From contig NZ_CP089291.1 of assembly GCF_022818495.1 (NCBI RefSeq), positions 4,481,501 to 4,545,500 of the forward strand: a stretch of 64,000 nucleotides of DNA. Direction: 5' to 3'. How positions within the stretch are numbered: the first letter of the stretch is position 1; every line of letters starts with the position of its first letter. Below the pieces are notes generated by a model that saw nothing but the letters and a program-made list of their open reading frames with translations, made no database searches and was not told where the DNA came from. This document shows, piece after piece, positions 1 through 64,000 of the stretch. The position numbers and the translations under genes are program-made. The stretch is from Fodinisporobacter ferrooxydans (lineage in GTDB: Bacteria > Bacillota > Bacilli > Tumebacillales > MYW30-H2).

Positions 1-1271
1 TTGCAGCGAATAAATTTCAGGATATCCGCATGTTTGTCGTTCAAAATCAGCATCAACGCACCGCGGCGGGATCCGCCCTGAAGCGTCAATTGGCAGCCGA
101 CGCTCATGATCTCGCCGACGCCAACCGGGCCAAATCCATTGCCAAACACCTGGTTTCCTTTGTCGTACAGCAATCCCCAGGAATATGCCCCGGAACTGCG
201 TCCATTGACGCCACGCACATAACTGTAGCGCGGCCGCAACGAAGAAAGCACCATCGACACGCGTTTTCCTTCCATCATCGCTTCCCACATGTCGGCAAGC
301 GCTTCTGCGATGCGTGCGCGGCGATCCCCGGGATAAATTGTCATGCCAACTAAATCTTGGATACACATGACGCCCGATTGAATGATCGTTTCATACAAAT
401 CTTCCGCAGGCAAGGATTCTCCGTATACGACCGGATGGCCTTGCTCGACCCATGCGTCGATATCGCCGTTCCAATATTCGTCATACCCTTCCACGCTCGT
501 ATCCGGGAATACGAATGTCCAGTCGCTTTTTTCTTCCACAGCGCGCAAAAACTGGCGATTGATCCGTACGATTTTGGTGCTGTTGGGATACGTTTCCGCA
601 AGAAAATCCAGAAGATCTCCATGCCACACATCCAGAACCAATTGCAGTTCCCCTTGGCGTGGCTGATCGGAAATCGGCACAAGGGATCCTTGCGGCGGCA
701 CTTGCGACAAATTCATCCCGACACCGCCGGACCGGGCCTGGATTTCTAATGTTTGCCCGAAAGAACGGGCATAATCACGGGGAGATGCTCCCACATTCGG
801 AATGACAAAACAATTGTAGCTGGTTGTTTGAATCCCTGTCCCCATCGACGCGTTAATGCGCCCGCCCGGAACGTATTTCCAGCCGCTTTGCAATTGATAG
901 AATTGTTCCTCCCAGAAAGCCGGATCTTTCGTAACAGTTGCCGCACCTTTCGCAATCCGGCGCCACATTTCCCGCGGAGATGTTTCTTTCAAGACATCGA
1001 TATGATCATAGGAAAGTTCCGTTTCAAATCCGTCCCGCAATTGCACCTTTACCATACGCTTCTCCGGTTGCAACTGAACCACTTTTGCCAATTCGTGATA
1101 GGCGCGTTTTTTGTCCAATACCGCCACAACAAGACTTCCGACTTGCAATGTCTCTTTTTTGGCGTCTTTTAATAAATAGCGGTCCGCAACGATCCGCTCA
1201 CCTGTTGGCGCCAAATAATCTTCATTCGTAAATGGCAGCATATAGCTGTTTTTCTGTAATTGATCGATCAT
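1..1271 (-). CDS. nrdJ: Vitamin B12-dependent (class II) ribonucleotide reductase, N-terminal part
   Basis: This gene is cut by the left window edge, so only about 423 N-terminal residues are visible. Class II reductases use adenosylcobalamin to convert ribonucleotides to deoxyribonucleotides in the cytoplasm. The translation carries the recognisable stretches WKYVPGGRINASMGTG, YNCFVIPNVGASPRDYA, QARSGGVGMNLS, and near the edge QGGSRRGALMLILND, which fit the NrdJ catalytic barrel. The ATG at 1271 starts MIDQLQKNSYML; an in-frame ATG at 1241 is the alternative. The start lies 4 bp after the nrdR stop, so the two genes form an operon, and its ribosome binding site (GAAGGGAAAG) lies inside nrdR. 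Regulation by NrdR through the two boxes upstream of nrdR is expected. The family call is firm. Confidence 0.9.
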   Translation of the reverse strand, partial: MIDQLQKNSYMLPFTNEDYLAPTGERIVADRYLLKDAKKETLQVGSLVVAVLDKKRAYHELAKVVQLQPEKRMVKVQLRDGFETELSYDHIDVLKETSPREMWRRIAKGAATVTKDPAFWEEQFYQLQSGWKYVPGGRINASMGTGIQTTSYNCFVIPNVGASPRDYARSFGQTLEIQARSGGVGMNLSQVPPQGSLVPISDQPRQGELQLVLDVWHGDLLDFLAETYPNSTKIVRINRQFLRAVEEKSDWTFVFPDTSVEGYDEYWNGDIDAWVEQGHPVVYGESLPAEDLYETIIQSGVMCIQDLVGMTIYPGDRRARIAEALADMWEAMMEGKRVSMVLSSLRPRYSYVRGVNGRSSGAYSWGLLYDKGNQVFGNGFGPVGVGEIMSVGCQLTLQGGSRRGALMLILNDKHADILKFIRC

Positions 1272-1275
1272 CTAT

Positions 1276-1800
1276 CTATTCTTTCCCTTCTCTTCTCCAA
1301 AATTCCGCACCGTTTGATTCCGTTGCCTGGCCGCGACCCTGTTCCGAATTCAGAAACGTTAAAATTTCTTTGGCAAATGTCTCAATATCCCGAAATTGCC
1401 GGTACACACTTGCAAATCGCACATACGCCACACCATCAATGTCCCGCAGGCCGTTCATGATTTTTTCACCGATTGCATCGGAAGGGACTTCCCGTTCAAA
1501 CTCCAATCGAATTTCCCGTTCCACTTGGTCAGTCAGTTGATCAATCGTGCTCATGGGAATCGGACGTTTTTCACACGCCTTGCGAATGCCGGTATACAGC
1601 TTGTCCCTGGAAAACTCTTCCCGCTTCCGGTCTTTTTTCACCACCATCAGCGGTGACATTTCCACTTTTTCATATGTAGTAAATCGCCGCATGCACGCTT
1701 CGTTGAAACATTCCCGACGTCTCCGCACAATGGTAAGATCTTCGCTGGTTCGGGATTCTAATACACGAGATGATTCATGCTGACAAAACGGACACCGCAT
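1276..1800 (-). CDS. nrdR: Transcriptional repressor NrdR
   Basis: NrdR is the zinc-ribbon/ATP-cone repressor of ribonucleotide reductase genes. The 174-residue product begins MRCPFCQHESS with the first zinc CxxC pair (C3, C6). RRRREC and RRFTTYEKVE follow, then an ATP-cone domain from about residue 49 (VVKKDRKREEFSRDKL) to 140. The length is slightly above the usual 150-160 because of a charged C-terminal tail. The second cysteine pair is oddly spaced: C31 and C36 (CFNEAC) instead of the CxxC expected before RFTTYE. It is the first gene of the nrdR-nrdJ operon, and two NrdR boxes lie just upstream, which suggests autoregulation. Confidence 0.93.
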   Translation of the reverse strand: MRCPFCQHESSRVLESRTSEDLTIVRRRRECFNEACMRRFTTYEKVEMSPLMVVKKDRKREEFSRDKLYTGIRKACEKRPIPMSTIDQLTDQVEREIRLEFEREVPSDAIGEKIMNGLRDIDGVAYVRFASVYRQFRDIETFAKEILTFLNSEQGRGQATESNGAEFWRREGKE

Positions 1801-1850
1801 TTTTATCCTCCCTGCTTTCTCGCCCGTGGCATGTATGGTTCCTTATCACA

Positions 1851-1866
1851 ACCCTATATATAGAGT
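1851..1866. promoter_or_regulatory. NrdR box 1
   Basis: The 16-mer ACCCTATATATAGAGT closely matches the near-palindromic NrdR box consensus (ACACWATATATWGTGT, from memory). It lies about 50 bp upstream of nrdR and pairs with a second box at 1894-1909. Confidence 0.75.
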
Positions 1867-1893
1867 GGAAACTGATTAGTCAAACAGATTATC

Positions 1894-1909
1894 ACACTAG
1901 ATATAGTTT
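1894..1909. promoter_or_regulatory. NrdR box 2
   Basis: The 16-mer ACACTAGATATAGTTT is a second good match to the NrdR box. Its centre is 43 bp from box 1, close to four helical turns, so both boxes face the same side of the helix, as usual for NrdR targets. Confidence 0.75.
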
Positions 1910-2028
1910 TGGTCAAGGAGCAGAATAGGGAAGAAAAACGCAAAAAACGGGAGTTAGGAATCAAAACGTCCCTCTAATGCATATCCTTTCCATAGATTGA
2001 CCAAAGTCTGGCAAATTTCAGGATTGAC

Positions 2029-2835
2029 TCATGAAAACAGTTGCCGCTGCAATTCCATTAATGTCTTGGCTACAAACTTGGGTTTTTGTTTGCAAGAGGA
2101 AAGATCGGAAACGTTTGAAAATCCGCTGAGCACAAGCGCCGAATCGACGCCATACGCATGCGCCGCAGCAATATCTGTCTCGATATTGTCCCCGATCATC
2201 AAAATTTCCGACTTTTCAATCGTTAGCGTTGGACGATGCATTCGCCAAGCCTTAAGCGCGTACTCCACAATCGTCAATGACGGCTTCCCGATCCAGATCG
2301 GCTGCCTGCCGGTTGCCGCACTCACACTTTGCATCAACGATCCGGCTCCGGGCAACAAACGGTCTTCTGACGGCAGCGCCCGGTCCGCATTCGTACCGAT
2401 CAATAGCGCTCCATCCTGTACGTATTGACTCGCAATGCGCAATTTGTCATAGTTAAATTGACGGTCAATGCCAATCACCACAAATTGCGGATGTTCAGAA
2501 GTCAACTCTGCGTGAATATCTGTGAGAGCTTGCAACAATCCTTCTTCGCCAATGGCGTACACGGTAGGAGCACACTTTTGTTTTTGCGTTTGCTCCTCTA
2601 TAAAGGCCGCCGTTGCCATGCTGGACGTATAGACTTCCGCGGCAGTTGCCGGAATTCCCATTTTGTTTAATTTGACCGTTACTTGCGCAGGAGTTTTCGA
2701 AGAATTGTTTGTCAAAAAAATGCAGGAACACCCGTACTCTTTGATCATTTGAACAAATTCCGGGGCGTCCGGAATCACGCGATCGCCTCTGTATAACGTT
2801 CCATCGAGATCAAATACAATCAGCCTATAGTTCAA
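2029..2835 (-). CDS. HAD-superfamily subfamily IIA phosphatase (NagD/AraL-like)
   Basis: This is probably a cytoplasmic sugar-phosphate or p-nitrophenyl phosphatase. The 268-residue product has motif I FDLDGTLYRGD (nucleophile D9, acid D11), motif II LTNNSSKTP, the IIA cap, lysine motif GKPSLTIVEYAL and motif III MIGDNIETDIAAA. I chose the TTG at 2833-2835 because AAAGGAGT sits 7 bp upstream (2843-2850). The open frame continues to an ATG at 2895, but the residues added there look unlike a HAD N-terminus. The true substrate cannot be read from sequence. It stands alone on the minus strand between nrdR and a divergent MBL gene. Confidence 0.85.
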   Translation of the reverse strand: MNYRLIVFDLDGTLYRGDRVIPDAPEFVQMIKEYGCSCIFLTNNSSKTPAQVTVKLNKMGIPATAAEVYTSSMATAAFIEEQTQKQKCAPTVYAIGEEGLLQALTDIHAELTSEHPQFVVIGIDRQFNYDKLRIASQYVQDGALLIGTNADRALPSEDRLLPGAGSLMQSVSAATGRQPIWIGKPSLTIVEYALKAWRMHRPTLTIEKSEILMIGDNIETDIAAAHAYGVDSALVLSGFSNVSDLSSCKQKPKFVAKTLMELQRQLFS

Positions 2836-3107
2836 TTGGAAAACTCCTTTACCGTTCTGCATTCTCTGAACTGGCACAAGCATTGGCAAAAACAAAACAT
2901 CCCGAACAAAATGCTCAAAGTGCGTGTTCGAGTGTAGTTATGACTACTTTTTGTACGAAAATAACATTTTCATGTGATGCGGTGGCTGAAAGGCCACATA
3001 AGTTTTGAACTCCCTCTCAAAGTATATGGGAAGGGCGAAGTAAATCTCAGCCTTTTGCAACACAGTTTGGGGATCCATCCAATAGTATGTAGAAAGGACG
3101 TGCTCAT

Positions 3108-4052
3108 ATGGTAACCCGCTGCACGGATCATGTATGGCAATTGTCATTGGCATCCCCTACATTAAAGCCTGCTACAACAACAAACACCTACTTGATCCAT
3201 GACAAGGAAGAAGTGATCATTGTCGACCCGGGGTTTGATGCCCCTGCGAACACACAGATTATTTTACAGACGATTCAGGAACTCGGCAACCCGACGGTTA
3301 CTGGAATTCTATTTTCACATTACCATAAAGACCATACACCCGGCGTTCGCGGATTGATGCAGCATCTATCCTGCCCCATCTATTGCCATGAGCTTGAGGC
3401 GAAGCAAGTCGATCGCTTGATTGCTCCTTGCAAACATACTAGCGTAGTAGAACAAGGCGACCGCATTCCAGTCGGAAAGCTCTCTGTAGATGTCCATCAC
3501 ACGCCAGGACATACGCCAGGGCATCTGGCCTTCCATATCCCTGAAGATGCGATACTTTTGACAGGCGATAGTGTCATCAGCCAAGGTTCCACCTGGATCG
3601 GCCCGCCGGATGGGCATATGCGGACATATTTGCAAACACTGGAATATTTAAAAACAATTCCGGCAGCATGCATCGGACCAGGTCATGGCCCGCTCATTCA
3701 CGATCCACACAAAGCGATCCAATGGTTTATAACAAGGAGACTGGACAGGGAACAGCAAATCTTGGACATTCTCCGGCAAAACAAATCCGTTCGCGTAAGT
3801 GTGATTGTCGAACGATTGTACAAAGATCAGCTTCCTGCCGATATGATCTGGGTCGCTGAAAAAACGGCCCTTGCACATCTGATTAAACTGGAAGAAGACG
3901 GGCTTGCCCAAGAGATTGCCGAGACAATCCCGCAACAACTGTCGACACACACTGGGAAAGATTTGGAACAAGCGATTCCGAAAAAACGTAATGAAGTTCC
4001 GGACGCGAATCGCCGATTTGCCATTCTCCCAGGATCCCACATGGAAAAATAA
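3108..4052 (+). CDS. MBL-fold metallohydrolase with C-terminal winged helix (LACTB2-like)
   Basis: The 314-residue cytoplasmic protein has the metallo-beta-lactamase metal motif HYHKDH near residue 68, a further histidine in HTPGHTPGHLAFH, the aspartate in LLTGDSV, and a late histidine in GPGHGP. A C-terminal region of about 80 residues (RQNKSVRVSVIVERLY onward) resembles the winged helix of LACTB2-type hydrolases, which act on nucleic acids or thioesters. The ATG follows GAAAGGAC at a good distance. It is divergent from the HAD gene and convergent with the Nudix gene. The exact substrate is unknown. Confidence 0.85.
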   Translation: MVTRCTDHVWQLSLASPTLKPATTTNTYLIHDKEEVIIVDPGFDAPANTQIILQTIQELGNPTVTGILFSHYHKDHTPGVRGLMQHLSCPIYCHELEAKQVDRLIAPCKHTSVVEQGDRIPVGKLSVDVHHTPGHTPGHLAFHIPEDAILLTGDSVISQGSTWIGPPDGHMRTYLQTLEYLKTIPAACIGPGHGPLIHDPHKAIQWFITRRLDREQQILDILRQNKSVRVSVIVERLYKDQLPADMIWVAEKTALAHLIKLEEDGLAQEIAETIPQQLSTHTGKDLEQAIPKKRNEVPDANRRFAILPGSHMEK

Positions 4053-4134
4053 CAGACTGACGTGAAGCTATCCTACAAAAATCATGCACATGACTGTCGC
4101 GGAATCTCAGAAAAAACTGCTTACAAAAAGCGGC

Positions 4135-4860
4135 TTAGAATAGTGCGGCTATGTCTGCAAGCTGCTGCAAGCCTTTCAAACATTCCAAGGTTGGCGGCGC
4201 ACAAACAATCTCTTTCCGTCCGTACATATCCAGGGCATCCGCAGGTTTGAGCCAAGCTTCGGCAGTCATTTCGTCACGGGAAGGTGTACTTGTCATCCCA
4301 TCCGATACGCGTGTGATGAAAAATTTTGTGTAAAAACGGGCAACTCCCCCAGGCGGCGTCAAACGGCTTCCGATATACGACATCTGCCCGGCATCAAAAC
4401 GGAGCTGCAACGTTTTTACCGCTTCCAAAAACGTGAGTTCTTTGTTCAGCAGTTTCTGTTGGCAAGCTTGTACTGTCATCTGAAACGCCGGCTGTAAAAT
4501 TTTTTCAGATAGAGAATCGGACAGACAGATCAGCATTCCCGTCTCTTCGAACACTTCGCGAATGGCAGCAACAACAAAGACGCGATCCAATTCTTTCCCG
4601 CCTTTTTGCTGCCCATAAAACGTTCTGCAGTCTTCCCTTTCCGGCAGTATTTCGTATTGGTTGGCAAAATTGCAGACATATTCCAGCCATTCCTCTGCGT
4701 AATCACCCGGTTCCAACCCACCGCCCGGAAACACTGTATAGCCCGGCAGAAACTTCATCGTATCCGGGCGTTTCATCGTATATATGTCATATGCATGCAC
4801 ATCATCCGCTTGTAAACATTTCAGCAAAACCACTGTAGAAGCCATGCGTATCGGTACCAT
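4135..4860 (-). CDS. Nudix hydrolase with split Nudix box (NUDT19-like)
   Basis: This 241-residue protein probably hydrolyses a nucleoside diphosphate derivative such as a CoA or nucleotide-sugar compound. The Nudix signature is split: FPGGGLEPGD is near residue 45 and REVFEETGM near 101-109, with about 45 residues inserted between. That arrangement is characteristic of the NUDT19 branch. The start at 4860 is set by AAGGAGGAGA directly upstream; a longer frame to 4893 has no such site. It is convergent with the MBL gene and followed by 80 bp with no clear terminator. Confidence 0.82.
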   Translation of the reverse strand: MVPIRMASTVVLLKCLQADDVHAYDIYTMKRPDTMKFLPGYTVFPGGGLEPGDYAEEWLEYVCNFANQYEILPEREDCRTFYGQQKGGKELDRVFVVAAIREVFEETGMLICLSDSLSEKILQPAFQMTVQACQQKLLNKELTFLEAVKTLQLRFDAGQMSYIGSRLTPPGGVARFYTKFFITRVSDGMTSTPSRDEMTAEAWLKPADALDMYGRKEIVCAPPTLECLKGLQQLADIAALF

Positions 4861-4936
4861 AGTCTCCTCCTTAAAACGTTTCTCATTTTGCAAGATCCTG
4901 TAACTATTCTATCACGTTTCATTCTATGATTCTGCC

Positions 4937-4994
4937 GATATCCTTTATATGCTTGGCGGAGCAAAAAACTACTGACAAAGGATATCAGTAGTTT
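4937..4994 (-). terminator. Terminator with competing hairpins
   Basis: A 10-bp perfect hairpin, AAACTACTGA (4966-4975) with TCAGTAGTTT (4985-4994), gives a T run on the minus strand and would end the transcript of the membrane-protein gene. A second perfect 10-bp pairing, GATATCCTTT (4937-4946) with AAAGGATATC (4977-4986), overlaps it, so only one of the two can form at a time. Confidence 0.6.
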
Positions 4995-5069
4995 ATGATT
5001 CCGGCTTTACAATTGCAGTTTTACAATTGCTTTTCATTTAACAGGATTACGTCTAACAGGATTCCACCA

Positions 5070-5504
5070 TTATTTTTTGGCCAAATGCGCCATTTTTGCT
5101 TGTTTTAAAAAACGGATCCGACGGTTAAGCAAAAGAAACGCAACCATGAACAACGGTGCGATGCTCCATGCAATCATGACAGGATCGCTATAAATAAGAC
5201 TTGCCAGTATGCCTGTCAATGCCGCCAGAATAAATAGCGGAATCGAGAAGATCGGTTTCACAAAATAGAATATAACAGCAACCAGGATAAGCAGGGAAAA
5301 CAGCAAACCTGCGCCGCCATCGCCTTCCAATTGAGGAATTTGGTTGACCGCTCCGACTCGGGCGATTACAGCCGCTTGCAGTCCGATGCATATGGCAACG
5401 ATGATGTTGAGAATACCTAGTATGATTTTCAATCTCCTCACCCCAACGTATTGAAGAGATGCATAAAAGCTGTGCAAGCCGGACTTTTTCCACATTCTCT
5501 TCAA
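5070..5504 (-). CDS. Hypothetical four-helix membrane protein
   Basis: I do not recognise this 144-residue protein. Four hydrophobic stretches are visible at about residues 27-48, 66-84, 86-104 and 109-127, with basic residues at the C-terminus (RRIRFLKQAKMAHLAKK), consistent with a small integral membrane protein. The ATG at 5504 has a weak ribosome binding site. A TTG within RRLKIILG, preceded by GGGGTGAGG, would remove about 24 residues and is a real alternative. It sits just downstream of the MFS gene on the same strand, with only 20 bp between, so it may be cotranscribed with marR and the transporter. Confidence 0.6.
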   Translation of the reverse strand: MKRMWKKSGLHSFYASLQYVGVRRLKIILGILNIIVAICIGLQAAVIARVGAVNQIPQLEGDGGAGLLFSLLILVAVIFYFVKPIFSIPLFILAALTGILASLIYSDPVMIAWSIAPLFMVAFLLLNRRIRFLKQAKMAHLAKK

Positions 5505-5524
5505 AATAGTAACGTATCTACTAT

Positions 5525-6715
5525 TTAGTTTATGGTGAAAGATTTGAGATATTCTTCTTTATTCTTTTCTCTCAGTCCAAATACGAGATACAAGGCCATG
5601 AACATGGCCATACAAATGGCAGAAACGCGATACATGGCCGCATAGCCGATGGCAGTCGCCACAGTTCCCAGCAGCATCGATCCGACTGCGATGCCAAAAT
5701 CGACGGAGCTATAAAACGCCCCGCTGCCAATTCCTCTTCTCTCCGGACTTAGCCGTTCAAACATCCAGGCTTGCAACGCCGGCTGCAAGATTCCATAGCC
5801 CATGCCGTAACAGATGGCTGAAAACAGGAATATTCCCATATTCGCCGCATAGGACAACAGCAACAAACCAGCTGTCAAACACACGGCACCGATCGGCAAA
5901 ACAACGCGATGCCCTTTTTTATCGTACAATTTTCCCGACACCGGGCGAACGAGTACGACCGCTCCGGCATTCACCAGGAAATACCAGCCTACATTTGCAA
6001 TATGCACCTCTTTCCCAAACAGCGTGATAAAACTTACCAATCCGCCATACGTAATCGACATCAGCAGCAGCAAGATACAGGGTAGAATAATGCTCGGATC
6101 ATAAAAATCATGGATCCAGGATTGGGGCTTGTGCTGCCGTTTCACGGATTGTTTCATTTTTAGCGTGCGGATCAAAGGCAGGATCGCAATCGTCAGCAGT
6201 ACGAGTCCAAAGCTGGTATAAACAAGTGGATGAAATCCCATTGTATTGTACATGCCGATTCCAATCACAGGAGCAATTGCCATGGCCAAGCTCGTTGACA
6301 ATCCAAAATACCCCATGCCTTCCCCTAATCGTGTTGCCGGTATCAGATCTGCTGCCAACGTTCCGTATGTTGTCGTCGTCAACCCGAATCCGATGCCATA
6401 CAAGATTCGTACAATCAATAAGGAACCAACCGATGTGGCTAAATAATAACCGGCCGTCGCAACTCCGTAGACCAATATTCCCAACCAGATTAGGATCCGC
6501 TTATCTACTGCCAACAGCGCCTTTCCCGCTGCAAAACGGGTCAGCACCGCAGTAACCGCCCAGGCGGCGATCGATAATCCAATCAGGCTGTTGCCGCCAA
6601 TCGACGAATGAATATAGGAAGACAAGGCCGGTGTAATCATTTGCAAATTCATAAAAACAAAAAACGTGGAAAGTGTAACAAGTATAAAATCTCGTGTCCA
6701 AAGTCTTTGCATCAA
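5525..6715 (-). CDS. Major facilitator superfamily transporter
   Basis: The 396-residue protein has about twelve hydrophobic segments in two halves, joined by a basic loop (TLKMKQSVKRQHKPQS). It has the N-terminal features of drug or metabolite efflux MFS proteins (ALSSYIHSSIGGNS, VLTRFAAGKAL), and a second-half motif VRPVSGKLYDKKGHR. It should act as a proton-driven exporter in the cytoplasmic membrane. It follows a MarR regulator on the same strand, the classic arrangement for an inducible efflux pump. The substrate is not predictable. Confidence 0.85.
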   Translation of the reverse strand: MMQRLWTRDFILVTLSTFFVFMNLQMITPALSSYIHSSIGGNSLIGLSIAAWAVTAVLTRFAAGKALLAVDKRILIWLGILVYGVATAGYYLATSVGSLLIVRILYGIGFGLTTTTYGTLAADLIPATRLGEGMGYFGLSTSLAMAIAPVIGIGMYNTMGFHPLVYTSFGLVLLTIAILPLIRTLKMKQSVKRQHKPQSWIHDFYDPSIILPCILLLLMSITYGGLVSFITLFGKEVHIANVGWYFLVNAGAVVLVRPVSGKLYDKKGHRVVLPIGAVCLTAGLLLLSYAANMGIFLFSAICYGMGYGILQPALQAWMFERLSPERRGIGSGAFYSSVDFGIAVGSMLLGTVATAIGYAAMYRVSAICMAMFMALYLVFGLREKNKEEYLKSFTIN

Positions 6716-6828
6716 TCGTTTCTCTCCTGCTCCATTGCAATTTCACCATTTTGTTGTCGATCAGCCTTGTTATACGACCAGCATATCATTTTGCGGCCGC
6801 CAGCTTTCGATTGGTGATTTTTTTGCTT

Positions 6829-7299
6829 TTAGTTTTTCTGTTTCACATCTGCCTGCAGCCGTTCCAGTTCTTTGTTTACATTGGCTTGCAAAACATCAAA
6901 CATTTCCCTTAGCAAGCTCAATTTTTCATCGGATACGGTTTGCAAAATCGTCCCCAACGTGGCTTTTTCAATCGCTGCAAGTGATTGAATGCAAGATTTC
7001 CCATGTTCGGTCAAAAAAACAAAAAAAGACCGTCGATCTTCCGTATTTGCCTGCTTTTGGATCGCCCCTTTTCGTTCCAAATGATCCAAGATCCGCGTAA
7101 TGGTCGTTTTGTCTTTATGAGCACGCTGGGCCAATTCTGTCGGATGGATGCCATCTGTCCCATTGATGCAGCATAATACGACCCATTGTTCCGGCGTTAG
7201 ATCAAAGGGTTTAAACATAACTGTCATCAAATAATTGATTTTTCGATAGGTTTGGCCCAACTGAAATCCAATCGACCGCTCTAATGAATTATGTTCCAT
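6829..7299 (-). CDS. MarR-family transcriptional regulator
   Basis: The protein is 156 residues long when started at the ATG at 7299, which GAGGGG precedes by 8 bp; an upstream in-frame ATG at 7320 is less likely. The winged helix spans about residues 30-105: LTPEQWVVLCCI, HPTELAQRAHKDKTTITRILDHLERKGAIQK, and the wing EDRRSFFVFLTEHGK. MarR dimers repress by binding inverted repeats and release them on ligand binding. A perfect inverted repeat straddles the promoter just upstream, so autorepression together with the downstream MFS gene is likely. Confidence 0.9.
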   Translation of the reverse strand: MEHNSLERSIGFQLGQTYRKINYLMTVMFKPFDLTPEQWVVLCCINGTDGIHPTELAQRAHKDKTTITRILDHLERKGAIQKQANTEDRRSFFVFLTEHGKSCIQSLAAIEKATLGTILQTVSDEKLSLLREMFDVLQANVNKELERLQADVKQKN

Positions 7300-7336
7300 C
7301 CATAAAACCCCTCGTTTCAAAAAATAATATCCGTTT

Positions 7337-7384
7337 AAATTAGTTGTTACGCTTATTATATGCCAAACAACTAATTTTCGTCAA
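7337..7384 (-). promoter_or_regulatory. marR-MFS promoter with embedded inverted-repeat operator
   Basis: On the minus strand a -35 TTGACG (7379-7384) and -10 TATAAT (7355-7360) are 18 bp apart. The perfect 12-bp inverted repeat AAATTAGTTGTT (7337-7348) and AACAACTAATTT (7366-7377) flanks the -10, so a bound MarR dimer would block polymerase. Confidence 0.75.
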
Positions 7385-7439
7385 AAAATTTTCATACCGA
7401 ATCCTGCAATAAAGTTTTCGTTACGACAGTAACAGAGTG

Positions 7440-7468
7440 CAAAAAGGACGCATCCAATCGAATGCGCC
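7440..7468 (-). terminator. Rho-independent terminator of the hydroxyacid dehydrogenase gene
   Basis: On the minus strand the stem GGCGCAT/ATGCGTCC is followed by TTTTTG. It lies 45 bp after the stop codon at 7514. Confidence 0.7.
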
Positions 7469-7513
7469 AAATGTTGTTCTATATAAAAGGGGGTCAAAAT
7501 GAAAAAGTTTTAA

Positions 7514-8491
7514 TTATTCCGGATAATTGACTGCTTGATTCACACAGGTCGGAAGCGCTTTTTGATGCAGTCCTGCCATGAGATTCCGAGCCGCCAATCG
7601 GGCCATCCGGCTGCGGGTTTCATATGTAGCACTGCCGACATGCGGCGTAATGATGACATTGCGAAGACCCAATAGCGGATGATCGGCAGGAAGGGGTTCC
7701 GGGTCTGTAACATCCAGCGCCGCATACGCAATCTCCCGCTTCGTTAATGCATGGTACAACGCATCCGTGTCGACAACAGCACCCCTTGCTACATTGATAA
7801 AATATGCTGATGGCTTCATTTTGCGAAATTGTTCGGTTCCCATAAGCCCCCGTGTTTGTTCATGTAAAGGTACAAGCACGACAACAATGTCAGCCTGACG
7901 CAATAGGTCATCCAGCGACGCATAAGTCACTTGCAGCTGCTCTTCGTCTCCGCGACGGGATCGATTGGAATAGATCACCTGCATCCCGAACGCCTGCGCC
8001 CGTTTTGCCACCGCGACTCCGATTTTCCCCATGCCGATAATCCCCAACGTTTTCCCGAACAAATCCATGCCAAAGGGAACATCGAAATTATTTTTCCAGT
8101 TGCCTGAGCGAACTTGCTCCCAGCCTTCGTGAATTCTTCGCACAGCAGACAAAAGCAGCCCGAAAGTCAGATCTGCCGTCGTCTCTTCCAATACTCCCGG
8201 TGTATTGCTGAAAGGTATTCCGCGGCTGGTGCATGCTGCAATATCCACATTGTCATAGCCTACAGATGCTTGCGAAACTACCTTCAGTTTGGGCGCTTTG
8301 TCCAGCAATTCATCATCGACCCGGACACTCCCCGTAGCAAACAATCCGTCCGCATCCGCGACCCACTCAAGCACAAGATCCCGCGGGATAGGATACGCAT
8401 GTTCCCAGATTTTCAATTCACACTCCTGCTCAAGCATTTGCAACGCTGCAGGCAATTGAGTACCTGTGCACACCACTTTGAATGGTTTCAT
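7514..8491 (-). CDS. D-2-hydroxyacid dehydrogenase (glyoxylate/hydroxypyruvate reductase type)
   Basis: The 325-residue enzyme should interconvert a 2-oxoacid, such as glyoxylate or hydroxypyruvate, and its D-hydroxyacid with NAD(P)H. Visible motifs are the Rossmann loop GIIGMGKIGVAVAKR, NVARGAVVDTDAL holding the substrate arginine region, the acidic DVTDPEPLP and the catalytic histidine motif ITPHVGSAT. The ATG at 8491 follows GAGAGGGGAAAG; the frame extends to 8551 without a comparable site. It has its own terminator and is divergent from the polyol operon. D-glycerate metabolism would suit its neighbours, but this is inference. Confidence 0.87.
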   Translation of the reverse strand: MKPFKVVCTGTQLPAALQMLEQECELKIWEHAYPIPRDLVLEWVADADGLFATGSVRVDDELLDKAPKLKVVSQASVGYDNVDIAACTSRGIPFSNTPGVLEETTADLTFGLLLSAVRRIHEGWEQVRSGNWKNNFDVPFGMDLFGKTLGIIGMGKIGVAVAKRAQAFGMQVIYSNRSRRGDEEQLQVTYASLDDLLRQADIVVVLVPLHEQTRGLMGTEQFRKMKPSAYFINVARGAVVDTDALYHALTKREIAYAALDVTDPEPLPADHPLLGLRNVIITPHVGSATYETRSRMARLAARNLMAGLHQKALPTCVNQAVNYPE

Positions 8492-8712
8492 CAGGCTTTC
8501 CCCTCTCTTTGCATTCCAGATTGTTGAAATCCCCAGATTTGATCGTACCACTCGATTCTATCGTGTCAATACTTGGCATTTGCATTGTACGGAATGTGGG
8601 ATTTGGGTAAAAAACGCTTCCGAATCAAACGGGTTGTTCCCTAATTTTATCATTATGGTTATTCTAAGAGATTTGAAAATTTGTTCAAAAGGATCAAACC
8701 CAAAAAACAAGA

Positions 8713-8741
8713 TTGACAGACAAATTTGTCGTTGTTATTAT
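8713..8741 (+). promoter_or_regulatory. Promoter of the glucitol-type PTS operon
   Basis: A consensus -35 TTGACA (8713-8718) and -10 TATTAT (8736-8741) are separated by 17 bp. The spacer begins with the perfect palindrome GACAAATTTGTC (8719-8730), a candidate binding site for a further regulator. Confidence 0.8.
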
Positions 8742-8747
8742 ATACAT

Positions 8748-8774
8748 AACATATGTTACGGATAGTAACATATG
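8748..8774 (+). promoter_or_regulatory. Predicted SorC-family operator (two AACATATG copies)
   Basis: Two direct AACATATG copies at 8748-8755 and 8767-8774 start 19 bp apart, just downstream of the -10. The first lies inside the near-palindrome ATAACATATGTTAC. The same arrangement occurs in the promoter of the acoA operon at 19231-19257, so one regulator probably binds both. Confidence 0.65.
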
Positions 8775-8798
8775 AAAAATACACTTTTCAATCGTTAC

Positions 8799-8812
8799 TG
8801 TAATGGCTTTCA
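8799..8812 (+). promoter_or_regulatory. cre-like site for CcpA
   Basis: TGTAATGGCTTTCA matches 13 of 14 positions of the cre consensus TGWAANCGNTNWCA. It lies about 50 bp after the predicted transcription start, where CcpA would act as a roadblock. Confidence 0.5.
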
Positions 8813-8849
8813 TATGTAAGATAGAAGAACAACAAGGAGTGGTACAGAA

Positions 8850-10091
8850 ATGTCTATTTATCGCCTATTGCAATTGCGTGAGAAAGAAGGACAATCGATA
8901 GGAGTTGCCGTAATCGGTGCAGGACAAATGGGATTCGGAATGATTTCCCAAATTTCAAGAGTTCCTGGGATGCAAGTTCGGGGAGTTGCGGATATCAATA
9001 AACAAGCTGCAGAAAATGCTGTTGACTTTTACTTGTCACAACTCGAACAAAAACATCCGGTTGCCGTTAGCGATGATTTTCGTCAGGTGATTCAGCAGGA
9101 TTCTGTCGATGTCGTGGTTGACGCAACAGGCGTCCCGGAAGTCGGTGCAAAAGTTGCTCTGCAAGCGTTGCTTGCCAGGAAACATCTGGTCTTGTTGAAT
9201 GTCGAAGTCGATGTTACGATTGGGTCTATTCTAGCGAAAATGTTTACTTCTGCAAATTTGGTATATACAGGTTCTGCGGGTGATGAACCGGCTGCAACGT
9301 TAGAGCTGTTCGAATTTGCAAAAACCATGGGCTTAGATGTGGTGGTTGCTGGTAAAGGAAAAAACAATCCGTTTATTCCGACTGCAAATCCGGATACCTG
9401 TGCGGAAGAAGCAAAACGCAAACACATGAGTTCGCACATGTTGGCAGCGTTTCAAGATGGAACGAAAACAATGGCAGAAATGAACTTGCTTAGTAACGCA
9501 ACAGGATTTATTCCAGACAAAGTAGGAATGCATGGTGTTTCAGCAGACGTAAAAACCGTAGGAGACAAGCTTAAGCTTACATCCGAGGGTGGCGTTCTTG
9601 ACAAATATGGAGTCGTCGAGTATGTGCACGGATTGGCACCTGGCGTATTTGTAATCGTTCACAGCCCATTAAAACCTGTTGATGATGAATTGCGGTATCT
9701 ATCTGTCGGAAAAGGGCCATACTACACCTTATACCGTCCATATCACTTGGCAAGTTTGGAAACACCGATCTCTGTGGCGAGAGCAATTCTTTTAAACGAT
9801 CCTACCATCGCGCCAATTGGTGGTCCCATTTCTGAAACCGTTGCCGTTGCAAAACGTAACATCAATGCAGGCGAACGTGTGGATGGTATCGGAGGATACT
9901 CCGTTCGCGGAGTCATTGAAACACACAATGACACGATAGCAAATGGTCACATTCCCATTGGTTTGATCGCAGGCCACGCCGTTGCAAAACGTAACATTCC
10001 AGAAGGCCGGTTTTTGACAACAGATGACATCGAACTTGATTCAACCACTACCGTTTGGCACTTGCGAAAATTGCAAGACGGCTTGTTTTAA
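8850..10091 (+). CDS. SAF-domain oxidoreductase, homoserine-dehydrogenase-like (COG4091 type)
   Basis: The 413-residue cytoplasmic protein has an N-terminal Rossmann domain with the dinucleotide loop VIGAGQMGFGM (about residue 21) and VVVDATGVPE. A homoserine-dehydrogenase-like middle follows. From about residue 345 comes a SAF domain of the type found in sialate synthases and antifreeze proteins (GYSVRGVIETHND, VAKRNIPEGRFLTTDDIEL). It opens the glucitol-type PTS operon, with AAGGAGTGG before the ATG and a strong promoter and operators upstream. The position suggests it oxidises the phosphorylated polyol delivered by the PTS, or a product of it. That is inference: the reaction of this family is not established to my knowledge. 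It is not a normal homoserine dehydrogenase. Confidence 0.75.
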   Translation: MSIYRLLQLREKEGQSIGVAVIGAGQMGFGMISQISRVPGMQVRGVADINKQAAENAVDFYLSQLEQKHPVAVSDDFRQVIQQDSVDVVVDATGVPEVGAKVALQALLARKHLVLLNVEVDVTIGSILAKMFTSANLVYTGSAGDEPAATLELFEFAKTMGLDVVVAGKGKNNPFIPTANPDTCAEEAKRKHMSSHMLAAFQDGTKTMAEMNLLSNATGFIPDKVGMHGVSADVKTVGDKLKLTSEGGVLDKYGVVEYVHGLAPGVFVIVHSPLKPVDDELRYLSVGKGPYYTLYRPYHLASLETPISVARAILLNDPTIAPIGGPISETVAVAKRNINAGERVDGIGGYSVRGVIETHNDTIANGHIPIGLIAGHAVAKRNIPEGRFLTTDDIELDSTTTVWHLRKLQDGLF

Positions 10092-10130
10092 CAAGCCGTC
10101 TCCATTCAATACAGAAAAGGAGAGATTACA

Positions 10131-10580
10131 GTGAATGCGTTTTCGCTTATTTCCATTGTCGCATTGGCTTGGCTAGTACAATACGCATTTACAATGGTTC
10201 AAATTCGCCATTATCGAGCTGCTATGAAAGCATTAATTGACGAATTTAGGGGGGTGAATGGATTTCATCTATTCTCAGGCATTTCAAGAAAAGCATTAGG
10301 TAGTGGCGCTATTGTCTTATTAATCGTCGACGAAGAGTATCAAATTCGCAAATGCCAAATTTTATCCGGAATGTCTGTATTTGCGCGGTTTCAACCCTTC
10401 ACAAAATATGAAGGAAAACACATCCAAGAAATACTAAAGGAAACAGAAAGCACGATCCACGCGAAACGAAAGGTTTCCGCAAAACAAAAGTCTTTAGCAA
10501 AAGCATTTCATATGGCAGTAGAAAATGCCATCCGAAGCATTTCGGAACGCCAAAAAAACAATCTATTGATTGTAAGTTAA
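10131..10580 (+). CDS. gutM: GutM-like glucitol operon regulator
   Basis: This 149-residue protein resembles GutM/SrlM, the glucitol operon activator. It has one N-terminal hydrophobic segment (LISIVALAWLVQYAF), the typical QIRHYRAAMKAL sequence, and GMSVFARFQPF. It starts with GTG after AAGGAGAG. The position between the SAF oxidoreductase and the IIC gene is usual for glucitol-family PTS operons. How GutM acts is poorly known; a membrane-linked activator role is inferred from the family name only. Confidence 0.75.
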   Translation: MNAFSLISIVALAWLVQYAFTMVQIRHYRAAMKALIDEFRGVNGFHLFSGISRKALGSGAIVLLIVDEEYQIRKCQILSGMSVFARFQPFTKYEGKHIQEILKETESTIHAKRKVSAKQKSLAKAFHMAVENAIRSISERQKNNLLIVS

Positions 10581-10613
10581 ACTATCTGAATTTTAGTATA
10601 GGAGGAATTACAC

Positions 10614-11165
10614 ATGGGCTGGATTGAATGGATCGGTTCTCACTTTATTGGAATGTTTAACGCTGGTGGACAAACGTTTGTCGGTTTGGTTTCAGGAATT
10701 ATTCCTACCTTGGTTGTGTTGCTAACCTTTACAAATACCATCGTCAAACTCATCGGAGAAGAACGAACCAATCGTGCGATTCGCTTTGCATCGAAGTATT
10801 TAATTTTGCGGTATACTGTGATGCCAGTGTTGGCGGTTTTGATTTTGACAAATCCTATGGCCTACACATTCGGGAAATTTTTGCCGGAAAAACAAAAGCC
10901 TGCATTCTATGATTCCGCTGTTTCGTTTGTTCACCCGGTAACCGCTTTCTTCCCATATGCCAATGCCGGTGAACTCTTTGTTTGGCTAGGTATTGCAGAT
11001 GGTATTCAAAAAGCTGGATATTCAATCGCTCCACTTGCTGTTCGTTACTTTTTGATTGGTATCGTCGTGATCTTTATTCGTGGTGTTGTAACCGAGTACA
11101 TCACAAAATACCTGGCAGCACGTATGGAACATAAATCGAACAATTTGGTTTCAAAATCGGCTTAA
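10614..11165 (+). CDS. srlA: PTS glucitol/sorbitol-type transporter, EIIC2 subunit
   Basis: The 183-residue integral membrane protein begins with an amphipathic stretch (GWIEWIGSHFIGMFNAGGQTF) and has several membrane segments. The family sequence SFVHPVTAFFPYANAGELFVW is near residue 100. With SrlE it forms the channel that takes up a sugar alcohol while it is phosphorylated. The length and order (IIC2, IIBC, IIA) match the glucitol family. AGGAGG precedes the ATG. The true substrate may be a polyol other than glucitol, because no glucitol-6-phosphate dehydrogenase (SrlD) lies beside it. Confidence 0.88.
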   Translation: MGWIEWIGSHFIGMFNAGGQTFVGLVSGIIPTLVVLLTFTNTIVKLIGEERTNRAIRFASKYLILRYTVMPVLAVLILTNPMAYTFGKFLPEKQKPAFYDSAVSFVHPVTAFFPYANAGELFVWLGIADGIQKAGYSIAPLAVRYFLIGIVVIFIRGVVTEYITKYLAARMEHKSNNLVSKSA

Positions 11166-11183
11166 TATTGGGAGGGAAAAAAC

Positions 11184-12185
11184 ATGGCACAAGCTGTATT
11201 TGTAAAAAAAGGATCTGGTGGTTGGGGAACAGGTTTAACCTTGATACCTGATGAAAAACGTAATAAAGTTGTTTCTGTAACAGGCGGTGGCATCCATCCG
11301 GTTGCACAACGGATCGCTGAACTCGCTGGTGTGGAAGCCGTCGACGGATTTTCGAAATCGTATCCGGAAGACGAAATGCTGTGTGTCGTCATCAATTGTG
11401 GCGGAACGGCTCGGATTGGAGTATATCCCATGAAACGGATTCCAACAGTCGATGTGTTGCCATCTTCTCCGTCCGGACCCTTGTCAAAATTCATTAAAGA
11501 AGATATCTTTGTATCCGGAGTTGCGGTTCAGGATATTGTTTTAGCAGATGGTGCACCGGTTCCGTCCGTTGCTAAAGCAGAACCAGAATCTGTGTCATCT
11601 GCAGATGCAAAACAAAAAGTGCAAGATGCAAAACAAAACGTGGAAAGAGTGAAACCTTCTTCCGGTTGGTTGTTGAGACTCTCACAATCGATCGGGTATG
11701 TGATCGGTGTGCTTTATCAATCCGGACGTGATTCGGTGGATATGCTGCTGAAAAACATCATCCCGTTCATGGCATTCGTCAGTATGCTGATGGGTATTAT
11801 CACGTATACAGGTCTTGGAAAAATATTGGCACACGGGCTTGTACCTCTTGCCGGCTCCTTAGGTGGATTGATCGTGTTGGTTATCATTTGTACGTTGCCA
11901 TTTCTATCACCAATTCTTGGACCTGGTGCCGTTATCGCACAAATCATCGGCGTATTAGTGGGTTCGCAGATAGCCCAAAAAGCGATCAACCCAGCTTATG
12001 CATTGCCTGCCTTGTTTGCGATTGATGGGCAAGTCGGTTGTGACTTTGTTCCGGTCGGTTTGTCTCTTGGAGAAGCAAGCCCGGAAACGATTGAATATGG
12101 AGTTCCTGCTGTTCTATACAGCCGGTTGATCACTGGGGTTGCTGCCGTTGTCATTGCATATTTTGCAAGTTTTGGATTGTATTAA
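11184..12185 (+). CDS. srlE: PTS glucitol/sorbitol-type transporter, EIIBC subunit
   Basis: The 333-residue protein has an N-terminal cytoplasmic IIB domain with the probable phosphocysteine in VVINCGGTARIG (about residue 72). A linker rich in A, E, K and Q follows (about 125-160), then the membrane IIC1 half from about 165, with GPGAVIAQIIGVLVG and IDGQVGCDFVPVGLSLGEA. It receives the phosphoryl group from SrlB and passes it to the incoming polyol. It lies 18 bp after srlA, preceded by GGGAGG. Confidence 0.88.
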   Translation: MAQAVFVKKGSGGWGTGLTLIPDEKRNKVVSVTGGGIHPVAQRIAELAGVEAVDGFSKSYPEDEMLCVVINCGGTARIGVYPMKRIPTVDVLPSSPSGPLSKFIKEDIFVSGVAVQDIVLADGAPVPSVAKAEPESVSSADAKQKVQDAKQNVERVKPSSGWLLRLSQSIGYVIGVLYQSGRDSVDMLLKNIIPFMAFVSMLMGIITYTGLGKILAHGLVPLAGSLGGLIVLVIICTLPFLSPILGPGAVIAQIIGVLVGSQIAQKAINPAYALPALFAIDGQVGCDFVPVGLSLGEASPETIEYGVPAVLYSRLITGVAAVVIAYFASFGLY

Positions 12186-12267
12186 AAACTAATATTTCCC
12201 ATTCTTTGTTATTCAATTAACTGGATTAACTGAACTTGTTTCGACGACATCAGGAGGAATTGCAATA

Positions 12268-12621
12268 ATGAAAACATCGGTTGTTTCATCAATTGGCCCA
12301 ATGGCCCTTGCGTTTGAAGATGAAAAAGTCATCATTTTGTTTGGTCCCAAAGCACCCAATGAATTAAAAGACGTTTCCATTATTCATGAAACCAAAGAAT
12401 ATGATTACCAACCACTTAAAGTAGGAACCCGCCTAGTACTTGGAACACATGAATACACAATCGAAAAAATAGGAACAGAAGCCTATAATAACTTAACAGA
12501 ATTGGGGCATATCTCAGTGTATTTTACCGATGCACCTGCAGAAGTGCTTCCGGGTTCGATTTACGTAACACCTCATATATTCCCACGCTTAACACCCGGA
12601 GATGAAATTAAATTTTTGTAA
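12268..12621 (+). CDS. srlB: PTS glucitol/sorbitol-type transporter, EIIA subunit
   Basis: The 117-residue cytoplasmic phosphocarrier has the expected histidine in ELGHISVYF (near residue 74) and the family ending PRLTPGDEIKF. It takes phosphate from HPr and passes it to the IIB domain of SrlE. It has its own AGGAGG site 82 bp after srlE and is the last gene of the operon, followed by a strong terminator. Confidence 0.88.
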   Translation: MKTSVVSSIGPMALAFEDEKVIILFGPKAPNELKDVSIIHETKEYDYQPLKVGTRLVLGTHEYTIEKIGTEAYNNLTELGHISVYFTDAPAEVLPGSIYVTPHIFPRLTPGDEIKFL

Positions 12622-12629
12622 ATTCGATT

Positions 12630-12658
12630 CGGATCTCAATTGAGATCCGCCTTTTTAT
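12630..12658 (+). terminator. Terminator of the glucitol-type PTS operon
   Basis: The perfect 20-bp palindrome spanning 12630-12649 (arms CGGATCTCAA/TTGAGATCCG) is followed by CCTTTTT. Confidence 0.85.
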
Positions 12659-12789
12659 TAAAATGAGGTTTTACAAAATAAAATTTGGTTTCAATCCCCT
12701 TCCCCCCTTGAGGTGAAGCTAATTTGAACTTTTCGTGTTGATTGAAGTTCTAGTATAGAAAAACATAGTGGATTCTTGTAGAATATACA

Positions 12790-12842
12790 AAGTAACTTTT
12801 CTCTCCTTTGAGGAAACGGCGGCTTTGTTACTTGAATTTTTT
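12790..12842 (+). terminator. Hairpin with T run in the sorC leader (possible attenuator)
   Basis: AAGTAAC (12790-12796) pairs with GTTACTT (12827-12833), with a smaller TTTCTC/GAGGAAA pairing inside, and six Ts follow at 12837-12842. It lies about 120 bp before the sorC start. It could attenuate sorC or stop readthrough. The rest of the 12659-12960 gap shows nothing I can name. Confidence 0.35.
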
Positions 12843-12960
12843 ACAATTGGAGTAAAGTCCTTTTATGTCTTAAGATGTGCATAAGGACAAATAACATAAT
12901 TGTTTTACAAATTACGCACATGATTTTCATGGGATACCATGAAAGCGAGGTGAAAGGACT

Positions 12961-13899
12961 ATGGCATATTCTGACGATACGAGAATTCTGATTAAAATTG
13001 CTCGCATGTACTATGAAGAAGGCGCAACCCAAGCGGAAATCGCAGAAGTACTCGGAGTCTCTCGTCCATTAATCTCTAAATATTTAACCAAAGCAAAAGA
13101 ATCAAGACTAGTCGAAATTCGGATTCATGATGAAATGGCACATACGTATAGCTCTTTGGAATCAACTTTGGAAAAAAAGTTCAATCTCCGGGAAGCAATT
13201 GTGATTGATGAAATTAACAGTCCTGCCGGAAAACATAATCTGGGAGCAGCAGCTGGAAATTACCTGTTGCGCGTAGTCAAAAAAAATCACACCATCGGTG
13301 TCTCTTCCGGAACCACACTGGTAGAAGTAGCAACGGCAATGCCTGGAGGCAATCTTCCAAATGTAATAGTTGTACCGCTTGTGGGCGGGATGGGAGATGA
13401 GCGTTTAGACATTCACGCGAACCAATTGGCTGTTCAAATCGCAGAACGGTTGCAGGCAGACTACAAACTTTTGCATGCACCTGTTGTTGTCGATTCTCCG
13501 GAGGCAAAAACTCTGTTTTTGGAGCAATCTTCGATTGCTGAAGTTTTCAACTTGGCCAGTCATTGTGACATTGCCATTGTTGGAATCGGAGGAGCTCCGG
13601 AACATTCCACTATGGTCAAAAACTATTTCGGTCCCAATTTTCAAAAGGAATTTACAGAATCAGATGTGATCGGAGATATTTGTTACAATTTTATTAACCA
13701 AAAAGGGGAAGCTAGCTCCATCTCCTGGAATGAACGTGTTTTATCGCTGCCTCTTGAAACATTAAAAGCCATTCCCCTTGTGATTGGAGTTGCCCACGGC
13801 GAGGAAAAAGTACAATCCATTCGCGCAGCCCTTACAGGAGGCTTGGTCAATGTACTGGTGACCGATGAACCAACGGCGCAACAATTAATACAAGATTAA
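12961..13899 (+). CDS. SorC-family sugar-binding transcriptional regulator
   Basis: The 312-residue protein has an N-terminal helix-turn-helix (KIARMYYEEGATQAEIAEVLGVSRPLISKYL, residues about 11-41; the middle part ATQAEIAEVLGVSRP is decisive). A C-terminal sugar-phosphate-binding domain of the SorC/DeoR type follows (TIGVSSGTTLVEVATAM, DIAIVGIGGAPEHSTM, CYNFINQKGE). Such regulators sense a phosphorylated sugar. AGGTGAAAGG precedes the ATG. Its position just after the glucitol-type PTS operon makes it the probable ligand-controlled regulator of that operon and, by the shared operator, of acoABC-lpdA. Confidence 0.88.
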   Translation: MAYSDDTRILIKIARMYYEEGATQAEIAEVLGVSRPLISKYLTKAKESRLVEIRIHDEMAHTYSSLESTLEKKFNLREAIVIDEINSPAGKHNLGAAAGNYLLRVVKKNHTIGVSSGTTLVEVATAMPGGNLPNVIVVPLVGGMGDERLDIHANQLAVQIAERLQADYKLLHAPVVVDSPEAKTLFLEQSSIAEVFNLASHCDIAIVGIGGAPEHSTMVKNYFGPNFQKEFTESDVIGDICYNFINQKGEASSISWNERVLSLPLETLKAIPLVIGVAHGEEKVQSIRAALTGGLVNVLVTDEPTAQQLIQD

Positions 13900-13900
13900 A

Positions 13901-13927
13901 AAACGCCCAATTTGCGGGCGTTTTTTT
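13901..13927 (+). terminator. Terminator of sorC
   Basis: The stem AAACGCCC/GGGCGTTT with a short loop is followed by a T run at 13921-13927. Confidence 0.85.
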
Positions 13928-13948
13928 AAAATCAAATCAGTATTTGAT

Positions 13949-14290
13949 CTAGGTCATTGGTTTTTCTTTCTCCAGCTTTTTGATTCCCTCTACTTCATGA
14001 TACAATCGAAACGGTTTGCTTACCATGCGTAAAGGCAATCGCATCATTTTTCTTAATTCACCCAATTTGATTTCTTGTTCGATTTCTTGTTTCATTCGTT
14101 TGGGTTTGGTTAATGCCCGTTCAACCAGCCTGCCATATACTTCTTTTGAGAGTGTTCCGTTAACCACAATTTTCCCACATGTTTCACATGTAATTTTATA
14201 GATGATTCCGTTGATATACACAACCGTATGGAGGGAATCTTTCGCACATTGAACACAAAACAATTCGGTCTCTACTTCTCTTTTGTACAT
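13949..14290 (-). CDS. Small zinc-ribbon protein (Bacillus 'bh protein' type)
   Basis: The 113-residue protein has two cysteine pairs, FCVQC near residue 12 and TCETCGK near 35, forming a likely zinc ribbon. A basic helical C-terminal half follows (KPKRMKQEIEQEIKLGELRKMM is split across residues 82-103). It resembles the small 'bh' proteins of spore-forming Bacilli, whose function is unknown. It is convergent with sorC and sits between the two halves of the predicted SorC regulon with no obvious tie to sugar metabolism. Confidence 0.7.
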   Translation of the reverse strand: MYKREVETELFCVQCAKDSLHTVVYINGIIYKITCETCGKIVVNGTLSKEVYGRLVERALTKPKRMKQEIEQEIKLGELRKMMRLPLRMVSKPFRLYHEVEGIKKLEKEKPMT

Positions 14291-14427
14291 CGAATCGCCT
14301 ACGATCCATACGAATCTAGGCTTCCTCCCTTCGTTTTAAAACGTTTGTCTTACCTCAGAAACATCTTCTATCCTTAACTATAACCTTTTTGAAGCAATTA
14401 TAAAATAGGTTGTATGACGATTTAACA

Positions 14428-14466
14428 AAAAACCTGAGTGCAAGAAACTCACTCAGGTTTTTTTAT
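14428..14466 (-). terminator. Terminator of the aco operon
   Basis: ACCTGAGTG (14432-14440) pairs perfectly with CACTCAGGT (14450-14458). On the minus strand it ends in TTTTTTG; a T run on the plus side makes it bidirectional. Confidence 0.85.
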
Positions 14467-15846
14467 TTAAGAATGGATACCGGTACCTAGCCATTTCGCT
14501 GCCATTTCGAACATTGTTTCCGATACAGTTGGGTGTGGGAAAATCATATTTGCCATTTCCTCCACGGTTCCTTCTAAATGGATAAATGCCGATGGCGTCG
14601 ATATCATTTCTGTTACGTGGGGACCGACCAATACGACCCCTAAGATTTCTCCGTATGTTTCATCCGCAATCAGCTTCACAAAGCCATCTTTTTGATCCAT
14701 TGCAATAGATTTTCCGTTTGCGGAATGACGATACACATCTACTTTGACTCGGTATCCTTGTTTTCTTGCTTCTTCTTCTGTCAGTCCTACACTCGCAATT
14801 TCCGGGAGCGTATAGATGCAACGAGGAACCACTTTGTAATCCATCGCTGTGCGGTGTCCAGAAGCGTTGAGTGCCGCCACTATGCCTTCCGCACTTGCAA
14901 CGTGTGCCAGTTGCCAACCACCAATGAGATCCCCTACAGCGTAAATGCCTTTGCTGCTTGTCTCCATGTATTCATTGACCGCAACAAACGGTCCATTCAT
15001 GGTCAAATTCAATTCTGCAATAGCCGCTAGGTTCGGTCTGCGCCCCACCGCAATCAACAGTTCGCTTATTGCAAGCTCTTGCATCACACCGTTTGCATCG
15101 GTGATCTGTACCGCTTTTCCGTTAGGTCTTGTTCCAACCGCTTCGACTTTCGTGTCCGTGAACACCCGGATTCCTTTTTTCTTCAATGTTTTGAGAAGTA
15201 CAGTAGAGGCATCTGGATCTTCGTTTGGCACCAACCGGTTTGCCATTTCCACAACCGTTACTTTGGTCCCCAAGCTTTCGAATATACAGGCAAACTCGAC
15301 ACCGATAACACCACCTCCAATGATTGCAATGGATTCCGGAATTTCAGAGATCCCAAAAATCGTATCACTGGTATAGTAGGAAACAGCATCAGTTCCCGAA
15401 ATCGGAGGCACAAACGGAACCGAACCGGTTGCCAGAATAATCGAATCCGCCTGTATGACCGTGGATTCTTTCCCTTCAATTCGAATGGTTTTGTCCGCTT
15501 GTACCGTACCCCATCCTTGGAACACATCGACTTTTCCGGCCTTTAGAAGTGAAGCAATTCCCGTACGCAATGTTTGAATCACTTGATCTTTCCGAGCCAT
15601 CATTTTCTCAAGAGAAAACGTAAGTTCCCCTGTTTCAATTCCCCATTTTTTGGCCGATCGAATATCTTCAATCACTTCAGCATGACGCAAAAGGGTCTTC
15701 GATGGAATACAGCCGCGGTTGAGACACGTTCCTCCCAATTGATCCGCTTCGATCAATGCGACCGTTTGCCCTTCTTTGGCTGCCCGAATCGCCGCCACAT
15801 ACCCTCCTGGACCACCGCCAACGATCGCAACGTTATATGTTTTCAT
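14467..15846 (-). CDS. lpdA: Dihydrolipoamide dehydrogenase (E3)
   Basis: The 459-residue FAD enzyme reoxidises the dihydrolipoyl group of E2 with NAD+. It has the FAD loop VAIVGGGPGGYVAAI at the N-terminus, the redox disulfide GGTCLNRGCIPSK (C41, C46), an NAD loop IIGGGVIGVEFACIF, the FAD-binding YAVGDLIGGWQLAH and the C-terminal HPTVSETM with the catalytic histidine. I chose the ATG at 15846, which follows TAGGAGGTC and lies after the acoC stop; the frame extends to 15867. It is the last gene of the acoA-acoB-acoC-lpdA operon. Confidence 0.92.
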   Translation of the reverse strand: MKTYNVAIVGGGPGGYVAAIRAAKEGQTVALIEADQLGGTCLNRGCIPSKTLLRHAEVIEDIRSAKKWGIETGELTFSLEKMMARKDQVIQTLRTGIASLLKAGKVDVFQGWGTVQADKTIRIEGKESTVIQADSIILATGSVPFVPPISGTDAVSYYTSDTIFGISEIPESIAIIGGGVIGVEFACIFESLGTKVTVVEMANRLVPNEDPDASTVLLKTLKKKGIRVFTDTKVEAVGTRPNGKAVQITDANGVMQELAISELLIAVGRRPNLAAIAELNLTMNGPFVAVNEYMETSSKGIYAVGDLIGGWQLAHVASAEGIVAALNASGHRTAMDYKVVPRCIYTLPEIASVGLTEEEARKQGYRVKVDVYRHSANGKSIAMDQKDGFVKLIADETYGEILGVVLVGPHVTEMISTPSAFIHLEGTVEEMANMIFPHPTVSETMFEMAAKWLGTGIHS

Positions 15847-15859
15847 CCGGTTTGACCTC

Positions 15860-17191
15860 CTACACAATCATCCGATACGGATTTTCCAGGATGTCTTTGA
15901 CCGTTTGCAAAAATTCCGCAGCGGGAGCTCCATCAATCACCCGATGATCAAAGGAAAGGCTAAGTGTCATCATCGGACGAAGTACGATCGTTCCATTCAC
16001 ACCTACCGGTTTCTCCTGAATCCGGCCGACCCCAAGAATCGCAGATTCCGGTTGATTGATGATCGGTGTAAATGCATCAATGGCATACATGCCAAGGTTG
16101 CTAATGGTAAAGGTTCCACCGGTCATATGATCCGGCAAGAGTTTCCCGGTTCTCGATAAGTTTGCAAGGTTCTTGCAATCAGATGTGAGTTCTGACAGAC
16201 CCTTCCGTTGCGTATCCTTCACAACCGGAACAATCAAACCGTTTGGAATGGATACCGCTAGACCAATGTTGACGTTGCTATGTTGCACGATGTAATCCCC
16301 TTCCAGGGACGCATTGACACTTGGATGCAACACCAGGGCATGCGAAACAGCCTTCATGATAATTTCCGTATACGACAACCGGAACCCTGTTTGTTTTTCA
16401 ATCACAGGCAACAGAGATGTCCGCATTTCGATCGAACGACTCATATCCACTTCGCTGACAAGCGTGACATGAGGCGCGGTAAATGCGCTTTGGGCCATTC
16501 GTTGCGCAATGATTTTCCGCACCCCTTCAACTTTGATTTGTTTGTCTTGAGTAACTATCGAAGTTTGAACAACTGGGGTACTTGGTATGTTGTTCAATAC
16601 GTCATCTTTGCGAATTTTCCCTTGTACGCCTGTACCCGTAACGGAAGCAAGCGGGATGCTTTCGGCTTGCGCCACTTTTCTTGCTAATGGCGTTGCTTTT
16701 ACGTCCGATTCTTGGATAGTAGCTGCAAATGTCTTTACATCCGCTTCGTGAATCCGGCCGTTTGGGCCTGTTCCTGTTACGTCAAGCAAGGAAACACCTG
16801 TTTCTTTTGCTGCTCGCCTTGCAGCAGGTGTCGCACGGACTTTTTCCGGTTCCTCGACTTTCATTTCTTCCTTTGGTGGTTCCTTTGCTTGTACTTGCTC
16901 TTCCGTATCGACGGATTCTCCGAGAATAGGAGGAGTATCGGGTATGGCTTCATCTTCTGCACCGATGTATCCGATTACTTGATTCACAGGAACAACCGCA
17001 TCTTCGTCATAGTAAATTTTTAATAGTTTACCAGATCCATAGGCTTCCACTTCGATGCTGATTTTATCCGTTTCTACCTCAAGCAACACGTCGTTTACCT
17101 GGACATCGTCGCCAACTTGTTTGAACCATTTTAAAATCGTGCCCGTTTTCATGGTCATGCTCAATTTGGGCATGAATATTTCAGTAGCCAT
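15860..17191 (-). CDS. acoC: Dihydrolipoamide acyltransferase (E2) with two subunit-binding domains
   Basis: The 443-residue core enzyme moves the acyl group from lipoamide to CoA. It has one lipoyl domain with the modified lysine in EVETDKISIEVEA (K43). A flexible linker follows, then two peripheral subunit-binding domains (about 118-153, ATPAARRAAKETGV; and 164-199, ATPLARKVAQAESI). The catalytic domain ends in HRVIDGAPAAEF (H416, D420). Most E2 chains have a single subunit-binding domain. AAGGGGGA precedes the ATG. Acetoin, pyruvate or another 2-oxo substrate cannot be told apart here, because specificity lies in E1. Confidence 0.9.
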   Translation of the reverse strand: MATEIFMPKLSMTMKTGTILKWFKQVGDDVQVNDVLLEVETDKISIEVEAYGSGKLLKIYYDEDAVVPVNQVIGYIGAEDEAIPDTPPILGESVDTEEQVQAKEPPKEEMKVEEPEKVRATPAARRAAKETGVSLLDVTGTGPNGRIHEADVKTFAATIQESDVKATPLARKVAQAESIPLASVTGTGVQGKIRKDDVLNNIPSTPVVQTSIVTQDKQIKVEGVRKIIAQRMAQSAFTAPHVTLVSEVDMSRSIEMRTSLLPVIEKQTGFRLSYTEIIMKAVSHALVLHPSVNASLEGDYIVQHSNVNIGLAVSIPNGLIVPVVKDTQRKGLSELTSDCKNLANLSRTGKLLPDHMTGGTFTISNLGMYAIDAFTPIINQPESAILGVGRIQEKPVGVNGTIVLRPMMTLSLSFDHRVIDGAPAAEFLQTVKDILENPYRMIV

Positions 17192-17204
17192 GTTCGATTC
17201 CCCC

Positions 17205-18188
17205 TTAAACGCGGTTCAGTGTTTCTTTAACCGCCAGAATGATGTCCTCTTCTTGTGGAATGGCTGCTTTTTCCAGAATCGGATTATAGGGAATCGGAAT
17301 CGGTAATCCCCCTAACCGTTTGATTGGAGCATCCAAGTAATCAAACGCTTCACTTTCCGCAATCATGCTGGCGATTTCCCCGCCAAAACCGCCACGTTTG
17401 ACAGCTTCATGAACCACAACCAGGCGACCGGTTTTCTTTACAGAATTCACAATGGTTTCCTCATCAAGCGGAACGATTGTACGAGGATCGACAATCTCCA
17501 CACTGATCCCTTCTTTTTCGAGTTCCACGGCTGCCTGTAAAGCTTTATGGACCATAATCGCGGTCGCAACGATGGTCACATCCGTACCTTCGCGTTTGAT
17601 ATCCGCTTTGCCAAGAGGAATCGAATAGGAGCCTTCCGGTACATGATCTTTCGTTCGATAACACAATTTATGCTCATAAAAAATCACCGGATTGTCATCA
17701 TCTATCGCCGCTTTTAATAATCCTTTTGCATCATAGGCGGTGGAGGGTTGAACCACTTTAAGTCCTGGAATATGAGCCATCCAGGCTTCCAAACTTTGGG
17801 AATGTTGAGCTGCCGCTCCCGTTCCAGAACCTGCAGGTGTACGCAGAACAAACGGAACTTTTCCTTTTCCACCGAACATGTAGCGGTTTTTTGCTGCTTG
17901 GTTAATCAATTGATCCGCTGCGATCGTAATAAAATCCGAAAACTGCAATTCGATAATCGGGCGCATGCCGGTCATCGCTGCACCCACGGCAGCACCGGCA
18001 ATCGCTGCTTCCGAGATAGGGGTGTTCCGGATCCGTTCCGGTCCAAACTCCTCAATCATTCCGCGCGAAACACCAAAAGCTCCTCCATATACTCCTATAT
18101 CTTCCCCCATTAAAAATACATCCGGATTGGCGCGCATTTCTTCTTGCATTGCTTCCCGAACCGCTTCTAAGTAGGTAATTTCTCTCAT
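17205..18188 (-). CDS. acoB: TPP-dependent dehydrogenase E1 component, beta subunit (acetoin dehydrogenase type)
   Basis: The 327-residue subunit pairs with AcoA in a TPP-dependent heterotetramer. Family motifs are [17 protein letters not shown] at the start, [46 protein letters not shown] with the conserved histidine, and [23 protein letters not shown] precedes the ATG. It lies 17 bp after acoA and 13 bp before acoC. The size pattern (329 + 327 residues) suits acetoin dehydrogenase and related short E1 enzymes. Confidence 0.9.
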
Positions 18189-18205
18189 AATATTTCCACT
18201 CCCTT

Positions 18206-19195
18206 TTAAGCGTATACGTCTTCCAAAAGCGAATCTAATGACGGCATTGGACTGTTTTCTGCAAATTTAACCGCATCTTCGATATCTTGTTTGGCACGTT
18301 GCTCAATCGATCTTGCTTGTTCTTCGTTTAAAATTCCTTCTTCAATCAAGACTTTTTCCATACGGGCAATCGGGTCACGGCGGGTTCTCCACTCCATTTC
18401 TTCTTCACGCGTCCGGTACTTTTTCCCGTCACTTTTGGAGTGTCCTTTCCAACGATATGTTTTTGCCTCAATCAACGTTGGACCTTCACCGTTTCTTGCA
18501 CGTTCGACTGCTTCTGCTGTAACTTTCATGACAGTAAAGATATCGTTTCCATCAACGACCACACCCGGAATTCCATACGATTTTGCACGATCTGCAATAT
18601 TCACAATATTAACCATTTCTTTTACCGGGCCAGACATGCCGTATTGATTGTTTTCACAGAAAAAGATAACCGGAAGTTTCCAAATGGACGCCATATTAAT
18701 CGCCTCATGAAAACTTCCTTCGTTTGTTGCCCCGTCTCCGAAAAAGGAAATAGTCACATAGCCGAGTTTTTTCATTTGGGACGTCAAAGCTGCCCCAACT
18801 GCAATGGGAATACCGCCACCTACGATCCCATTGGCACCGAGATTGCCTTTGTCGAGATCCGCAATGTGCATGGAACCGCCTTTACCCTTGCAGTAACCGG
18901 TTACACGACCGAACAATTCTGCCATCATCCGCTTCACATCGGCCCCCTTGGCTATACAATGGCCATGTCCGCGATGCGTGCTTGTAATTTTATCCCGTTC
19001 TTCTAAAACTGCAATGGCACCAGCAGCTGTTGCTTCTTGTCCAACACAAAGGTGCGTGGTTCCATGAATTAAACCTTTCGCAAAAAACTCATCTACTTTT
19101 TCATCAAAAAATCGAATGAGCCACATTTGATGAAGTAATTCCTGAAGTTTTTCCTCAGTGATTTTTTTATCATTCTGAAGGACAGAATCTATCAT
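18206..19195 (-). CDS. acoA: TPP-dependent dehydrogenase E1 component, alpha subunit (acetoin dehydrogenase type)
   Basis: The 329-residue subunit has the TPP motif [15 protein letters not shown] ending in ENNQYGMSG, the [12 protein letters not shown] region, [13 protein letters not shown] and the phosphorylation-loop-like [11 protein letters not shown]. It decarboxylates or cleaves a 2-oxo substrate (acetoin, pyruvate or a related diketone) and passes the acyl group to lipoamide. The start at 19195 follows AGGAGGAG; the frame runs on to 19252 through the promoter. No AcoR-type activator is nearby. Instead the promoter carries the same tandem operator as the glucitol-type PTS operon. Confidence 0.9.
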
Positions 19196-19230
19196 GTTAA
19201 CTCCTCCTCTATACAAATCAACATATTTAT

Positions 19231-19270
19231 CATTTGTTCTATTATATAACATTTGTTATAAGTATAACAA
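19231..19270 (-). promoter_or_regulatory. Promoter and tandem operator of the aco operon
   Basis: On the minus strand a -35 TTGTTA (19265-19270) and -10 TATAAT (19241-19246) are 18 bp apart. Two direct AACAAATG copies (19250-19257 and 19231-19238) start 19 bp apart, one in the spacer and one just after the -10. Both the core and the 19-bp step match the PTS promoter at 8748-8774. Confidence 0.7.
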
Positions 19271-19337
19271 GTGCTGCATTTACCGTCAATTACAAGTGTT
19301 ACAATTCTGAACAAAAGTGAAATTGCTTACATAATGA

Positions 19338-19372
19338 ATGGTAACGATCCTCGAATTTGAAATCGTTACCAT
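19338..19372. repeat. Perfect 11-bp inverted repeat between the gat and aco operons
   Basis: ATGGTAACGAT (19338-19348) and ATCGTTACCAT (19362-19372) are separated by 13 bp. No T run follows, so an operator is as likely as a terminator for the gat operon, whose last gene ends at 19472. The remaining sequence between operons shows nothing else. Confidence 0.5.
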
Positions 19373-19471
19373 ACAAATTTATGACATAAAATTTTTATGG
19401 ACTTACTTGGATAAATCGCAACCGGATTTTTAAATGTTGGAATAAAAGATGTATTCTTACCAGTATATTAC

Positions 19472-20821
19472 TTAGCTCGGAATAGATCCGTTTAATCCAT
19501 TTGTTTTCTGTTGTTTTCTTTTGCTAAGCCATGCAATGACAAGAGTGAAAATTCCGAGAAGCACGATCCCGATTATTCCAATTTTCGCTAATAACAACAG
19601 GATCAGTGTCATCGGATTCGCTCCATCCACCAGAGAAGAAATGCTGGATGCACCATCAGGAAATTTAAAGCCGGATTGTTTCGCCGCTATTGTAAACAAC
19701 GGGGATACCCAAGTCGCGATATACAAACCAATTCCAATTGATATCGCACCAGCTAGTACTGTTTGGATGACGTTACCGCGGAAAATTGGAACCAGCAATG
19801 CGACAATAAACGGTATGGTTGCTAAGTCCCCGAAAGGCAACACACGGTTTCCCGGAAGGATTACAGCCAATATCAGGGTAATTGGAACAAGTATCAAAGA
19901 GCTAGAAATATTGGCTTGATCACCAACGGCAATAGCTGAATCCATCCCAATATAAAAATCGCGACCCGGAAATCTCTTGCGCACAAATTCACCGGCTACT
20001 TCAGAAACAGGTATGAGTCCTTCCATCAATATAGAGACGGTACGTGGCAATAGCATCATAACAGCTGCCAGAGAGACACCCAATTGAAGCGTTTTTGTGA
20101 CATCATAGCCGGCGAGTATTCCTATGATGATACCGAGAATCAATGCAAGTATATTACTATCCCCTAACAACCCTAACTTCTTTTGTAACGTTTCTGAATC
20201 CGCTTTCCACGAACGGACTCCTGGGATTCGATCAAAAAGCCATTTTAAAGGAAGTCCGATTAAATAATACGGGATTGAAGTACCGTGTGGAAAAGTTATA
20301 TTGGGATAACCATAGTATTTTTCAACCCAAATCGCCGATTTATCTGCAATTACAAGCAGAATAATCATATGCACACCAGCGGTAATTACACCATTTAAAA
20401 AACTGTTTGTTAAAATGGACACCAAAGCGCCCGTAAATGCTATGTGCCAATAATTCCACAAATCAATATCAAACGTTTTTGTTAAGCCAAAAACCAACAT
20501 TAAAATATTGACAACAAGTCCAATTGGGATTGCCAAAGATCCGACATGTGAACCAAAAGCTATCGCTGACGTAGCTGGCCATCCGACATCAATGATGTCA
20601 AGATGAATCCCTATGCGGTGTACCATATCTTGTGCTGCGGGACCTAGATTGTTTACTAATAGGCCAATAACCAAATTGATTCCAATAAAACCGATACCTA
20701 CAGTCAGACCTGACCGAAATGCACGCCCTGGCTTTTCTCCAAGTATCAATGCAAGAATAAATATCAGGACAGGAACAACTACGGAAGGACCCAAATTTAC
20801 GATCCAGTTAATGACTGACAC
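19472..20821 (-). CDS. gatC: PTS galactitol-type transporter, EIIC subunit
   Basis: The 449-residue integral membrane protein has about ten hydrophobic segments and galactitol-family sequences such as FRSGLTVGIGFIGINLV, PATSAIAFGSHVGSLAIPIGL (read across residues 79-99) and NISSSLILVPITLILA. It is the permease of a PTS that imports a hexitol, pentitol or ketose while it is phosphorylated. It starts at GTG 20821 after AAAAGGGGTG. It is the last gene of the regulator-gatA-gatB-gatC operon. The substrate may not be galactitol: pentitol PTS systems belong to the same family. Confidence 0.88.
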   Translation of the reverse strand: MSVINWIVNLGPSVVVPVLIFILALILGEKPGRAFRSGLTVGIGFIGINLVIGLLVNNLGPAAQDMVHRIGIHLDIIDVGWPATSAIAFGSHVGSLAIPIGLVVNILMLVFGLTKTFDIDLWNYWHIAFTGALVSILTNSFLNGVITAGVHMIILLVIADKSAIWVEKYYGYPNITFPHGTSIPYYLIGLPLKWLFDRIPGVRSWKADSETLQKKLGLLGDSNILALILGIIIGILAGYDVTKTLQLGVSLAAVMMLLPRTVSILMEGLIPVSEVAGEFVRKRFPGRDFYIGMDSAIAVGDQANISSSLILVPITLILAVILPGNRVLPFGDLATIPFIVALLVPIFRGNVIQTVLAGAISIGIGLYIATWVSPLFTIAAKQSGFKFPDGASSISSLVDGANPMTLILLLLAKIGIIGIVLLGIFTLVIAWLSKRKQQKTNGLNGSIPS

Positions 20822-20933
20822 AGTGCAACACCCCTTTTAAAGATAAATAATTCTGTCTGCGATTGCAGAGAAGATTCATTGTTGCCAATTTAATACCCAA
20901 TGTGCCGATAATGAATCTGCTCTAACTACATGG

Positions 20934-21212
20934 TTAACTTAAATGTTGAAGAATCTCCGAAAATACTTTTTCTTGGCCTATCCCCGTTAACAGTGGCAGT
21001 GCATTCACAACCGGAACTGATACATCAGCAGTTACTTTTGTCGTGGCAACTATCAAATTCACTTGCGCACTTAAACTTTTAACCTCCATAACCTTACCCT
21101 GCAGAATTTCAGCTTCAATTCCTTTTTCTTTTAGAAAAACAGATAATTTTTTGTTTACAACAGTGGATGTAGCGACACCAGTACCGCACACTACTAGAAT
21201 ACGTTTTTTCAT
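20934..21212 (-). CDS. gatB: PTS galactitol-type transporter, EIIB subunit
   Basis: The 92-residue cytoplasmic phosphocarrier has the phosphocysteine loop LVVCGTGVATSTVV (C9) of the GatB family. It passes phosphate from GatA to the sugar in GatC. It lies 3 bp after gatA, and a 112-bp gap with no named feature separates it from gatC. Confidence 0.88.
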   Translation of the reverse strand: MKKRILVVCGTGVATSTVVNKKLSVFLKEKGIEAEILQGKVMEVKSLSAQVNLIVATTKVTADVSVPVVNALPLLTGIGQEKVFSEILQHLS

Positions 21213-21215
21213 TTT

Positions 21216-21725
21216 TTAAACTCCTCCCATTTTTCCGTTAATGCTATTACCATCAAATAGTTCATTATTTAACAAATTTGCTATTTCATGAGCATCACCC
21301 AAACCTTTAATATGATTTAGTAAATAATACTTTTGAAATATCGACATTAAGTTTTGCAAAAATTCTAAATGTAAATTAGGATCCTTGACTGCGAGTACGA
21401 AAACAATCTCAACTTCGACGTTTCCTCCATCAGAACCCATTTCCTCGAACTGGACATTATTTTCCAATACTCCTACGGCAATTGTAGTTTCATTCACATA
21501 CTTTGAATCTGTATGCGGAATTGCGACCCCTATTATTTCTGTTCGTATTCCGGTTGGAAAATCATTTTCTCTTTGCTGAAGTGCTTCTGTATAGCCTGTT
21601 TTAGCATATCCCTTGTTTTCAAGCAGTTCTCCTAAAGTTCTTAGAACCTCTTGTTTCGTATTGCACTTCATATTTACCAAAATTAGATTTTCATCAAACT
21701 TAGTAAAATTTTTTACTGTAGGCAC
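21216..21725 (-). CDS. gatA: PTS fructose/galactitol-type EIIA subunit
   Basis: The 169-residue EIIA of the mannitol/fructose fold has the phosphohistidine in GVAIPHTDSKY (near residue 71). It starts at GTG 21725 after GGAGAG. A 12-bp palindrome CGTCCCGGGACG at 21749-21760 lies in the short gap after the regulator gene and may form a small hairpin. Confidence 0.86.
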   Translation of the reverse strand: MPTVKNFTKFDENLILVNMKCNTKQEVLRTLGELLENKGYAKTGYTEALQQRENDFPTGIRTEIIGVAIPHTDSKYVNETTIAVGVLENNVQFEEMGSDGGNVEVEIVFVLAVKDPNLHLEFLQNLMSIFQKYYLLNHIKGLGDAHEIANLLNNELFDGNSINGKMGGV

Positions 21726-21802
21726 CTTTCTCTCTCCTCATGTAAATGCGTCCCGGGACGGTATTGCCCATATCATATTTTCGCCTTTCGTTTAGTGAAA
21801 TA

Positions 21803-23866
21803 TCAGATGACAACGCCCTCAGAGTATTTTTTGATAATTTTAACAATCTCCTTTTTTTGTTTCGACTCAATAATAGTTGTGACATCTTGTTCCGCACCAA
21901 ATAAATTAGTGAGCTGCATCAAGGCTTTGAAATGGCTCTTTTTATCGGTTGCCGCTATTACTACAACGATATTTACCTGCTTGTCTTTTGAAAACTCTAC
22001 ACCTTGCTCCAATCTTAAAAGACTCATCGACAGTTTACTGACACCAGCTTCCGGATCTGCATGAGGAATCGCACATCGCGGAGCAATTACTATATATGGA
22101 TCGCTCGGCTGATACATTTGTATCATGGCGTCAACGTAGCCGGGGTGAATTGAGTTGTTTCTCAATAGAGGCTCAGCAGCTGTACGAATCGCTTTCTCCC
22201 AGGACACCACGTATTTTTCGAGTACAATTGTTTCTTCCGTAATAAGTTCGTCTAGCGATGGTTTCACGGCACGTTTCTCTTTCGGAGCATAATGGATATG
22301 TTCCTTTTTAAAATAATCTTGCAAAGACTTTTTAAGTTCATCTTCATTTAGAATCGTTGCATATTCTTTAATTACTGTAATTAAACTGTCTGTATCAAAA
22401 TTTATTGGAGTATATCCATATAGCTCTTGCATAACCCTAACTCTTAACCCATGTTTTTCTTCATCATTTAAAAGCGGACTCACAATAAACAATTCTTTAT
22501 CAGAATGAATCACCTGTGTTGAAAATATGAGATCATAATCAAACGTATACTGATTAAATTCTCGGATTGAGAGGCTATCAAGAAAAAGAAATTCCGGAAA
22601 TATCTCCCTTAGTGTTTCAAATAATAGCTTTGATACAGATACCCCATTCTGGCAAACAACAACTACCCGTATTCTATTTTTTATTTCTTGCCCTTGTTTT
22701 CTTAACCAACCACCTAGTAACATCGTTAAATAAGCACATTCACTTTCCGGAATTTCACAGCCAATCAGATGTATTATGGATTGTGCTGCTTTTTTTACAA
22801 GGTGGTGTAATTCTCGATAATCATTTTGAATGATTTCCTGTAATGGGTTATCCATAATTAACCCAAATTTAATTCGATAAAAAGCAGGCTTAAAGTGTTG
22901 ATACAATTCCATCAATAAATCATCTTTTTTTTGCAGCTGAACACATGCCAACCTCTCAAAAGATAGGAGAAGATTTTCCAATGAACGAATGACACTTTCC
23001 ATTACTTTTTCATCTAAATTTTTAGTATTTGAAACATTTGTCGATAATATTAACACCGTTAAAAATAATTCGTCATATTCATCAAGATCGGTAGTATCTG
23101 AGAAAAAATTTTTTACAGCTTGAAACTCTATGGTATTTTGCAATTCATGGTCATAAATATTTAAGTGAACCAATTTTTTATTTTTTTTAATTCTCCTTAG
23201 GATCAAAACCATGATATAGGGCATGGAAAGCATTTTCTCATCTGTGAATTGCACCTGTAGGTAGGTTTCAAGCTTATCAAATCGTCTACTGACATCTTCA
23301 ATTTCTTCGTCTGTTATATTACCAATCTTCAAAATCCATTTTTTTCCGTATGGCATTTTAACAATACGATTCACTACTTCAATAATTAAACAACGTTTAT
23401 TAAATTCTTCACCTCCTATATAATAACCATTCTGCCTTGTGTAATTAATTTCCAACTGATAGGAAAGAATGGTTTGTTGTGCGAACTTCAAATCATTGAG
23501 AACTGTATTTTTGCTTACCCTCAGTGCACTCGTAAGATGAAGTAATGATAATTCCTCCGTACGACTTAATAGATAAAGCAGTAATAAATCGCTTCTTTCT
23601 TTTTCAGTAGGATAGTACTCATAAACAGATGAGTCGGGACTAAGTTCCGGAAATCTCTCATACAAGACCGAATCTACAAGGAAAATACCTTGACGGTTCT
23701 TTTTAATGGTGGGCAAATTGTTTCTTACCAACCAATCATTGATCTTATCAATGCTGTAGTTAATTTGCCTACGAGTTAATTTAACTTTTTTTTCTAAAAC
23801 ACAGCTTTTTAATCCTGGAGACATTAAAATTTCCCTGAGTAATGAACTGCTTCGATCATCCAACAC
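21803..23866 (-). CDS. PRD-domain transcriptional regulator with EIIB- and EIIA-like domains (MtlR/LicR type)
   Basis: The 687-residue regulator has an N-terminal helix-turn-helix region (LRVSKNTVLNDLKFAQ near residue 105), two PTS-regulation domains (about 180-395) with conserved histidines, a GatB-like IIB domain with VVVVCQNGVSVSKLL (about 400-490), and a C-terminal EIIA domain with IAPRCAIPHADPEAG (about 540-687). Such proteins activate PTS operons and are tuned by phosphorylation through HPr and their cognate EIIB. It is first in the gat operon and most probably controls it. No RNA antiterminator site was found, so a DNA-binding activator is more likely than an antiterminator. Confidence 0.87.
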   Translation of the reverse strand: MLDDRSSSLLREILMSPGLKSCVLEKKVKLTRRQINYSIDKINDWLVRNNLPTIKKNRQGIFLVDSVLYERFPELSPDSSVYEYYPTEKERSDLLLLYLLSRTEELSLLHLTSALRVSKNTVLNDLKFAQQTILSYQLEINYTRQNGYYIGGEEFNKRCLIIEVVNRIVKMPYGKKWILKIGNITDEEIEDVSRRFDKLETYLQVQFTDEKMLSMPYIMVLILRRIKKNKKLVHLNIYDHELQNTIEFQAVKNFFSDTTDLDEYDELFLTVLILSTNVSNTKNLDEKVMESVIRSLENLLLSFERLACVQLQKKDDLLMELYQHFKPAFYRIKFGLIMDNPLQEIIQNDYRELHHLVKKAAQSIIHLIGCEIPESECAYLTMLLGGWLRKQGQEIKNRIRVVVVCQNGVSVSKLLFETLREIFPEFLFLDSLSIREFNQYTFDYDLIFSTQVIHSDKELFIVSPLLNDEEKHGLRVRVMQELYGYTPINFDTDSLITVIKEYATILNEDELKKSLQDYFKKEHIHYAPKEKRAVKPSLDELITEETIVLEKYVVSWEKAIRTAAEPLLRNNSIHPGYVDAMIQMYQPSDPYIVIAPRCAIPHADPEAGVSKLSMSLLRLEQGVEFSKDKQVNIVVVIAATDKKSHFKALMQLTNLFGAEQDVTTIIESKQKKEIVKIIKKYSEGVVI

Positions 23867-24036
23867 TTCATCCCCCCTCTCTGTAATTTAATCATAGCGC
23901 ATGCTGGTACATTTTTATATTTGCTTTTGTTTCACTTTTTGTTTTACGAATTGTTCAATATTGTGATGAATGCAATTGAACCTATTTCGGTTGATACTGG
24001 TCAAAAATAAGTTCGACGGTTGTACCTATGGCGAAA

Positions 24037-24062
24037 CAAAAAAACCTGGAAATTTTCCCAGG
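24037..24062 (-). terminator. Terminator of the kinase/aldolase operon
   Basis: CCTGG (24045-24049) and CCAGG (24058-24062) close a short hairpin that on the minus strand is followed by TTTTTTTG. It lies 130 bp after the rhamnulokinase-like stop. The rest of the 23867-24193 gap is AT-rich upstream sequence of the PRD regulator, with no recognisable promoter. Confidence 0.6.
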
Positions 24063-24193
24063 AATGAATTTTATACAATGTGTAAATACTATAGAAATGA
24101 ACCAATTTCATAACTGCATTTTTCCAGAAAGACAATGTTGATCCTTATCAAATATGATTGAGGAACGATTGTAGATGGGATAAAGCTTCGCCA

Positions 24194-25681
24194 TTATGAA
24201 ATTCTCTCACTTATCAAAGAAATAAATTTTTGGTAGTTTTCTTCCCAAAGTTCAATATTTTGTGGTTCATAAACTTGTATAGGAAACGATTGTTGTACTA
24301 ATAATCGAATTTCGCTCAGGTCTTTTAACTCACCTTTGGCATATAATTGCATTAAGATATTTCCAATCCCAGTAGCTTCAGAAGATCCTGCGATAACTGG
24401 TATACCCGTGGCGTTCGCAGTAAATTGACAAAGTAATGAATTATTCACTCCACCACCAACAATATATACAGCATTCATCTTATTCCCTAACACATCTTCC
24501 AATTGTTTCAATACTGTGCAGAACTTAAAGGCTAAACTTTCTAAAATACACCGAATAATTTCACCTTTCTCCTGCGGCACTGGGAGCTTTCTTTGCAGAC
24601 ACCACGACTGGATTCTTTTCATCATATGACCCGGTTCCAAAAAACAAGGATCGTCCGGATCAAACATAGTTAAAAACGGGCTCGCTTGCTCTGCCATATC
24701 AACCATATCCTTAAAATTGATATCGAGTCCACTCTCAACCCATTCTCTTCTAGTCTCCTGCAGCAACCACAACCCCATGACATTTTTCAATAATCGGATC
24801 GTCCCAAACACTCCACCTTCATTGCTCATGTTGTACGCGAGTGTTTTTTCATTAATAATCGGCTGAGGAATTTCTGCACCAACTAAGGACCAGGTACCAC
24901 ATGAGATGAACATAAAAGCAGAAGAATTCTCCAATACAGGAACACTCAAGACCGCTGAGGCTGTATCGTGTGTGGCGACAGCTATCACTTCCAAATCCGG
25001 CAGATTTACTTCCTTTGCAACGGAAGGAAGTAATTTTCCTAGCCTTGTCCCCGGATGAATAATATCTGTGAATAGATCACGGTTTAAATGAAGAGCCTTC
25101 AGAATATCAACATCCCAATTTTGTTGGTCCGCATTTAAAAGCTGTGTTGTCGTTGCAATGGTATATTCACTGCCTATTATCCCTGTTAAAAAACTATGAA
25201 ATAAATCCGGCATCATAAGAAACGCTTGTGCAAAATCAAAAACGTAGGAATGTTCCTTTTTCATGATTGCGAGTTGATAAATTGTATTAATTTGTAACAA
25301 CTGAATACCTGTTTTACGAAACAAGTACTCATCCGATAATACCTTCCGAACATAATCAAATCCATCTTTATTGATTGGGTCTCGGTAATTGCGTGGAGCT
25401 ACCAACAACTCTCCAGCTGATCCAATGAATCCTCCATCAAGTCCCCATGTGTCGATGCCGAGCGTTTGTATCGACCCGACTGCGGAATTTCCGGCTATCC
25501 GGAGGCCACACTGAAGTTCATAAAACAATCTAGGAAAATCCCAATATAAACGATTTCTCATTCGCACGGGATAGTTGGGAAAGCGATGGATTTCCGAAAC
25601 TCGAATGTTTGTCCCATCAAAATCCCCACGTAAAATCCGTCCGCTGCTTGCACCAAAATCAGCTGCGAGATGATGTATCAT
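24194..25681 (-). CDS. rhaB: FGGY sugar kinase, rhamnulokinase-like
   Basis: The 495-residue kinase begins HHLAADFGASSGRILRG, the RhaB form of the FGGY phosphate-binding loop, and has GIDTWGLDGGFIG, AVATHDTASAVLSVP, FISCGTWSLVG and YIVGGGVNNSLLCQ, all typical of rhamnulokinases. It should phosphorylate a ketose such as L-rhamnulose at C1 for cleavage by the class II aldolase upstream in the operon. No rhamnose isomerase (RhaA) is present, so the substrate may be a related ketose. Confidence 0.8.
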   Translation of the reverse strand: MIHHLAADFGASSGRILRGDFDGTNIRVSEIHRFPNYPVRMRNRLYWDFPRLFYELQCGLRIAGNSAVGSIQTLGIDTWGLDGGFIGSAGELLVAPRNYRDPINKDGFDYVRKVLSDEYLFRKTGIQLLQINTIYQLAIMKKEHSYVFDFAQAFLMMPDLFHSFLTGIIGSEYTIATTTQLLNADQQNWDVDILKALHLNRDLFTDIIHPGTRLGKLLPSVAKEVNLPDLEVIAVATHDTASAVLSVPVLENSSAFMFISCGTWSLVGAEIPQPIINEKTLAYNMSNEGGVFGTIRLLKNVMGLWLLQETRREWVESGLDINFKDMVDMAEQASPFLTMFDPDDPCFLEPGHMMKRIQSWCLQRKLPVPQEKGEIIRCILESLAFKFCTVLKQLEDVLGNKMNAVYIVGGGVNNSLLCQFTANATGIPVIAGSSEATGIGNILMQLYAKGELKDLSEIRLLVQQSFPIQVYEPQNIELWEENYQKFISLISERIS

Positions 25682-25694
25682 ATTCCTCCCCCCA

Positions 25695-26309
25695 TCAGGT
25701 TAGGTTGACCCCTTGAATTTTAAACGTATCATCAGATACCCACTCAAGTATATTGAGACATGCGTTTGACTGTATAATTGTCCGATAGCTGTTTATTGGC
25801 GCTTTGAGGATTGCCATAAACATCAAGCGATTGATCGTATTGTGTGCAACAATTGCAAGTTTTCCACCCTTGTATTTCATGGAAAGCTCTTGGAGTTTTT
25901 GAAAGGCTCTGGACTGGGAATCCTGCAAGTCTTCTCCTCCTGGAATCGCTGTTTCAGCGGGGGACTGCACCCATGCCTCATACAAGTCACCATATTGTTG
26001 ATGTACTTCTGGCTTGGTAAGGCCCTCCCAATCGCCAAAACCAACTTCTTGAAATGCGTCAAATCGTTCAAACAAGGGATGATAGCCCGCTGCTTCCTGT
26101 ACATGAAATATCTCTTGGGCCGTTTGTCTCGAACGAACGAGTCCGGAATGAAAAATTGCATCTAAAGAAATATCTTTCAGCTGATTCGCCGCTCGTTTCG
26201 CCTGCTGAATACCTTTCGCTGTCAATTCTACATCCGCCGTTCCACAAAAACGATCTCCTTGCTCATTCCACACAGTCTGTCCGTGTCGAAGCAGATAAAT
26301 AGTGGTCAC
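25695..26309 (-). CDS. Histidine phosphatase (phosphoglycerate-mutase-like)
   Basis: The 204-residue protein begins TTIYLLRHGQTVWNEQGD with the catalytic LRHG histidine. It has the later VAHNTINR histidine motif and a glutamate in VGFGDWEGLTKPE. Members dephosphorylate small sugar phosphates or other metabolites. The gene overlaps the preceding kinase by 4 bp (ATGA), so the two are translationally coupled. A role in removing toxic sugar phosphates of this pathway is inferred from context. Confidence 0.82.
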   Translation of the reverse strand: MTTIYLLRHGQTVWNEQGDRFCGTADVELTAKGIQQAKRAANQLKDISLDAIFHSGLVRSRQTAQEIFHVQEAAGYHPLFERFDAFQEVGFGDWEGLTKPEVHQQYGDLYEAWVQSPAETAIPGGEDLQDSQSRAFQKLQELSMKYKGGKLAIVAHNTINRLMFMAILKAPINSYRTIIQSNACLNILEWVSDDTFKIQGVNLT

Positions 26310-27787
26310 TTTTGATCATCCTTTGTTTTCAAATATCCTCTCTTGACTAGCTGCGTCTTAAATGCAGCATACTGCTCATCAAACCGTACATAACTATCCT
26401 GTGACGGCTCAACAACCGTTTCGATTTTTACCATGGAATCAACAGCCTCTTGTATATTTGAAAAAATAGTTTGACTCGCGGCAACGATGCACATCCCCAT
26501 GGCGGCCTCAGGAACACGAGGTTTATATAGCGGCGTGTTTAATATATTTGCTCGTATTTGCAACCATACAGAACTTTTCGCTGCCCCACCTGATACATAT
26601 ATTTTTTGTTTATTGGGCACACCCATCTCGTCCAACAAATCAAATGAAAGACGCTCCAAATATCCAATTCCTTCTAAAAAACCGGCATATCGATGTGCTT
26701 CATCTCGTTGCATGCCTTGCTCAAACCCTTTGGCTAACGAATGATGAAAAGGAAATCTTTCGCCCGTCCTTTGGAGTGGATAGCATAATAGTCCCGATGG
26801 TTCGTTGGGATTCACGGCATTGTTTAACGATTCATATTTATCTCGACCAAACTGAATTTCAAGTGCTTCACCACCGGTATTACTCGCACCACCTGGCATC
26901 CAATAGCCCATTGGATGTTTATGGGAATAGATCCTTTTTTGCAGATCAATATAGAGTCTGTCCGTTACGCCCTTAATAACCAACGTCGTCCCTATAGTCG
27001 AATTCCAATCTCCCGGATGCACAGCTCCAGCAGCAATTTGCGAAGCACATCCATCTGTCATCCCCGCTATAACCTGTGTGTTCGTTGAAAGTCCTGTTCG
27101 GGCGGCTGCCATTGAACAAACATTTCCGATACACGTGCCTGACTGGATAACCTTTGGCAATTGTCCTTCCAAACCTAACTTTTCTATATAGCCAGGCCAT
27201 TTCCCAGTTAACAAATCGTATCCGGACTTCAAAGCATTTGTTTCATCTGTATATTGAAAATCTCCTACCAATTTTCCGATTATAAAGTCAGTTGCATGGA
27301 TCCAGCGAAAGTTTTCACCCATCCATTCCGGATGCTCCCGCTCAAACCAGATCATTTTGGGAAGACCAAATGAAGCCGAAAATGAATAGCCAAGGCTATC
27401 CGCAACATCCGCACCCAATTCGTTACAAATACCTGCGTAACTAGCTGACCGGCGATCATTGTACATGATTGCCGGATGAATCGGATCACCCTTGTCATCC
27501 AGCAGGACAACTGTCCCCGATGTAGAAGTCACAGATAAGCAGATAATAGATTGTGGTGAACAGTTTCTTTCGTTTTTTGATAAAGCTTGCAGAACGCCGG
27601 TGATACATTCACACACACACTCCCACCACGTGTTGGGATCCTGCTCAACAGCGTCTTGGGAAATCCTTGCCGAAAGCTTAAATGGGAAAGTGGCCGAATA
27701 CTGGGCAAGAACTGTACCAGCGGAATCCGAAATAATAATACGAACTCCTTGTGTTCCCACGTCGATTCCTAACAATAATTGCTTCAT
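26306..27787 (-). CDS. FGGY-family carbohydrate kinase
   Basis: The 493-residue kinase has the N-terminal FGGY loop LLGIDVGTQGVRIIIS, MYNDRRSAS, GMTDGCASQIAAGAV, NSTIGTTLVIKGV and the C-terminal signature YVSGGAAKSSVWLQI. It belongs to a xylulokinase/ribulokinase-like branch and should phosphorylate a keto-pentose or related sugar. AAGGTG precedes the ATG; it lies 1 bp from the aldolase stop. It is one of four FGGY kinases in this island, so substrate assignment by homology is uncertain. Confidence 0.82.
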   Translation of the reverse strand: MKQLLLGIDVGTQGVRIIISDSAGTVLAQYSATFPFKLSARISQDAVEQDPNTWWECVCECITGVLQALSKNERNCSPQSIICLSVTSTSGTVVLLDDKGDPIHPAIMYNDRRSASYAGICNELGADVADSLGYSFSASFGLPKMIWFEREHPEWMGENFRWIHATDFIIGKLVGDFQYTDETNALKSGYDLLTGKWPGYIEKLGLEGQLPKVIQSGTCIGNVCSMAAARTGLSTNTQVIAGMTDGCASQIAAGAVHPGDWNSTIGTTLVIKGVTDRLYIDLQKRIYSHKHPMGYWMPGGASNTGGEALEIQFGRDKYESLNNAVNPNEPSGLLCYPLQRTGERFPFHHSLAKGFEQGMQRDEAHRYAGFLEGIGYLERLSFDLLDEMGVPNKQKIYVSGGAAKSSVWLQIRANILNTPLYKPRVPEAAMGMCIVAASQTIFSNIQEAVDSMVKIETVVEPSQDSYVRFDEQYAAFKTQLVKRGYLKTKDDQK

Positions 27788-27788
27788 A

Positions 27789-28454
27789 TTACACCTTCAT
27801 ATCTTTAAGCAGATTCACCCTATAAACTTCTGAATCAAGTTCCTTAATTTGGCGGCATTCTTCTTCTGTTAAAACTCTAGGAGAACCTAACTGCTTCGCT
27901 AAGATATAAATTTTGGCAGCATCCTCTAAAATTTCTGTACGATAGTATGCTTCCTTTAAATTAGAGCCAACAGTAATCGTACCGTGATTTCTAAGCAACA
28001 TCGCGTTTGCTTGTCCCAAGTCTTCTACCACTCGCTCAGCAAGTAGACGAGTCGTAGGCATAACATACTCCAAGCATGGAAGATCCCCAAGAATTGCAAC
28101 AAAATCTGCAAACATAGGTGGAACGGTCAAATCTACACTACTTACCGCAATAGAATAGATCGGATGTGCGTGTATAACTGCATAGATATCCGGTCGAACA
28201 CGATAGATAAAAAGGTGCAGTAAAGTTTCGGAGGAAGGCCTTAGTTCTCCCTCAACTTCACCTGTTGCAATATCAACGGAAATCCACTTATCTGCTGGTA
28301 TTTCATCCAATGCAAACCCCGACGGTGAGATATACATGATATCCCCACTCCGTGCACTGATGTTACCACCTGGTCCCGCCACCAATCCTTTTTTCACAAT
28401 ACGAGTGGCATACGAGCATAATTCTTCCCGTATATTCAAATGAACGTTTGACAT
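27789..28454 (-). CDS. Class II aldolase/epimerase (fuculose-phosphate aldolase or ribulose-phosphate 4-epimerase family)
   Basis: The 221-residue zinc enzyme has the glycine-rich phosphate loop AGPGGNISARSGD, PSGFALDEIP, the zinc histidines in VIHAHPIYS, and a further histidine in LLRNHGTITVG. It should split a ketose 1-phosphate into DHAP and a small aldehyde, or epimerise a pentulose phosphate. The ATG at 28454 follows GAGGTGA; the frame extends to 28517 but that would overlap the upstream gene. Its place among isomerase and kinases favours the aldolase reaction. Confidence 0.82.
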   Translation of the reverse strand: MSNVHLNIREELCSYATRIVKKGLVAGPGGNISARSGDIMYISPSGFALDEIPADKWISVDIATGEVEGELRPSSETLLHLFIYRVRPDIYAVIHAHPIYSIAVSSVDLTVPPMFADFVAILGDLPCLEYVMPTTRLLAERVVEDLGQANAMLLRNHGTITVGSNLKEAYYRTEILEDAAKIYILAKQLGSPRVLTEEECRQIKELDSEVYRVNLLKDMKV

Positions 28455-28488
28455 CTTATGATTCACCTCAGAATTCGTATCAAATTGA

Positions 28489-29685
28489 TCAAGGCATGTC
28501 CGGATGATTTGGACCAAAATGCTTAAGTATGACTATAGGTTCCGTCCGACTCCGATTTCGAATCGTCACACCTTCTTTGGCGGCTGTTTCACTTACAAAA
28601 AATTCATCGGAGCTAAGCTGGCCAAACCTAAGCATAATTGCAGACTCAGCATCGTAAACGCCAAATTCCCCATGTCCCTGAATCATAATACAGCCGTATG
28701 CGGCACTGTCTTTTACCGTAACTGTTTGCCCAGGTAGAATGGTTAATTCTTTCGCTGCAAAATACTCATTTCCATACGTAATCCATTTCTCAATATGACG
28801 CTCATCGGAATGATTACATAAAATTGGAGGTCTAAAGTAATTTTTCTTGTAATGTGGATCTATATTTTTTTCCCAATCCATTAAACGGAGAACGTACTCA
28901 ACATCAAATTTCTTATCATCCGGGCAATTTTCAACCAGAAATTCGTAAGGATAAACCTCACCGGAAACAATATTTTCGTAAACAGAGTTAACATCACTAT
29001 TCCATTGTGGTTCATACGTCAGGTAGGAACCAGGTGCATGTACGACCCCTGGTGGAGTGTACCAACCTGTACCAAGTTCGATCCGATACGCTCGTGAAAG
29101 TTCTGTAATCCGTGTATCACATGTTTCAAAGCTCAGTAAGCGCTCTCTTACTTGATCAATCGTTACATCCGGGTCAAATCCAAAGTAGGTAACCGGAAAT
29201 TCACCCGGATGATTGTTTAATTGATATGGAAAATAATAAGCTTCCGGCTTGCCTATTTTTCCGACAAACTCGGCTGCAGCATCACTCAGATGCAGATGAT
29301 GAAAAAGGGGGGTTTTAAAATCGAAAAACTTAGAATACATTGGCCAAGTGCCGTATTTTTGATATAACTCTTCACCAATGATACTCTTTCCGAGTTCCTC
29401 CACTGCGTCTTTAAATAAAAACTTGTCGTTTATATCCTCTGTTGGCGCAACATAGCTCATTCCTTCATCCGCCGGTGCCTGATCACCGTTCAGCGCCGGA
29501 ATAGCTGAAGAAAACCAACGTTCTTTGATTGCTCCGCGCTTTGTGCCAAGAGCATAGTAATCATCCGGATGTAGCCGCAATCGTCGTCCCGGCTGCCCAA
29601 ACCGTCGTGGAACAAAGTTGGGAATTAAGCGTAAAATTCCCTTTCCTTTCTCAAAAGTTTCGTGGATCTTCGTAGCTGTACTCAT
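28489..29685 (-). CDS. Cupin-type sugar isomerase (mannose-6-phosphate-isomerase-like)
   Basis: The 398-residue protein looks like a two-cupin sugar isomerase. It has FHHLHLSDAAAEFVGK, then GKPEAYYFPYQLNN, whose glutamate sits like the metal ligand of ManA-type enzymes, and TPPGVVHAPGSYLTYEPQ with a histidine ligand. A second cupin at the C-terminus contains GCIMIQGHGEFGVYD. AAGGAGGG precedes the ATG. It probably interconverts an aldose and a ketose, free or phosphorylated, supplying the kinases and aldolase of the same operon. The exact family is uncertain. Confidence 0.65.
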   Translation of the reverse strand: MSTATKIHETFEKGKGILRLIPNFVPRRFGQPGRRLRLHPDDYYALGTKRGAIKERWFSSAIPALNGDQAPADEGMSYVAPTEDINDKFLFKDAVEELGKSIIGEELYQKYGTWPMYSKFFDFKTPLFHHLHLSDAAAEFVGKIGKPEAYYFPYQLNNHPGEFPVTYFGFDPDVTIDQVRERLLSFETCDTRITELSRAYRIELGTGWYTPPGVVHAPGSYLTYEPQWNSDVNSVYENIVSGEVYPYEFLVENCPDDKKFDVEYVLRLMDWEKNIDPHYKKNYFRPPILCNHSDERHIEKWITYGNEYFAAKELTILPGQTVTVKDSAAYGCIMIQGHGEFGVYDAESAIMLRFGQLSSDEFFVSETAAKEGVTIRNRSRTEPIVILKHFGPNHPDMP

Positions 29686-29772
29686 ATGTTACCCTCCTTG
29701 TTACGATCTAAATAGTTATCGAAGTTCTATATTCTAAACAAGCACTGTTTCGACCAATTTTGATAGAGTAAC

Positions 29773-31263
29773 CTAACGAAATGCATCTAATTGATGAAAC
29801 GTATGTTTTAACAAAGAGTATTGTTCTTTATATATTTGATAGATTTCGCTATAAACTTGATGGTGTGTTTGGATAGGTTCATGACATTCGAGTGTTTGAA
29901 TCCATTGATCGGTTACTTGTTTTACAGAAGCAAATCCCCCGCTTCCAACAGCTGCCAAAACGGCTGCACCGTAGGCCGGACCTTCATTTGTATTAACTGT
30001 TGCAATCGGTTTATTAAAAATATCCGCCAATATCTGACGCCAAATTTTATTTTTGGAACCGCCACCAGTTACTCGAATCTCCTTTATTTCCACATCATTC
30101 ATCATTTGCAGTGAATCATTTAAACCGAATCCTACACCTTCTAAAATCGCCCTTGTAATATGTGCCCTTTGATGTGCCAAGGTTAAACCAACCAACTGTC
30201 CCTTTGCTTGCGGATCAGGATGTGGTGTCCGTTCTCCTACTAAGTATGGCAGGAACAAGAGACCTTCACTTCCTGCTCTTACATGATCGGCTTCTTGTAG
30301 AATTGTTTCATAGGACTCTTGGTTTGCACTGATTTCTTTCCACCACTTCAGTGATGCTGCAGCAGATAACATAACACCCATGGTATGCCATTGATCCGGT
30401 ACTGCATGGCAGAAAAAGTGCAAGGTATGTTGAAATGTTTTTAATGTATCGTCTCTGGCAACAAAAACCACGCCAGATGTTCCAAGTGCAACGGTTGCAA
30501 TACCACCTTCAACGACCCCAGAACCGACCGCTCCAGCAGCTTGATCTCCTCCGCCACCAACAACGGGTGTTCCTGCCGGAAGCCCAATTTCCTTTTGTAA
30601 ATATGATAATGTATATCCCGTCACTTCTTGGGATTCATACACATTAGGTAACCATTCCCTAGGGATATTTAGACTTTCCAATAAATGATTCGACCAATTT
30701 CTCTTTTTAACTTGCAGCAACAAAGTTCCGGAAGCATCTGAAACTTCTGTTGCAAATTCTCCAGTTAATCTGTATCGAATGTAATCCTTAGGCAACAGTA
30801 CCTTATCCACTTTTTCGTATATTTCAGGTTTGTTTTGTTTTACCCATAAAATTTTCGGTGCGCTAAACCCTGTTAATGCTCGGTTGCCGCTCTCTTCCAC
30901 GAGAGATTGAATACCAACCTTTTGCTCAATATATTCACACTCTTGTTCGGTTCGTTGGTCACACCACAAAATTGCATTGTACAGAGGTTTTCCATTCTTA
31001 TCTAAAAACACAGTTCCATGCATTTGACCGGACAAACCGATTCCCTTAATGTCACTTGCATCAACTTCAGGGTGTTGGATCAATTCTTGAATGGTTTCTT
31101 TTGTTTTTTTCCACCATATCTCGGGATCCTGTTCATACCATAAGGGTTGAGGATTTAGAAGAGGATATTCTCGAGAAGAATTTGCACATATACTACCGGT
31201 TTCATCTACTACTATACTTTTTACCGATGATGTACCTAAATCAATTCCAATAAATAAAGACAT
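29773..31263 (-). CDS. xylB: Xylulokinase
   Basis: The 496-residue enzyme phosphorylates D-xylulose to xylulose 5-phosphate. It has FIGIDLGTSSVKSIVV, the XylB sequence GIGLSGQMHGTVFLD, ILWCDQRT, VVGGGGDQAAGAVGSGV, ALGTSGVVF and the C-terminal RVTGGGSKNKIWRQI. A 217-bp gap with a weak terminator separates it from dhaL. A second xylulokinase gene lies at 46961-48460. Confidence 0.9.
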   Translation of the reverse strand: MSLFIGIDLGTSSVKSIVVDETGSICANSSREYPLLNPQPLWYEQDPEIWWKKTKETIQELIQHPEVDASDIKGIGLSGQMHGTVFLDKNGKPLYNAILWCDQRTEQECEYIEQKVGIQSLVEESGNRALTGFSAPKILWVKQNKPEIYEKVDKVLLPKDYIRYRLTGEFATEVSDASGTLLLQVKKRNWSNHLLESLNIPREWLPNVYESQEVTGYTLSYLQKEIGLPAGTPVVGGGGDQAAGAVGSGVVEGGIATVALGTSGVVFVARDDTLKTFQHTLHFFCHAVPDQWHTMGVMLSAAASLKWWKEISANQESYETILQEADHVRAGSEGLLFLPYLVGERTPHPDPQAKGQLVGLTLAHQRAHITRAILEGVGFGLNDSLQMMNDVEIKEIRVTGGGSKNKIWRQILADIFNKPIATVNTNEGPAYGAAVLAAVGSGGFASVKQVTDQWIQTLECHEPIQTHHQVYSEIYQIYKEQYSLLKHTFHQLDAFR

Positions 31264-31369
31264 ACAATAATCCTCTTTCTATTCCAAATTTTAAAATCTT
31301 CATTTTTTGGATCGACCCAATAACCATAATTCTTAATTCTATTTATCTTCCCATTTGTCAAAATAAACA

Positions 31370-31396
31370 TGTAAAAACACTACCCAGTTTGGTAGT
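31370..31396 (-). terminator. Weak terminator between dhaL and xylB
   Basis: ACTACC (31379-31384) pairs with GGTAGT (31391-31396). On the minus strand the hairpin is followed by GTTTTTAC, so it may lower expression of the genes downstream of dhaL. Confidence 0.45.
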
Positions 31397-31480
31397 AATA
31401 TAAAAAATACCATCCCTAAACTACGGAAGTGTTTTCATTAAATTGGACAGTAAATCCAGTTGAAATTGGATCTCTATTTA

Positions 31481-32128
31481 TCAACTTTTTGCTAGATTTG
31501 ATTGCTCAACTATGGAATCACGAATTGCTTTTACGACAACATAAGCGGAAGCTGCCCCTGGATCAATCCCGCCTTTCGAACGGATTCCCAGACGACTCGA
31601 TCTCCCAATATTAGAAATCATGTCTTTTGTTGAAAGCATTCCAGCTTCAGCAGCTTCGGCTGCCTTATCAAGTATTGAGACTAAGGAGTCCCCATTTTTC
31701 CATGATGATTCCAAAGTTTCCGTGCAAGGAAGCAACGTATCCAAAAGTGTTTTATCCCCAAGTTTTGCATTCCCACGTTGAGCGATTCCTTGAATCGCTT
31801 CCTTCCACGCCGCGACTGCATCATCCGCTTCAACACTAGTTTTACCACTGAATTTGCTGCTTGCACGCAAAAATGCTGTACCATAAAGCGGTCCGATCGA
31901 AGCGCCCACTGCAGCTATAAAAGCTTTTGCACATTGTTTGAGATAATCGCCACAATCCATTTGTTCCGTTACCGGAATCTCAATTACCGCGTTCCAACCT
32001 AATTCCATACTAATTCCATGATCGCCATCTCCAGCAAAGCTATCCAGCTCGCATAAATAATCTCGCTTATCACGAATAGCTGCTGCAACCGCTTTAAATG
32101 TGTTCTGTAAGTCGATAGCTCTGATCAT
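31481..32128 (-). CDS. dhaL: Dihydroxyacetone-kinase L subunit (DhaL)
   Basis: The 215-residue nucleotide-binding subunit has the conserved FAGDGDHGISMELGW with the metal-binding aspartates, SIGPLYGTAFLRAS, AQRGNAKLGDKTLLDTL and the ending GIRSKGGIDPGAASAY. Together with DhaK it phosphorylates dihydroxyacetone or a longer 1-hydroxy-2-ketose such as erythrulose. GGAGGG precedes the ATG. In the split, PTS-dependent form DhaL keeps a bound ADP that DhaM rephosphorylates, but no dhaM gene is visible in this window. Confidence 0.88.
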   Translation of the reverse strand: MIRAIDLQNTFKAVAAAIRDKRDYLCELDSFAGDGDHGISMELGWNAVIEIPVTEQMDCGDYLKQCAKAFIAAVGASIGPLYGTAFLRASSKFSGKTSVEADDAVAAWKEAIQGIAQRGNAKLGDKTLLDTLLPCTETLESSWKNGDSLVSILDKAAEAAEAGMLSTKDMISNIGRSSRLGIRSKGGIDPGAASAYVVVKAIRDSIVEQSNLAKS

Positions 32129-32156
32129 AACTTTCCCTCCATGTCTTACAAATTAG

Positions 32157-33149
32157 CTACAATTTAAAACAACCGGTTACTGCTGGTTTATCTATCAACT
32201 TTTTCAATTCTTCGTCCAGTTTTAACAATGTCAGAGAACATCCTCCCATTTCCATTGAAGTGATGTATTCCCCAACAAAAGAGCGATAAATTTGTATATT
32301 TCTTTTTTCCAACTCTTCCGCAATATTGTCATACATAATGTACAGTTCCATCAGAGAAGTGGATCCAAGTCCATTAACCAATACTGCAACCTCGGAACCT
32401 TCGAAATCGAAATCGTTACAAATCGTGTTCACCAATTCATTCGCTACATCTCTTGCCGGTAATAACGGTCCTTTTCGTACACCTGGTTCTCCATGTACGC
32501 CAAGTCCAAATTCCATTTCATTCTCACCTAAAATAAAACTTGGTTTCCCTGTTTGCGGAAGGGAGCAAGGTGTCAAGCCAACTCCCATGGAGCGTACCCA
32601 ATTGTTCGCTTTTTCTGTTGTTTGGAAAACTTCCTCTAGTGTACATCCTTCTTGTGCCTTTGCTCCTGCAATTTTATATACAAAAAATTCACCGGCGATA
32701 CCTCTTCGACGATTCGCTTCCTCTTTTGTAGCTGAAGCAACGTCATCACGAACAATGATCTGTTTCACATTGATGTCTTCCAATTCCGCTAATTCAGCAG
32801 CCATTGAAAAATTCATACAATCGCCCGAGTAATTTCCATAAATTAATAAAACACCATTACCCTGATGAACTTCTTGGATAGCCGACAATATTGGATAAGG
32901 AGAAGGTGAGGCAAAAATATTTCCGATCGCGACACCGTCTGCCATTCCTTCACCAACGTAGCCAATGAAAGCAGGCTTATGTCCGGATCCTCCGCCAATG
33001 ACAATCCCAACTTTATTGGCTTCTATTGTAGTGCGAACAACTGCTCTTGGATCTTTTTCACTTCGTCTGACAATTTCGCGATTGGCTCTTAAGAAACCAG
33101 ACAATGCATCATCAACAACATGATTTGGATTGTTGATCAACTTCTTCAT
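32157..33149 (-). CDS. dhaK: Dihydroxyacetone-kinase K subunit (DhaK), probably for a ketose such as erythrulose
   Basis: The 330-residue subunit binds its ketose covalently through a histidine hemiaminal: the candidate is H219 in FGLGVHGEPG. Other family motifs are VIGGGSGHKPAFIGYVGEG, FASPSPYPILSA, IYGNYSGDCMNF and NGLGSTSLMELY. I chose the ATG at 33149, 9 bp after GGGAGG; it overlaps the end of rpiB by 38 bp, so the genes are translationally coupled. The rpiB partner points to tetrulose 4-phosphate chemistry, as in the D-erythrulose kinase/isomerase pathway of mycobacteria. Confidence 0.88.
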   Translation of the reverse strand: MKKLINNPNHVVDDALSGFLRANREIVRRSEKDPRAVVRTTIEANKVGIVIGGGSGHKPAFIGYVGEGMADGVAIGNIFASPSPYPILSAIQEVHQGNGVLLIYGNYSGDCMNFSMAAELAELEDINVKQIIVRDDVASATKEEANRRRGIAGEFFVYKIAGAKAQEGCTLEEVFQTTEKANNWVRSMGVGLTPCSLPQTGKPSFILGENEMEFGLGVHGEPGVRKGPLLPARDVANELVNTICNDFDFEGSEVAVLVNGLGSTSLMELYIMYDNIAEELEKRNIQIYRSFVGEYITSMEMGGCSLTLLKLDEELKKLIDKPAVTGCFKL

Positions 33150-33606
33150 TATCATTTGCCTCCCACTCTAAATTTTCGTACATCTCGATCTTTTCAACCT
33201 TCCGGCCGGAATTTCCTCCTTGAAATTCACTTTCCAACCAGGTACTAACAATTTTCTTCGCCAGCTCCGGGCCGATCACTCTTGCACCCATGGTTAAAAT
33301 TTGTGCTGCGTTGCTCTTTCGCGCTCGTTCCGCTGAATAACAATCATGGCAGGTTGCCGCTCGCACACCTTTTACCTTATTCGCCGTTATTGCCACACCA
33401 AGTCCAGTGCCGCATAAGAGAATACCACGTTCAAACTTTTTTTGTTGGATTTCTTTGGAAACCTTGTACGCAATATCAGGATAATCGATCGCATCTTGAG
33501 AATAACACCCATAATCAACTGCTTCATGCCCACATTCTTGTAAATGAATCTTGATCAATTCTTTAAGAGTGAATGCAGCTTCATCGCATCCGATTGCAAT
33601 TTTCAT
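33112..33606 (-). CDS. rpiB: RpiB/LacAB-family sugar-phosphate isomerase
   Basis: The 164-residue isomerase starts MKIAIGCDEAAFTLKE and has the catalytic cysteine in LLCGTGLGVAITANK (C65), then RAATCHDCYSAERARKSNAAQIL. Members interconvert ribose 5-phosphate and ribulose 5-phosphate; the DerI branch isomerises D-erythrulose 4-phosphate to erythrose 4-phosphate. The start at 33606 follows AAGGAAGG; the frame extends to 33627. It leads the rpiB-dhaK-dhaL run. Which substrate it uses is inferred from its neighbours. Confidence 0.85.
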   Translation of the reverse strand: MKIAIGCDEAAFTLKELIKIHLQECGHEAVDYGCYSQDAIDYPDIAYKVSKEIQQKKFERGILLCGTGLGVAITANKVKGVRAATCHDCYSAERARKSNAAQILTMGARVIGPELAKKIVSTWLESEFQGGNSGRKVEKIEMYENLEWEANDNEEVDQQSKSCC

Positions 33607-34049
33607 CTTTACCTTCCTTTCTTTCAACCCTTAAAATACTCTATTTTATTTATTTTATTTTCATTTCAATTTCATTTTTTTATTTTCGTTTTGACATTGC
33701 TTTCTATCAACTAAATTTTTTGATATTGAAAATAATTAAGTTACTTTCCCCTCCGAATTTTATTTACTTTAAATCGATGACTCTATATTATCCATTTTAC
33801 TTTTTATCTACATAATGTCAATTGTTTATTTTTATTTATTTTCATATTTTTATATATGCGTGGAATTATTTTTTATTTAATTTTTATTATTTTTTATTTT
33901 AAGTCTATATCCCGATATAAACAGAAATTGACCGAAAATGACTTCTATTAAAATAGCCAGAATCCTAATTCATTTGAAATCAGGACCCCAGCTAAACAAA
34001 TACGAATGAAAATTATTGAATCCATAACATTTAATTCACAGCATTATGT
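33607..34049. promoter_or_regulatory. Very AT-rich intergenic region with TTTTCRTTTT repeats
   Basis: This 443-bp gap precedes rpiB. It is extremely AT-rich and holds T-rich repeats with the core TTTTCRTTTT or close variants at 33658-33667, 33669-33679 and 33683-33692. They resemble tandem sites of DeoR-family repressors. Similar cores occur near lacI, deoR, the SDR at 41995 and the transketolase pseudogene. No clear -35/-10 pair stands out and no gene is visible. Confidence 0.4.
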
Positions 34050-35078
34050 TTATTCGTTTTGCATATCAATAATAACCTTAATATGTCCTTTACCTGTCTC
34101 AACTTGCGATATGGCTTTGTCAAATTCGGAAATACTATAGCGATTTGTTACAATATCTTTTACTTTCACGATCCCATTCTGAATAAACTTGATAGCTCGA
34201 TCAAAACAATGGGTCTGTGCAAATGATCCGATAATCTTTAGCTCTTTTCTAAAAATTTCATAGGGACTTATACTGATTCGGTCATTTTCCTCCGCCACAC
34301 CATAAATGACAATTTTCGCACCGTATTTGGCAAATTGCGGGCAATGTTCAATCACCTCTTTGGCACCAGTCGCATCAACGATTATGTCAAATCCTTTCGG
34401 AAAGAGGCTTTTTATTTCAGTTTCATGTTTTGAATAGTCGGATCGATCCATAACGATTACGTTATCTGCAGCTAACTTTTTTATTAAATCTAATTTCGTC
34501 TTGTCAGAAGCTACCACTACCAAATTTGCTGCACCCGCGTGTTTTAATAATTGCGCCAAGACGATTCCCGTCGGGCCAGCGCCGAACATTAAAATATCAT
34601 CGCCCGGTTTTACGTCAATGACATCAATGCCATGAACCGCACATGCCGTTGGCTCGATCATGACCGCTTCATCATATGATAGATCGCCAATCGGGAATAC
34701 TTTATCATGATTCACAACTACGTATTCAGCGAACCCACCGGAACCATTGCATCCTAATGAGTAAAAGTTTTCACAGAATAAAGGTTGATTTCTTCTGCAA
34801 TAATAGCAGTGCCCGCATAAAACGGTATTATCGGCAGCTACCCGATCTCCGGGTTTAAAATCTTTTACCGCGGCCCCAACTTTCACGACTTCTCCAACAA
34901 ATTCATGCCCCGGAACAAGAGGGAAACCGGAAATAAATTCGCCATGATGTATATGAACATCGGTTTTGCATACACCACATGCTTTTACTTCGATTAATAC
35001 CTGTTGATCCTTAATTTCAGGATTTTCTACTTCTTTCACTGAAAATTCCAGTGGTTTTTCATATAAAACGGCCTTCAT
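34050..35078 (-). CDS. Zinc-dependent polyol dehydrogenase (MDR family, arabinitol-dehydrogenase-like)
   Basis: The 342-residue enzyme has catalytic zinc ligands in ACGVCKTDVHIHHGE and GHEFVGEV, the structural zinc cluster CGHCYYCRRNQPLFC, and the Rossmann stretch ILMFGAGPTGIVLAQLL. It should oxidise a secondary alcohol of a polyol (tetritol or pentitol) to a ketose with NAD(P)+. It is the last gene of the lacI/ABC transporter run and lies 46 bp after the other dehydrogenase. Exact polyol and product are not predictable. Confidence 0.85.
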   Translation of the reverse strand: MKAVLYEKPLEFSVKEVENPEIKDQQVLIEVKACGVCKTDVHIHHGEFISGFPLVPGHEFVGEVVKVGAAVKDFKPGDRVAADNTVLCGHCYYCRRNQPLFCENFYSLGCNGSGGFAEYVVVNHDKVFPIGDLSYDEAVMIEPTACAVHGIDVIDVKPGDDILMFGAGPTGIVLAQLLKHAGAANLVVVASDKTKLDLIKKLAADNVIVMDRSDYSKHETEIKSLFPKGFDIIVDATGAKEVIEHCPQFAKYGAKIVIYGVAEENDRISISPYEIFRKELKIIGSFAQTHCFDRAIKFIQNGIVKVKDIVTNRYSISEFDKAISQVETGKGHIKVIIDMQNE

Positions 35079-35124
35079 CCCAATTCCCCCTTATCGCATG
35101 TATAAAGATGTTAAAAGAAAAGAA

Positions 35125-36168
35125 TTAAGGATGAATGACAATTTTTAATGTCGAGCTTTTTTCCTTAATTGCCTTTTCAAACGCTTCCGGAACCTGATCC
35201 AAAGTAAAGCGATCCGTAATAATATCCTCCAGATTCACAACCCCACTGGATAGGATTTCAACTCCAGCTTTATAGGTATTTGAATATCTGAAAACTCCGT
35301 AAATATCAATTTCGTTATCAACAATGTGCGGAATATTTACTCCTGTTTCCTCTTGCGGTGGAAGCCCTACAATGACAACACGTCCTCCGCGGCGAACACC
35401 AACTAAACAAGACTGCAGCGCTTTCGGATTTCCAGCAGTTTCGATTGCCAGGTCGGCACGTTTACCTTCTGTTAATTGACTTAAACGAGTTCCAAAATCA
35501 TCTTTTCGTAAATTAATGACATCGGTTGCTCCTAGTTTCAGAGCAGCTTCCAAGCGGAATTCTTCTAAATCTACCCCGATAATCTTGGTTGCACCGGCAG
35601 TTTTTGCTGCGGCAGCTGCAAGCAAACCGATTGGTCCCATACCTAAAATAACTACAGTTTCTCCAGCTTGTAATTTCCCACGTCGAACAGCATGAAGTCC
35701 TACAGAAAATGGTTCAACCAATGCCGCTTCCTCAAACGACATAGCATCAGGTATTGGGAATAGGAAATCAGAACGAATAGTAATATATTCACAAAAAGCT
35801 CCATCATACGGAGGAGTCGCTAAAAAATTCACATCCGGGCACAGATTATACCGACCGGATTTACAATGTTCACAACGGCCACATGTTACACCTGGTTCAA
35901 TCGTTACCCTTTGTCCTACGCTTAGATTCTTAACGTTTTTACCTAATTCAACAATTTCACCGGCTGATTCGTGACCTAAGATTATAGGTTTTCTGACTAC
36001 ATATGGCCCGATCTTGCCATGCTCATAATAGTGAACATCTGATCCACAAAGGCCTACAGCTTTTACCCGGATTAATGCTTCATCATCAGCAGGTGTCGGA
36101 ATTTCCCGTTCTAATATTTTTATTGTTCCTGGTTCAAAAAGAATGGCTGCTTTCATCAGACCTTGCAT
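35125..36168 (-). CDS. Zinc-dependent sorbitol/xylitol-type dehydrogenase
   Basis: The 347-residue MDR enzyme has AVGLCGSDVHYYEHG and GHESAGEIV as catalytic zinc motifs, the structural cluster CGRCEHCKSGRYNLC, VEPFSVGLHAVRRG, and the Rossmann loop VILGMGPIGLLAAAAA. These are characteristic of sorbitol/xylitol/L-threitol dehydrogenases. It oxidises a polyol to a 2-ketose. The start at 36168 follows GAGGTGAG; a longer frame reaches 36177. It sits directly after the substrate-binding protein gene, so its polyol is probably the one imported by the ABC transporter. Confidence 0.87.
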   Translation of the reverse strand: MQGLMKAAILFEPGTIKILEREIPTPADDEALIRVKAVGLCGSDVHYYEHGKIGPYVVRKPIILGHESAGEIVELGKNVKNLSVGQRVTIEPGVTCGRCEHCKSGRYNLCPDVNFLATPPYDGAFCEYITIRSDFLFPIPDAMSFEEAALVEPFSVGLHAVRRGKLQAGETVVILGMGPIGLLAAAAAKTAGATKIIGVDLEEFRLEAALKLGATDVINLRKDDFGTRLSQLTEGKRADLAIETAGNPKALQSCLVGVRRGGRVVIVGLPPQEETGVNIPHIVDNEIDIYGVFRYSNTYKAGVEILSSGVVNLEDIITDRFTLDQVPEAFEKAIKEKSSTLKIVIHP

Positions 36169-36329
36169 ATGTCTCACCTCATATCCAACGTATTCTTATA
36201 TTTTTTAACAATACGCTGTAAAATAGACTTAATAAAATATTGTTTTGCGATAGTAAGCCCCTAAAAGGTACAAATTTAGGGGCTGTTTTTTTGTGAAATT
36301 GTTATTCTTATTTTTAGTTATTGATTTAA

Positions 36330-37328
36330 CTAGTTAGTACCATTTAAGTATTTGTCTACATTATCTTTTGTAACTAATTCAAAAGGAATATCGTAATTTT
36401 TATCAATTTTCTTTCCTTGTGCTGCTTCAACGGCAACATCCAATGATTTTTTGCCTTGTGCAATCGCATTCTGATAAATACTTGCTATTTGTTTTCCATC
36501 TTTAACAGCAGTTAATGCGTCCTTTACACCATCAACACCTACGACCGGTAATTTTAAATTCTTTTCTTGCAATGCCTTTTCTGCACCTAGAGCCATTTCG
36601 TCATTTTCACCAATCACACCATTAATTTTTCCTGAAAAAGCTTGTAACCAGTTTTCCATGAGAGTCAATCCTTCTGCACGAGACCAGTTCGCTGTTTTTT
36701 CAGCCAAAACATGGATTTCTGGATACTTCTTCAAAACATTAAAAATACCTTGCTTGCGCTCAATTTGTGCTGACTGTCCGATCGGCCCATCTAAAATAAC
36801 GATGTTTCCTTTTCCATTCAAAGCTTTTGCCATTTGTTCCGCTTCCATTTCACCGGCTTTTACATCGGGCGAACCTACATATGATGTTAACTTCTGAGCG
36901 GTCATTTTGGCGTTAACACCAATCACCGGTATTCCTTGATCTACAATTTGATTAACTGTATTATTTAATGCATTTGCATCAATCGGATCAACTATGATAG
37001 CATTCACTTTCTCTGTTGCTAAGTTTTGTAATTGTGAAATTGCCGTGTTCGCGCTGTAGTTCCCATCCATAACAAGTAAGTCTACACCTTTTGCTTTAGC
37101 TTCTTTTTCCATGGAATTTTTTAGCAAATTTGCAAATTCAGCTTTTAGTCCATATACTGAGAAACCTATTTTTAGTTTCTTTGAACTTGTACCCGACTGC
37201 TGATTTGAGTTTTTATTAGAAGAGTTTTGTGTAGTAGTTGCTGACGATCCGCAGCCGACTAATAGTGTTGCCATCATCGATGTAACAGCAATAGTAACCC
37301 CGATGTTCTTAACCAAATGTTTTTTCAT
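36330..37328 (-). CDS. Sugar ABC transporter substrate-binding lipoprotein (RbsB type)
   Basis: The 332-residue protein has a lipoprotein signal peptide ending in the lipobox LLVGC (cysteine near residue 26). A low-complexity S/T/N/Q linker follows, then a periplasmic-binding-protein-like domain (KIGFSVYGLKAEFANLL, AIIVDPIDANALNN, VIGENDEMALGAEKAL). It captures a sugar or polyol outside the membrane and delivers it to the permease. It belongs to the ribose-type (CUT2) family. Confidence 0.9.
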   Translation of the reverse strand: MKKHLVKNIGVTIAVTSMMATLLVGCGSSATTTQNSSNKNSNQQSGTSSKKLKIGFSVYGLKAEFANLLKNSMEKEAKAKGVDLLVMDGNYSANTAISQLQNLATEKVNAIIVDPIDANALNNTVNQIVDQGIPVIGVNAKMTAQKLTSYVGSPDVKAGEMEAEQMAKALNGKGNIVILDGPIGQSAQIERKQGIFNVLKKYPEIHVLAEKTANWSRAEGLTLMENWLQAFSGKINGVIGENDEMALGAEKALQEKNLKLPVVGVDGVKDALTAVKDGKQIASIYQNAIAQGKKSLDVAVEAAQGKKIDKNYDIPFELVTKDNVDKYLNGTN

Positions 37329-37455
37329 TTTTCATTCCCCCGAATTGTTAATTTAGATAAAGATGAAGACAAATTTTGTTTTAAATAGATAGATAGATCC
37401 CAGTTCCACATTAGGTATAAGGAAATTTGTTTATATTCAAATCACCCCCAATCAG

Positions 37456-38433
37456 TTATTTTTTACGTTCAATCATAACAGCAGCTACGATAATGCATCC
37501 CTTGACGATCTGTTGCCAATAGGAGGAAACGTTCAACAAATCCAATCCGTTATTCAAGACTCCGATTAACAACGCACCAATTAGCGACCCCCAAAGTCTA
37601 CCTTTACCACCCATTAAGCTGGTTCCACCAATTACTACGGCTGCGATGGCGTCCAATTCATAACCGTCACCCGCTTGTGGCAAACCGGAAGATACACGAG
37701 ATGTTAAAATAATCCCGGCCAATCCGGCTAGTAAACCGCTGATGGAATACACCCAAATCTTAACCTTATCAACTTTAATTCCGGATATTTTGGCTGCGTT
37801 TTCATTTCCGCCAATTGCATAAACGTATCGTCCAAATTTCGTTTTGTATAGCAAAACCATGAAGATAATGGAAACAACTACGGTGATAATTACTGGTAAT
37901 GGAATTTTTGCAATATCTCCGCCGCCAATTTGTAAAAAGCTTTGGCTAAGGTTCGCTACCGGCTGACCACCCGTATAAACAAATGTTGCACCTCTCGCTA
38001 CTGCCATCATTCCGAGTGTTGTTATAAAAGGTGCTACCTTCCATTTAGCAGTTACAAATCCATTTATGAAACCTACAAAAAGCCCAACCGCAAGTCCCAT
38101 GACTATAGATATAATTAAATTGGAATGTCCACTTTGGGCGAATGTAGCTGTTACAATACCGGCCAGTGCAACAATCGACCCAACTGATAAATCAATTCCC
38201 GCTGTTAGAATTACAAATGTTGCGCCGATTGCGAGTATCGCGTTAATGGAAATCTGACGAAGCACATTTATGATATTTTCAAAAGTCAAAAAACTATTAC
38301 TTAAGATTGATAAGATTACAAACAAAAAAATAAAAGCAAAGATAATCCCGTAATTGAAAAAGAAATTCTTTAAACGAACTCCACTTTCAAGCTTTGTATT
38401 TAAATTTTTTGATTTTTCTTGTACTACTTCCAC
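37456..38433 (-). CDS. Sugar ABC transporter permease (RbsC type)
   Basis: The 325-residue membrane protein has about eight to ten hydrophobic segments, with the CUT2 sequences TAGIDLSVGSIVALAG, FITTLGMMAVARGATF, YAIGGNENAAKISGI and AAVVIGGTSLMGGKG. It forms the membrane channel with two ATPase domains. It is 1 bp from the ATPase stop; a 127-bp gap without a named feature precedes the binding-protein gene. Confidence 0.92.
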   Translation of the reverse strand: MEVVQEKSKNLNTKLESGVRLKNFFFNYGIIFAFIFLFVILSILSNSFLTFENIINVLRQISINAILAIGATFVILTAGIDLSVGSIVALAGIVTATFAQSGHSNLIISIVMGLAVGLFVGFINGFVTAKWKVAPFITTLGMMAVARGATFVYTGGQPVANLSQSFLQIGGGDIAKIPLPVIITVVVSIIFMVLLYKTKFGRYVYAIGGNENAAKISGIKVDKVKIWVYSISGLLAGLAGIILTSRVSSGLPQAGDGYELDAIAAVVIGGTSLMGGKGRLWGSLIGALLIGVLNNGLDLLNVSSYWQQIVKGCIIVAAVMIERKK

Positions 38434-38434
38434 T

Positions 38435-39946
38435 TTAAAGCACCTCCATTAAATGCCCAGTTGCATAGGAAAGAATTTTTTCTTGTGTCGCGTCATCCCT
38501 TGTTAATTCGCCTGCAACTGTTCCTTCGTGAAAGACTATGATTCTGTCGCTCATACCAAGAACCTCTGGCATTTCCGATGAAATCATGATGATCGACATA
38601 CCTTCTTGGACGAGTTGTGTCATCAGTTTATAGATCTCATTTTTTGCACCTACATCAATACCCCGAGTCGGTTCATCCAAAATTAGAATCTTTGGTTGTC
38701 TGAGCAACCACTTTGCCAAAACGACCTTTTGTTGATTGCCGCCGCTTAATGTTTCAACAATTTGTTCTGGTGAAAATGACTTAACCTTTAATTTTGCTAT
38801 GAATTGATCGACTAAAGAACCTTCCTCCTTTTGATCAATAAAACTCAAATTTGAGATTTGATCTAATGAAGCCATAGTAATATTTGCCTTTACTGACATA
38901 GGGAGAAACAATCCCTGTCCTTTACGATCTTCTGTAACAAACGCTAATCCTTGCTTTATAGCATCGATCGGGGACTTGATATTCACTTTTTTCCCTTCAA
39001 TATATATCTCTCCCTGAACCAATGCTGTAAGACCAAAGACTGCCTCAAACACTTCCGTCCTACCAGAGCCCATTAGACCTGCAATCCCTAAAATTTCACC
39101 TTTTTTTAAATCAAAACTTACACTTCTAAATTTCCCATTAACAGAAAGATCTTTAACAGAAAATACTGTTTCTTTAACATAAAAGGCTTCTTTTTTCGGA
39201 TACATTTCTGTTAAGCTTCTTCCAACCATCATTGTAATTAAGATCTCATTATTTAATGCCTTTGCAGGTTTGGTAGCAATATGATTACCATCCCGAAAGA
39301 CGGTAATCTCATCGGATATTTTAAAAATTTCATCCATTTTATGAGAGATGTAAATGATTGCTTTATCTTGCTTCTTTAAAATGTTGATGATTTCAAATAA
39401 CCGATCTACTTCACGATCCGTAATAGCGGAGGTAGGTTCATCCATAATGATGATTTGTGAATCGTACGAAATCGCTTTTACGATCTCCACCATTTGCATT
39501 TCAGCTACACTAAGCTGATTCATTTTCATTCGAGGATTCAAAGATAAACCAATACTTTCTAATAACTTCGAAGCTTTCTGATACATTTTTTTATAATTTA
39601 CAAATCTCGTTCCTGGGTTTATTGGCTCACGACCCAAAAATATATTCTCACCAATTGTCATTTCTAAAACAGGGCTTAATTCTTGGTGAATCATACTGAT
39701 ACCTTTTACCAAAGCATCCTTCGGCTCTTTGAGTTTAATAGATTCTCCATTAAATAAAATTTCTCCAGTATCGGGTTGATAAATACCAGCGAGAATCTTC
39801 ATCAAAGTTGATTTCCCTGCCCCATTTTCTCCCATCAAGGCATGTACAGTTCCTTTACGAACTTTTAACGTAACATCTTTTAAAGCCTGTACTCCTGGAA
39901 ATGACTTTGTAATTCTATTCATTTCTAGAATCACCTGGTTTTCCAT
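38435..39946 (-). CDS. Sugar ABC transporter ATPase (RbsA type, two nucleotide-binding domains)
   Basis: The 503-residue ATPase has two ABC domains. The first has Walker A GENGAGKST (about 39-47), a Q-loop and IIMDEPTSAITD. The second has the degenerate Walker A GLMGSGRTEVFE usual for this family, the signature LSGGNQQKVVLAKW and ILDEPTRGIDVG. It drives uptake of a sugar or polyol. AGGTG precedes the ATG. It follows lacI after a 75-bp gap with a cre-like site. Confidence 0.92.
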   Translation of the reverse strand: MENQVILEMNRITKSFPGVQALKDVTLKVRKGTVHALMGENGAGKSTLMKILAGIYQPDTGEILFNGESIKLKEPKDALVKGISMIHQELSPVLEMTIGENIFLGREPINPGTRFVNYKKMYQKASKLLESIGLSLNPRMKMNQLSVAEMQMVEIVKAISYDSQIIIMDEPTSAITDREVDRLFEIINILKKQDKAIIYISHKMDEIFKISDEITVFRDGNHIATKPAKALNNEILITMMVGRSLTEMYPKKEAFYVKETVFSVKDLSVNGKFRSVSFDLKKGEILGIAGLMGSGRTEVFEAVFGLTALVQGEIYIEGKKVNIKSPIDAIKQGLAFVTEDRKGQGLFLPMSVKANITMASLDQISNLSFIDQKEEGSLVDQFIAKLKVKSFSPEQIVETLSGGNQQKVVLAKWLLRQPKILILDEPTRGIDVGAKNEIYKLMTQLVQEGMSIIMISSEMPEVLGMSDRIIVFHEGTVAGELTRDDATQEKILSYATGHLMEVL

Positions 39947-39974
39947 GAGTAAACACCTCCAGTCTCGCTATAGT

Positions 39975-39988
39975 TGTATACGCTTGCA
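39975..39988. promoter_or_regulatory. cre-like site before the ABC transporter genes
   Basis: TGTATACGCTTGCA matches 12 of 14 cre consensus positions. It lies between lacI and the ATPase gene, so CcpA or the LacI-family protein could act here. Confidence 0.4.
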
Positions 39989-40021
39989 GTATGCGCTTTC
40001 TGATAATGCGCATAACAAAAG

Positions 40022-41026
40022 CTAACAACCACATGATTTACGTATCACTAATTCCAAAGGTAAAGTTATCGTTTTTTCTTTTCTTTGAGAGAAAAGTAAT
40101 TGAACGGCAGATTTACCAATTTCAAAAGTCGGTTGAGAAATAACCGTTAATTCGGGAGTTAAAATTTCTTGCCAAGGTTGGTCATCAAAACCTATAAAAG
40201 CGCATTCATCTGGAATTTTAATAGACAACTCCTTTAGCGCTTTCAGCGCCCCAACGGTAAGCAAATAATTGCTGGCAATGATCGCAGTTGGCCTTGGTGT
40301 TAGTGACATCAGTTGGTGTACACATTCATACCCACCATTAATTTGTGATTGCGTCCCTGCATAGCTGCCTCCATACACAATGAGCCTTTCGTCGATTTCA
40401 ATTCCATTTTCCTCCAGAGATTTGATATAACCAAAAAACCTTTGACGCGTTGTACTTATACCAGGTGAAGCCAAAATAATTCCAATATGCCTATGACCAT
40501 GTTGAATTAAATGACTTGTGGCCAATCGACTCCCTTGAATATTATCTGTACGGACAGATGGTATATCTAGGTTCGATATTTCTCGGTCCAGCAATATGAC
40601 GGGTATTCGATTGAAAAAATCCATACTGCTTAATTTCGTATTCACCGGAGCTACAATAACTCCATTGACACGATGTGCCAATAATAAATCGAGAAGCTCT
40701 TTTTGCTTTGCCTCATTTTCTTCAGAATTCGCTACCACAACCTGACAGTCATATTTTTGGCATTCTTCTTGCATACCTTTTAGCACTTCTGTAAAAAAGG
40801 GATTTTGATCCGGCACCACTAACCCAATCAATTTACTTGATCCGGCTTTTAAACTCCTTGCAGCTTCATTCGGAGAATAGCCTAAACGTTTAACAGTATC
40901 TAACACTAATTCTCTTGTTCTTTCACTAACCCCTTTTTTACCATTCAACACATGCGAAACTGTGGCGATTGATACTTTTGCTTCTTTCGCTACATCGTGG
41001 ACAGTTGGTAATTTTAATTCCATCAT
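40022..41026 (-). CDS. LacI-family transcriptional regulator
   Basis: The 334-residue repressor has the LacI helix-turn-helix (TVHDVAKEAKVSIATVSHVL, with hinge RSLKAGSSKLIGLV near residue 60) and a periplasmic-binding-protein-like effector domain (GVIVAPVNTKL, AFIGFDDQPWQEIL). I chose the ATG at 41026, after AGGAG at 41032-41036; the frame extends to 41050. The operator at 41036-41069 covers its ribosome binding site region, so it should repress itself and the ABC transporter/dehydrogenase genes downstream. Confidence 0.9.
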   Translation of the reverse strand: MMELKLPTVHDVAKEAKVSIATVSHVLNGKKGVSERTRELVLDTVKRLGYSPNEAARSLKAGSSKLIGLVVPDQNPFFTEVLKGMQEECQKYDCQVVVANSEENEAKQKELLDLLLAHRVNGVIVAPVNTKLSSMDFFNRIPVILLDREISNLDIPSVRTDNIQGSRLATSHLIQHGHRHIGIILASPGISTTRQRFFGYIKSLEENGIEIDERLIVYGGSYAGTQSQINGGYECVHQLMSLTPRPTAIIASNYLLTVGALKALKELSIKIPDECAFIGFDDQPWQEILTPELTVISQPTFEIGKSAVQLLFSQRKEKTITLPLELVIRKSCGC

Positions 41027-41035
41027 ACAATCTCC

Positions 41036-41069
41036 TAAACGTTTACTCAACTTCTTGTTAAACGTTTAA
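41036..41069. promoter_or_regulatory. Twin LacI-type operators upstream of lacI
   Basis: Two palindromes with a central CG, TAAACGTTTA (41036-41045) and TTAAACGTTTAA (41058-41069), have centres 23 bp apart, just over two helical turns. A central CG in an AT palindrome is typical of LacI-family operators. The first overlaps the 5' end of the lacI ribosome binding site. Confidence 0.65.
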
Positions 41070-41124
41070 TATTAACGTTGAATGAGGATTTTCCCTGATT
41101 CTAATCGTTTATTTTTGATATATT

Positions 41125-41452
41125 TTTTCGTTTTGTTAGTTTTAATTTTAATTGCCCTTTCACATTTTCGTCAATACCTATTTCATGAATTTTAAAAATA
41201 TTTTTTGGTTCTTAATTTTACAAAATCCGTATATGCTGATTCAAAAAGGTGGAAAACGCTATTAATTTAGATGGATTATTATTTTTACTATTAAATTAAA
41301 AATTGTACTTTCAAAAATTTTATTGAAAAAATCAGTAGTATTCAGCTATAAATTCCTTGACAAATTTACAGTCATAACGAATACTTATACTAAAAAGAAA
41401 CAAATAAAAAAAAACGAAAATTTATTCGAGAGGTGTTAGCATTGAATTTCTC
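41125..41452. promoter_or_regulatory. Intergenic region with a plus-strand promoter and TTTTCRTTTT motifs
   Basis: TTGACA (41357-41362) and AATACT (41380-41385), 17 bp apart, form a plausible plus-strand promoter. The reverse form AAAACGAAAA follows at 41411-41420, and TTTTCGTTTT lies at 41125-41134. A GAGGTG site then precedes a TTG that starts only a 15-codon frame, ended at the transposase remnant. This may be the original 5' end of the SDR operon, now separated by the insertion. No other gene is visible between lacI and 41459. Confidence 0.4.
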
Positions 41453-41458
41453 AAATAC

Positions 41459-41890
41459 TCAACTTTCGCAGTATAAATCAGGCAGGTAAATCTTGATATA
41501 ACTTGGTAAACCTGCAATCCATTGCTGCAATTGACTTTTTATGAATTTTATAATTTTTCTGCAGGTCATTTTTGTAACGTCATTAAAGATTTCCAACAAT
41601 TGTTGTAGGGCGATAGCCCAATCAAGTTCACTCACTTCGTCACAAAGTGCCGAAAATAACCCTCCCAACGTACGTTGGTCGGTATTCTGACGATGTTGAT
41701 GTCTGACAAACACCATGATAATGGGAATACCTGGGGCCATTTCTGTATGAATGAAGCGTAAAATCCCTTTATTTTTTCCTTCAACTGGTGTGGCTGCAAA
41801 ATAAAGCTCTTTAAGAGACATGCGGCGATTCCCGACTTGGTAACGTTGACTCGTTGATTTGACCATGCCGATGACATCAAGTCCTCTTTT
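41459..41890 (-). pseudogene. IS4-type transposase remnant with internal deletion
   Basis: The reading frame RGLDVIGMVKSTSQRYQV onward matches the middle of an IS4-type transposase of Bacilli. It then jumps near VFVRHQHRQN to DQRTLGGLFSALCDEVSEL and ends as a normal C-terminus (QQWIAGLPSYIKIYLP). The N-terminal part is missing, and the segment between the two pieces, which should hold the last catalytic acidic residue and its surroundings, is deleted in frame. The product cannot be active. It marks past insertion between lacI and the SDR gene. Confidence 0.75.
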
Positions 41891-41994
41891 TTCTTATTAT
41901 TTGACTAACGAGATTTATTCTTTGCTGTTCCTTTGTAATCGATTCTCCAACAAAGTGATAGGAAAAAATTAACTAAGAGAAAGGAAAAATATTT

Positions 41995-42762
41995 ATGAGC
42001 TTTCAAGGATACGATAAAAATTTCAATATTACAGAAAAAGTAGCTATTGTAACAGGTGGGGCAAGCGGAATTGGAAAAGCTATCTCAGAATTATACTTGG
42101 AGAAGGGTGCAAAAGTTGCGATTTTTGACCTGAAAGAGGATGTAAAAGAGGTAGCTAAGCAATTGAATGAAGAAAATGCTATCGGTGTAAAATGCGATGT
42201 TACCAATAATGAAAGTATGGATCGTGCTATCTCGATCGTTAGAGAACACTTCGGGAAGATTGATATATTAGTGAACTGTGCTGGAATTGTATTACTTGAC
42301 GATGCTGAAAATATTTCTGATGCTTTTTGGCAAAAAACAATTGATATTAACTTAACTGGCTCATTCAAAATGTGCCAAAAAGCCGGTAATGTAATGATAG
42401 AGCAGGGTAATGGCGGAAAGATTATTAACCTTGCTTCCCAAGCAGCCATTATTGCATTGGATAATCATGTAGCTTATTGTGCAAGCAAAGCTGCAATTCT
42501 GGCAATGACGAAGGTCCTAGCTTATGAATGGGCTCAATTTGACATTAAAGTAAACGCTATCTCACCTACAGTCATTTTAACTGAGTTGGGCAAAAAGGCG
42601 TGGGCCGGAGAGAAAGGCGAAAAGGCGAAAAAAGACATCCCGCTTGGACGTTTTGGATATCCGGAGGAAGTTGCAGCTATTGCCTTATTCTTGGCAGCCG
42701 ATGCAACAAACTTAATGACAGGCGAGAATATTGTTATCGATGGTGGTAATACAATTAAATAG
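41995..42762 (+). CDS. Short-chain polyol dehydrogenase (GolD / D-threitol dehydrogenase-like)
   Basis: The 255-residue NAD(P)-dependent SDR has VTGGASGIGKAI, NCAGIVLLDDAE, a catalytic serine in INLASQAAIIAL, YCASKAAILAMTK with the YxxxK pair, and the ending GENIVIDGGNTIK. The stretches ISPTVILTELGKKAWAG and GRFGYPEEVAA closely recall Listeria GolD, which oxidises D-arabitol, D-threitol and other R-diols. It should convert a polyol to a ketose in the cytoplasm. GAAAGGA precedes the ATG. It is the only plus-strand gene in this part of the island and ends at a strong bidirectional terminator. Confidence 0.85.
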   Translation: MSFQGYDKNFNITEKVAIVTGGASGIGKAISELYLEKGAKVAIFDLKEDVKEVAKQLNEENAIGVKCDVTNNESMDRAISIVREHFGKIDILVNCAGIVLLDDAENISDAFWQKTIDINLTGSFKMCQKAGNVMIEQGNGGKIINLASQAAIIALDNHVAYCASKAAILAMTKVLAYEWAQFDIKVNAISPTVILTELGKKAWAGEKGEKAKKDIPLGRFGYPEEVAAIALFLAADATNLMTGENIVIDGGNTIK

Positions 42763-42841
42763 TGGACTTAAAATCCAACGATAAGGGAGGTACAATAAAT
42801 AGTTAGTGTTGTACCTTATTTTATAACTCATTTTCCGTAAA

Positions 42842-42879
42842 GAAAAGAGCTTCTAGGATCAATTCTAGAAGCTCTTTTC
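42842..42879. terminator. Bidirectional terminator between the SDR and deoR genes
   Basis: A perfect 15-bp stem (42842-42856 with 42865-42879, arms GAAAAGAGCTTCTAG and its complement) and an 8-nt loop serve both convergent genes. Confidence 0.9.
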
Positions 42880-42892
42880 TTTTACAGAAAAT

Positions 42893-43669
42893 CTATTCTT
42901 TCGAGTTTTCAGGATATTTTACGAGTAGATTAGGGAACTTATCATAAAATTCATTTGGAACATTTTTATCCGTCAATAATATATTTGTCTCGTGTAATGT
43001 ACCAAATCTCCCAACTGACGAAGAATCAAACTTGGAGTGATCCAATAAACAATACCGATTTGTGCTTTTTTGAAACATCAGATTTTTAAGTTCTACTTCA
43101 TACAAATCAAAATCCATGAGATCACCGTTTTTCGTCAATGCCCTTGCTGAAAAGAAGAATTTTCCAGGAAACACTTGGTCCAACATAGAACTCCCCATAA
43201 GCCCTTCGATGCTGTTCGTATTTCTAAGAACTCCTCCGATTAAAATAACATTGATTGACGGACTCTCCACTAACTCTTGGGCGGCAAATAGTCCGTTTGT
43301 CATTACTGTAAGATTAAAATCGGAATTTTTAAGTAACTTCGCTAATTCTAAACACGTAGAACTTGCATCAAGCAATAAAAAATCATGGTCCTCTATATAA
43401 TCCATTGCTATTACAGCAATTTTTTGCTTTTCCTCCGTATATTGGGAGCGTCTGTTTGAAAAACTTAATTCGTTCATATCCTCAAGTATAATTGCACCGC
43501 CATGCGTTCTCCGAATTAAGTTTTTATTCTCGAGATATTTTAAATCCGAGCGTATTGTAGCTTCAGTAACATTTAATTTTTTGGATAAATCCGCTACTGA
43601 TGCACGTAAATTTTCCGAAAGCTCCTTTATGATTAATGCTCGTCTCTCATCCGAGAACAATTTATCCAT
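42893..43669 (-). CDS. DeoR-family transcriptional regulator
   Basis: The 258-residue repressor has the DeoR helix-turn-helix (RASVADLSKKLNVTEATIRSD, of which VTEATIRSDL is decisive; RRTHGGAI follows) and a sugar-phosphate-binding domain with DASSTCLELAKLL, VMTNGLFAAQEL and ILIGGVLRNTNS. The start at 43669 follows GAGGGG. AT-rich sequence with AAAACGAAAA lies upstream at 43739-43748, a possible self-operator. Transaldolase and the broken transketolase lie next upstream, the SDR downstream. It probably controls this pentose-phosphate part of the island. Confidence 0.88.
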   Translation of the reverse strand: MDKLFSDERRALIIKELSENLRASVADLSKKLNVTEATIRSDLKYLENKNLIRRTHGGAIILEDMNELSFSNRRSQYTEEKQKIAVIAMDYIEDHDFLLLDASSTCLELAKLLKNSDFNLTVMTNGLFAAQELVESPSINVILIGGVLRNTNSIEGLMGSSMLDQVFPGKFFFSARALTKNGDLMDFDLYEVELKNLMFQKSTNRYCLLDHSKFDSSSVGRFGTLHETNILLTDKNVPNEFYDKFPNLLVKYPENSKE

Positions 43670-43856
43670 AATATATCCCCTCAAAAAATAAAAATTCACC
43701 TAAAATAAAAAACGTTTTCAAATAAAAGTATACGTAAAAAAACGAAAAAAATCAATAGATTATTCCTGATTAATCCCCAAATTACAATTTCGGGACCTGC
43801 AAAATTCTGCAAGTCCCTTAAAATCCCTTCTTCGTTTTCCGATCTTCCTCGTCTTC

Positions 43857-44963
43857 TTAAGCAAACGTACGGGAGGAACGGATCGACTCAGCTTTACTTT
43901 TTAAATTCCCCATTAAATTCTCAAATGATTCTTCAAAAAGAGTTACGCCCTCATTCAGTAGTTTGTCGGTTACCTTCGAAATCGAAATCCCATTTTGCTC
44001 AAGTATTGTTAAAATTTGTTTTGCTTCACTTATTCCCTCTTCTAATGTTGAACAGAAATTTCCCTTACTTAAAACTGCTTCTAAAGTTTTTGGCGGCATC
44101 GTATTCACTGAGTCCGGACCCACGAGAGGACTGACATAGAGTAATTCGGGATAGTTCGGATTCTTGGTACTGGTAGATGCCCATAATGGACGTTGCACGA
44201 ATGCTCCACTCACTTTAAGGCGATTAAATCTTTCGCTGGTAAATTGTTCTTGGAATAAACGGTATGCCAATTTCGCGTTTGCGATTGCTGCTTTACCAAG
44301 AAATGCTGGATCGAGTTGCAACTCATCAATGGCCGGATCGACCGAACTGTCCACCCGACTAATAAAAAAGCTGGCTACTGATGCGACTTTTACCGATTCG
44401 CCTCGTGCTAATCGATCCTCAAGCCCCAACAAATAGGCTTCAATGACTTTTTCGTATTCCGATACGCTGAAAATCAATGTTACATTAACGTTTATTCCTT
44501 TACTGATTAACGTACGGATTGCAGGAATACCTTCAGGAGTAGCTGGCACTTTAATCATAATGTTAGGCCGATTGAGCGCAGAAAAGATCCTTTGCCCTTC
44601 TTTAATCGTTTCTTCAGTATTGGCTGCCAGAGTTGGAGGAACTTCGATACTGACATATCCGTCTGCTCCAAACGAATTTTGGTACACTGGAAGCAGTAAA
44701 TCCGCAACCCGCTGAATATCATCAAATACCAAACTATCATAGATATCGTTAAGTGTTTTTCCATCATTCACTGCACGCAAAATATCCTTGTCATAAGCGG
44801 TAGAACTGGTAATTGCCCGCTCGAGAATCGTTGGATTTGATGTAACTCCAGTAACTCCAAGTTCAATCAGCTTCTGCATTTCCCCTGAATCTATCAAATC
44901 ACGTTGTACATTATCATACCAAACGCTTTGTCCGAACTGATTCAGTTGTTGTATCGGATTCAT
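43857..44963 (-). CDS. tal: Transaldolase (long form)
   Basis: The 368-residue enzyme transfers dihydroxyacetone units between sugar phosphates. Its Schiff-base lysine lies in NIMIKVPATPEGIPAI. Other motifs are LGVTGVTSNPTILERAI, GYVSIEVPPTLA, VNVTLIFSVSEY and SVASFFISRVDSSVD. The length fits the longer transaldolase class of actinobacteria and some Bacilli. AGGAGG precedes the ATG. It follows the transketolase pseudogene on the same strand by 77 bp. Confidence 0.92.
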   Translation of the reverse strand: MNPIQQLNQFGQSVWYDNVQRDLIDSGEMQKLIELGVTGVTSNPTILERAITSSTAYDKDILRAVNDGKTLNDIYDSLVFDDIQRVADLLLPVYQNSFGADGYVSIEVPPTLAANTEETIKEGQRIFSALNRPNIMIKVPATPEGIPAIRTLISKGINVNVTLIFSVSEYEKVIEAYLLGLEDRLARGESVKVASVASFFISRVDSSVDPAIDELQLDPAFLGKAAIANAKLAYRLFQEQFTSERFNRLKVSGAFVQRPLWASTSTKNPNYPELLYVSPLVGPDSVNTMPPKTLEAVLSKGNFCSTLEEGISEAKQILTILEQNGISISKVTDKLLNEGVTLFEESFENLMGNLKSKAESIRSSRTFA

Positions 44964-45040
44964 CTTTATGGCCTCCTACTAATTTTTCAATATTATAGAA
45001 AAATAACTTTAGAGAACAAAACTTGATGCACACTTCCAAA

Positions 45041-46476
45041 CTATAATACCCCTAGCAAACCAGACTGTAAGACTTGTTTTGCAATCATCAAGACATTTTC
45101 AACCGTGAATCCAAATGTACGAGTAATCATATCACCGGGTGCCGAAATACCGAATTGATCAATGCCTAAAACTCTTCCTGCTCGACCAACATATTTGTAC
45201 CATGACATCGGGTGTGCCATTTCCACTGCCAGACGTTTCATTACGGAAGAAGGAAGAACACTTTCTCGATAGGACAGATCTTGTTGATCGAACAGTTCCA
45301 TACATGGCAGATTTACGACTCGGACCGCAATTCCTTCTTCCGCAAGTTGTTGGGCTGCCTTCAAAACCAATTGAACTTCCGATCCAGTTGCGAGTAAAAT
45401 CAAATCGCGTCCATCACCATTTTGGTACAGAACATAGCCTCCACGATATACATCAGCGGCATGTGCTTTTATTTCATTCAATGTTGGAACCTTCTGTCTT
45501 GTTAACACCAGAGCAACGGGTCCTTCCCGATGTTCCAAGGCATAGCGGAAGCACATTGCGGTTTCTGTCGCGTCGGCTGGACGAAAGACTTTAAATCCCG
45601 GAATAGAGCGTAACGATGGCAATTGTTCAATAGGCTCATGGGTAGGGCCATCTTCACCTACTGCGATACTATCATGCGTAAAAATATGAATCGCCGGCTG
45701 CTTCATTAAAGCCGCCAACCGTAACGCAGGTTTCAGATAATCACTGAACACAAAGAATGTTCCGGCATACGAGTTTGCGCAAAACGGCTCTTCACCATTG
45801 ATGATCGTTTTATTAGAACTCGATAAATCAGCCGAACCCCCGACTAGTGTCGGAACATACTGGGCAATCGCATTCACGATTTTTCCAAACGCATCTCGTG
45901 TCGCTATACTATCTTGAAAATCAGGTAAAACTTCATCCCATGGTACCCAAACTCGCCCTTGTAAAGCATCTTCAAACTGCTGAGCCTCATTTGGGAAAGA
46001 ATTTTTGTACTGTCTGAATAATTCATTCCACTTTTCTTCCGCTTTCTCCCCTAAAACAATACATTTTTTAAAATTTTCCTGAACATCTCCCGGAACAAAA
46101 AACTCATCATAATCCCAGCCGTATACTTGCTTGGTCAGAATTGCCTCCTCTGCGCCTAACGGTTCCCCGTGTGCATATTTTGTACCTTGTTTTTTGGGAG
46201 ATCCATAGCCAATGACCGTTTTTATTTCGATTAGTGTCGGTGAAGTAAACTGTACAATAACATCGAACCATGGCCTGCAGATAGGACAAAGCGGTCTCGA
46301 TTGAACCAATTTGGGTTTTTCGGATTAAATTGCATGAAGCGCGTCCAAAGAATATAGGCCATAGGTGCGGCTCCCATTGGCAGTCCTGGGTGACCCGACT
46401 TTGATTTTTCAATCGCATCGATCGATAAGGCTCTGATTGCTTGAACAGATACGGTATCAATTTACGAAAAACTCAC
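45041..46476 (-). pseudogene. tkt: Transketolase pseudogene (early stop plus internal deletion)
   Basis: From GTG 46476, after TAGGAG, the frame reads MSFS, then a TAA at 46462-46464 where transketolases have a lysine codon. It continues in frame as [33 protein letters not shown] and [17 protein letters not shown]. Near 46236-46245 it jumps to [19 protein letters not shown] in another frame and runs to 45041. About 150 residues are missing by comparison with remembered family members, including the GDG...N motif that binds TPP. The C-terminal half (ILGIDQFGISAPGD at the end) is intact. A functional enzyme cannot be made from this copy. Confidence 0.85.
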
Positions 46477-46625
46477 AGAATTACACTCCTATTTTCAGTA
46501 TTTTTTGCTATTTTTTTATTTATTTTATTTTTATGTGAATATTTTCGATTATTTTAATTTATTTGTCAATATATTTTTGTATATTTTTTATTTTCATTTT
46601 TGTATATTATGCATTTTTGAAAGCG
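46477..46625. promoter_or_regulatory. T-rich region upstream of the transketolase pseudogene
   Basis: Long T-rich stretches contain TTTTCATTTT at 46591-46600 and TTTTCGATTA nearby, like the candidate DeoR sites before rpiB and deoR. This is probably the regulated promoter region of the tkt-tal operon. No clear -10/-35 pair is distinguishable in the AT background. Confidence 0.4.
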
Positions 46626-46821
46626 GCGGTAGGTTAAAAAAGTAAAATGTGGTATCTTGGTAACATCAAATAGATTTTTTTGCAATTTTACAGTGTACAG
46701 GGATTAAACAATAATGAAATGGATCCTTTCAGAATGTAACAGAGTGGCCGATGATGGCCAGCAGATGAAACGGTGTATAACTTGGAGGCGGATAGGAGAA
46801 GAGGGTTTTACACAAACCCAT

Positions 46822-46925
46822 CCTCTATATCCCCAACTGCATGCAGCACTAGCCAGAGCAGATTTTTCTTCGGAGCGTAAGTAAACAATCTTCTGTATGG
46901 AAGAATTGCAGTTGGAGATATAGGG
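46822..46925. mobile_element. MITE-like element or structured region with 20-bp inverted ends
   Basis: The left end (46822-46841, beginning CCTCTATATCC) and right end (46907-46925, ending GATATAGGG) are inverted repeats matching at about 18 of 20 positions, about 65 bp apart. The 104-bp unit has no reading frame and lies in a 335-bp gap between the tkt promoter region and xylB. No obvious target duplication was seen, so a structured RNA is the alternative. Confidence 0.4.
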
Positions 46926-46960
46926 CTTGTTTTAACTCCAGGGTTTGTTTTAACCGAAAC

Positions 46961-48460
46961 TCACTTTCGAAATGCTTTTAACTGTTCATTAATCAATTTC
47001 GTTTGCTGGTAAACGGTTTGGTATATTTTATAGACCTCATGATACTTATGCACATTTTCCGGTTTCGGTTTGTACAATTTGGCGTATTTAATAAATACGC
47101 TCGCACAGGTCTCTAAAGAGTCGAACCAGCCACAGCCGTATGCAGCCAGCATCGCTGCTCCCAAAGCTGGACCTTGCTCGTTCTCCAGTTTGACTACAGT
47201 GGCATTAAAGACATCTGCCTGCATCTGCAGCCACTCTTCGTTTTTTGTGCCACCTCCGATCGAGATTACGGTATCGATTCTTTTCCCTTTACTTCTTAAG
47301 ATTTCAATCGATTCGTTCAAGGCATACGTAATCCCTTCAATGACCGCTCTTACAAAATCGGCTCTGCTTGTCGTCGCATCAATACCAATAAAACTTCCCC
47401 TAATGATCGAACAAGCATAAGGTGTTCTCTCGCCAACAAGATAGGGAGTGAATAACAATCCATTAGCCCCGATAGGAACACGCCCGAGATCTTGTAGCAA
47501 TGATTCAAAGCTCTCTTCCGAAGCAAATTGATTTTTAAACCAGCTTAGACTGTATCCCGCTGACAATACCGCTCCCATCGTGTAGTAAGCGTTTTCTTTG
47601 GCGTGATTAAAATAATGCACCTTACCTTCATAGTCTGTTTCACTGTTCGCCTCATAAGAAACGACAACTCCCGAAGTCCCAATACTGCAAAGGGTTTTGC
47701 CTTCACTCAGGATTCCCGCTCCAACAGCTCCGCAAGCATTATCAGCCCCGCCGGCAAATACTTTCGTCATCTCTGAGAGGCCGGTACCGGAAGCAAATTC
47801 ATGTGAGAGTGTCCCAACACAGGTGTGGGAATCCACAAGAGGTGGACAGAGCTCCATACTCAAATGAAACAACCGGCAAATCTCTTCACTCCATTGTTTC
47901 CGGCCAATATCAAGAAGCAAAGTAGCTGAAGCATCCGAATAATCGGTATGGATCGCTCCTACCATTCGATACCGTAAATAATCTTTAGGAAGCAAAAATA
48001 CTTTAGCTCGGGCAAACTGCTCAGGTTCATGCTCTCTAACCCATAAAAGCTGGGGTAATGTGAAGCCTTCCGCAGGCAGTTTTTTGGTAATAGACAGCAA
48101 CCGTTCTTCACCAACAATTTCACAAATTTGTGTGCATTGGAGTGATGTGCGTGTATCATTCCATAAGATAGCATCCCGAATTACGTGATACGACTCATCT
48201 AACAAAACAAGCCCATCCATTTGACCGGCAAAGCTGATTCCTTCAATATTGCGAACGTCACCTTGAAAATTCTGAACCAACTGTGATAATGCGGAGCGTG
48301 TCTGTATCACCCATTGCTCGGGGTTTTGCTCACTGTAACCCGATTTTTTTTGAATCAAAGGATACGTCTTGGAAACTTCATCCCAAACCTCACCGTGCTG
48401 ATTTATTAATAATACCTTGACAGAACTCGTTCCCAGATCAATGCCTATTACATACTTCAT
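46961..48460 (-). CDS. xylB: Xylulokinase (second copy)
   Basis: The 499-residue FGGY kinase begins YVIGIDLGTSSVKVLLI and has GISFAGQMDGLVLLD, ILWNDTRTS, FAGGADNACGAVGAGI, SIGTSGVVVSYE and ISIGGGTKNEEWLQ. It phosphorylates D-xylulose or a similar ketose to the 5-phosphate. AGAGGAGG precedes the ATG. It is the third gene after two SDRs on the same strand, an arrangement that fits pentitol to ketopentose to xylulose 5-phosphate. It differs clearly from the xylB at 29773. Confidence 0.88.
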   Translation of the reverse strand: MKYVIGIDLGTSSVKVLLINQHGEVWDEVSKTYPLIQKKSGYSEQNPEQWVIQTRSALSQLVQNFQGDVRNIEGISFAGQMDGLVLLDESYHVIRDAILWNDTRTSLQCTQICEIVGEERLLSITKKLPAEGFTLPQLLWVREHEPEQFARAKVFLLPKDYLRYRMVGAIHTDYSDASATLLLDIGRKQWSEEICRLFHLSMELCPPLVDSHTCVGTLSHEFASGTGLSEMTKVFAGGADNACGAVGAGILSEGKTLCSIGTSGVVVSYEANSETDYEGKVHYFNHAKENAYYTMGAVLSAGYSLSWFKNQFASEESFESLLQDLGRVPIGANGLLFTPYLVGERTPYACSIIRGSFIGIDATTSRADFVRAVIEGITYALNESIEILRSKGKRIDTVISIGGGTKNEEWLQMQADVFNATVVKLENEQGPALGAAMLAAYGCGWFDSLETCASVFIKYAKLYKPKPENVHKYHEVYKIYQTVYQQTKLINEQLKAFRK

Positions 48461-48501
48461 AGCTATAATCCTCCTCTCTAACTATATATTCATATAGTGC
48501 G

Positions 48502-49269
48502 CTAGCCCTGTTTCATTTTCCCTTTATACGTTCTTCCACCGTCTAATACCAGTATTTGCCCATGAATATACTTCGCTTCGTCAGTACTCAAATATTCCAC
48601 CAAACTGGAAATATCAGAAGGTTTACCAAACCTGCCAATTGGAATCTCCTTCTTCAATGATTCTCTTGATTGTTCCGTAGGGTAGAGAACATCGAGCATT
48701 TGGGATTCTATCACCCGCGGCGCGATTACATTAATTGTAATATTATTGCGTCCCAATTCCGTAACAAGCGACCTCATCAAACCAAAAGCTCCACCTTTGG
48801 AGGAAGAATACTGGACACCCCCGCCAGAACCTGTAATCGCAGACCCGGATCCAATAATAATGATACTTCCCATTTTCTGTTCGATCATATAGGGAGATAT
48901 AGCTTTAATAGAATAAAAAAGCCCATGTAAATTAATTGCTATTGTTTTCTTCCATAATGACCAATCCAACTCGCTAAATTCTATTCTTTTCGTAATTCCT
49001 GCAGAATACACTAGGATTTGAATATTTCCTAATGCTTCCTTGACTTTTTCAGCCATTCTTTGCACGCTTTCCCATGAACTCACATCAACTTGAAACGTAA
49101 ATAGTTTGTCTTCAAGCTTATGTTCTGAAACGACTTGAGACATCGCTGCTTCATTGATATCAGCAATCGCGACTTTATGACCAGCTTGGACGAAATCCAA
49201 TGCGATCTCTTTCCCAATCCCGGCAGCTCCACCAATGATAAGAACCGTTTTCTGTTTCGTATTATCCAA
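48502..49269 (-). CDS. Short-chain dehydrogenase/reductase
   Basis: The 255-residue SDR has the NAD(P) loop LIIGGAAGIGKEIA, YSAGITKRI in place of NNAG, a catalytic serine in IIGSGSAITG, and VQYSSSKGGAFGLMR with an intact YxxxK. I chose the TTG at 49269, after GGAGGAG, because it overlaps the preceding SDR stop by 8 bp. The longer frame to 49320 lies within that gene. It probably oxidises a pentitol or related polyol for the xylulokinase that follows. Confidence 0.83.
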   Translation of the reverse strand: MDNTKQKTVLIIGGAAGIGKEIALDFVQAGHKVAIADINEAAMSQVVSEHKLEDKLFTFQVDVSSWESVQRMAEKVKEALGNIQILVYSAGITKRIEFSELDWSLWKKTIAINLHGLFYSIKAISPYMIEQKMGSIIIIGSGSAITGSGGGVQYSSSKGGAFGLMRSLVTELGRNNITINVIAPRVIESQMLDVLYPTEQSRESLKKEIPIGRFGKPSDISSLVEYLSTDEAKYIHGQILVLDGGRTYKGKMKQG

Positions 49270-49981
49270 TGCTCTCTCCTCCGTCCAACATAATTGGTTC
49301 ACAGCTAATGTGCTCACCATACGGAGAGCATGCTACCAAGACCATATTCGCAACAGCATTTTTAACCATCTTTTGTTTCTCTTTCCATTGGCCTCTCTCA
49401 AGCTCCAATTGAACAACTGATGGTGCAAGAGAGATGATTCGAATCCCTTTTGGCTTATATTCTCTTGATAATGCTCGAGTCATTGAATTTAATGCACTCT
49501 TCGAAGCTGCAAAGTGTGGGCCCATCTCTCCAGTTACTGCAGCAGCAGAAGTGATGTTGACAACATACCCTTTACCTGCGCGAACCATATGTGGAAACAC
49601 TTCTTTACAACATAGGAAAGGTACGTCCAAATTCATATCAAACATCGCCACCCACGCATCGGGTTCCAACTCTTTTAATGATTTGAAATCATGTTCCTCA
49701 GCATTATTAATGAGAATATCGATACTGCCGCTGTGCTGTATAATAAAATTTATGACTCTTGTAACTTCCTCAGGCTTGGTCAAATCTCCCGAAATCAAAT
49801 GTGCCTGCCCTCCGGCAGATTGAATCGTTTGGCAAAGCCTTTCCGCCGCCTCATTCCCTTCAAAATGATGCAGCCATACCTCAGCGCCCGCACGTGCAAG
49901 CGACAATCCGATCCCTTCTCCCCAAAAGTTGGTGCTTCCCGTTATAAGTGCAACTTTATCTTGTAAATCGAATGTAACCAT
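49262..49981 (-). CDS. Degenerate short-chain dehydrogenase/reductase lacking the catalytic tyrosine
   Basis: The 239-residue protein has the SDR fold sequences VALITGSTNFWGEGIGLSL, INNAEEHDF, NITSAAAVTG and a final GGESIG. It departs from the family at three points: the YxxxK tyrosine is phenylalanine (F157 in HFAASK, TTT codon), the cofactor loop has extra residues between TG and GIG, and NNAG reads NNAE. TAGGAGG precedes the ATG and the frame is intact. It may be inactive, act as a partner of the next SDR, or use another proton donor. Confidence 0.75.
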   Translation of the reverse strand: MVTFDLQDKVALITGSTNFWGEGIGLSLARAGAEVWLHHFEGNEAAERLCQTIQSAGGQAHLISGDLTKPEEVTRVINFIIQHSGSIDILINNAEEHDFKSLKELEPDAWVAMFDMNLDVPFLCCKEVFPHMVRAGKGYVVNITSAAAVTGEMGPHFAASKSALNSMTRALSREYKPKGIRIISLAPSVVQLELERGQWKEKQKMVKNAVANMVLVACSPYGEHISCEPIMLDGGESIG

Positions 49982-50773
49982 ATTGTCCTCCTATTGTTGA
50001 ATTATGTATATACGATTTTAAATGTGATTTTGGAATTCCCTGATAATCCAGCTGTAAAATCGATAATTACCATGTTATAATTTTCCAAAATACACCTTCA
50101 ATTGATAACGTTTACAAGTTCTCTAAAAAATTTCTAAATTTCTACATAATGATTTCTCATAAAAATTCCAAGTTGTAGGCAGGGAAAAAGTTATCGAGAG
50201 ACAAAGTTCAAAATTATGTATAATATAACTGGAAATGAGGTTCGATTAAAATGAACGTTATACCAGTGAATCCCACAGCATACCCATATCAATTCTAACT
50301 AGCTTTATTATTACCACTATTGCGCATAACAAGCTATTGTCTTTATCAAAGTAATGAGTCGATTTTTAACCATAAAAGTCCTTTAAATAAGGAAATCCTT
50401 TCTTTGATTATTTATTCGCTTCTTTTTTGTCAATTCCTTTTCATCTGATAGGTGTATACCTAGTGTATTAGAGTCATTGCTCTGAAATTGCCGTATTTTC
50501 GTCAGATGATTTAAAGATAACCGTTTAGAAAAAAATTGATAAACGTCATACAAAATTTAAAATAGGAAGTTATCGAACCTCTGCTTAATACGGTAAAAGA
50601 ATCTAATATAGGTGTATCAATCAATAGTATTAGATTTAGAAAAATATCTGTCCCCTTAGTATTTACGGGTAATTAGCTAAAAGCTGGGTTAATTCCATGT
50701 CATAACTACGCCCAATAAGTTACCTCTCTAATCAAACAACAGCATGAATTTTCGATTTCATGCATAGCACAGC
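49982..50773. other. Long intergenic region, no gene recognised
   Basis: This roughly 790-bp AT-rich stretch separates the sugar island from the asparaginase gene. It has a cre-like site near the SDR promoter and no frame I would call. A 15-codon frame at 50251 with GAGG upstream (MNVIPVNPTAYPYQF) could be a leader peptide or a gene remnant, but nothing supports either. Confidence 0.5.
50103..50116. promoter_or_regulatory. cre site upstream of the SDR/xylB operon
   Basis: TGATAACGTTTACA matches 13 of 14 positions of the CcpA consensus. It lies about 120 bp before the first SDR start, consistent with catabolite repression of the operon. Confidence 0.6.
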
Positions 50774-50808
50774 AAAGGTTCCTGCTGCGACAACAGGAAC
50801 CCTTTTGT
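50774..50808. terminator. Terminator-like hairpin downstream of the asparaginase gene
   Basis: GGTTCCTG (50777-50784) pairs with CAGGAACC (50794-50801), flanked by A and T runs. It lies 110 bp after the asparaginase stop on the minus strand and could serve either direction. Confidence 0.55.
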
Positions 50809-50915
50809 TATGACGGCAATCCCCCTTTATCCTGGAAGCGAGCTACTTCTACATGCAGCGCTCCCTTTTGCCATTGCCCTTTCGTTTTTTCGGAAATGAT
50901 TGTTGCATATGCCTA

Positions 50916-51908
50916 TCAATGTCCCCAAGCGTTGAACCATTCATAAAAAGCTTCATGATCCAGCTTATTCCCGATCAGCAGCGCTAACAATATCCTGGCT
51001 TTCTCCCCACTCAAATCTCCCGCAAAAAAGGCGCCCGCCCGTTCCAAATCTCTGCCGCCACCGCCGCCATATACGGGAGCAACGGATCCTCGCAGGCACC
51101 GGCTTGTGATGACAACAGGAATCTTTCTGTTAGCCAGTTGTTGCACAGCCGGAGCGATGGACGGATGGGCATTTCCCAGTCCGTACGCTTCGATCACAAG
51201 TCCTTTATATCCTTCGGCGATTTTTAAAATTTCGTCTCCTGTCATTCCAATCCCCAGTCTGACAAGACCCACTCGTTCCATAGGTTGCAAAGGCAGCAAC
51301 GGATAATCCGTGCATTTCCTCCGGATAATCACTTTGTTATGTTCCACACGCCCGACAGGTCCAAAGCCCACTGACTGAAACGCCTCAAGTGCTGAAGTAT
51401 CGACTTTTCGAACCTCTCGCCCGGCATGTAAAAAGCCTGCAAATGCAATCACCGGGCCTAATGCGGCAGCTTCCTGACAGCTTGCAACCCGGATGGCGTC
51501 TGAAAGATTTCGCAATCCGTCACTGGCCGGTTCACTTGCATTCAGTTGTGCGCCAGTGAGAACAATCGGCTTTTTTCGTTGGCATGTCAGTGACAAAAAG
51601 AACGCAGTTTCTTCCATCGTATCTGTTCCATGTGTGATAACGATCCCACCGACCTCTTCATCCGCAATAGCCGTTTGTACAACGTTTCCAAGCTCATATA
51701 AGGTTTCAAAGGTAAATGCGAAACTGCCAATTGTCGTAAATGTTTTTACAATAATCGGACGATGCTTGCCTTGATTTTGATCCTGTTGGTTTTGAACCGG
51801 CAAGCGGCGCACAAGATCTTCTCCTTGCAAGACAGCTTTGACATCTCCATTATCTTGCGGCAGTGAAGCAATGGTGCCTCCCGTCGAAATCACGAGTATA
51901 TGGGACAT
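50916..51908 (-). CDS. ansA: L-asparaginase
   Basis: The 330-residue enzyme hydrolyses asparagine to aspartate and ammonia. It has the N-terminal ISTGGTIASLP with the nucleophilic threonine, GGIVITHGTDTMEETAFFL with the second catalytic TDT, and LNASEPASDGLRNL. No signal peptide is seen, so it is probably cytoplasmic. The start at 51908 follows AGAGGAG; the frame extends to 51953 into the repeat. The 157-bp repeat 51941-52097 lies just upstream, so the promoter is either in the repeat or before the sensor kinase gene. Confidence 0.9.
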   Translation of the reverse strand: MSHILVISTGGTIASLPQDNGDVKAVLQGEDLVRRLPVQNQQDQNQGKHRPIIVKTFTTIGSFAFTFETLYELGNVVQTAIADEEVGGIVITHGTDTMEETAFFLSLTCQRKKPIVLTGAQLNASEPASDGLRNLSDAIRVASCQEAAALGPVIAFAGFLHAGREVRKVDTSALEAFQSVGFGPVGRVEHNKVIIRRKCTDYPLLPLQPMERVGLVRLGIGMTGDEILKIAEGYKGLVIEAYGLGNAHPSIAPAVQQLANRKIPVVITSRCLRGSVAPVYGGGGGRDLERAGAFFAGDLSGEKARILLALLIGNKLDHEAFYEWFNAWGH

Positions 51909-51940
51909 TTTTGTATTTTCTCCTCTCATATTATGCTTGT

Positions 51941-52097
51941 AGAGGATGTTCAAAAAGTAGTCAAAACTCCACGGCGGATTGCTTTGCCGAATCCCAAAAA
52001 GGCTTACTCATGTACCAAACACGTACACTCCGTCGCCTTTTCGTGCTTCGGCTTCGCACTCCTTGTGTCTTACTTAACCACTTTTTGAACACGCACT
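51941..52097 (+). mobile_element. MITE-like repeat, copy 1
   Basis: This 157-bp unit starts AGAGGATGTTCAAAAAGTAG and ends with CCACTTTTTGAACACGCACT, so its ends are inverted repeats. A nearly identical copy in the same orientation lies at 53450-53606 (only a few mismatches), and a shortened copy in reverse lies at 62128-62190. It encodes nothing convincing, so movement would depend on a transposase elsewhere. Confidence 0.75.
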
Positions 52098-52113
52098 TGT
52101 ATTGGATTTACTT

Positions 52114-53415
52114 TCAAGAAAACTTTGATATCTCCTGCGCGGGCATGAAAAGTGGTATGCTTATGATTGCAGTCGTTCCTTTTCCAAGCTCACTTTCAAA
52201 TTCAAGCTTGCCTCCTAATGATTCAATCAGACGAAATGTCACCATCAAGCCAAGACCTGTTCCTTTTTCTTTTGTCGTGTAAAACGGATAGCCAAGTCGC
52301 GCCACTTGTTCTTTCGTCATGCCGGAACCAGTGTCGATTACGTGTATGATCACTTGATTGCCTTTGCGCTTTGCTTGCACGTCAATTCGTCCGCGTTTCT
52401 CAATGGATTCGATGGAATTTTTGATAAGATTGATGAGTGCTTGCTTACATTTAACCTTATCGCCTAAAATCCATAAATCAGGTTCAGACTCCGAATAGAT
52501 CTCCACATTCCGAATCATCGCAAATGAAGATAAAATATCCAAAATATTTTCAAACATTTCGGCAATATGAAGCGGTTCGATCTTTTCAGACTGAGGTTTC
52601 GCAAGGTTCAAATAGTCACTGATAATATATTCTGCCCGATCCAGTTCGGAAATGGCTATGTTCATATACTTTTGATTGGATTCATCAAGAGAACGGCTTG
52701 TCAACTGAATAAACCCTCTTGCAACTGTAAGAGGGTTTCGCACTTCATGTGCAATGGAAGCAGCCAATTCACTGATCACATGTAATTTCTCAGCGCGCTG
52801 GATCTCATTTTCCATAAGTATTTTCTCATGTATCGTTTCAATCATAAAAACGGAAAGATTCATAGCGATAATCGATAATAGAGCATACGCAAAATAAATT
52901 TGCAAATTTTCCGATTTTAAAAAAGCCATTGAACTCTGTGTATACGAAAAAATGAGAAATATAAACATGACAGCAAAAAATGCAAAAAACCCAAGCAAAC
53001 TGGCCATTGCCAACCGGAAGTGCAACGTCGCATTTCTAAATTTCTTACGAATGGAAAAAAGTACGATCGACAGCAGAAAGGCAGTAATCCATGCTGTATA
53101 GGCTGCCGGTCCTCCCAAGTACATTCGATACCCTAAAATCAATGCCAAAGCAGTAGCCCAAGATCCTTTGTTGCCATATAAAATGACAATGCTATATGGA
53201 ATCCAACGCAAATCAAGAATAAATCCCTTTTCCAAATCAGTGGGGAATGTCATACATAAAATGCTTGACATTCCATACAGCAGCCCAATTCCTATTTGAT
53301 TTTTATGCAGGTAAAATCTCCTTTTATTTTCATTCAAAAACTGATACATAAAATTGGGCAAAAGAATAATTAACAGATGCAATAGTAAGTCCCTGATCAT
53401 CGCGCCACGTCTCAT
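52114..53415 (-). CDS. Membrane sensor histidine kinase (KinB/sporulation-kinase-like)
   Basis: The 433-residue kinase has five or six N-terminal membrane segments (about residues 8-190) resembling the 5TM LytS-type sensor. A dimerisation/phosphoacceptor helix follows with H223 in ASIAHEVRNPLTVARGF, and then a full ATPase domain (INLIKNSIESIEK, IDTGSGMTKEQVARL, TTKEKGTGLGLMV). The short membrane sensor and direct HEVRNPL box are typical of sporulation kinases such as KinB. No response regulator gene is adjacent, so phosphate may go to Spo0F. The ATG at 53415 has a weak binding site; the one at codon 6 is an alternative. The gene is bracketed by two direct repeats. Confidence 0.85.
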   Translation of the reverse strand: MRRGAMIRDLLLHLLIILLPNFMYQFLNENKRRFYLHKNQIGIGLLYGMSSILCMTFPTDLEKGFILDLRWIPYSIVILYGNKGSWATALALILGYRMYLGGPAAYTAWITAFLLSIVLFSIRKKFRNATLHFRLAMASLLGFFAFFAVMFIFLIFSYTQSSMAFLKSENLQIYFAYALLSIIAMNLSVFMIETIHEKILMENEIQRAEKLHVISELAASIAHEVRNPLTVARGFIQLTSRSLDESNQKYMNIAISELDRAEYIISDYLNLAKPQSEKIEPLHIAEMFENILDILSSFAMIRNVEIYSESEPDLWILGDKVKCKQALINLIKNSIESIEKRGRIDVQAKRKGNQVIIHVIDTGSGMTKEQVARLGYPFYTTKEKGTGLGLMVTFRLIESLGGKLEFESELGKGTTAIISIPLFMPAQEISKFS

Positions 53416-53449
53416 TCTGCTTGAAGTAAATGTATTCCAATTTTATTTT

Positions 53450-53606
53450 AGAGGATGTTCAAAAAGTAGTCAAAACTCCACGGCGGATTGCTTTGCCGAA
53501 TCCCCAAAAGGCTTACTCATGTACCAAACACGTACACTCCGTCGCCTTTTCGTGCTTCGGCTTTGCACTCCTTGTGTCTTACTTAACCACTTTTTGAACA
53601 CACACT
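53450..53606 (+). mobile_element. MITE-like repeat, copy 2
   Basis: This second 157-bp copy of the element at 51941-52097 has the same orientation and only about four differences. It lies just upstream of the histidine kinase start, so it occupies that gene's promoter region. Confidence 0.75.
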
Positions 53607-53957
53607 TTTAGACGATTTTCGAATTTAAACAAAGAGATCAAACTATTATTTTTATACAATACGTGTAGTTTCGTTTCTGCCGTATACATCCACCGAATTG
53701 GAAAGCGGTCGATCTCGCCAGGTTTCAATTTCCAAATCACTTTCATCAAAAAATCATTGGCAACTTTTTTCCCCTGATTGACATAGTATGAACAAAAGGG
53801 ATGTAATCTCAAGTGTGCAACACACTTGGCGACGGATATTGCATCCCTTGCCCGCATAAAACAGCCCTTCTATACATCCGGGATATAGTTGCGAGGCAAA
53901 ATGGGCCGGAAAAAGGATTCTGGATTTATAATAAGAACAATCATATAAGCACAAGAA
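53607..53957. other. Gap with a promoter-like site and an 8-bp inverted repeat
   Basis: TTGACA at about 53779-53784 is followed 17 bp later by a weak ATGTAA. The inverted repeat CAAGTGTG (53810-53817) and CACACTTG (53821-53828) lies just after it. A 92-codon minus-strand frame here ends inside the repeat and has no binding site, so I do not call it. Nothing else is recognised. Confidence 0.35.
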
Positions 53958-54197
53958 TCACTTTGACTCTGAAAACTCTTCCCAAGGAAGCTCGGTTTCT
54001 AAATTTGCATAGAGAAGTCGGTACATTTCCAAATATTGTTGCTCTTGTTCTGTTGGGAAATCCCCTGCGTATTCCTCAAATTTCTCAACAGCAAAACGCA
54101 ATGCCAATTGTAGAAGTGCTAATTCCTCAGATTTATCCATTTCAATTCTGGCTCGCTCTATATTTGTCTGATCATCCCGTTTAACGTACAATTTCAT
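53958..54197 (-). CDS. Hypothetical small acidic helical protein
   Basis: I do not recognise this 79-residue protein. It starts MKLYVKRDDQTNIERARI and is rich in E, L and Q with alternating helix-forming residues (ELALLQLALRFAVEKFEEY), so it is probably soluble and largely helical. AAGGGAG before the ATG at 54197 supports a real gene; the frame runs on to 54269 without such a site. It stands alone between the second repeat and a long gap. Confidence 0.6.
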   Translation of the reverse strand: MKLYVKRDDQTNIERARIEMDKSEELALLQLALRFAVEKFEEYAGDFPTEQEQQYLEMYRLLYANLETELPWEEFSESK

Positions 54198-54788
54198 TTT
54201 TATTCTCCCTTCTGCTTTTTCAAGAGGATGTTCAAATTGCAAACATCGCTGTTGCAAATCTACTAACATATGAAATTAAAGTCTTGTTTCCAAACGTTTT
54301 AATCCTAACGTTCCAAACGTTTTATGGATGTTTCAAAAACAATGAATACATACATTCGAATATATCGATTATCTAATAAATTATCTCCAACAACAAGTTG
54401 TAACAAGTTATTTAAGAAATATTCCTTTACAAAAAAACATCTTTTACAAAAAAACCATCCGATGCCTAAAATATGCTACAATCACAGTCGAACAAAATTT
54501 AGTTTGGGGAATTCGTTCGGACCATGCATTGAAAGCTTGCAATATACAATAAAACGGAATTAGGACAGCTATACCATGCTGCTTATTCAAAAATTATCCA
54601 GACTTTACAAATGGATTACAATATTTTCAACAAAACACCTGGCTTTTTTGGAAAAAGGCAGGTGTTTTGTTTCATGTGCTCGTTTCAGGGGCTGGAAAAT
54701 TTTTTTGAATAATTTCCTATAAGATTGTTGAATCTAACGTTGCAACGTATATCTGTGTGTGAATTATTTAACGAGGTGAAACCAATCT
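54198..54788. other. Intergenic region with a hairpin and short repeats
   Basis: Two direct CCAAACGTTTTA copies, at about 54290-54301 and 54313-54324, lie near the left end. A perfect 11-bp hairpin (54631-54641 with 54659-54669, arm CAAAACACCTG) resembles a terminator. The palindrome ACGTTGCAACGT (54737-54748) lies shortly before the LysM/3D gene. A 79-codon frame at 54324 looks spurious. Confidence 0.4.
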
Positions 54789-55613
54789 ATGCGACGAAGA
54801 AACTGGGCGGGAATTGTATGCAGCGGCTTGACCTGCACACTTGCATCAGCAATGATGCTCTCGCCTGTGAGTATGGCTCAAACGGATTCAGATAGTGGAC
54901 ATTCTTTGCGGGTTCTCAAATATTCGGTTCGGCAAGGAGACTCCCTGTCAAAACTTGCGAACGAATTCCACACGAATGAATCTTTACTTTCTGACATCAA
55001 TCACATATCTGATACAAACGTGCTGAAAGTTGGACAAATCATCAAAATCATACCGAACTGCACAGCCAAACACGCAAGTATATACCAAGTACAAACAGGT
55101 GATACGATCTGGGATATATCAAAGAAATTCCATACGGAAATGAGCTGGATTATACCAGAGAATTCAAACGGCAATACCGGTTTGTTAAAACCAGGCACAC
55201 ATATGTATGCGCTGCAAAACGTTTTAAATGATCAACAATCAGATGCGATATCGGCAATCGCACCGGCCACAGAAAAGTTGGGGCAAAGCGCGCCAACCGC
55301 GTATGCAAAATCGTTTTTGTGTACACTTACAGCCTATGGGCCCGGATATCAATCCACAGGAAAAAATCCCGGCGATCCCGGATATGGAATAACATCTTCC
55401 GGAAAAGTAGCGAAAGAAAATGAAACCATCGCTGTCGATCCGACAGTTATTCCATTAGGAAGTCTCGTATATATAGAAGGTATCGGATATCGAAAAGCAG
55501 AAGACACAGGAGGGGCAATTAAAGGAAATCATATTGACGTTTTTTTCTCGGATGAACAACAAGCAGTACGGTTTGGAGTAAAAAAAGCCGTCAAGGTTTT
55601 TCTGATCAAATGA
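54789..55613 (+). CDS. Secreted LysM and 3D-domain cell-wall protein (YocH-like)
   Basis: The 274-residue protein has a signal peptide (RRRNWAG, hydrophobic core, cut near residue 30 after MAQ). Two LysM peptidoglycan-binding repeats follow (about 44-87, YSVRQGDSLSKLANEF; and 98-142, YQVQTGDTIWDISKKF). The C-terminal 3D domain (about 178-272) carries the three aspartates seen in AVDPTVIPLGS, AEDTGGAIKG and HIDVFF. It is probably a cell-wall lytic enzyme of the MltA-like double-psi barrel fold. GAGGTGA precedes the ATG. A terminator follows at 55702. Confidence 0.88.
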   Translation: MRRRNWAGIVCSGLTCTLASAMMLSPVSMAQTDSDSGHSLRVLKYSVRQGDSLSKLANEFHTNESLLSDINHISDTNVLKVGQIIKIIPNCTAKHASIYQVQTGDTIWDISKKFHTEMSWIIPENSNGNTGLLKPGTHMYALQNVLNDQQSDAISAIAPATEKLGQSAPTAYAKSFLCTLTAYGPGYQSTGKNPGDPGYGITSSGKVAKENETIAVDPTVIPLGSLVYIEGIGYRKAEDTGGAIKGNHIDVFFSDEQQAVRFGVKKAVKVFLIK

Positions 55614-55701
55614 TCAAACGAACAACAAGAACACTTTTTGAAAAACAAAGGCAATCGTGATTTATAAATGATGAATTGATAATAAAACCGCATGGAAATG
55701 A

Positions 55702-55732
55702 GGCCGCCCATGATGAACAGGGCGGTCTTTTT
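55702..55732 (+). terminator. Terminator of the LysM/3D gene
   Basis: GGCCGCCC (55702-55709) pairs with GGGCGGTC (55720-55727), followed by a run of five Ts. Confidence 0.75.
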
Positions 55733-55781
55733 ACCGTATCTTCTCTTTTTTACCGTACCTTTTTACCGTACTTGTACCGTA
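55732..55781. repeat. Four TACCGTA copies
   Basis: TACCGTA occurs at 55732-55738, 55751-55757, 55764-55770 and 55775-55781, mostly with a preceding T run (TTTTTACCGTA). It lies between the terminator and the end of the HepT-like gene. The role is unknown. Confidence 0.5.
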
Positions 55782-55809
55782 CCCGCTTCCTTTGCTGCAC
55801 CAACTTTTC

Positions 55810-56247
55810 TTATTGAGGATGTTCCAATTGAATAAATCGGGAGATCTGTTCTGCGCATTCCGGAAATGTCCGGACTGCTTCACTTGCAAATGTACGCGTT
55901 GTACCACATTCTAATTGAAGGTAATCATGCGCCAATGACTTCCGGTATGCAACAATCGGCAAAATCGCTTTGCCAAGTTTCTCATCGAACACGCGTTCTT
56001 CACATAAAACCGTGATAATATCCGTAAAGCTGCTCGGATCTCTCATAATGCAAGCATCAATAATCAGATTTCCTATGTCCGTAATACATTCGCAACCGAT
56101 ATGTAACGCACGTTCCCGAGCAGCATCCAGAATCGTTTGCTCCGCTTGATCCGCTGCTTCCATACAGGCTTGTAAAATCTCCACTTGTTCCTGCAACTTT
56201 TTTAATAAAGGCTGTATCTGATCTCGGTCTTGCTGACGAATCCACAT
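55810..56247 (-). CDS. HepT-like/DUF86 protein (YutE-like)
   Basis: The 145-residue, mostly helical protein resembles Bacillus YutE of the DUF86/HepT family. IGNLIIDACIMRDPSSF and the late YRKSLAHDYL are visible; the latter corresponds to the RX4-6H motif of HepT ribonucleases. HepT toxins are normally paired with an MntA nucleotidyltransferase antitoxin, which is not present next to this gene. GGAGGTG precedes the ATG. A non-toxin role, as for solitary YutE proteins, is possible. Confidence 0.7.
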   Translation of the reverse strand: MWIRQQDRDQIQPLLKKLQEQVEILQACMEAADQAEQTILDAARERALHIGCECITDIGNLIIDACIMRDPSSFTDIITVLCEERVFDEKLGKAILPIVAYRKSLAHDYLQLECGTTRTFASEAVRTFPECAEQISRFIQLEHPQ

Positions 56248-56330
56248 TCCACTGCACCTCCATCCCTATTGTACATTCTTTGAACACCATATGCATGTCC
56301 TGAACATACTCTGCCTGAACATTCTATTCA

Positions 56331-56359
56331 TTGACACAATATCGGATTCGATGTACAAT
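56331..56359 (+). promoter_or_regulatory. Promoter of the tenI-thiO operon
   Basis: TTGACA (56331-56336) and TACAAT (56354-56359) are separated by exactly 17 bp. The predicted start near 56366 gives a leader of about 110 nt. Confidence 0.75.
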
Positions 56360-56419
56360 CTGGTGAGTTTAATCATTCGTGTTTCATGGTACCGGAATTG
56401 ATGGACTGCAAACTGGACA

Positions 56420-56459
56420 GCCACGCTACCTTTCATAGGGCGTGGCCTTATTTTATTTA
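56420..56459 (+). terminator. Terminator hairpin inside the tenI leader (attenuator candidate)
   Basis: GCCACGC (56420-56426) pairs with GCGTGGC (56440-56446), and a T-rich run follows to 56459, ending at the tenI ribosome binding site. Being downstream of the promoter, it could prematurely end transcription. No TPP-riboswitch consensus is visible. Confidence 0.55.
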
Positions 56460-56475
56460 AAGGGGGCAATTTCCA

Positions 56476-57144
56476 GTGAAACATAACCCTTCTCCATTTC
56501 AGCTTCAAGTCATTACGGATGGGATAAAACAACTCCCCGACTTGATACATACCGTAAAAAAAACATTGGAAGGAGGCGCAGATGCAATTCAATTGCGCTA
56601 CAAATCAGCACCTGCAAGCGATCTGTGGACAATCGGTCAAGAACTTTTACCAATCGTTCAACACCATCAAAGGCGCTTGCTGATTAATGATCGAATTGAT
56701 GTTGCCCTTGCCATACCTGCACACGGCGTACATTTGGCAGGAAAAAGCCTTCCTCCCAAAGCCGCAAGAACGATTTGCAAAGAACCCTTTTTGATCGGCT
56801 GTTCCATTCATTCTATTGAAGAAGCAAAGCAGGCAGAACAGCAAGGCGTCTCTTACATAACATTTGGACATATTTTTTCGACCAAGAGCAAACCAGGTAT
56901 GCCGCCTCGTGGAATTGAAGCGTTATATGAGGTGGTATCTGCCATTTCCATCCCAGTCTTTGCGATAGGGGGAATCCATGCGGATAATATCGCGGATGTC
57001 CTGCAAACCGGTTGTGCCGGTATCGCAGTCATCGGTGCGGTCATGAACGAACAAAACCCTGAAAAGGCAACTTATGAATTGAAAAACCGCATGATCGCAT
57101 GCCAGGCAAAACCGAAAGTAACGTTGCCCCCTTATCTACAATAG
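56476..57144 (+). CDS. tenI: Thiazole tautomerase / thiamine-phosphate-synthase-like protein
   Basis: The 222-residue TIM-barrel protein has the ThiE/TenI sequences LQVITDGIKQLPDL, GGADAIQLRYKSA, LLINDRIDVALAI, GVHLAGKSLP, FGHIFSTKSKPGM and IPVFAIGGIHADN. The HIFSTKSKPG stretch and overall shape favour TenI, which tautomerises the thiamine thiazole carboxylate, over ThiE. It starts with GTG at 56476, after AAAGGGGG. It is followed 74 bp later by thiO; the other thiazole genes (thiS, thiG, thiF) are absent. Confidence 0.8.
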   Translation: MKHNPSPFQLQVITDGIKQLPDLIHTVKKTLEGGADAIQLRYKSAPASDLWTIGQELLPIVQHHQRRLLINDRIDVALAIPAHGVHLAGKSLPPKAARTICKEPFLIGCSIHSIEEAKQAEQQGVSYITFGHIFSTKSKPGMPPRGIEALYEVVSAISIPVFAIGGIHADNIADVLQTGCAGIAVIGAVMNEQNPEKATYELKNRMIACQAKPKVTLPPYLQ

Positions 57145-57218
57145 CGTAAGTATCTTTGATTGTTCATGCGGCAATCGTTCCAAATTTTCATATTCTCATT
57201 CGACCGGGAGGCGTTTCT

Positions 57219-58361
57219 ATGAATTCCTCAGCTCACGCAAAGCAAACAGATGTAATTGTCATCGGCGGCGGCATCATTGGCTGCAGCATCGCGTTTCACT
57301 TACAGCAAGCAGGAAAGCGCTGTATCGTTTTTGAACAGGGACAAATCGGAAATCAGGCATCAAAAGCAGGTGCCGGTATGCTAGGCGCACAAGTAGAAAT
57401 GGCGAATCCCGGTCCCATCTATGACCTGGGCATTCAAAGCCGGGGGATGTTTCCCGAACTATCCGGCATTCTATATGAAATTTCCGGCGTTGATATCGAA
57501 TATCAAAAACAAGGGATTCTTCGCTTGGCCACATCCGAAGATGAAGTGAAAACTTTGCAGAATCGAAAACAGTGGCAAGAAGCGTCTGGTCAGACTGCCG
57601 AGTGGCTGACGCCTGCCGAACTGCAGGCAATGACTTCCGGCGCCGTATTTTCTGCCTATGGAGCCCTTTATCTGCCAAATGACCATCAAGTACGCAATCC
57701 GCCTTTGGTGCGCGCGTTTGCATCATCCGCCAAAAAACTAGGTGCAAGTTTTTATGAACATACAGAGGTTACCGGATTTTTATACGAACAAGATCGCATA
57801 ATCGGTGTCGCCACACAGGATCAAACATGGTATGCGGAATATATTGTCATCGCAGGCGGGGCATTTTCTTCTGTTTTGGGAAGAAAACTAGAACTTGATA
57901 TTCCAGTATTCCCTGTAAAAGGCCAGGCCATTCTCGCAAACGGTACGATGCCGGTTCCCTATACGGTGTTCACACACGGCTGCTACTTGGTGCCAAAATT
58001 GACAGATCAAGTATACATCGGCGCAACCGAGCAACCAAATCAAAAAGATTTGACACCTTCCCTAGGTTCCATCGCGAAACTTTCCAATCGAGCAGCGGAG
58101 CTTGTTCCGGTTGCAGAAAGTTTCTCCTATGGAAAGTCTATCATCGGTTTGCGGCCAGGTTCTGTTGACAGTCTGCCAATTTTGGGTGAGGCAACACAGT
58201 ACAAAGGACTATTTCTAGCAACAGGCCATTTTCGAAATGGAGTGCTATTAAGTCCAATCACAGGAAAAATTATTACAGATTTGATTACAAAAGGAATATC
58301 TGATGTCGACATTACACCATTTTTGCTGGAACGCTTTCAGGAAAAAGCCGTTATTTCATGA
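57219..58361 (+). CDS. thiO: Glycine oxidase ThiO
   Basis: The 380-residue flavoenzyme oxidises glycine to the imine used for thiazole synthesis. It has the FAD loop VIVIGGGIIGCSIAFHL, FEQGQIGNQASKAGAGM, GGAFSSVLGRKLEL, and the C-terminal GLRPGSVDSLPILG and ATGHFRNGVLLSPITG. I chose the ATG at 57219, after GGGAGGCG; the frame begins at 57156. It should act with TenI in thiamine synthesis. Confidence 0.87.
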   Translation: MNSSAHAKQTDVIVIGGGIIGCSIAFHLQQAGKRCIVFEQGQIGNQASKAGAGMLGAQVEMANPGPIYDLGIQSRGMFPELSGILYEISGVDIEYQKQGILRLATSEDEVKTLQNRKQWQEASGQTAEWLTPAELQAMTSGAVFSAYGALYLPNDHQVRNPPLVRAFASSAKKLGASFYEHTEVTGFLYEQDRIIGVATQDQTWYAEYIVIAGGAFSSVLGRKLELDIPVFPVKGQAILANGTMPVPYTVFTHGCYLVPKLTDQVYIGATEQPNQKDLTPSLGSIAKLSNRAAELVPVAESFSYGKSIIGLRPGSVDSLPILGEATQYKGLFLATGHFRNGVLLSPITGKIITDLITKGISDVDITPFLLERFQEKAVIS

Positions 58362-58450
58362 TACCTTAATAATTTTTTCACAAAGTTGTAAAAATCTCTT
58401 TCGATTTTGTGAAAACGGGAGTATAATGAATTCGGTATTTGAAAATGACT

Positions 58451-58466
58451 AATGGATTAATCCATT
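58451..58466. promoter_or_regulatory. 16-bp palindrome upstream of gntR
   Basis: AATGGATTAATCCATT is a perfect palindrome about 40 bp before the gntR start, just after a -10-like TATAAT. A further half, ATCCATT, follows at about 58481-58487. This is a good candidate for the GntR operator. Confidence 0.6.
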
Positions 58467-58503
58467 CCAGCATCGGTTAGATCCATTCGGGGGTGTAAGC
58501 GAC

Positions 58504-59466
58504 TTGGATTTCCCAATTGTGAGGAAAAGTGGAATACCTCTTTACGTTCAAGTAAAAGAAGCGGTCCTAACCGATATTAAGAATGGGCAGTGGAAAACAG
58601 GAGATAAGCTGCCAACGGAACGAGAACTTTCCGAAAAATTAAAAGTGAGTCGCAATACCGTTAGTCAAGCATATCAAGAGTTGGAAGCTGAAGGGGTATT
58701 AGTGTCCATACAAGGTCGCGGAACCTTTGTGTGTGATCGGGATGACGCGGTGCGTTTGGAAAACCGAAAAGAATTGCTGATGAAAATCATCGATGTTGCC
58801 ATGGAAGAAGGCCTTCAACTTGGATTTTCCATCGAGGAATTTTCTGAGTTGACAGAAATTCGCGTAAGGGAAAAAATGGATCTCTTGAATCGTGTTCGAA
58901 TCGTATTTTTCGAGTGCAACCGCGAGCAAGTGGACTATTTTGCAAAACGTGTGCAATTCGGTTCCGGAGTCGTAGTAAAACCGATTATTTTACATGAATT
59001 TCGAGATGATATGGATGTACTCTTGCCGGAAGTCAATTCATCCGATCTTGTCATTACAACGTTTTTCCACTATGACGAGGTCAAAGAACTAATCGGCAAT
59101 CGCAAACAAGTACTTGCGATCGCTTTAGATCCGCAACTGGAAACGATCGTCAAAATTGCACGTATTCCTGCAGGGCGGAAAATCGGTCTGATTTGCCGGT
59201 CCGACAACTTTGCCAATAAAGTAATGTTGTCGTTGAAAAATGCGGGACTTGATGGTTTGCAGATGAAAGTAACCACATCTACTGAAGCGAATGATTTGCG
59301 TTCCTTCCTGCATGATATTGACTTTATCATTGTATCTCCAGGGAGAAAACGAGAAGTTGAGATGTTGGCAGTGCGCCACCAGGAAATCATCGAATTTATT
59401 TTTCAACCGGATGTCGCATCCATCAATCTCTTGCGTGCAGCATTAATTGACGTTCGTCGAGGTTAG
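58504..59466 (+). CDS. GntR-family transcriptional regulator
   Basis: The 320-residue protein has an N-terminal GntR winged helix (IPLYVQVKEAVLTDI, then TGDKLPTERELSEKLKVSR and QGRGTFV, residues about 10-75). The C-terminal domain of about 230 residues is not the usual FadR or UTRA type and looks like a ligand-binding Rossmann-like fold (KIGLICRSDNFANKVM, DFIIVSPGRKREV). It starts with TTG 58504, after GGGGGTG. It directly precedes korA in the same direction and probably controls the korAB pair and itself. Confidence 0.82.
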   Translation: MDFPIVRKSGIPLYVQVKEAVLTDIKNGQWKTGDKLPTERELSEKLKVSRNTVSQAYQELEAEGVLVSIQGRGTFVCDRDDAVRLENRKELLMKIIDVAMEEGLQLGFSIEEFSELTEIRVREKMDLLNRVRIVFFECNREQVDYFAKRVQFGSGVVVKPIILHEFRDDMDVLLPEVNSSDLVITTFFHYDEVKELIGNRKQVLAIALDPQLETIVKIARIPAGRKIGLICRSDNFANKVMLSLKNAGLDGLQMKVTTSTEANDLRSFLHDIDFIIVSPGRKREVEMLAVRHQEIIEFIFQPDVASINLLRAALIDVRRG

Positions 59467-59527
59467 CAGGTACACACTTTTATCGACATACTTGTCGAAG
59501 CTAAACACATAGAGGAGTTGACAAAGC

Positions 59528-61258
59528 ATGTTAGATCAACTTTCTTGGAAAGTTGGTGGGCAACAAGGTGAAGGTATCGACTCTACAGGTGATACATTCT
59601 CAGTAGCCCTGAATCGACGCGGATATTTCATTTATAGTTACCGTCACTTTTCATCTCGGATTAAAGGCGGTCACACCAACTCGAAAATCCGTGTAAGTAC
59701 AAAATCGCGTTTGGCAAATTCTGATCAATTGGATATTCTGATTGCGTTTGACCAAGAAACCATCGACTTTAACGCACATGAGTTACGGGATGGCGGAGTA
59801 GTAATTGCTGACAGCAAATTTAATCCAAAAGTTCCGGAAGGAAACTATCGTCTCTTTTCCGTACCTTTTACGAAAATTGCTGAAGAATGCGGCTCTGCTA
59901 TTATGAAAAACATGGTTGCGTTAGGAGCTTCGGCCTGTGTTCTTGGTCTTTCTTCTGATATATTTGCCGATATTATCTCTGATAAATTTTTGCGCAAAGG
60001 CCAACAGGTCGTCGATCAAAACATGAAAGCCATTCAGCTCGGCATTGATTACATGACTGAAAATGGCGGTGTATTGCCAGAATTTCAATTGGTTCCGGCT
60101 GACGGCAAGAAACGATTGTACATGAGCGGCAACGAAGCGATCGGTCTGGGCGCTTTGGCTGCCGGCGCGCGGGTTATGCCTGCATATCCGATCACACCGG
60201 CATCCGATGTCATGGAATACTTAATCAAGCACTTCCCAAAAGTGGGCGGTGTGGTATTGCAAACAGAAGACGAAATCGCAGCCATGACAATGGCGATCGG
60301 TTCTTCCTTTGCAGGCGCACGTTCATTGACAGCCACTTCCGGCCCTGGCTTGTCTTTGATGATGGAAGCAATCGGTCTTGCCGGCATGATCGAAGCGCCT
60401 GTCGTCATCATTGACACACAACGCGGCGGTCCAAGTACAGGACTCCCGACAAAGAACGAGCAAAGCGACTTGTATGCGGTATTATTCGGAACACATGGGG
60501 AAATTCCGAAAATCGTATTGGCGCCAAGCACTGCGGAAGAATGTTTCTATGCAACTGCAGATGCGTTCAACTACGCAGATAAATACCAGTGTCCAGTCAT
60601 TCTGATTACAGATTTGGCATTGTCACTGGCAAACCAAACGGTTGAGCCGCTTGATTATAACAAAATCTCCATCGATCGCGGTAAAATTGCAACACCAGAA
60701 CAATTGGCTGAAGTAGGCGCCGGTCAATTATTCAAACGCTATGCGTTTACGGAAGACGGTATTTCTCCACGTGTATTCCCTGGCATGAAAGGTGGAATTC
60801 ACCACGTAACAGGTGTGGAGCACAATGAAACAGGCCGTCCGGATGAAAATGCGCAAAATCGTATTAAAATGATGGATAAGCGCTTGGCAAAACTGAACAA
60901 TATGGAATTGCCTAACAGCGTCACATATGCCGGCTCTGAAAATCCGGATGTATTGATTGTCGGCCTTGGTTCGACAATGGGTGTGATCGACGAAGCATTG
61001 GAGCGTTTCCAGGCAGAAGGACTGAATGTGGCGCATGCTCATGTTAAGGTAATCAGCCCATTCCCTGCGAAAACTTTGAATCAATATGTAGGCAAAGCTA
61101 AGAAAGTTGTTGTTGTTGAAAACAATGCAACCGGACAATTGCTGCATCTCATGAAGCACTTCGGAGTTGAACATTCCGCAATGACAAGCTACTTGCGTTA
61201 CGATGGCAATCCATTCTTGCCAGTACAAATTTTTGACCATGTTAAGGGGTTGATCTAA
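59528..61258 (+). CDS. korA: 2-oxoacid:ferredoxin oxidoreductase, alpha subunit (gamma-alpha fusion)
   Basis: The 576-residue subunit joins an N-terminal gamma domain (GGQQGEGIDSTGDTF, HFSSRIKGGHTNSKIR, about residues 1-185) to the alpha domain. The latter has the YPITPASDVMEYL motif, VLQTEDEIAAMTMAIG, TSGPGLSLMMEAIG and QRGGPSTGLPTKNEQSD, and a C-terminal transketolase-like domain (GLGSTMGVIDEAL). With KorB it decarboxylates a 2-oxoacid such as 2-oxoglutarate to the acyl-CoA and reduces ferredoxin. TAGAGGAG precedes the ATG, and korB follows 2 bp later. Confidence 0.92.
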   Translation: MLDQLSWKVGGQQGEGIDSTGDTFSVALNRRGYFIYSYRHFSSRIKGGHTNSKIRVSTKSRLANSDQLDILIAFDQETIDFNAHELRDGGVVIADSKFNPKVPEGNYRLFSVPFTKIAEECGSAIMKNMVALGASACVLGLSSDIFADIISDKFLRKGQQVVDQNMKAIQLGIDYMTENGGVLPEFQLVPADGKKRLYMSGNEAIGLGALAAGARVMPAYPITPASDVMEYLIKHFPKVGGVVLQTEDEIAAMTMAIGSSFAGARSLTATSGPGLSLMMEAIGLAGMIEAPVVIIDTQRGGPSTGLPTKNEQSDLYAVLFGTHGEIPKIVLAPSTAEECFYATADAFNYADKYQCPVILITDLALSLANQTVEPLDYNKISIDRGKIATPEQLAEVGAGQLFKRYAFTEDGISPRVFPGMKGGIHHVTGVEHNETGRPDENAQNRIKMMDKRLAKLNNMELPNSVTYAGSENPDVLIVGLGSTMGVIDEALERFQAEGLNVAHAHVKVISPFPAKTLNQYVGKAKKVVVVENNATGQLLHLMKHFGVEHSAMTSYLRYDGNPFLPVQIFDHVKGLI

Positions 61259-61260
61259 TC

Positions 61261-62124
61261 ATGGCAACAGTTAAAGAATTCCGCAATAATGTTCGCCCTA
61301 ACTGGTGCCCAGGCTGCGGCGACTTCTCAGTGCAGGCATCCATTCAAAGAGCACTCGGAAATATGGATCTGGAGCCGGAAAATGTTGCAGTCATCTCGGG
61401 TATCGGTTGTTCCGGCCGGATCTCCGGATATATTAACTCATATGGCTTGCACGGTGTTCATGGTCGTGCTTTGCCAATCGCACAAGGCGTTAAATTGGCA
61501 AACCGCGATCTCGTAGTCATCGCTTCAGGTGGAGACGGAGACGGTTTTGGCATCGGTTTGAACCACTTTATGCACGCGGTACGCCGTAATATCGATTTGA
61601 CATACATCGTCATGGATAACAACATCTACGGTTTGACAAAAGGTCAACATTCACCGACGAGTGCATTTGGCTTCAAAGCGAAAAATACTCCGCAAGGAAC
61701 CATTGAAAATGCCTTAAAGCCTGCGCAAGTCGCTTTATCTGCCGGCATCTCCTTTTTGGCACAAGGATTTTCCAGTGATGTCAACCAATTGACGTCATTA
61801 ATCGAGCAAGCCATTCAACACAGAGGATTTTCTTTGATCAATGTATTCAGTCCTTGTGTGACTTACAATAAAATCAACACGTACGACTGGTACAGAGAAA
61901 ACATCGTCAACCTGGAGCAAGATGAAAACTACGATTCGTCCAATAAAGCGTTGGCAATGCAAAAAGTATTCGAAACAAACGGTCTCTGCACAGGTTTGAT
62001 CTACAAAGAAGATCGTCCAGTCTTCCAAGATCTCGTTCCGGGATATAAAGAAGAAGCAATTACAAGTCAAGAGTTGCGTTTGGATGATGAATACTTTGCA
62101 AAAGTCATGAACCAATTCGCGTAA
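61261..62124 (+). CDS. korB: 2-oxoacid:ferredoxin oxidoreductase, beta subunit
   Basis: The 287-residue TPP-binding subunit has WCPGCGDFSV (C16 and C19, iron-sulfur ligands), SGIGCSGRISGYINSYG, the TPP motif SGGDGDGFGIGLNHF ending in VMDNNIYGLTKGQ, and SPCVTYNKINTYDWY. The last motif is typical of 2-oxoglutarate-type enzymes. It forms the catalytic centre with KorA. A short repeat copy and a terminator follow. Confidence 0.92.
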   Translation: MATVKEFRNNVRPNWCPGCGDFSVQASIQRALGNMDLEPENVAVISGIGCSGRISGYINSYGLHGVHGRALPIAQGVKLANRDLVVIASGGDGDGFGIGLNHFMHAVRRNIDLTYIVMDNNIYGLTKGQHSPTSAFGFKAKNTPQGTIENALKPAQVALSAGISFLAQGFSSDVNQLTSLIEQAIQHRGFSLINVFSPCVTYNKINTYDWYRENIVNLEQDENYDSSNKALAMQKVFETNGLCTGLIYKEDRPVFQDLVPGYKEEAITSQELRLDDEYFAKVMNQFA

Positions 62125-62127
62125 AGC

Positions 62128-62190
62128 GCGTGTTCAAAAATCGGTTAAGCAATCCGCCGTGGAATTTTGACTGCTTTTTTGAACATCCTC
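62128..62190 (-). mobile_element. MITE-like repeat, shortened copy 3
   Basis: Read on the minus strand, the segment begins GAGGATGTTCAAAAAAGCAG, follows the two long copies for about 45 bp, then jumps to the other end (TTAACCGATTTTTGAACACG). It is therefore an internally deleted, reversed copy, placed 3 bp after korB. Confidence 0.65.
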
Positions 62191-62235
62191 ATAAAGGGAA
62201 ACTTGAATCAGGTGGAGTTTTTAACTCCATTGCGG

Positions 62236-62268
62236 AAAAACAGCCGTCCTTATGATCGGCTGTTTTTT
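62236..62268 (+). terminator. Terminator of korAB
   Basis: AAAAACAGCCG (62236-62246) pairs with CGGCTGTTTTTT (62257-62268), giving a strong hairpin ending in Ts. Confidence 0.85.
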
Positions 62269-62306
62269 CGTGTTCAAAGATAGTCCATCAGATAGACGAT
62301 GATTCT

Positions 62307-62837
62307 CTATGATTCCTGCTTGGTTGGTCCTTGTGGCAATGTCTTATTTCCCATGAAATGAAACGGGTGTTTTTTCACTTTTTTTACTATATGCCTATAT
62401 ACTCCATCTTTCAAAATATAGCTAAACGCATCATCAATCTCTACACTCTGCCAATTGGGAAGCTGATCAAGCAGCATAATTTCTTCTGTTTCAAACCCCT
62501 GAGGAAGCGGGTGCAAGCGATGGATGTCTGCAACATAAATGGATTTAATCATGGGTTCCGGCCGATTCGGGTGCAGCAAGCAATATTGTCCAATCCATTC
62601 GATCGCTTGTGCTTCTCCTCCTGTTTCCTCGTATAATTCTCTGATTGTCGTCTGTATAGGGAATTCATCCGGTTCCCGTGTTCCTCCCGGCAGTTCCCAT
62701 CCTCTATGCTGATGTTTCGTAAACAGGATTTTTCCGTGATAAAACGGAACAATCAATACTGTATTCGGCTCCACCCAATCTGCCGGGTCAAAGGAAAGGC
62801 GAACGATTCCACCTTCTGCACCAGGGAACTCAACCAC
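62307..62837 (-). CDS. Nudix hydrolase
   Basis: The 176-residue protein has a complete Nudix box: GWELPGGTREPDEF followed by IRELYEETGGEAQ, with all the glutamates. Members hydrolyse nucleoside diphosphate derivatives; this one recalls YtkD-type enzymes. I chose the GTG at 62837 (AGGAGG lies 9 bp upstream), which overlaps the end of the flavoenzyme gene by 8 bp, so the two are coupled. The frame extends to an ATG at 62855 that consists mostly of the binding site itself. Confidence 0.82.
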   Translation of the reverse strand: MVEFPGAEGGIVRLSFDPADWVEPNTVLIVPFYHGKILFTKHQHRGWELPGGTREPDEFPIQTTIRELYEETGGEAQAIEWIGQYCLLHPNRPEPMIKSIYVADIHRLHPLPQGFETEEIMLLDQLPNWQSVEIDDAFSYILKDGVYRHIVKKVKKHPFHFMGNKTLPQGPTKQES

Positions 62838-63759
62838 GTTTCTTCTCCTCCTCAATCAACATAGAGATTCGTTTTGCTGCAAGCATTCCTTGTCCAACGG
62901 ACACAGCAATGCTGGAGTCATTGGAATGAACTTGCAGATCACCGATGCAGAAAATACTTTTTATGCTTGATTGGCCATGAAAGTCCACTGTACAATACCC
63001 CTCATGATCCATTTCTACAATCCCTTGCAATAGAATGGAATTGGGTTGTGTGCCAATGCGAACAAGTACTGCATCTGCGGGAATGACCTCCGATCGTATC
63101 GACAAGTCCGGATTGCCGACTTCCACACCATCAATTTTCATCGTACCAAAAATTTTCTGGACGGTTGATTGCGTACGTATCGCAATATGTGAATGATGTG
63201 TAATTTTTTGAATAAATTCATGACGCGCACGAAACTGTTTCGAACGATGAATCAATGTAACAAAAGCTCCTGCGTCTGCAAGCAAACATGCCCCTTCACA
63301 TGCTCTGTCTCCGCCCCCGACAACGACGACATGTTTTCCGCTAAACAATTCCCGATCACGGGTAGCAGAAATCGGTTGGCTCGCCAACAAGTGTGCGCCG
63401 GGAACTTGCAAACGCCTCTCCCTTGCCCCTGTAGCTACTATCAGGTATTGATACGCAATGCTCCCTGCTGTCGTATGTACAACTTGATTCTTGTCATCGA
63501 TCCTGGTTACTTGTCTTTGCAAATACACTTTTGCAAAAGTGGATTGCAAGTGTTTTTGGAACTCTTGTTGCAGCTTTGACCCCGTGGTTGCAGAAAAACC
63601 AGGATAGTCAATCAAATCATTTCTAATATTCACCAATTGACCGCCGATTTTGTCATTTTTTTCGAGAACGATCGTTGAAAGGCCCAATCTTGTACTCCAT
63701 ATCGCTGCTGATATTCCCGCCGGACCAGCCCCTATAATGACTACTTGATGCTGTTGCAT
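62830..63759 (-). CDS. FAD-dependent NAD(P) oxidoreductase, thioredoxin-reductase fold without redox cysteines
   Basis: The 309-residue flavoprotein has the N-terminal FAD loop VIIGAGPAGISAAIW, GGQLVNIRNDLIDYPGF, ATGARERRLQVPG, the NAD(P) loop VVVGGGDRACEGACLL and the C-terminal FCIGDLQVHSND. Where thioredoxin reductases have CxxC it reads SATRD, so it is probably a ferredoxin-NADP reductase or another oxidoreductase. It lies upstream of, and overlaps, the Nudix gene. Proximity to korAB makes ferredoxin a possible partner, but it is on the other strand. Confidence 0.83.
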   Translation of the reverse strand: MQQHQVVIIGAGPAGISAAIWSTRLGLSTIVLEKNDKIGGQLVNIRNDLIDYPGFSATTGSKLQQEFQKHLQSTFAKVYLQRQVTRIDDKNQVVHTTAGSIAYQYLIVATGARERRLQVPGAHLLASQPISATRDRELFSGKHVVVVGGGDRACEGACLLADAGAFVTLIHRSKQFRARHEFIQKITHHSHIAIRTQSTVQKIFGTMKIDGVEVGNPDLSIRSEVIPADAVLVRIGTQPNSILLQGIVEMDHEGYCTVDFHGQSSIKSIFCIGDLQVHSNDSSIAVSVGQGMLAAKRISMLIEEEKKRG

Positions 63760-63940
63760 GGCAATCCCTCCTTATAGGCGGCTTGTTTTCTACCATACTG
63801 TGATTCGTCAAACACCCATTGCCAGTCATTTATCTGCCCAATATTTCTATTTATTTGTCTTTTCAATTCTGTCTTTTCTATTCGCCCCAAATTTGTTACA
63901 CTACATTTTATATCTTCTACTATTTTTGAAATGAGGGATT

Positions 63941-64000
63941 ATGATGACAGACAATTCCCATTGGTCAAATGTACATGTACCTGAACAAGCGGCTTTACTA
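63941..64000 (+). CDS. Start of an unidentified gene, cut by the right edge
   Basis: An ATG (63941, or 63944) follows GAGGGATT and opens the frame MMTDNSHWSNVHVPEQAALL, which runs off the window. Only 20 residues are visible, too few to identify a family. Confidence 0.5.
   Translation, partial: MMTDNSHWSNVHVPEQAALL

Follow-up and report, generated by a model that had tools for sequence, protein, structure and literature searches.

The window, i.e. the whole stretch of 64,000 nucleotides that was analyzed, carries a pentose island in which a transketolase gene (tkt) is broken. The gene order along the minus strand is xylB (48460–46961), a spacer of some 480 bp, the remnant of tkt (46476–45041), tal (44963–43857) and a DeoR-type regulator (43699–42893). 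The features of the locus are the following.

46961–48460, minus strand: xylulokinase gene xylB, intact, upstream of tkt; TIGR01312, 602 bits (cut-off 380)
46510–46597, minus strand: three promoter-like sites 5′ of tkt, consensus matches alone
46476–45041, minus strand: broken transketolase gene tkt, with three lesions
46240–46476, minus strand: 5′ fragment of tkt, with a GTG start, TAA at codon 5 and then 74 codons of the thiamine-diphosphate (TPP)-binding domain; Pfam Transketolase_N positions 2–74, E-value = 4.9e-33
46238–46243, minus strand: junction of deletion 1, with a net loss of 484 bp and a change of frame
45041–46240, minus strand: 3′ fragment of tkt, with the end of the TPP domain, the pyrimidine domain (damaged), the C-terminal domain and a TAG stop codon at 45043–45041
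45761–45772, minus strand: joint of deletion 2, 30 codons (90 bp) gone in frame, with Tyr-Ala-Gly codons at the joint
43857–44963, minus strand: transaldolase gene tal, intact, directly downstream of tkt; TAL_FSA positions 1–284 of 285, PRK03343 462 bits (cut-off 367), tal_mycobact 327 bits (cut-off 234)

The flanking tal and xylB genes are both full length by these matches, as the original prediction had stated. The region 43600–47000 has 11 promoter-like sites as compared with 8.4 ± 3.3 in shuffled sequences, thus the count is not above expectation. A scan of the window with Rfam at gathering scores gave no matches.

The remnant starts with a GTG codon at 46476, nine bases 3′ of an AGGAG sequence. 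Both fragments match transketolase profiles, collinearly and on one strand, and the homology is thus recognizable along the length of the gene; the E-values, 4.9e-33 and 1.1e-129, show that the matches are not due to chance. The approximately 400 codons that follow the change of frame match the end of Transketolase_N and the pyrimidine and C-terminal domains. The TIGR00232 score of the 3′ fragment is 434 bits and falls below the curated cut-off of 682 for a functional transketolase. It would be a mistake to annotate the 422-codon frame at this locus as a functional transketolase.

Codon 5 is a TAA stop codon (46464–46462, minus strand), as had been predicted. A lysine had been expected at this position; this residue is found in none of 54 full-length transketolase genes, and the position is mostly occupied by Glu (21 of 28 genes of the genome family f11, which is judged to be the Alicyclobacillus family from named Alicyclobacillus genes that share its clade in the tree). 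At the joint of deletion 1, near 46240, the last base of a His codon doubles as the first base of a Pro codon. The His-to-Pro spacing is 161 codons in 38 of the 40 full-length genes that could be measured by the pattern used (14 of the 54 could not), with spacings of 160 and 162 codons in one gene each. Deletion 1 is thus 484 bp net, i.e. 161 codons and one further base lost at the joint. Pfam Transketolase_N positions 75–234 are missing. A large deletion with a frame change at 46236–46245 that removes the TPP-binding region had been proposed and is borne out; its proposed size of about 150 codons is near the measured one. Deletion 2, seen on alignment of tkt with its relatives, takes out 30 codons in frame around 45761–45772; its breakpoints, like those of deletion 1, are placed from relatives that have 60–69% identity to the remnant. 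The Pfam Transket_pyr match is broken at this point (43|77, the second part starting at position 77) and the conserved GVREHAMG segment is taken out. The description of the gene as doubly disrupted is therefore right as to disruption but not as to number, since this third lesion had been overlooked. The codon-5 stop, the 484-bp frame-changing deletion and the 90-bp deletion preclude a full product.

The GDG motif and the REH segment both lie within the deleted stretches. GDG is the TPP-binding motif and the Glu of REH the catalytic Glu of transketolases. With the TPP-binding region and the segment carrying the invariant Glu removed, the broken gene would not be expected to yield an active enzyme, judging from the known catalytic residues of transketolase.

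The surviving columns of the remnant are 60–69% identical to the 28 f11 genes, which encode the Alicyclobacillaceae-type transketolase (TIGR00232; PF00456, PF02779, PF22613). In contrast to that enzyme, the remnant has the stop at codon 5, has lost 484 bp and 90 bp, shows an incomplete TPP-binding region and is without REH. Human TKTL1 is a transketolase relative that is shortened inside the TPP domain; it is an expressed gene and its shorter form is conserved. The remnant is likewise shortened inside the TPP domain, however one of its lesions is out of frame and its loss looks recent.

The original prediction noted a TTCACC sequence at deletion 1 that could have given microhomology. This is not supported by the relatives, where the matching sites share 0–3 bases in all 28 f11 genes (0 bases in seven, 1 in seven, 2 in 12 and 3 in two); the ancestor might have had more. 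The residue that precedes the Pro in these genes is Ala, Lys, Arg or Gly and never Ser. Judging from the relatives, the 484-bp deletion may have formed with hardly any homology, or none, at its joint. For deletion 2, 27 f11 genes could be measured (L102 could not). In 14 of them the 30-codon stretch has Tyr-Ala-Gly at either end, and in five of these 14 (L031, L032, L058, L097 and L103) the DNA of the repeat is identical over 8–10 bp. Slippage or recombination between the repeated Tyr-Ala-Gly codons most likely produced this deletion, since repeats 30 codons apart would yield exactly a 90-bp in-frame loss. The first repeat site reads Tyr-His-Gly in L086 and L087, the two genes of highest identity to the remnant, and this counts against an origin from the repeat.

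Three clean internal deletions are found within 5 kb, namely those of 484 bp and 90 bp in tkt and an in-frame one of 73 codons in a transposase remnant; all three are flanked by open frames on both sides. That dispensable genes of this genome are pruned by frequent clean internal deletions and not by point decay is a generalization from a survey of this window that we regard as unlikely.

The loss of tkt is probably recent because the surviving codons show little decay. There are 116 columns invariant in the 54 full-length transketolases, of which 39 are deleted and 77 kept, and none of the 77 is changed in the remnant; the filter for the 54 genes demanded the SxHPGxP motif and length (loci such as L039 and L092 were not used), and those few columns are thus invariant partly by choice. 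The 77 surviving codons correspond to 174 nonsynonymous site-equivalents, and a simple Poisson bound (95%) puts neutral divergence since the loss at less than about 1.7% per site; this bound rests on the 77 columns and takes every change in them to be visible. The suggestion in the original prediction that the loss may be recent thus gains support as a probable one. The remnant retains 174 of the columns that are invariant in 27 f11 genes and differs at seven of these. In a leave-one-out control 26 of the 27 genes have fewer changes (at most six, in L114) and one, L094, has an equal number, which places the remnant at the high end of the range and not outside of it. The branch of the remnant in the tree is long and its letter make-up is unusual. 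Some decay or fast evolution of the remnant is possible.

The genome of F. ferrooxydans (G000) is a single contig of 4,856,687 bases. A search of it, as had been proposed, located an intact transketolase gene at G000:C1:2733383 onward, 1.8 Mb from the broken copy. This resident tkt has an open frame of 693 codons, is full length, scores 955 bits with TIGR00232 (cut-off 682) and groups in the tree with genes of the organism's own order. It was also argued beforehand that another transketolase must supply the activity, and the resident gene fits this well; as it is full length, the lost activity would be covered by it at least. The genome further contains five adjacent pairs of transketolase-like genes in which an N-half and a C-half are split. 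One of them, at G000:C1:4474996-4476788, is located some 5 kb ahead of the window and has open frames of 280 and 316 codons.

Fodinisporobacter ferrooxydans MYW30-H2 is described as close to Tumebacillus and Effusibacillus in the available part of its genome paper (PMC11123200). Matches to the remnant at E ≤ 1e-95 are present in 30 of 398 genomes of the class, i.e. its own genome and 29 genomes of f11. The relatives with a match at this threshold have open frames of at least 662 codons, and the 54 filtered frames are full length by choice. A first tree with a stricter motif filter excluded full-length genes including L113, L029, L031, L032, L135 and L138, and it was redone with a looser filter. 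The resulting tree has 46 rows and surviving columns only, nine distant rows of the 54 being left out. The remnant groups with the f11 genes. Holding f11 together without the remnant costs 17.5 log-likelihood units (p-AU 0.039); a position nested in f11, as against one sister to it, is thus only weakly settled. The trees suggest that the broken tkt is a xenolog, i.e. a foreign extra copy acquired horizontally and not the organism's main one. A literature search found no report on a transketolase pseudogene in Alicyclobacillus.

An old paralog of the organism's own, rather than a foreign gene, would be another source of the remnant. There is no genus- or family-mate of F. ferrooxydans among the genomes searched, which include one genome per species, and this leaves room for an old copy specific to the family. 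However, forcing the remnant together with the organism's own intact copy costs 125 log-likelihood units (p-AU 1.5e-5) and forcing it together with genes of its own order costs 107 (p-AU 1e-17; L023 counted within the clade of the order), and both arrangements are rejected. Furthermore the 13 order-mates have a single match each at E ≤ 1e-60, and the 12 of these that were placed in the tree are all of the resident type. An old paralog is thus very unlikely. That the breaks are errors of sequencing or assembly and the true tkt is intact is more improbable still. The usual errors of long reads are small homopolymer indels, and two clean deletions, one of 484 bp and the other of 90 bp, together with a frame-neutral stop codon are unlike these. 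Long reads can carry small errors, and the genome paper, in its available part, names PacBio sequencing and Unicycler assembly only; the coverage it states, 328.8x, speaks against error (PMC11123200). In addition, 16 other genes scanned in the island match their families with no evident break.

The 3′ frame at 45041–46309 (422 codons from a TTG) could still be expressed, with a non-catalytic role or as partner to a split N-half. That some 400 codons remain open could mean that the frame is still used, which counts against a pseudogene. Continued expression is also favored by the absence of change at the 77 invariant positions and by the presence in the genome of five split pairs, one about 5 kb outside of the window. 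However, the 3′ frame has neither the invariant REH segment nor the greater part of the TPP domain, and the stop and the frame change sever it from the gene's own start. The youth of the loss explains retention of the frame equally well, and the split pairs already own their C-halves. Continued expression with a function thus has very little likelihood, even less than a sequencing error.

The best explanation of the locus, with a probability of about 0.92, is that the tkt remnant is the pseudogene of an acquired, redundant transketolase in the pentose island that was recently inactivated, and a disrupted transketolase in this setting is what had been predicted. An Alicyclobacillaceae-type tkt that sits beside tal in a pentose/pentitol catabolic island would have been acquired horizontally, judging from the trees. 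The extra copy would have been dispensable since a full transketolase of the organism's own lineage was already present, and it has been struck by the early stop, the 484-bp frame-changing deletion and the 90-bp in-frame deletion. The broken tkt appears to be a clean, probably young case of loss of an acquired redundant metabolic gene with its neighbors intact, and it suggests that the resident transketolase is the one on which the pentose island relies. It is ordinary biology and of little general significance.

The other genes of the island differ in their affinities. Matches to tal at E ≤ 1e-80 are found in 17 of 398 genomes, which belong to f11, a second family (f48) and F. ferrooxydans itself, and in none of the 13 order-mates. 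The best matches of xylB are to several other families of the class, with two f11 genomes (G160 and G235) lower in the list, and xylB shows no f11 signal. One f11 genome, G368, has an island with rpiB, dhaK, dhaL, tal, a DeoR-type regulator and a full-length tkt (L113) within 10 kb, a gene set in common with the F. ferrooxydans island. The G368 tkt has a full open frame, whereas the gene is broken here, and is from another f11 lineage than the remnant, thus the island does not seem to have been simply taken over as one block. At two f48 loci, L135 and L138, tkt (again a full open frame) and tal are directly side by side and the tal gene is of the same type as here. No tal or xylB at E ≤ 1e-15 was found near the related tkt genes in 30 genome-contig loci, some of which are short. 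As the affinities of tkt, tal, xylB and the G368 genes differ, the pentose island looks like a mosaic.

Positions 53416–54788, about 1.4 kb, show no clear long gene (the longest listed frame is 123 codons) and no Rfam match; the flanking frames presumably encode a histidine-kinase-like and a LysM-type protein. The transposase remnant is at 41459–41893 (minus strand) and corresponds to residues 239–453 of the 453-aa Alicyclobacillus fastidiosus plasmid transposase WP_268004608.1 (~65%). It is without the whole N-terminal half, and the 73 codons lost are from its middle; it gave no Pfam match of its own, and no second copy was found in the genome.

An SDR gene at 49262–49981 (minus strand) is missing the usual PLGRxG stretch near the C-terminus, and the last 59 bases of the gene also form the start of the next listed frame. 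An internal deletion was considered for this gene; a relative with 40% identity (L155) is also without PLGRxG and the form looks natural. The island has two FGGY-type kinases on the minus strand, at 29773–31263 and 46961–48460, the second of which is the xylulokinase by NCBIfam.
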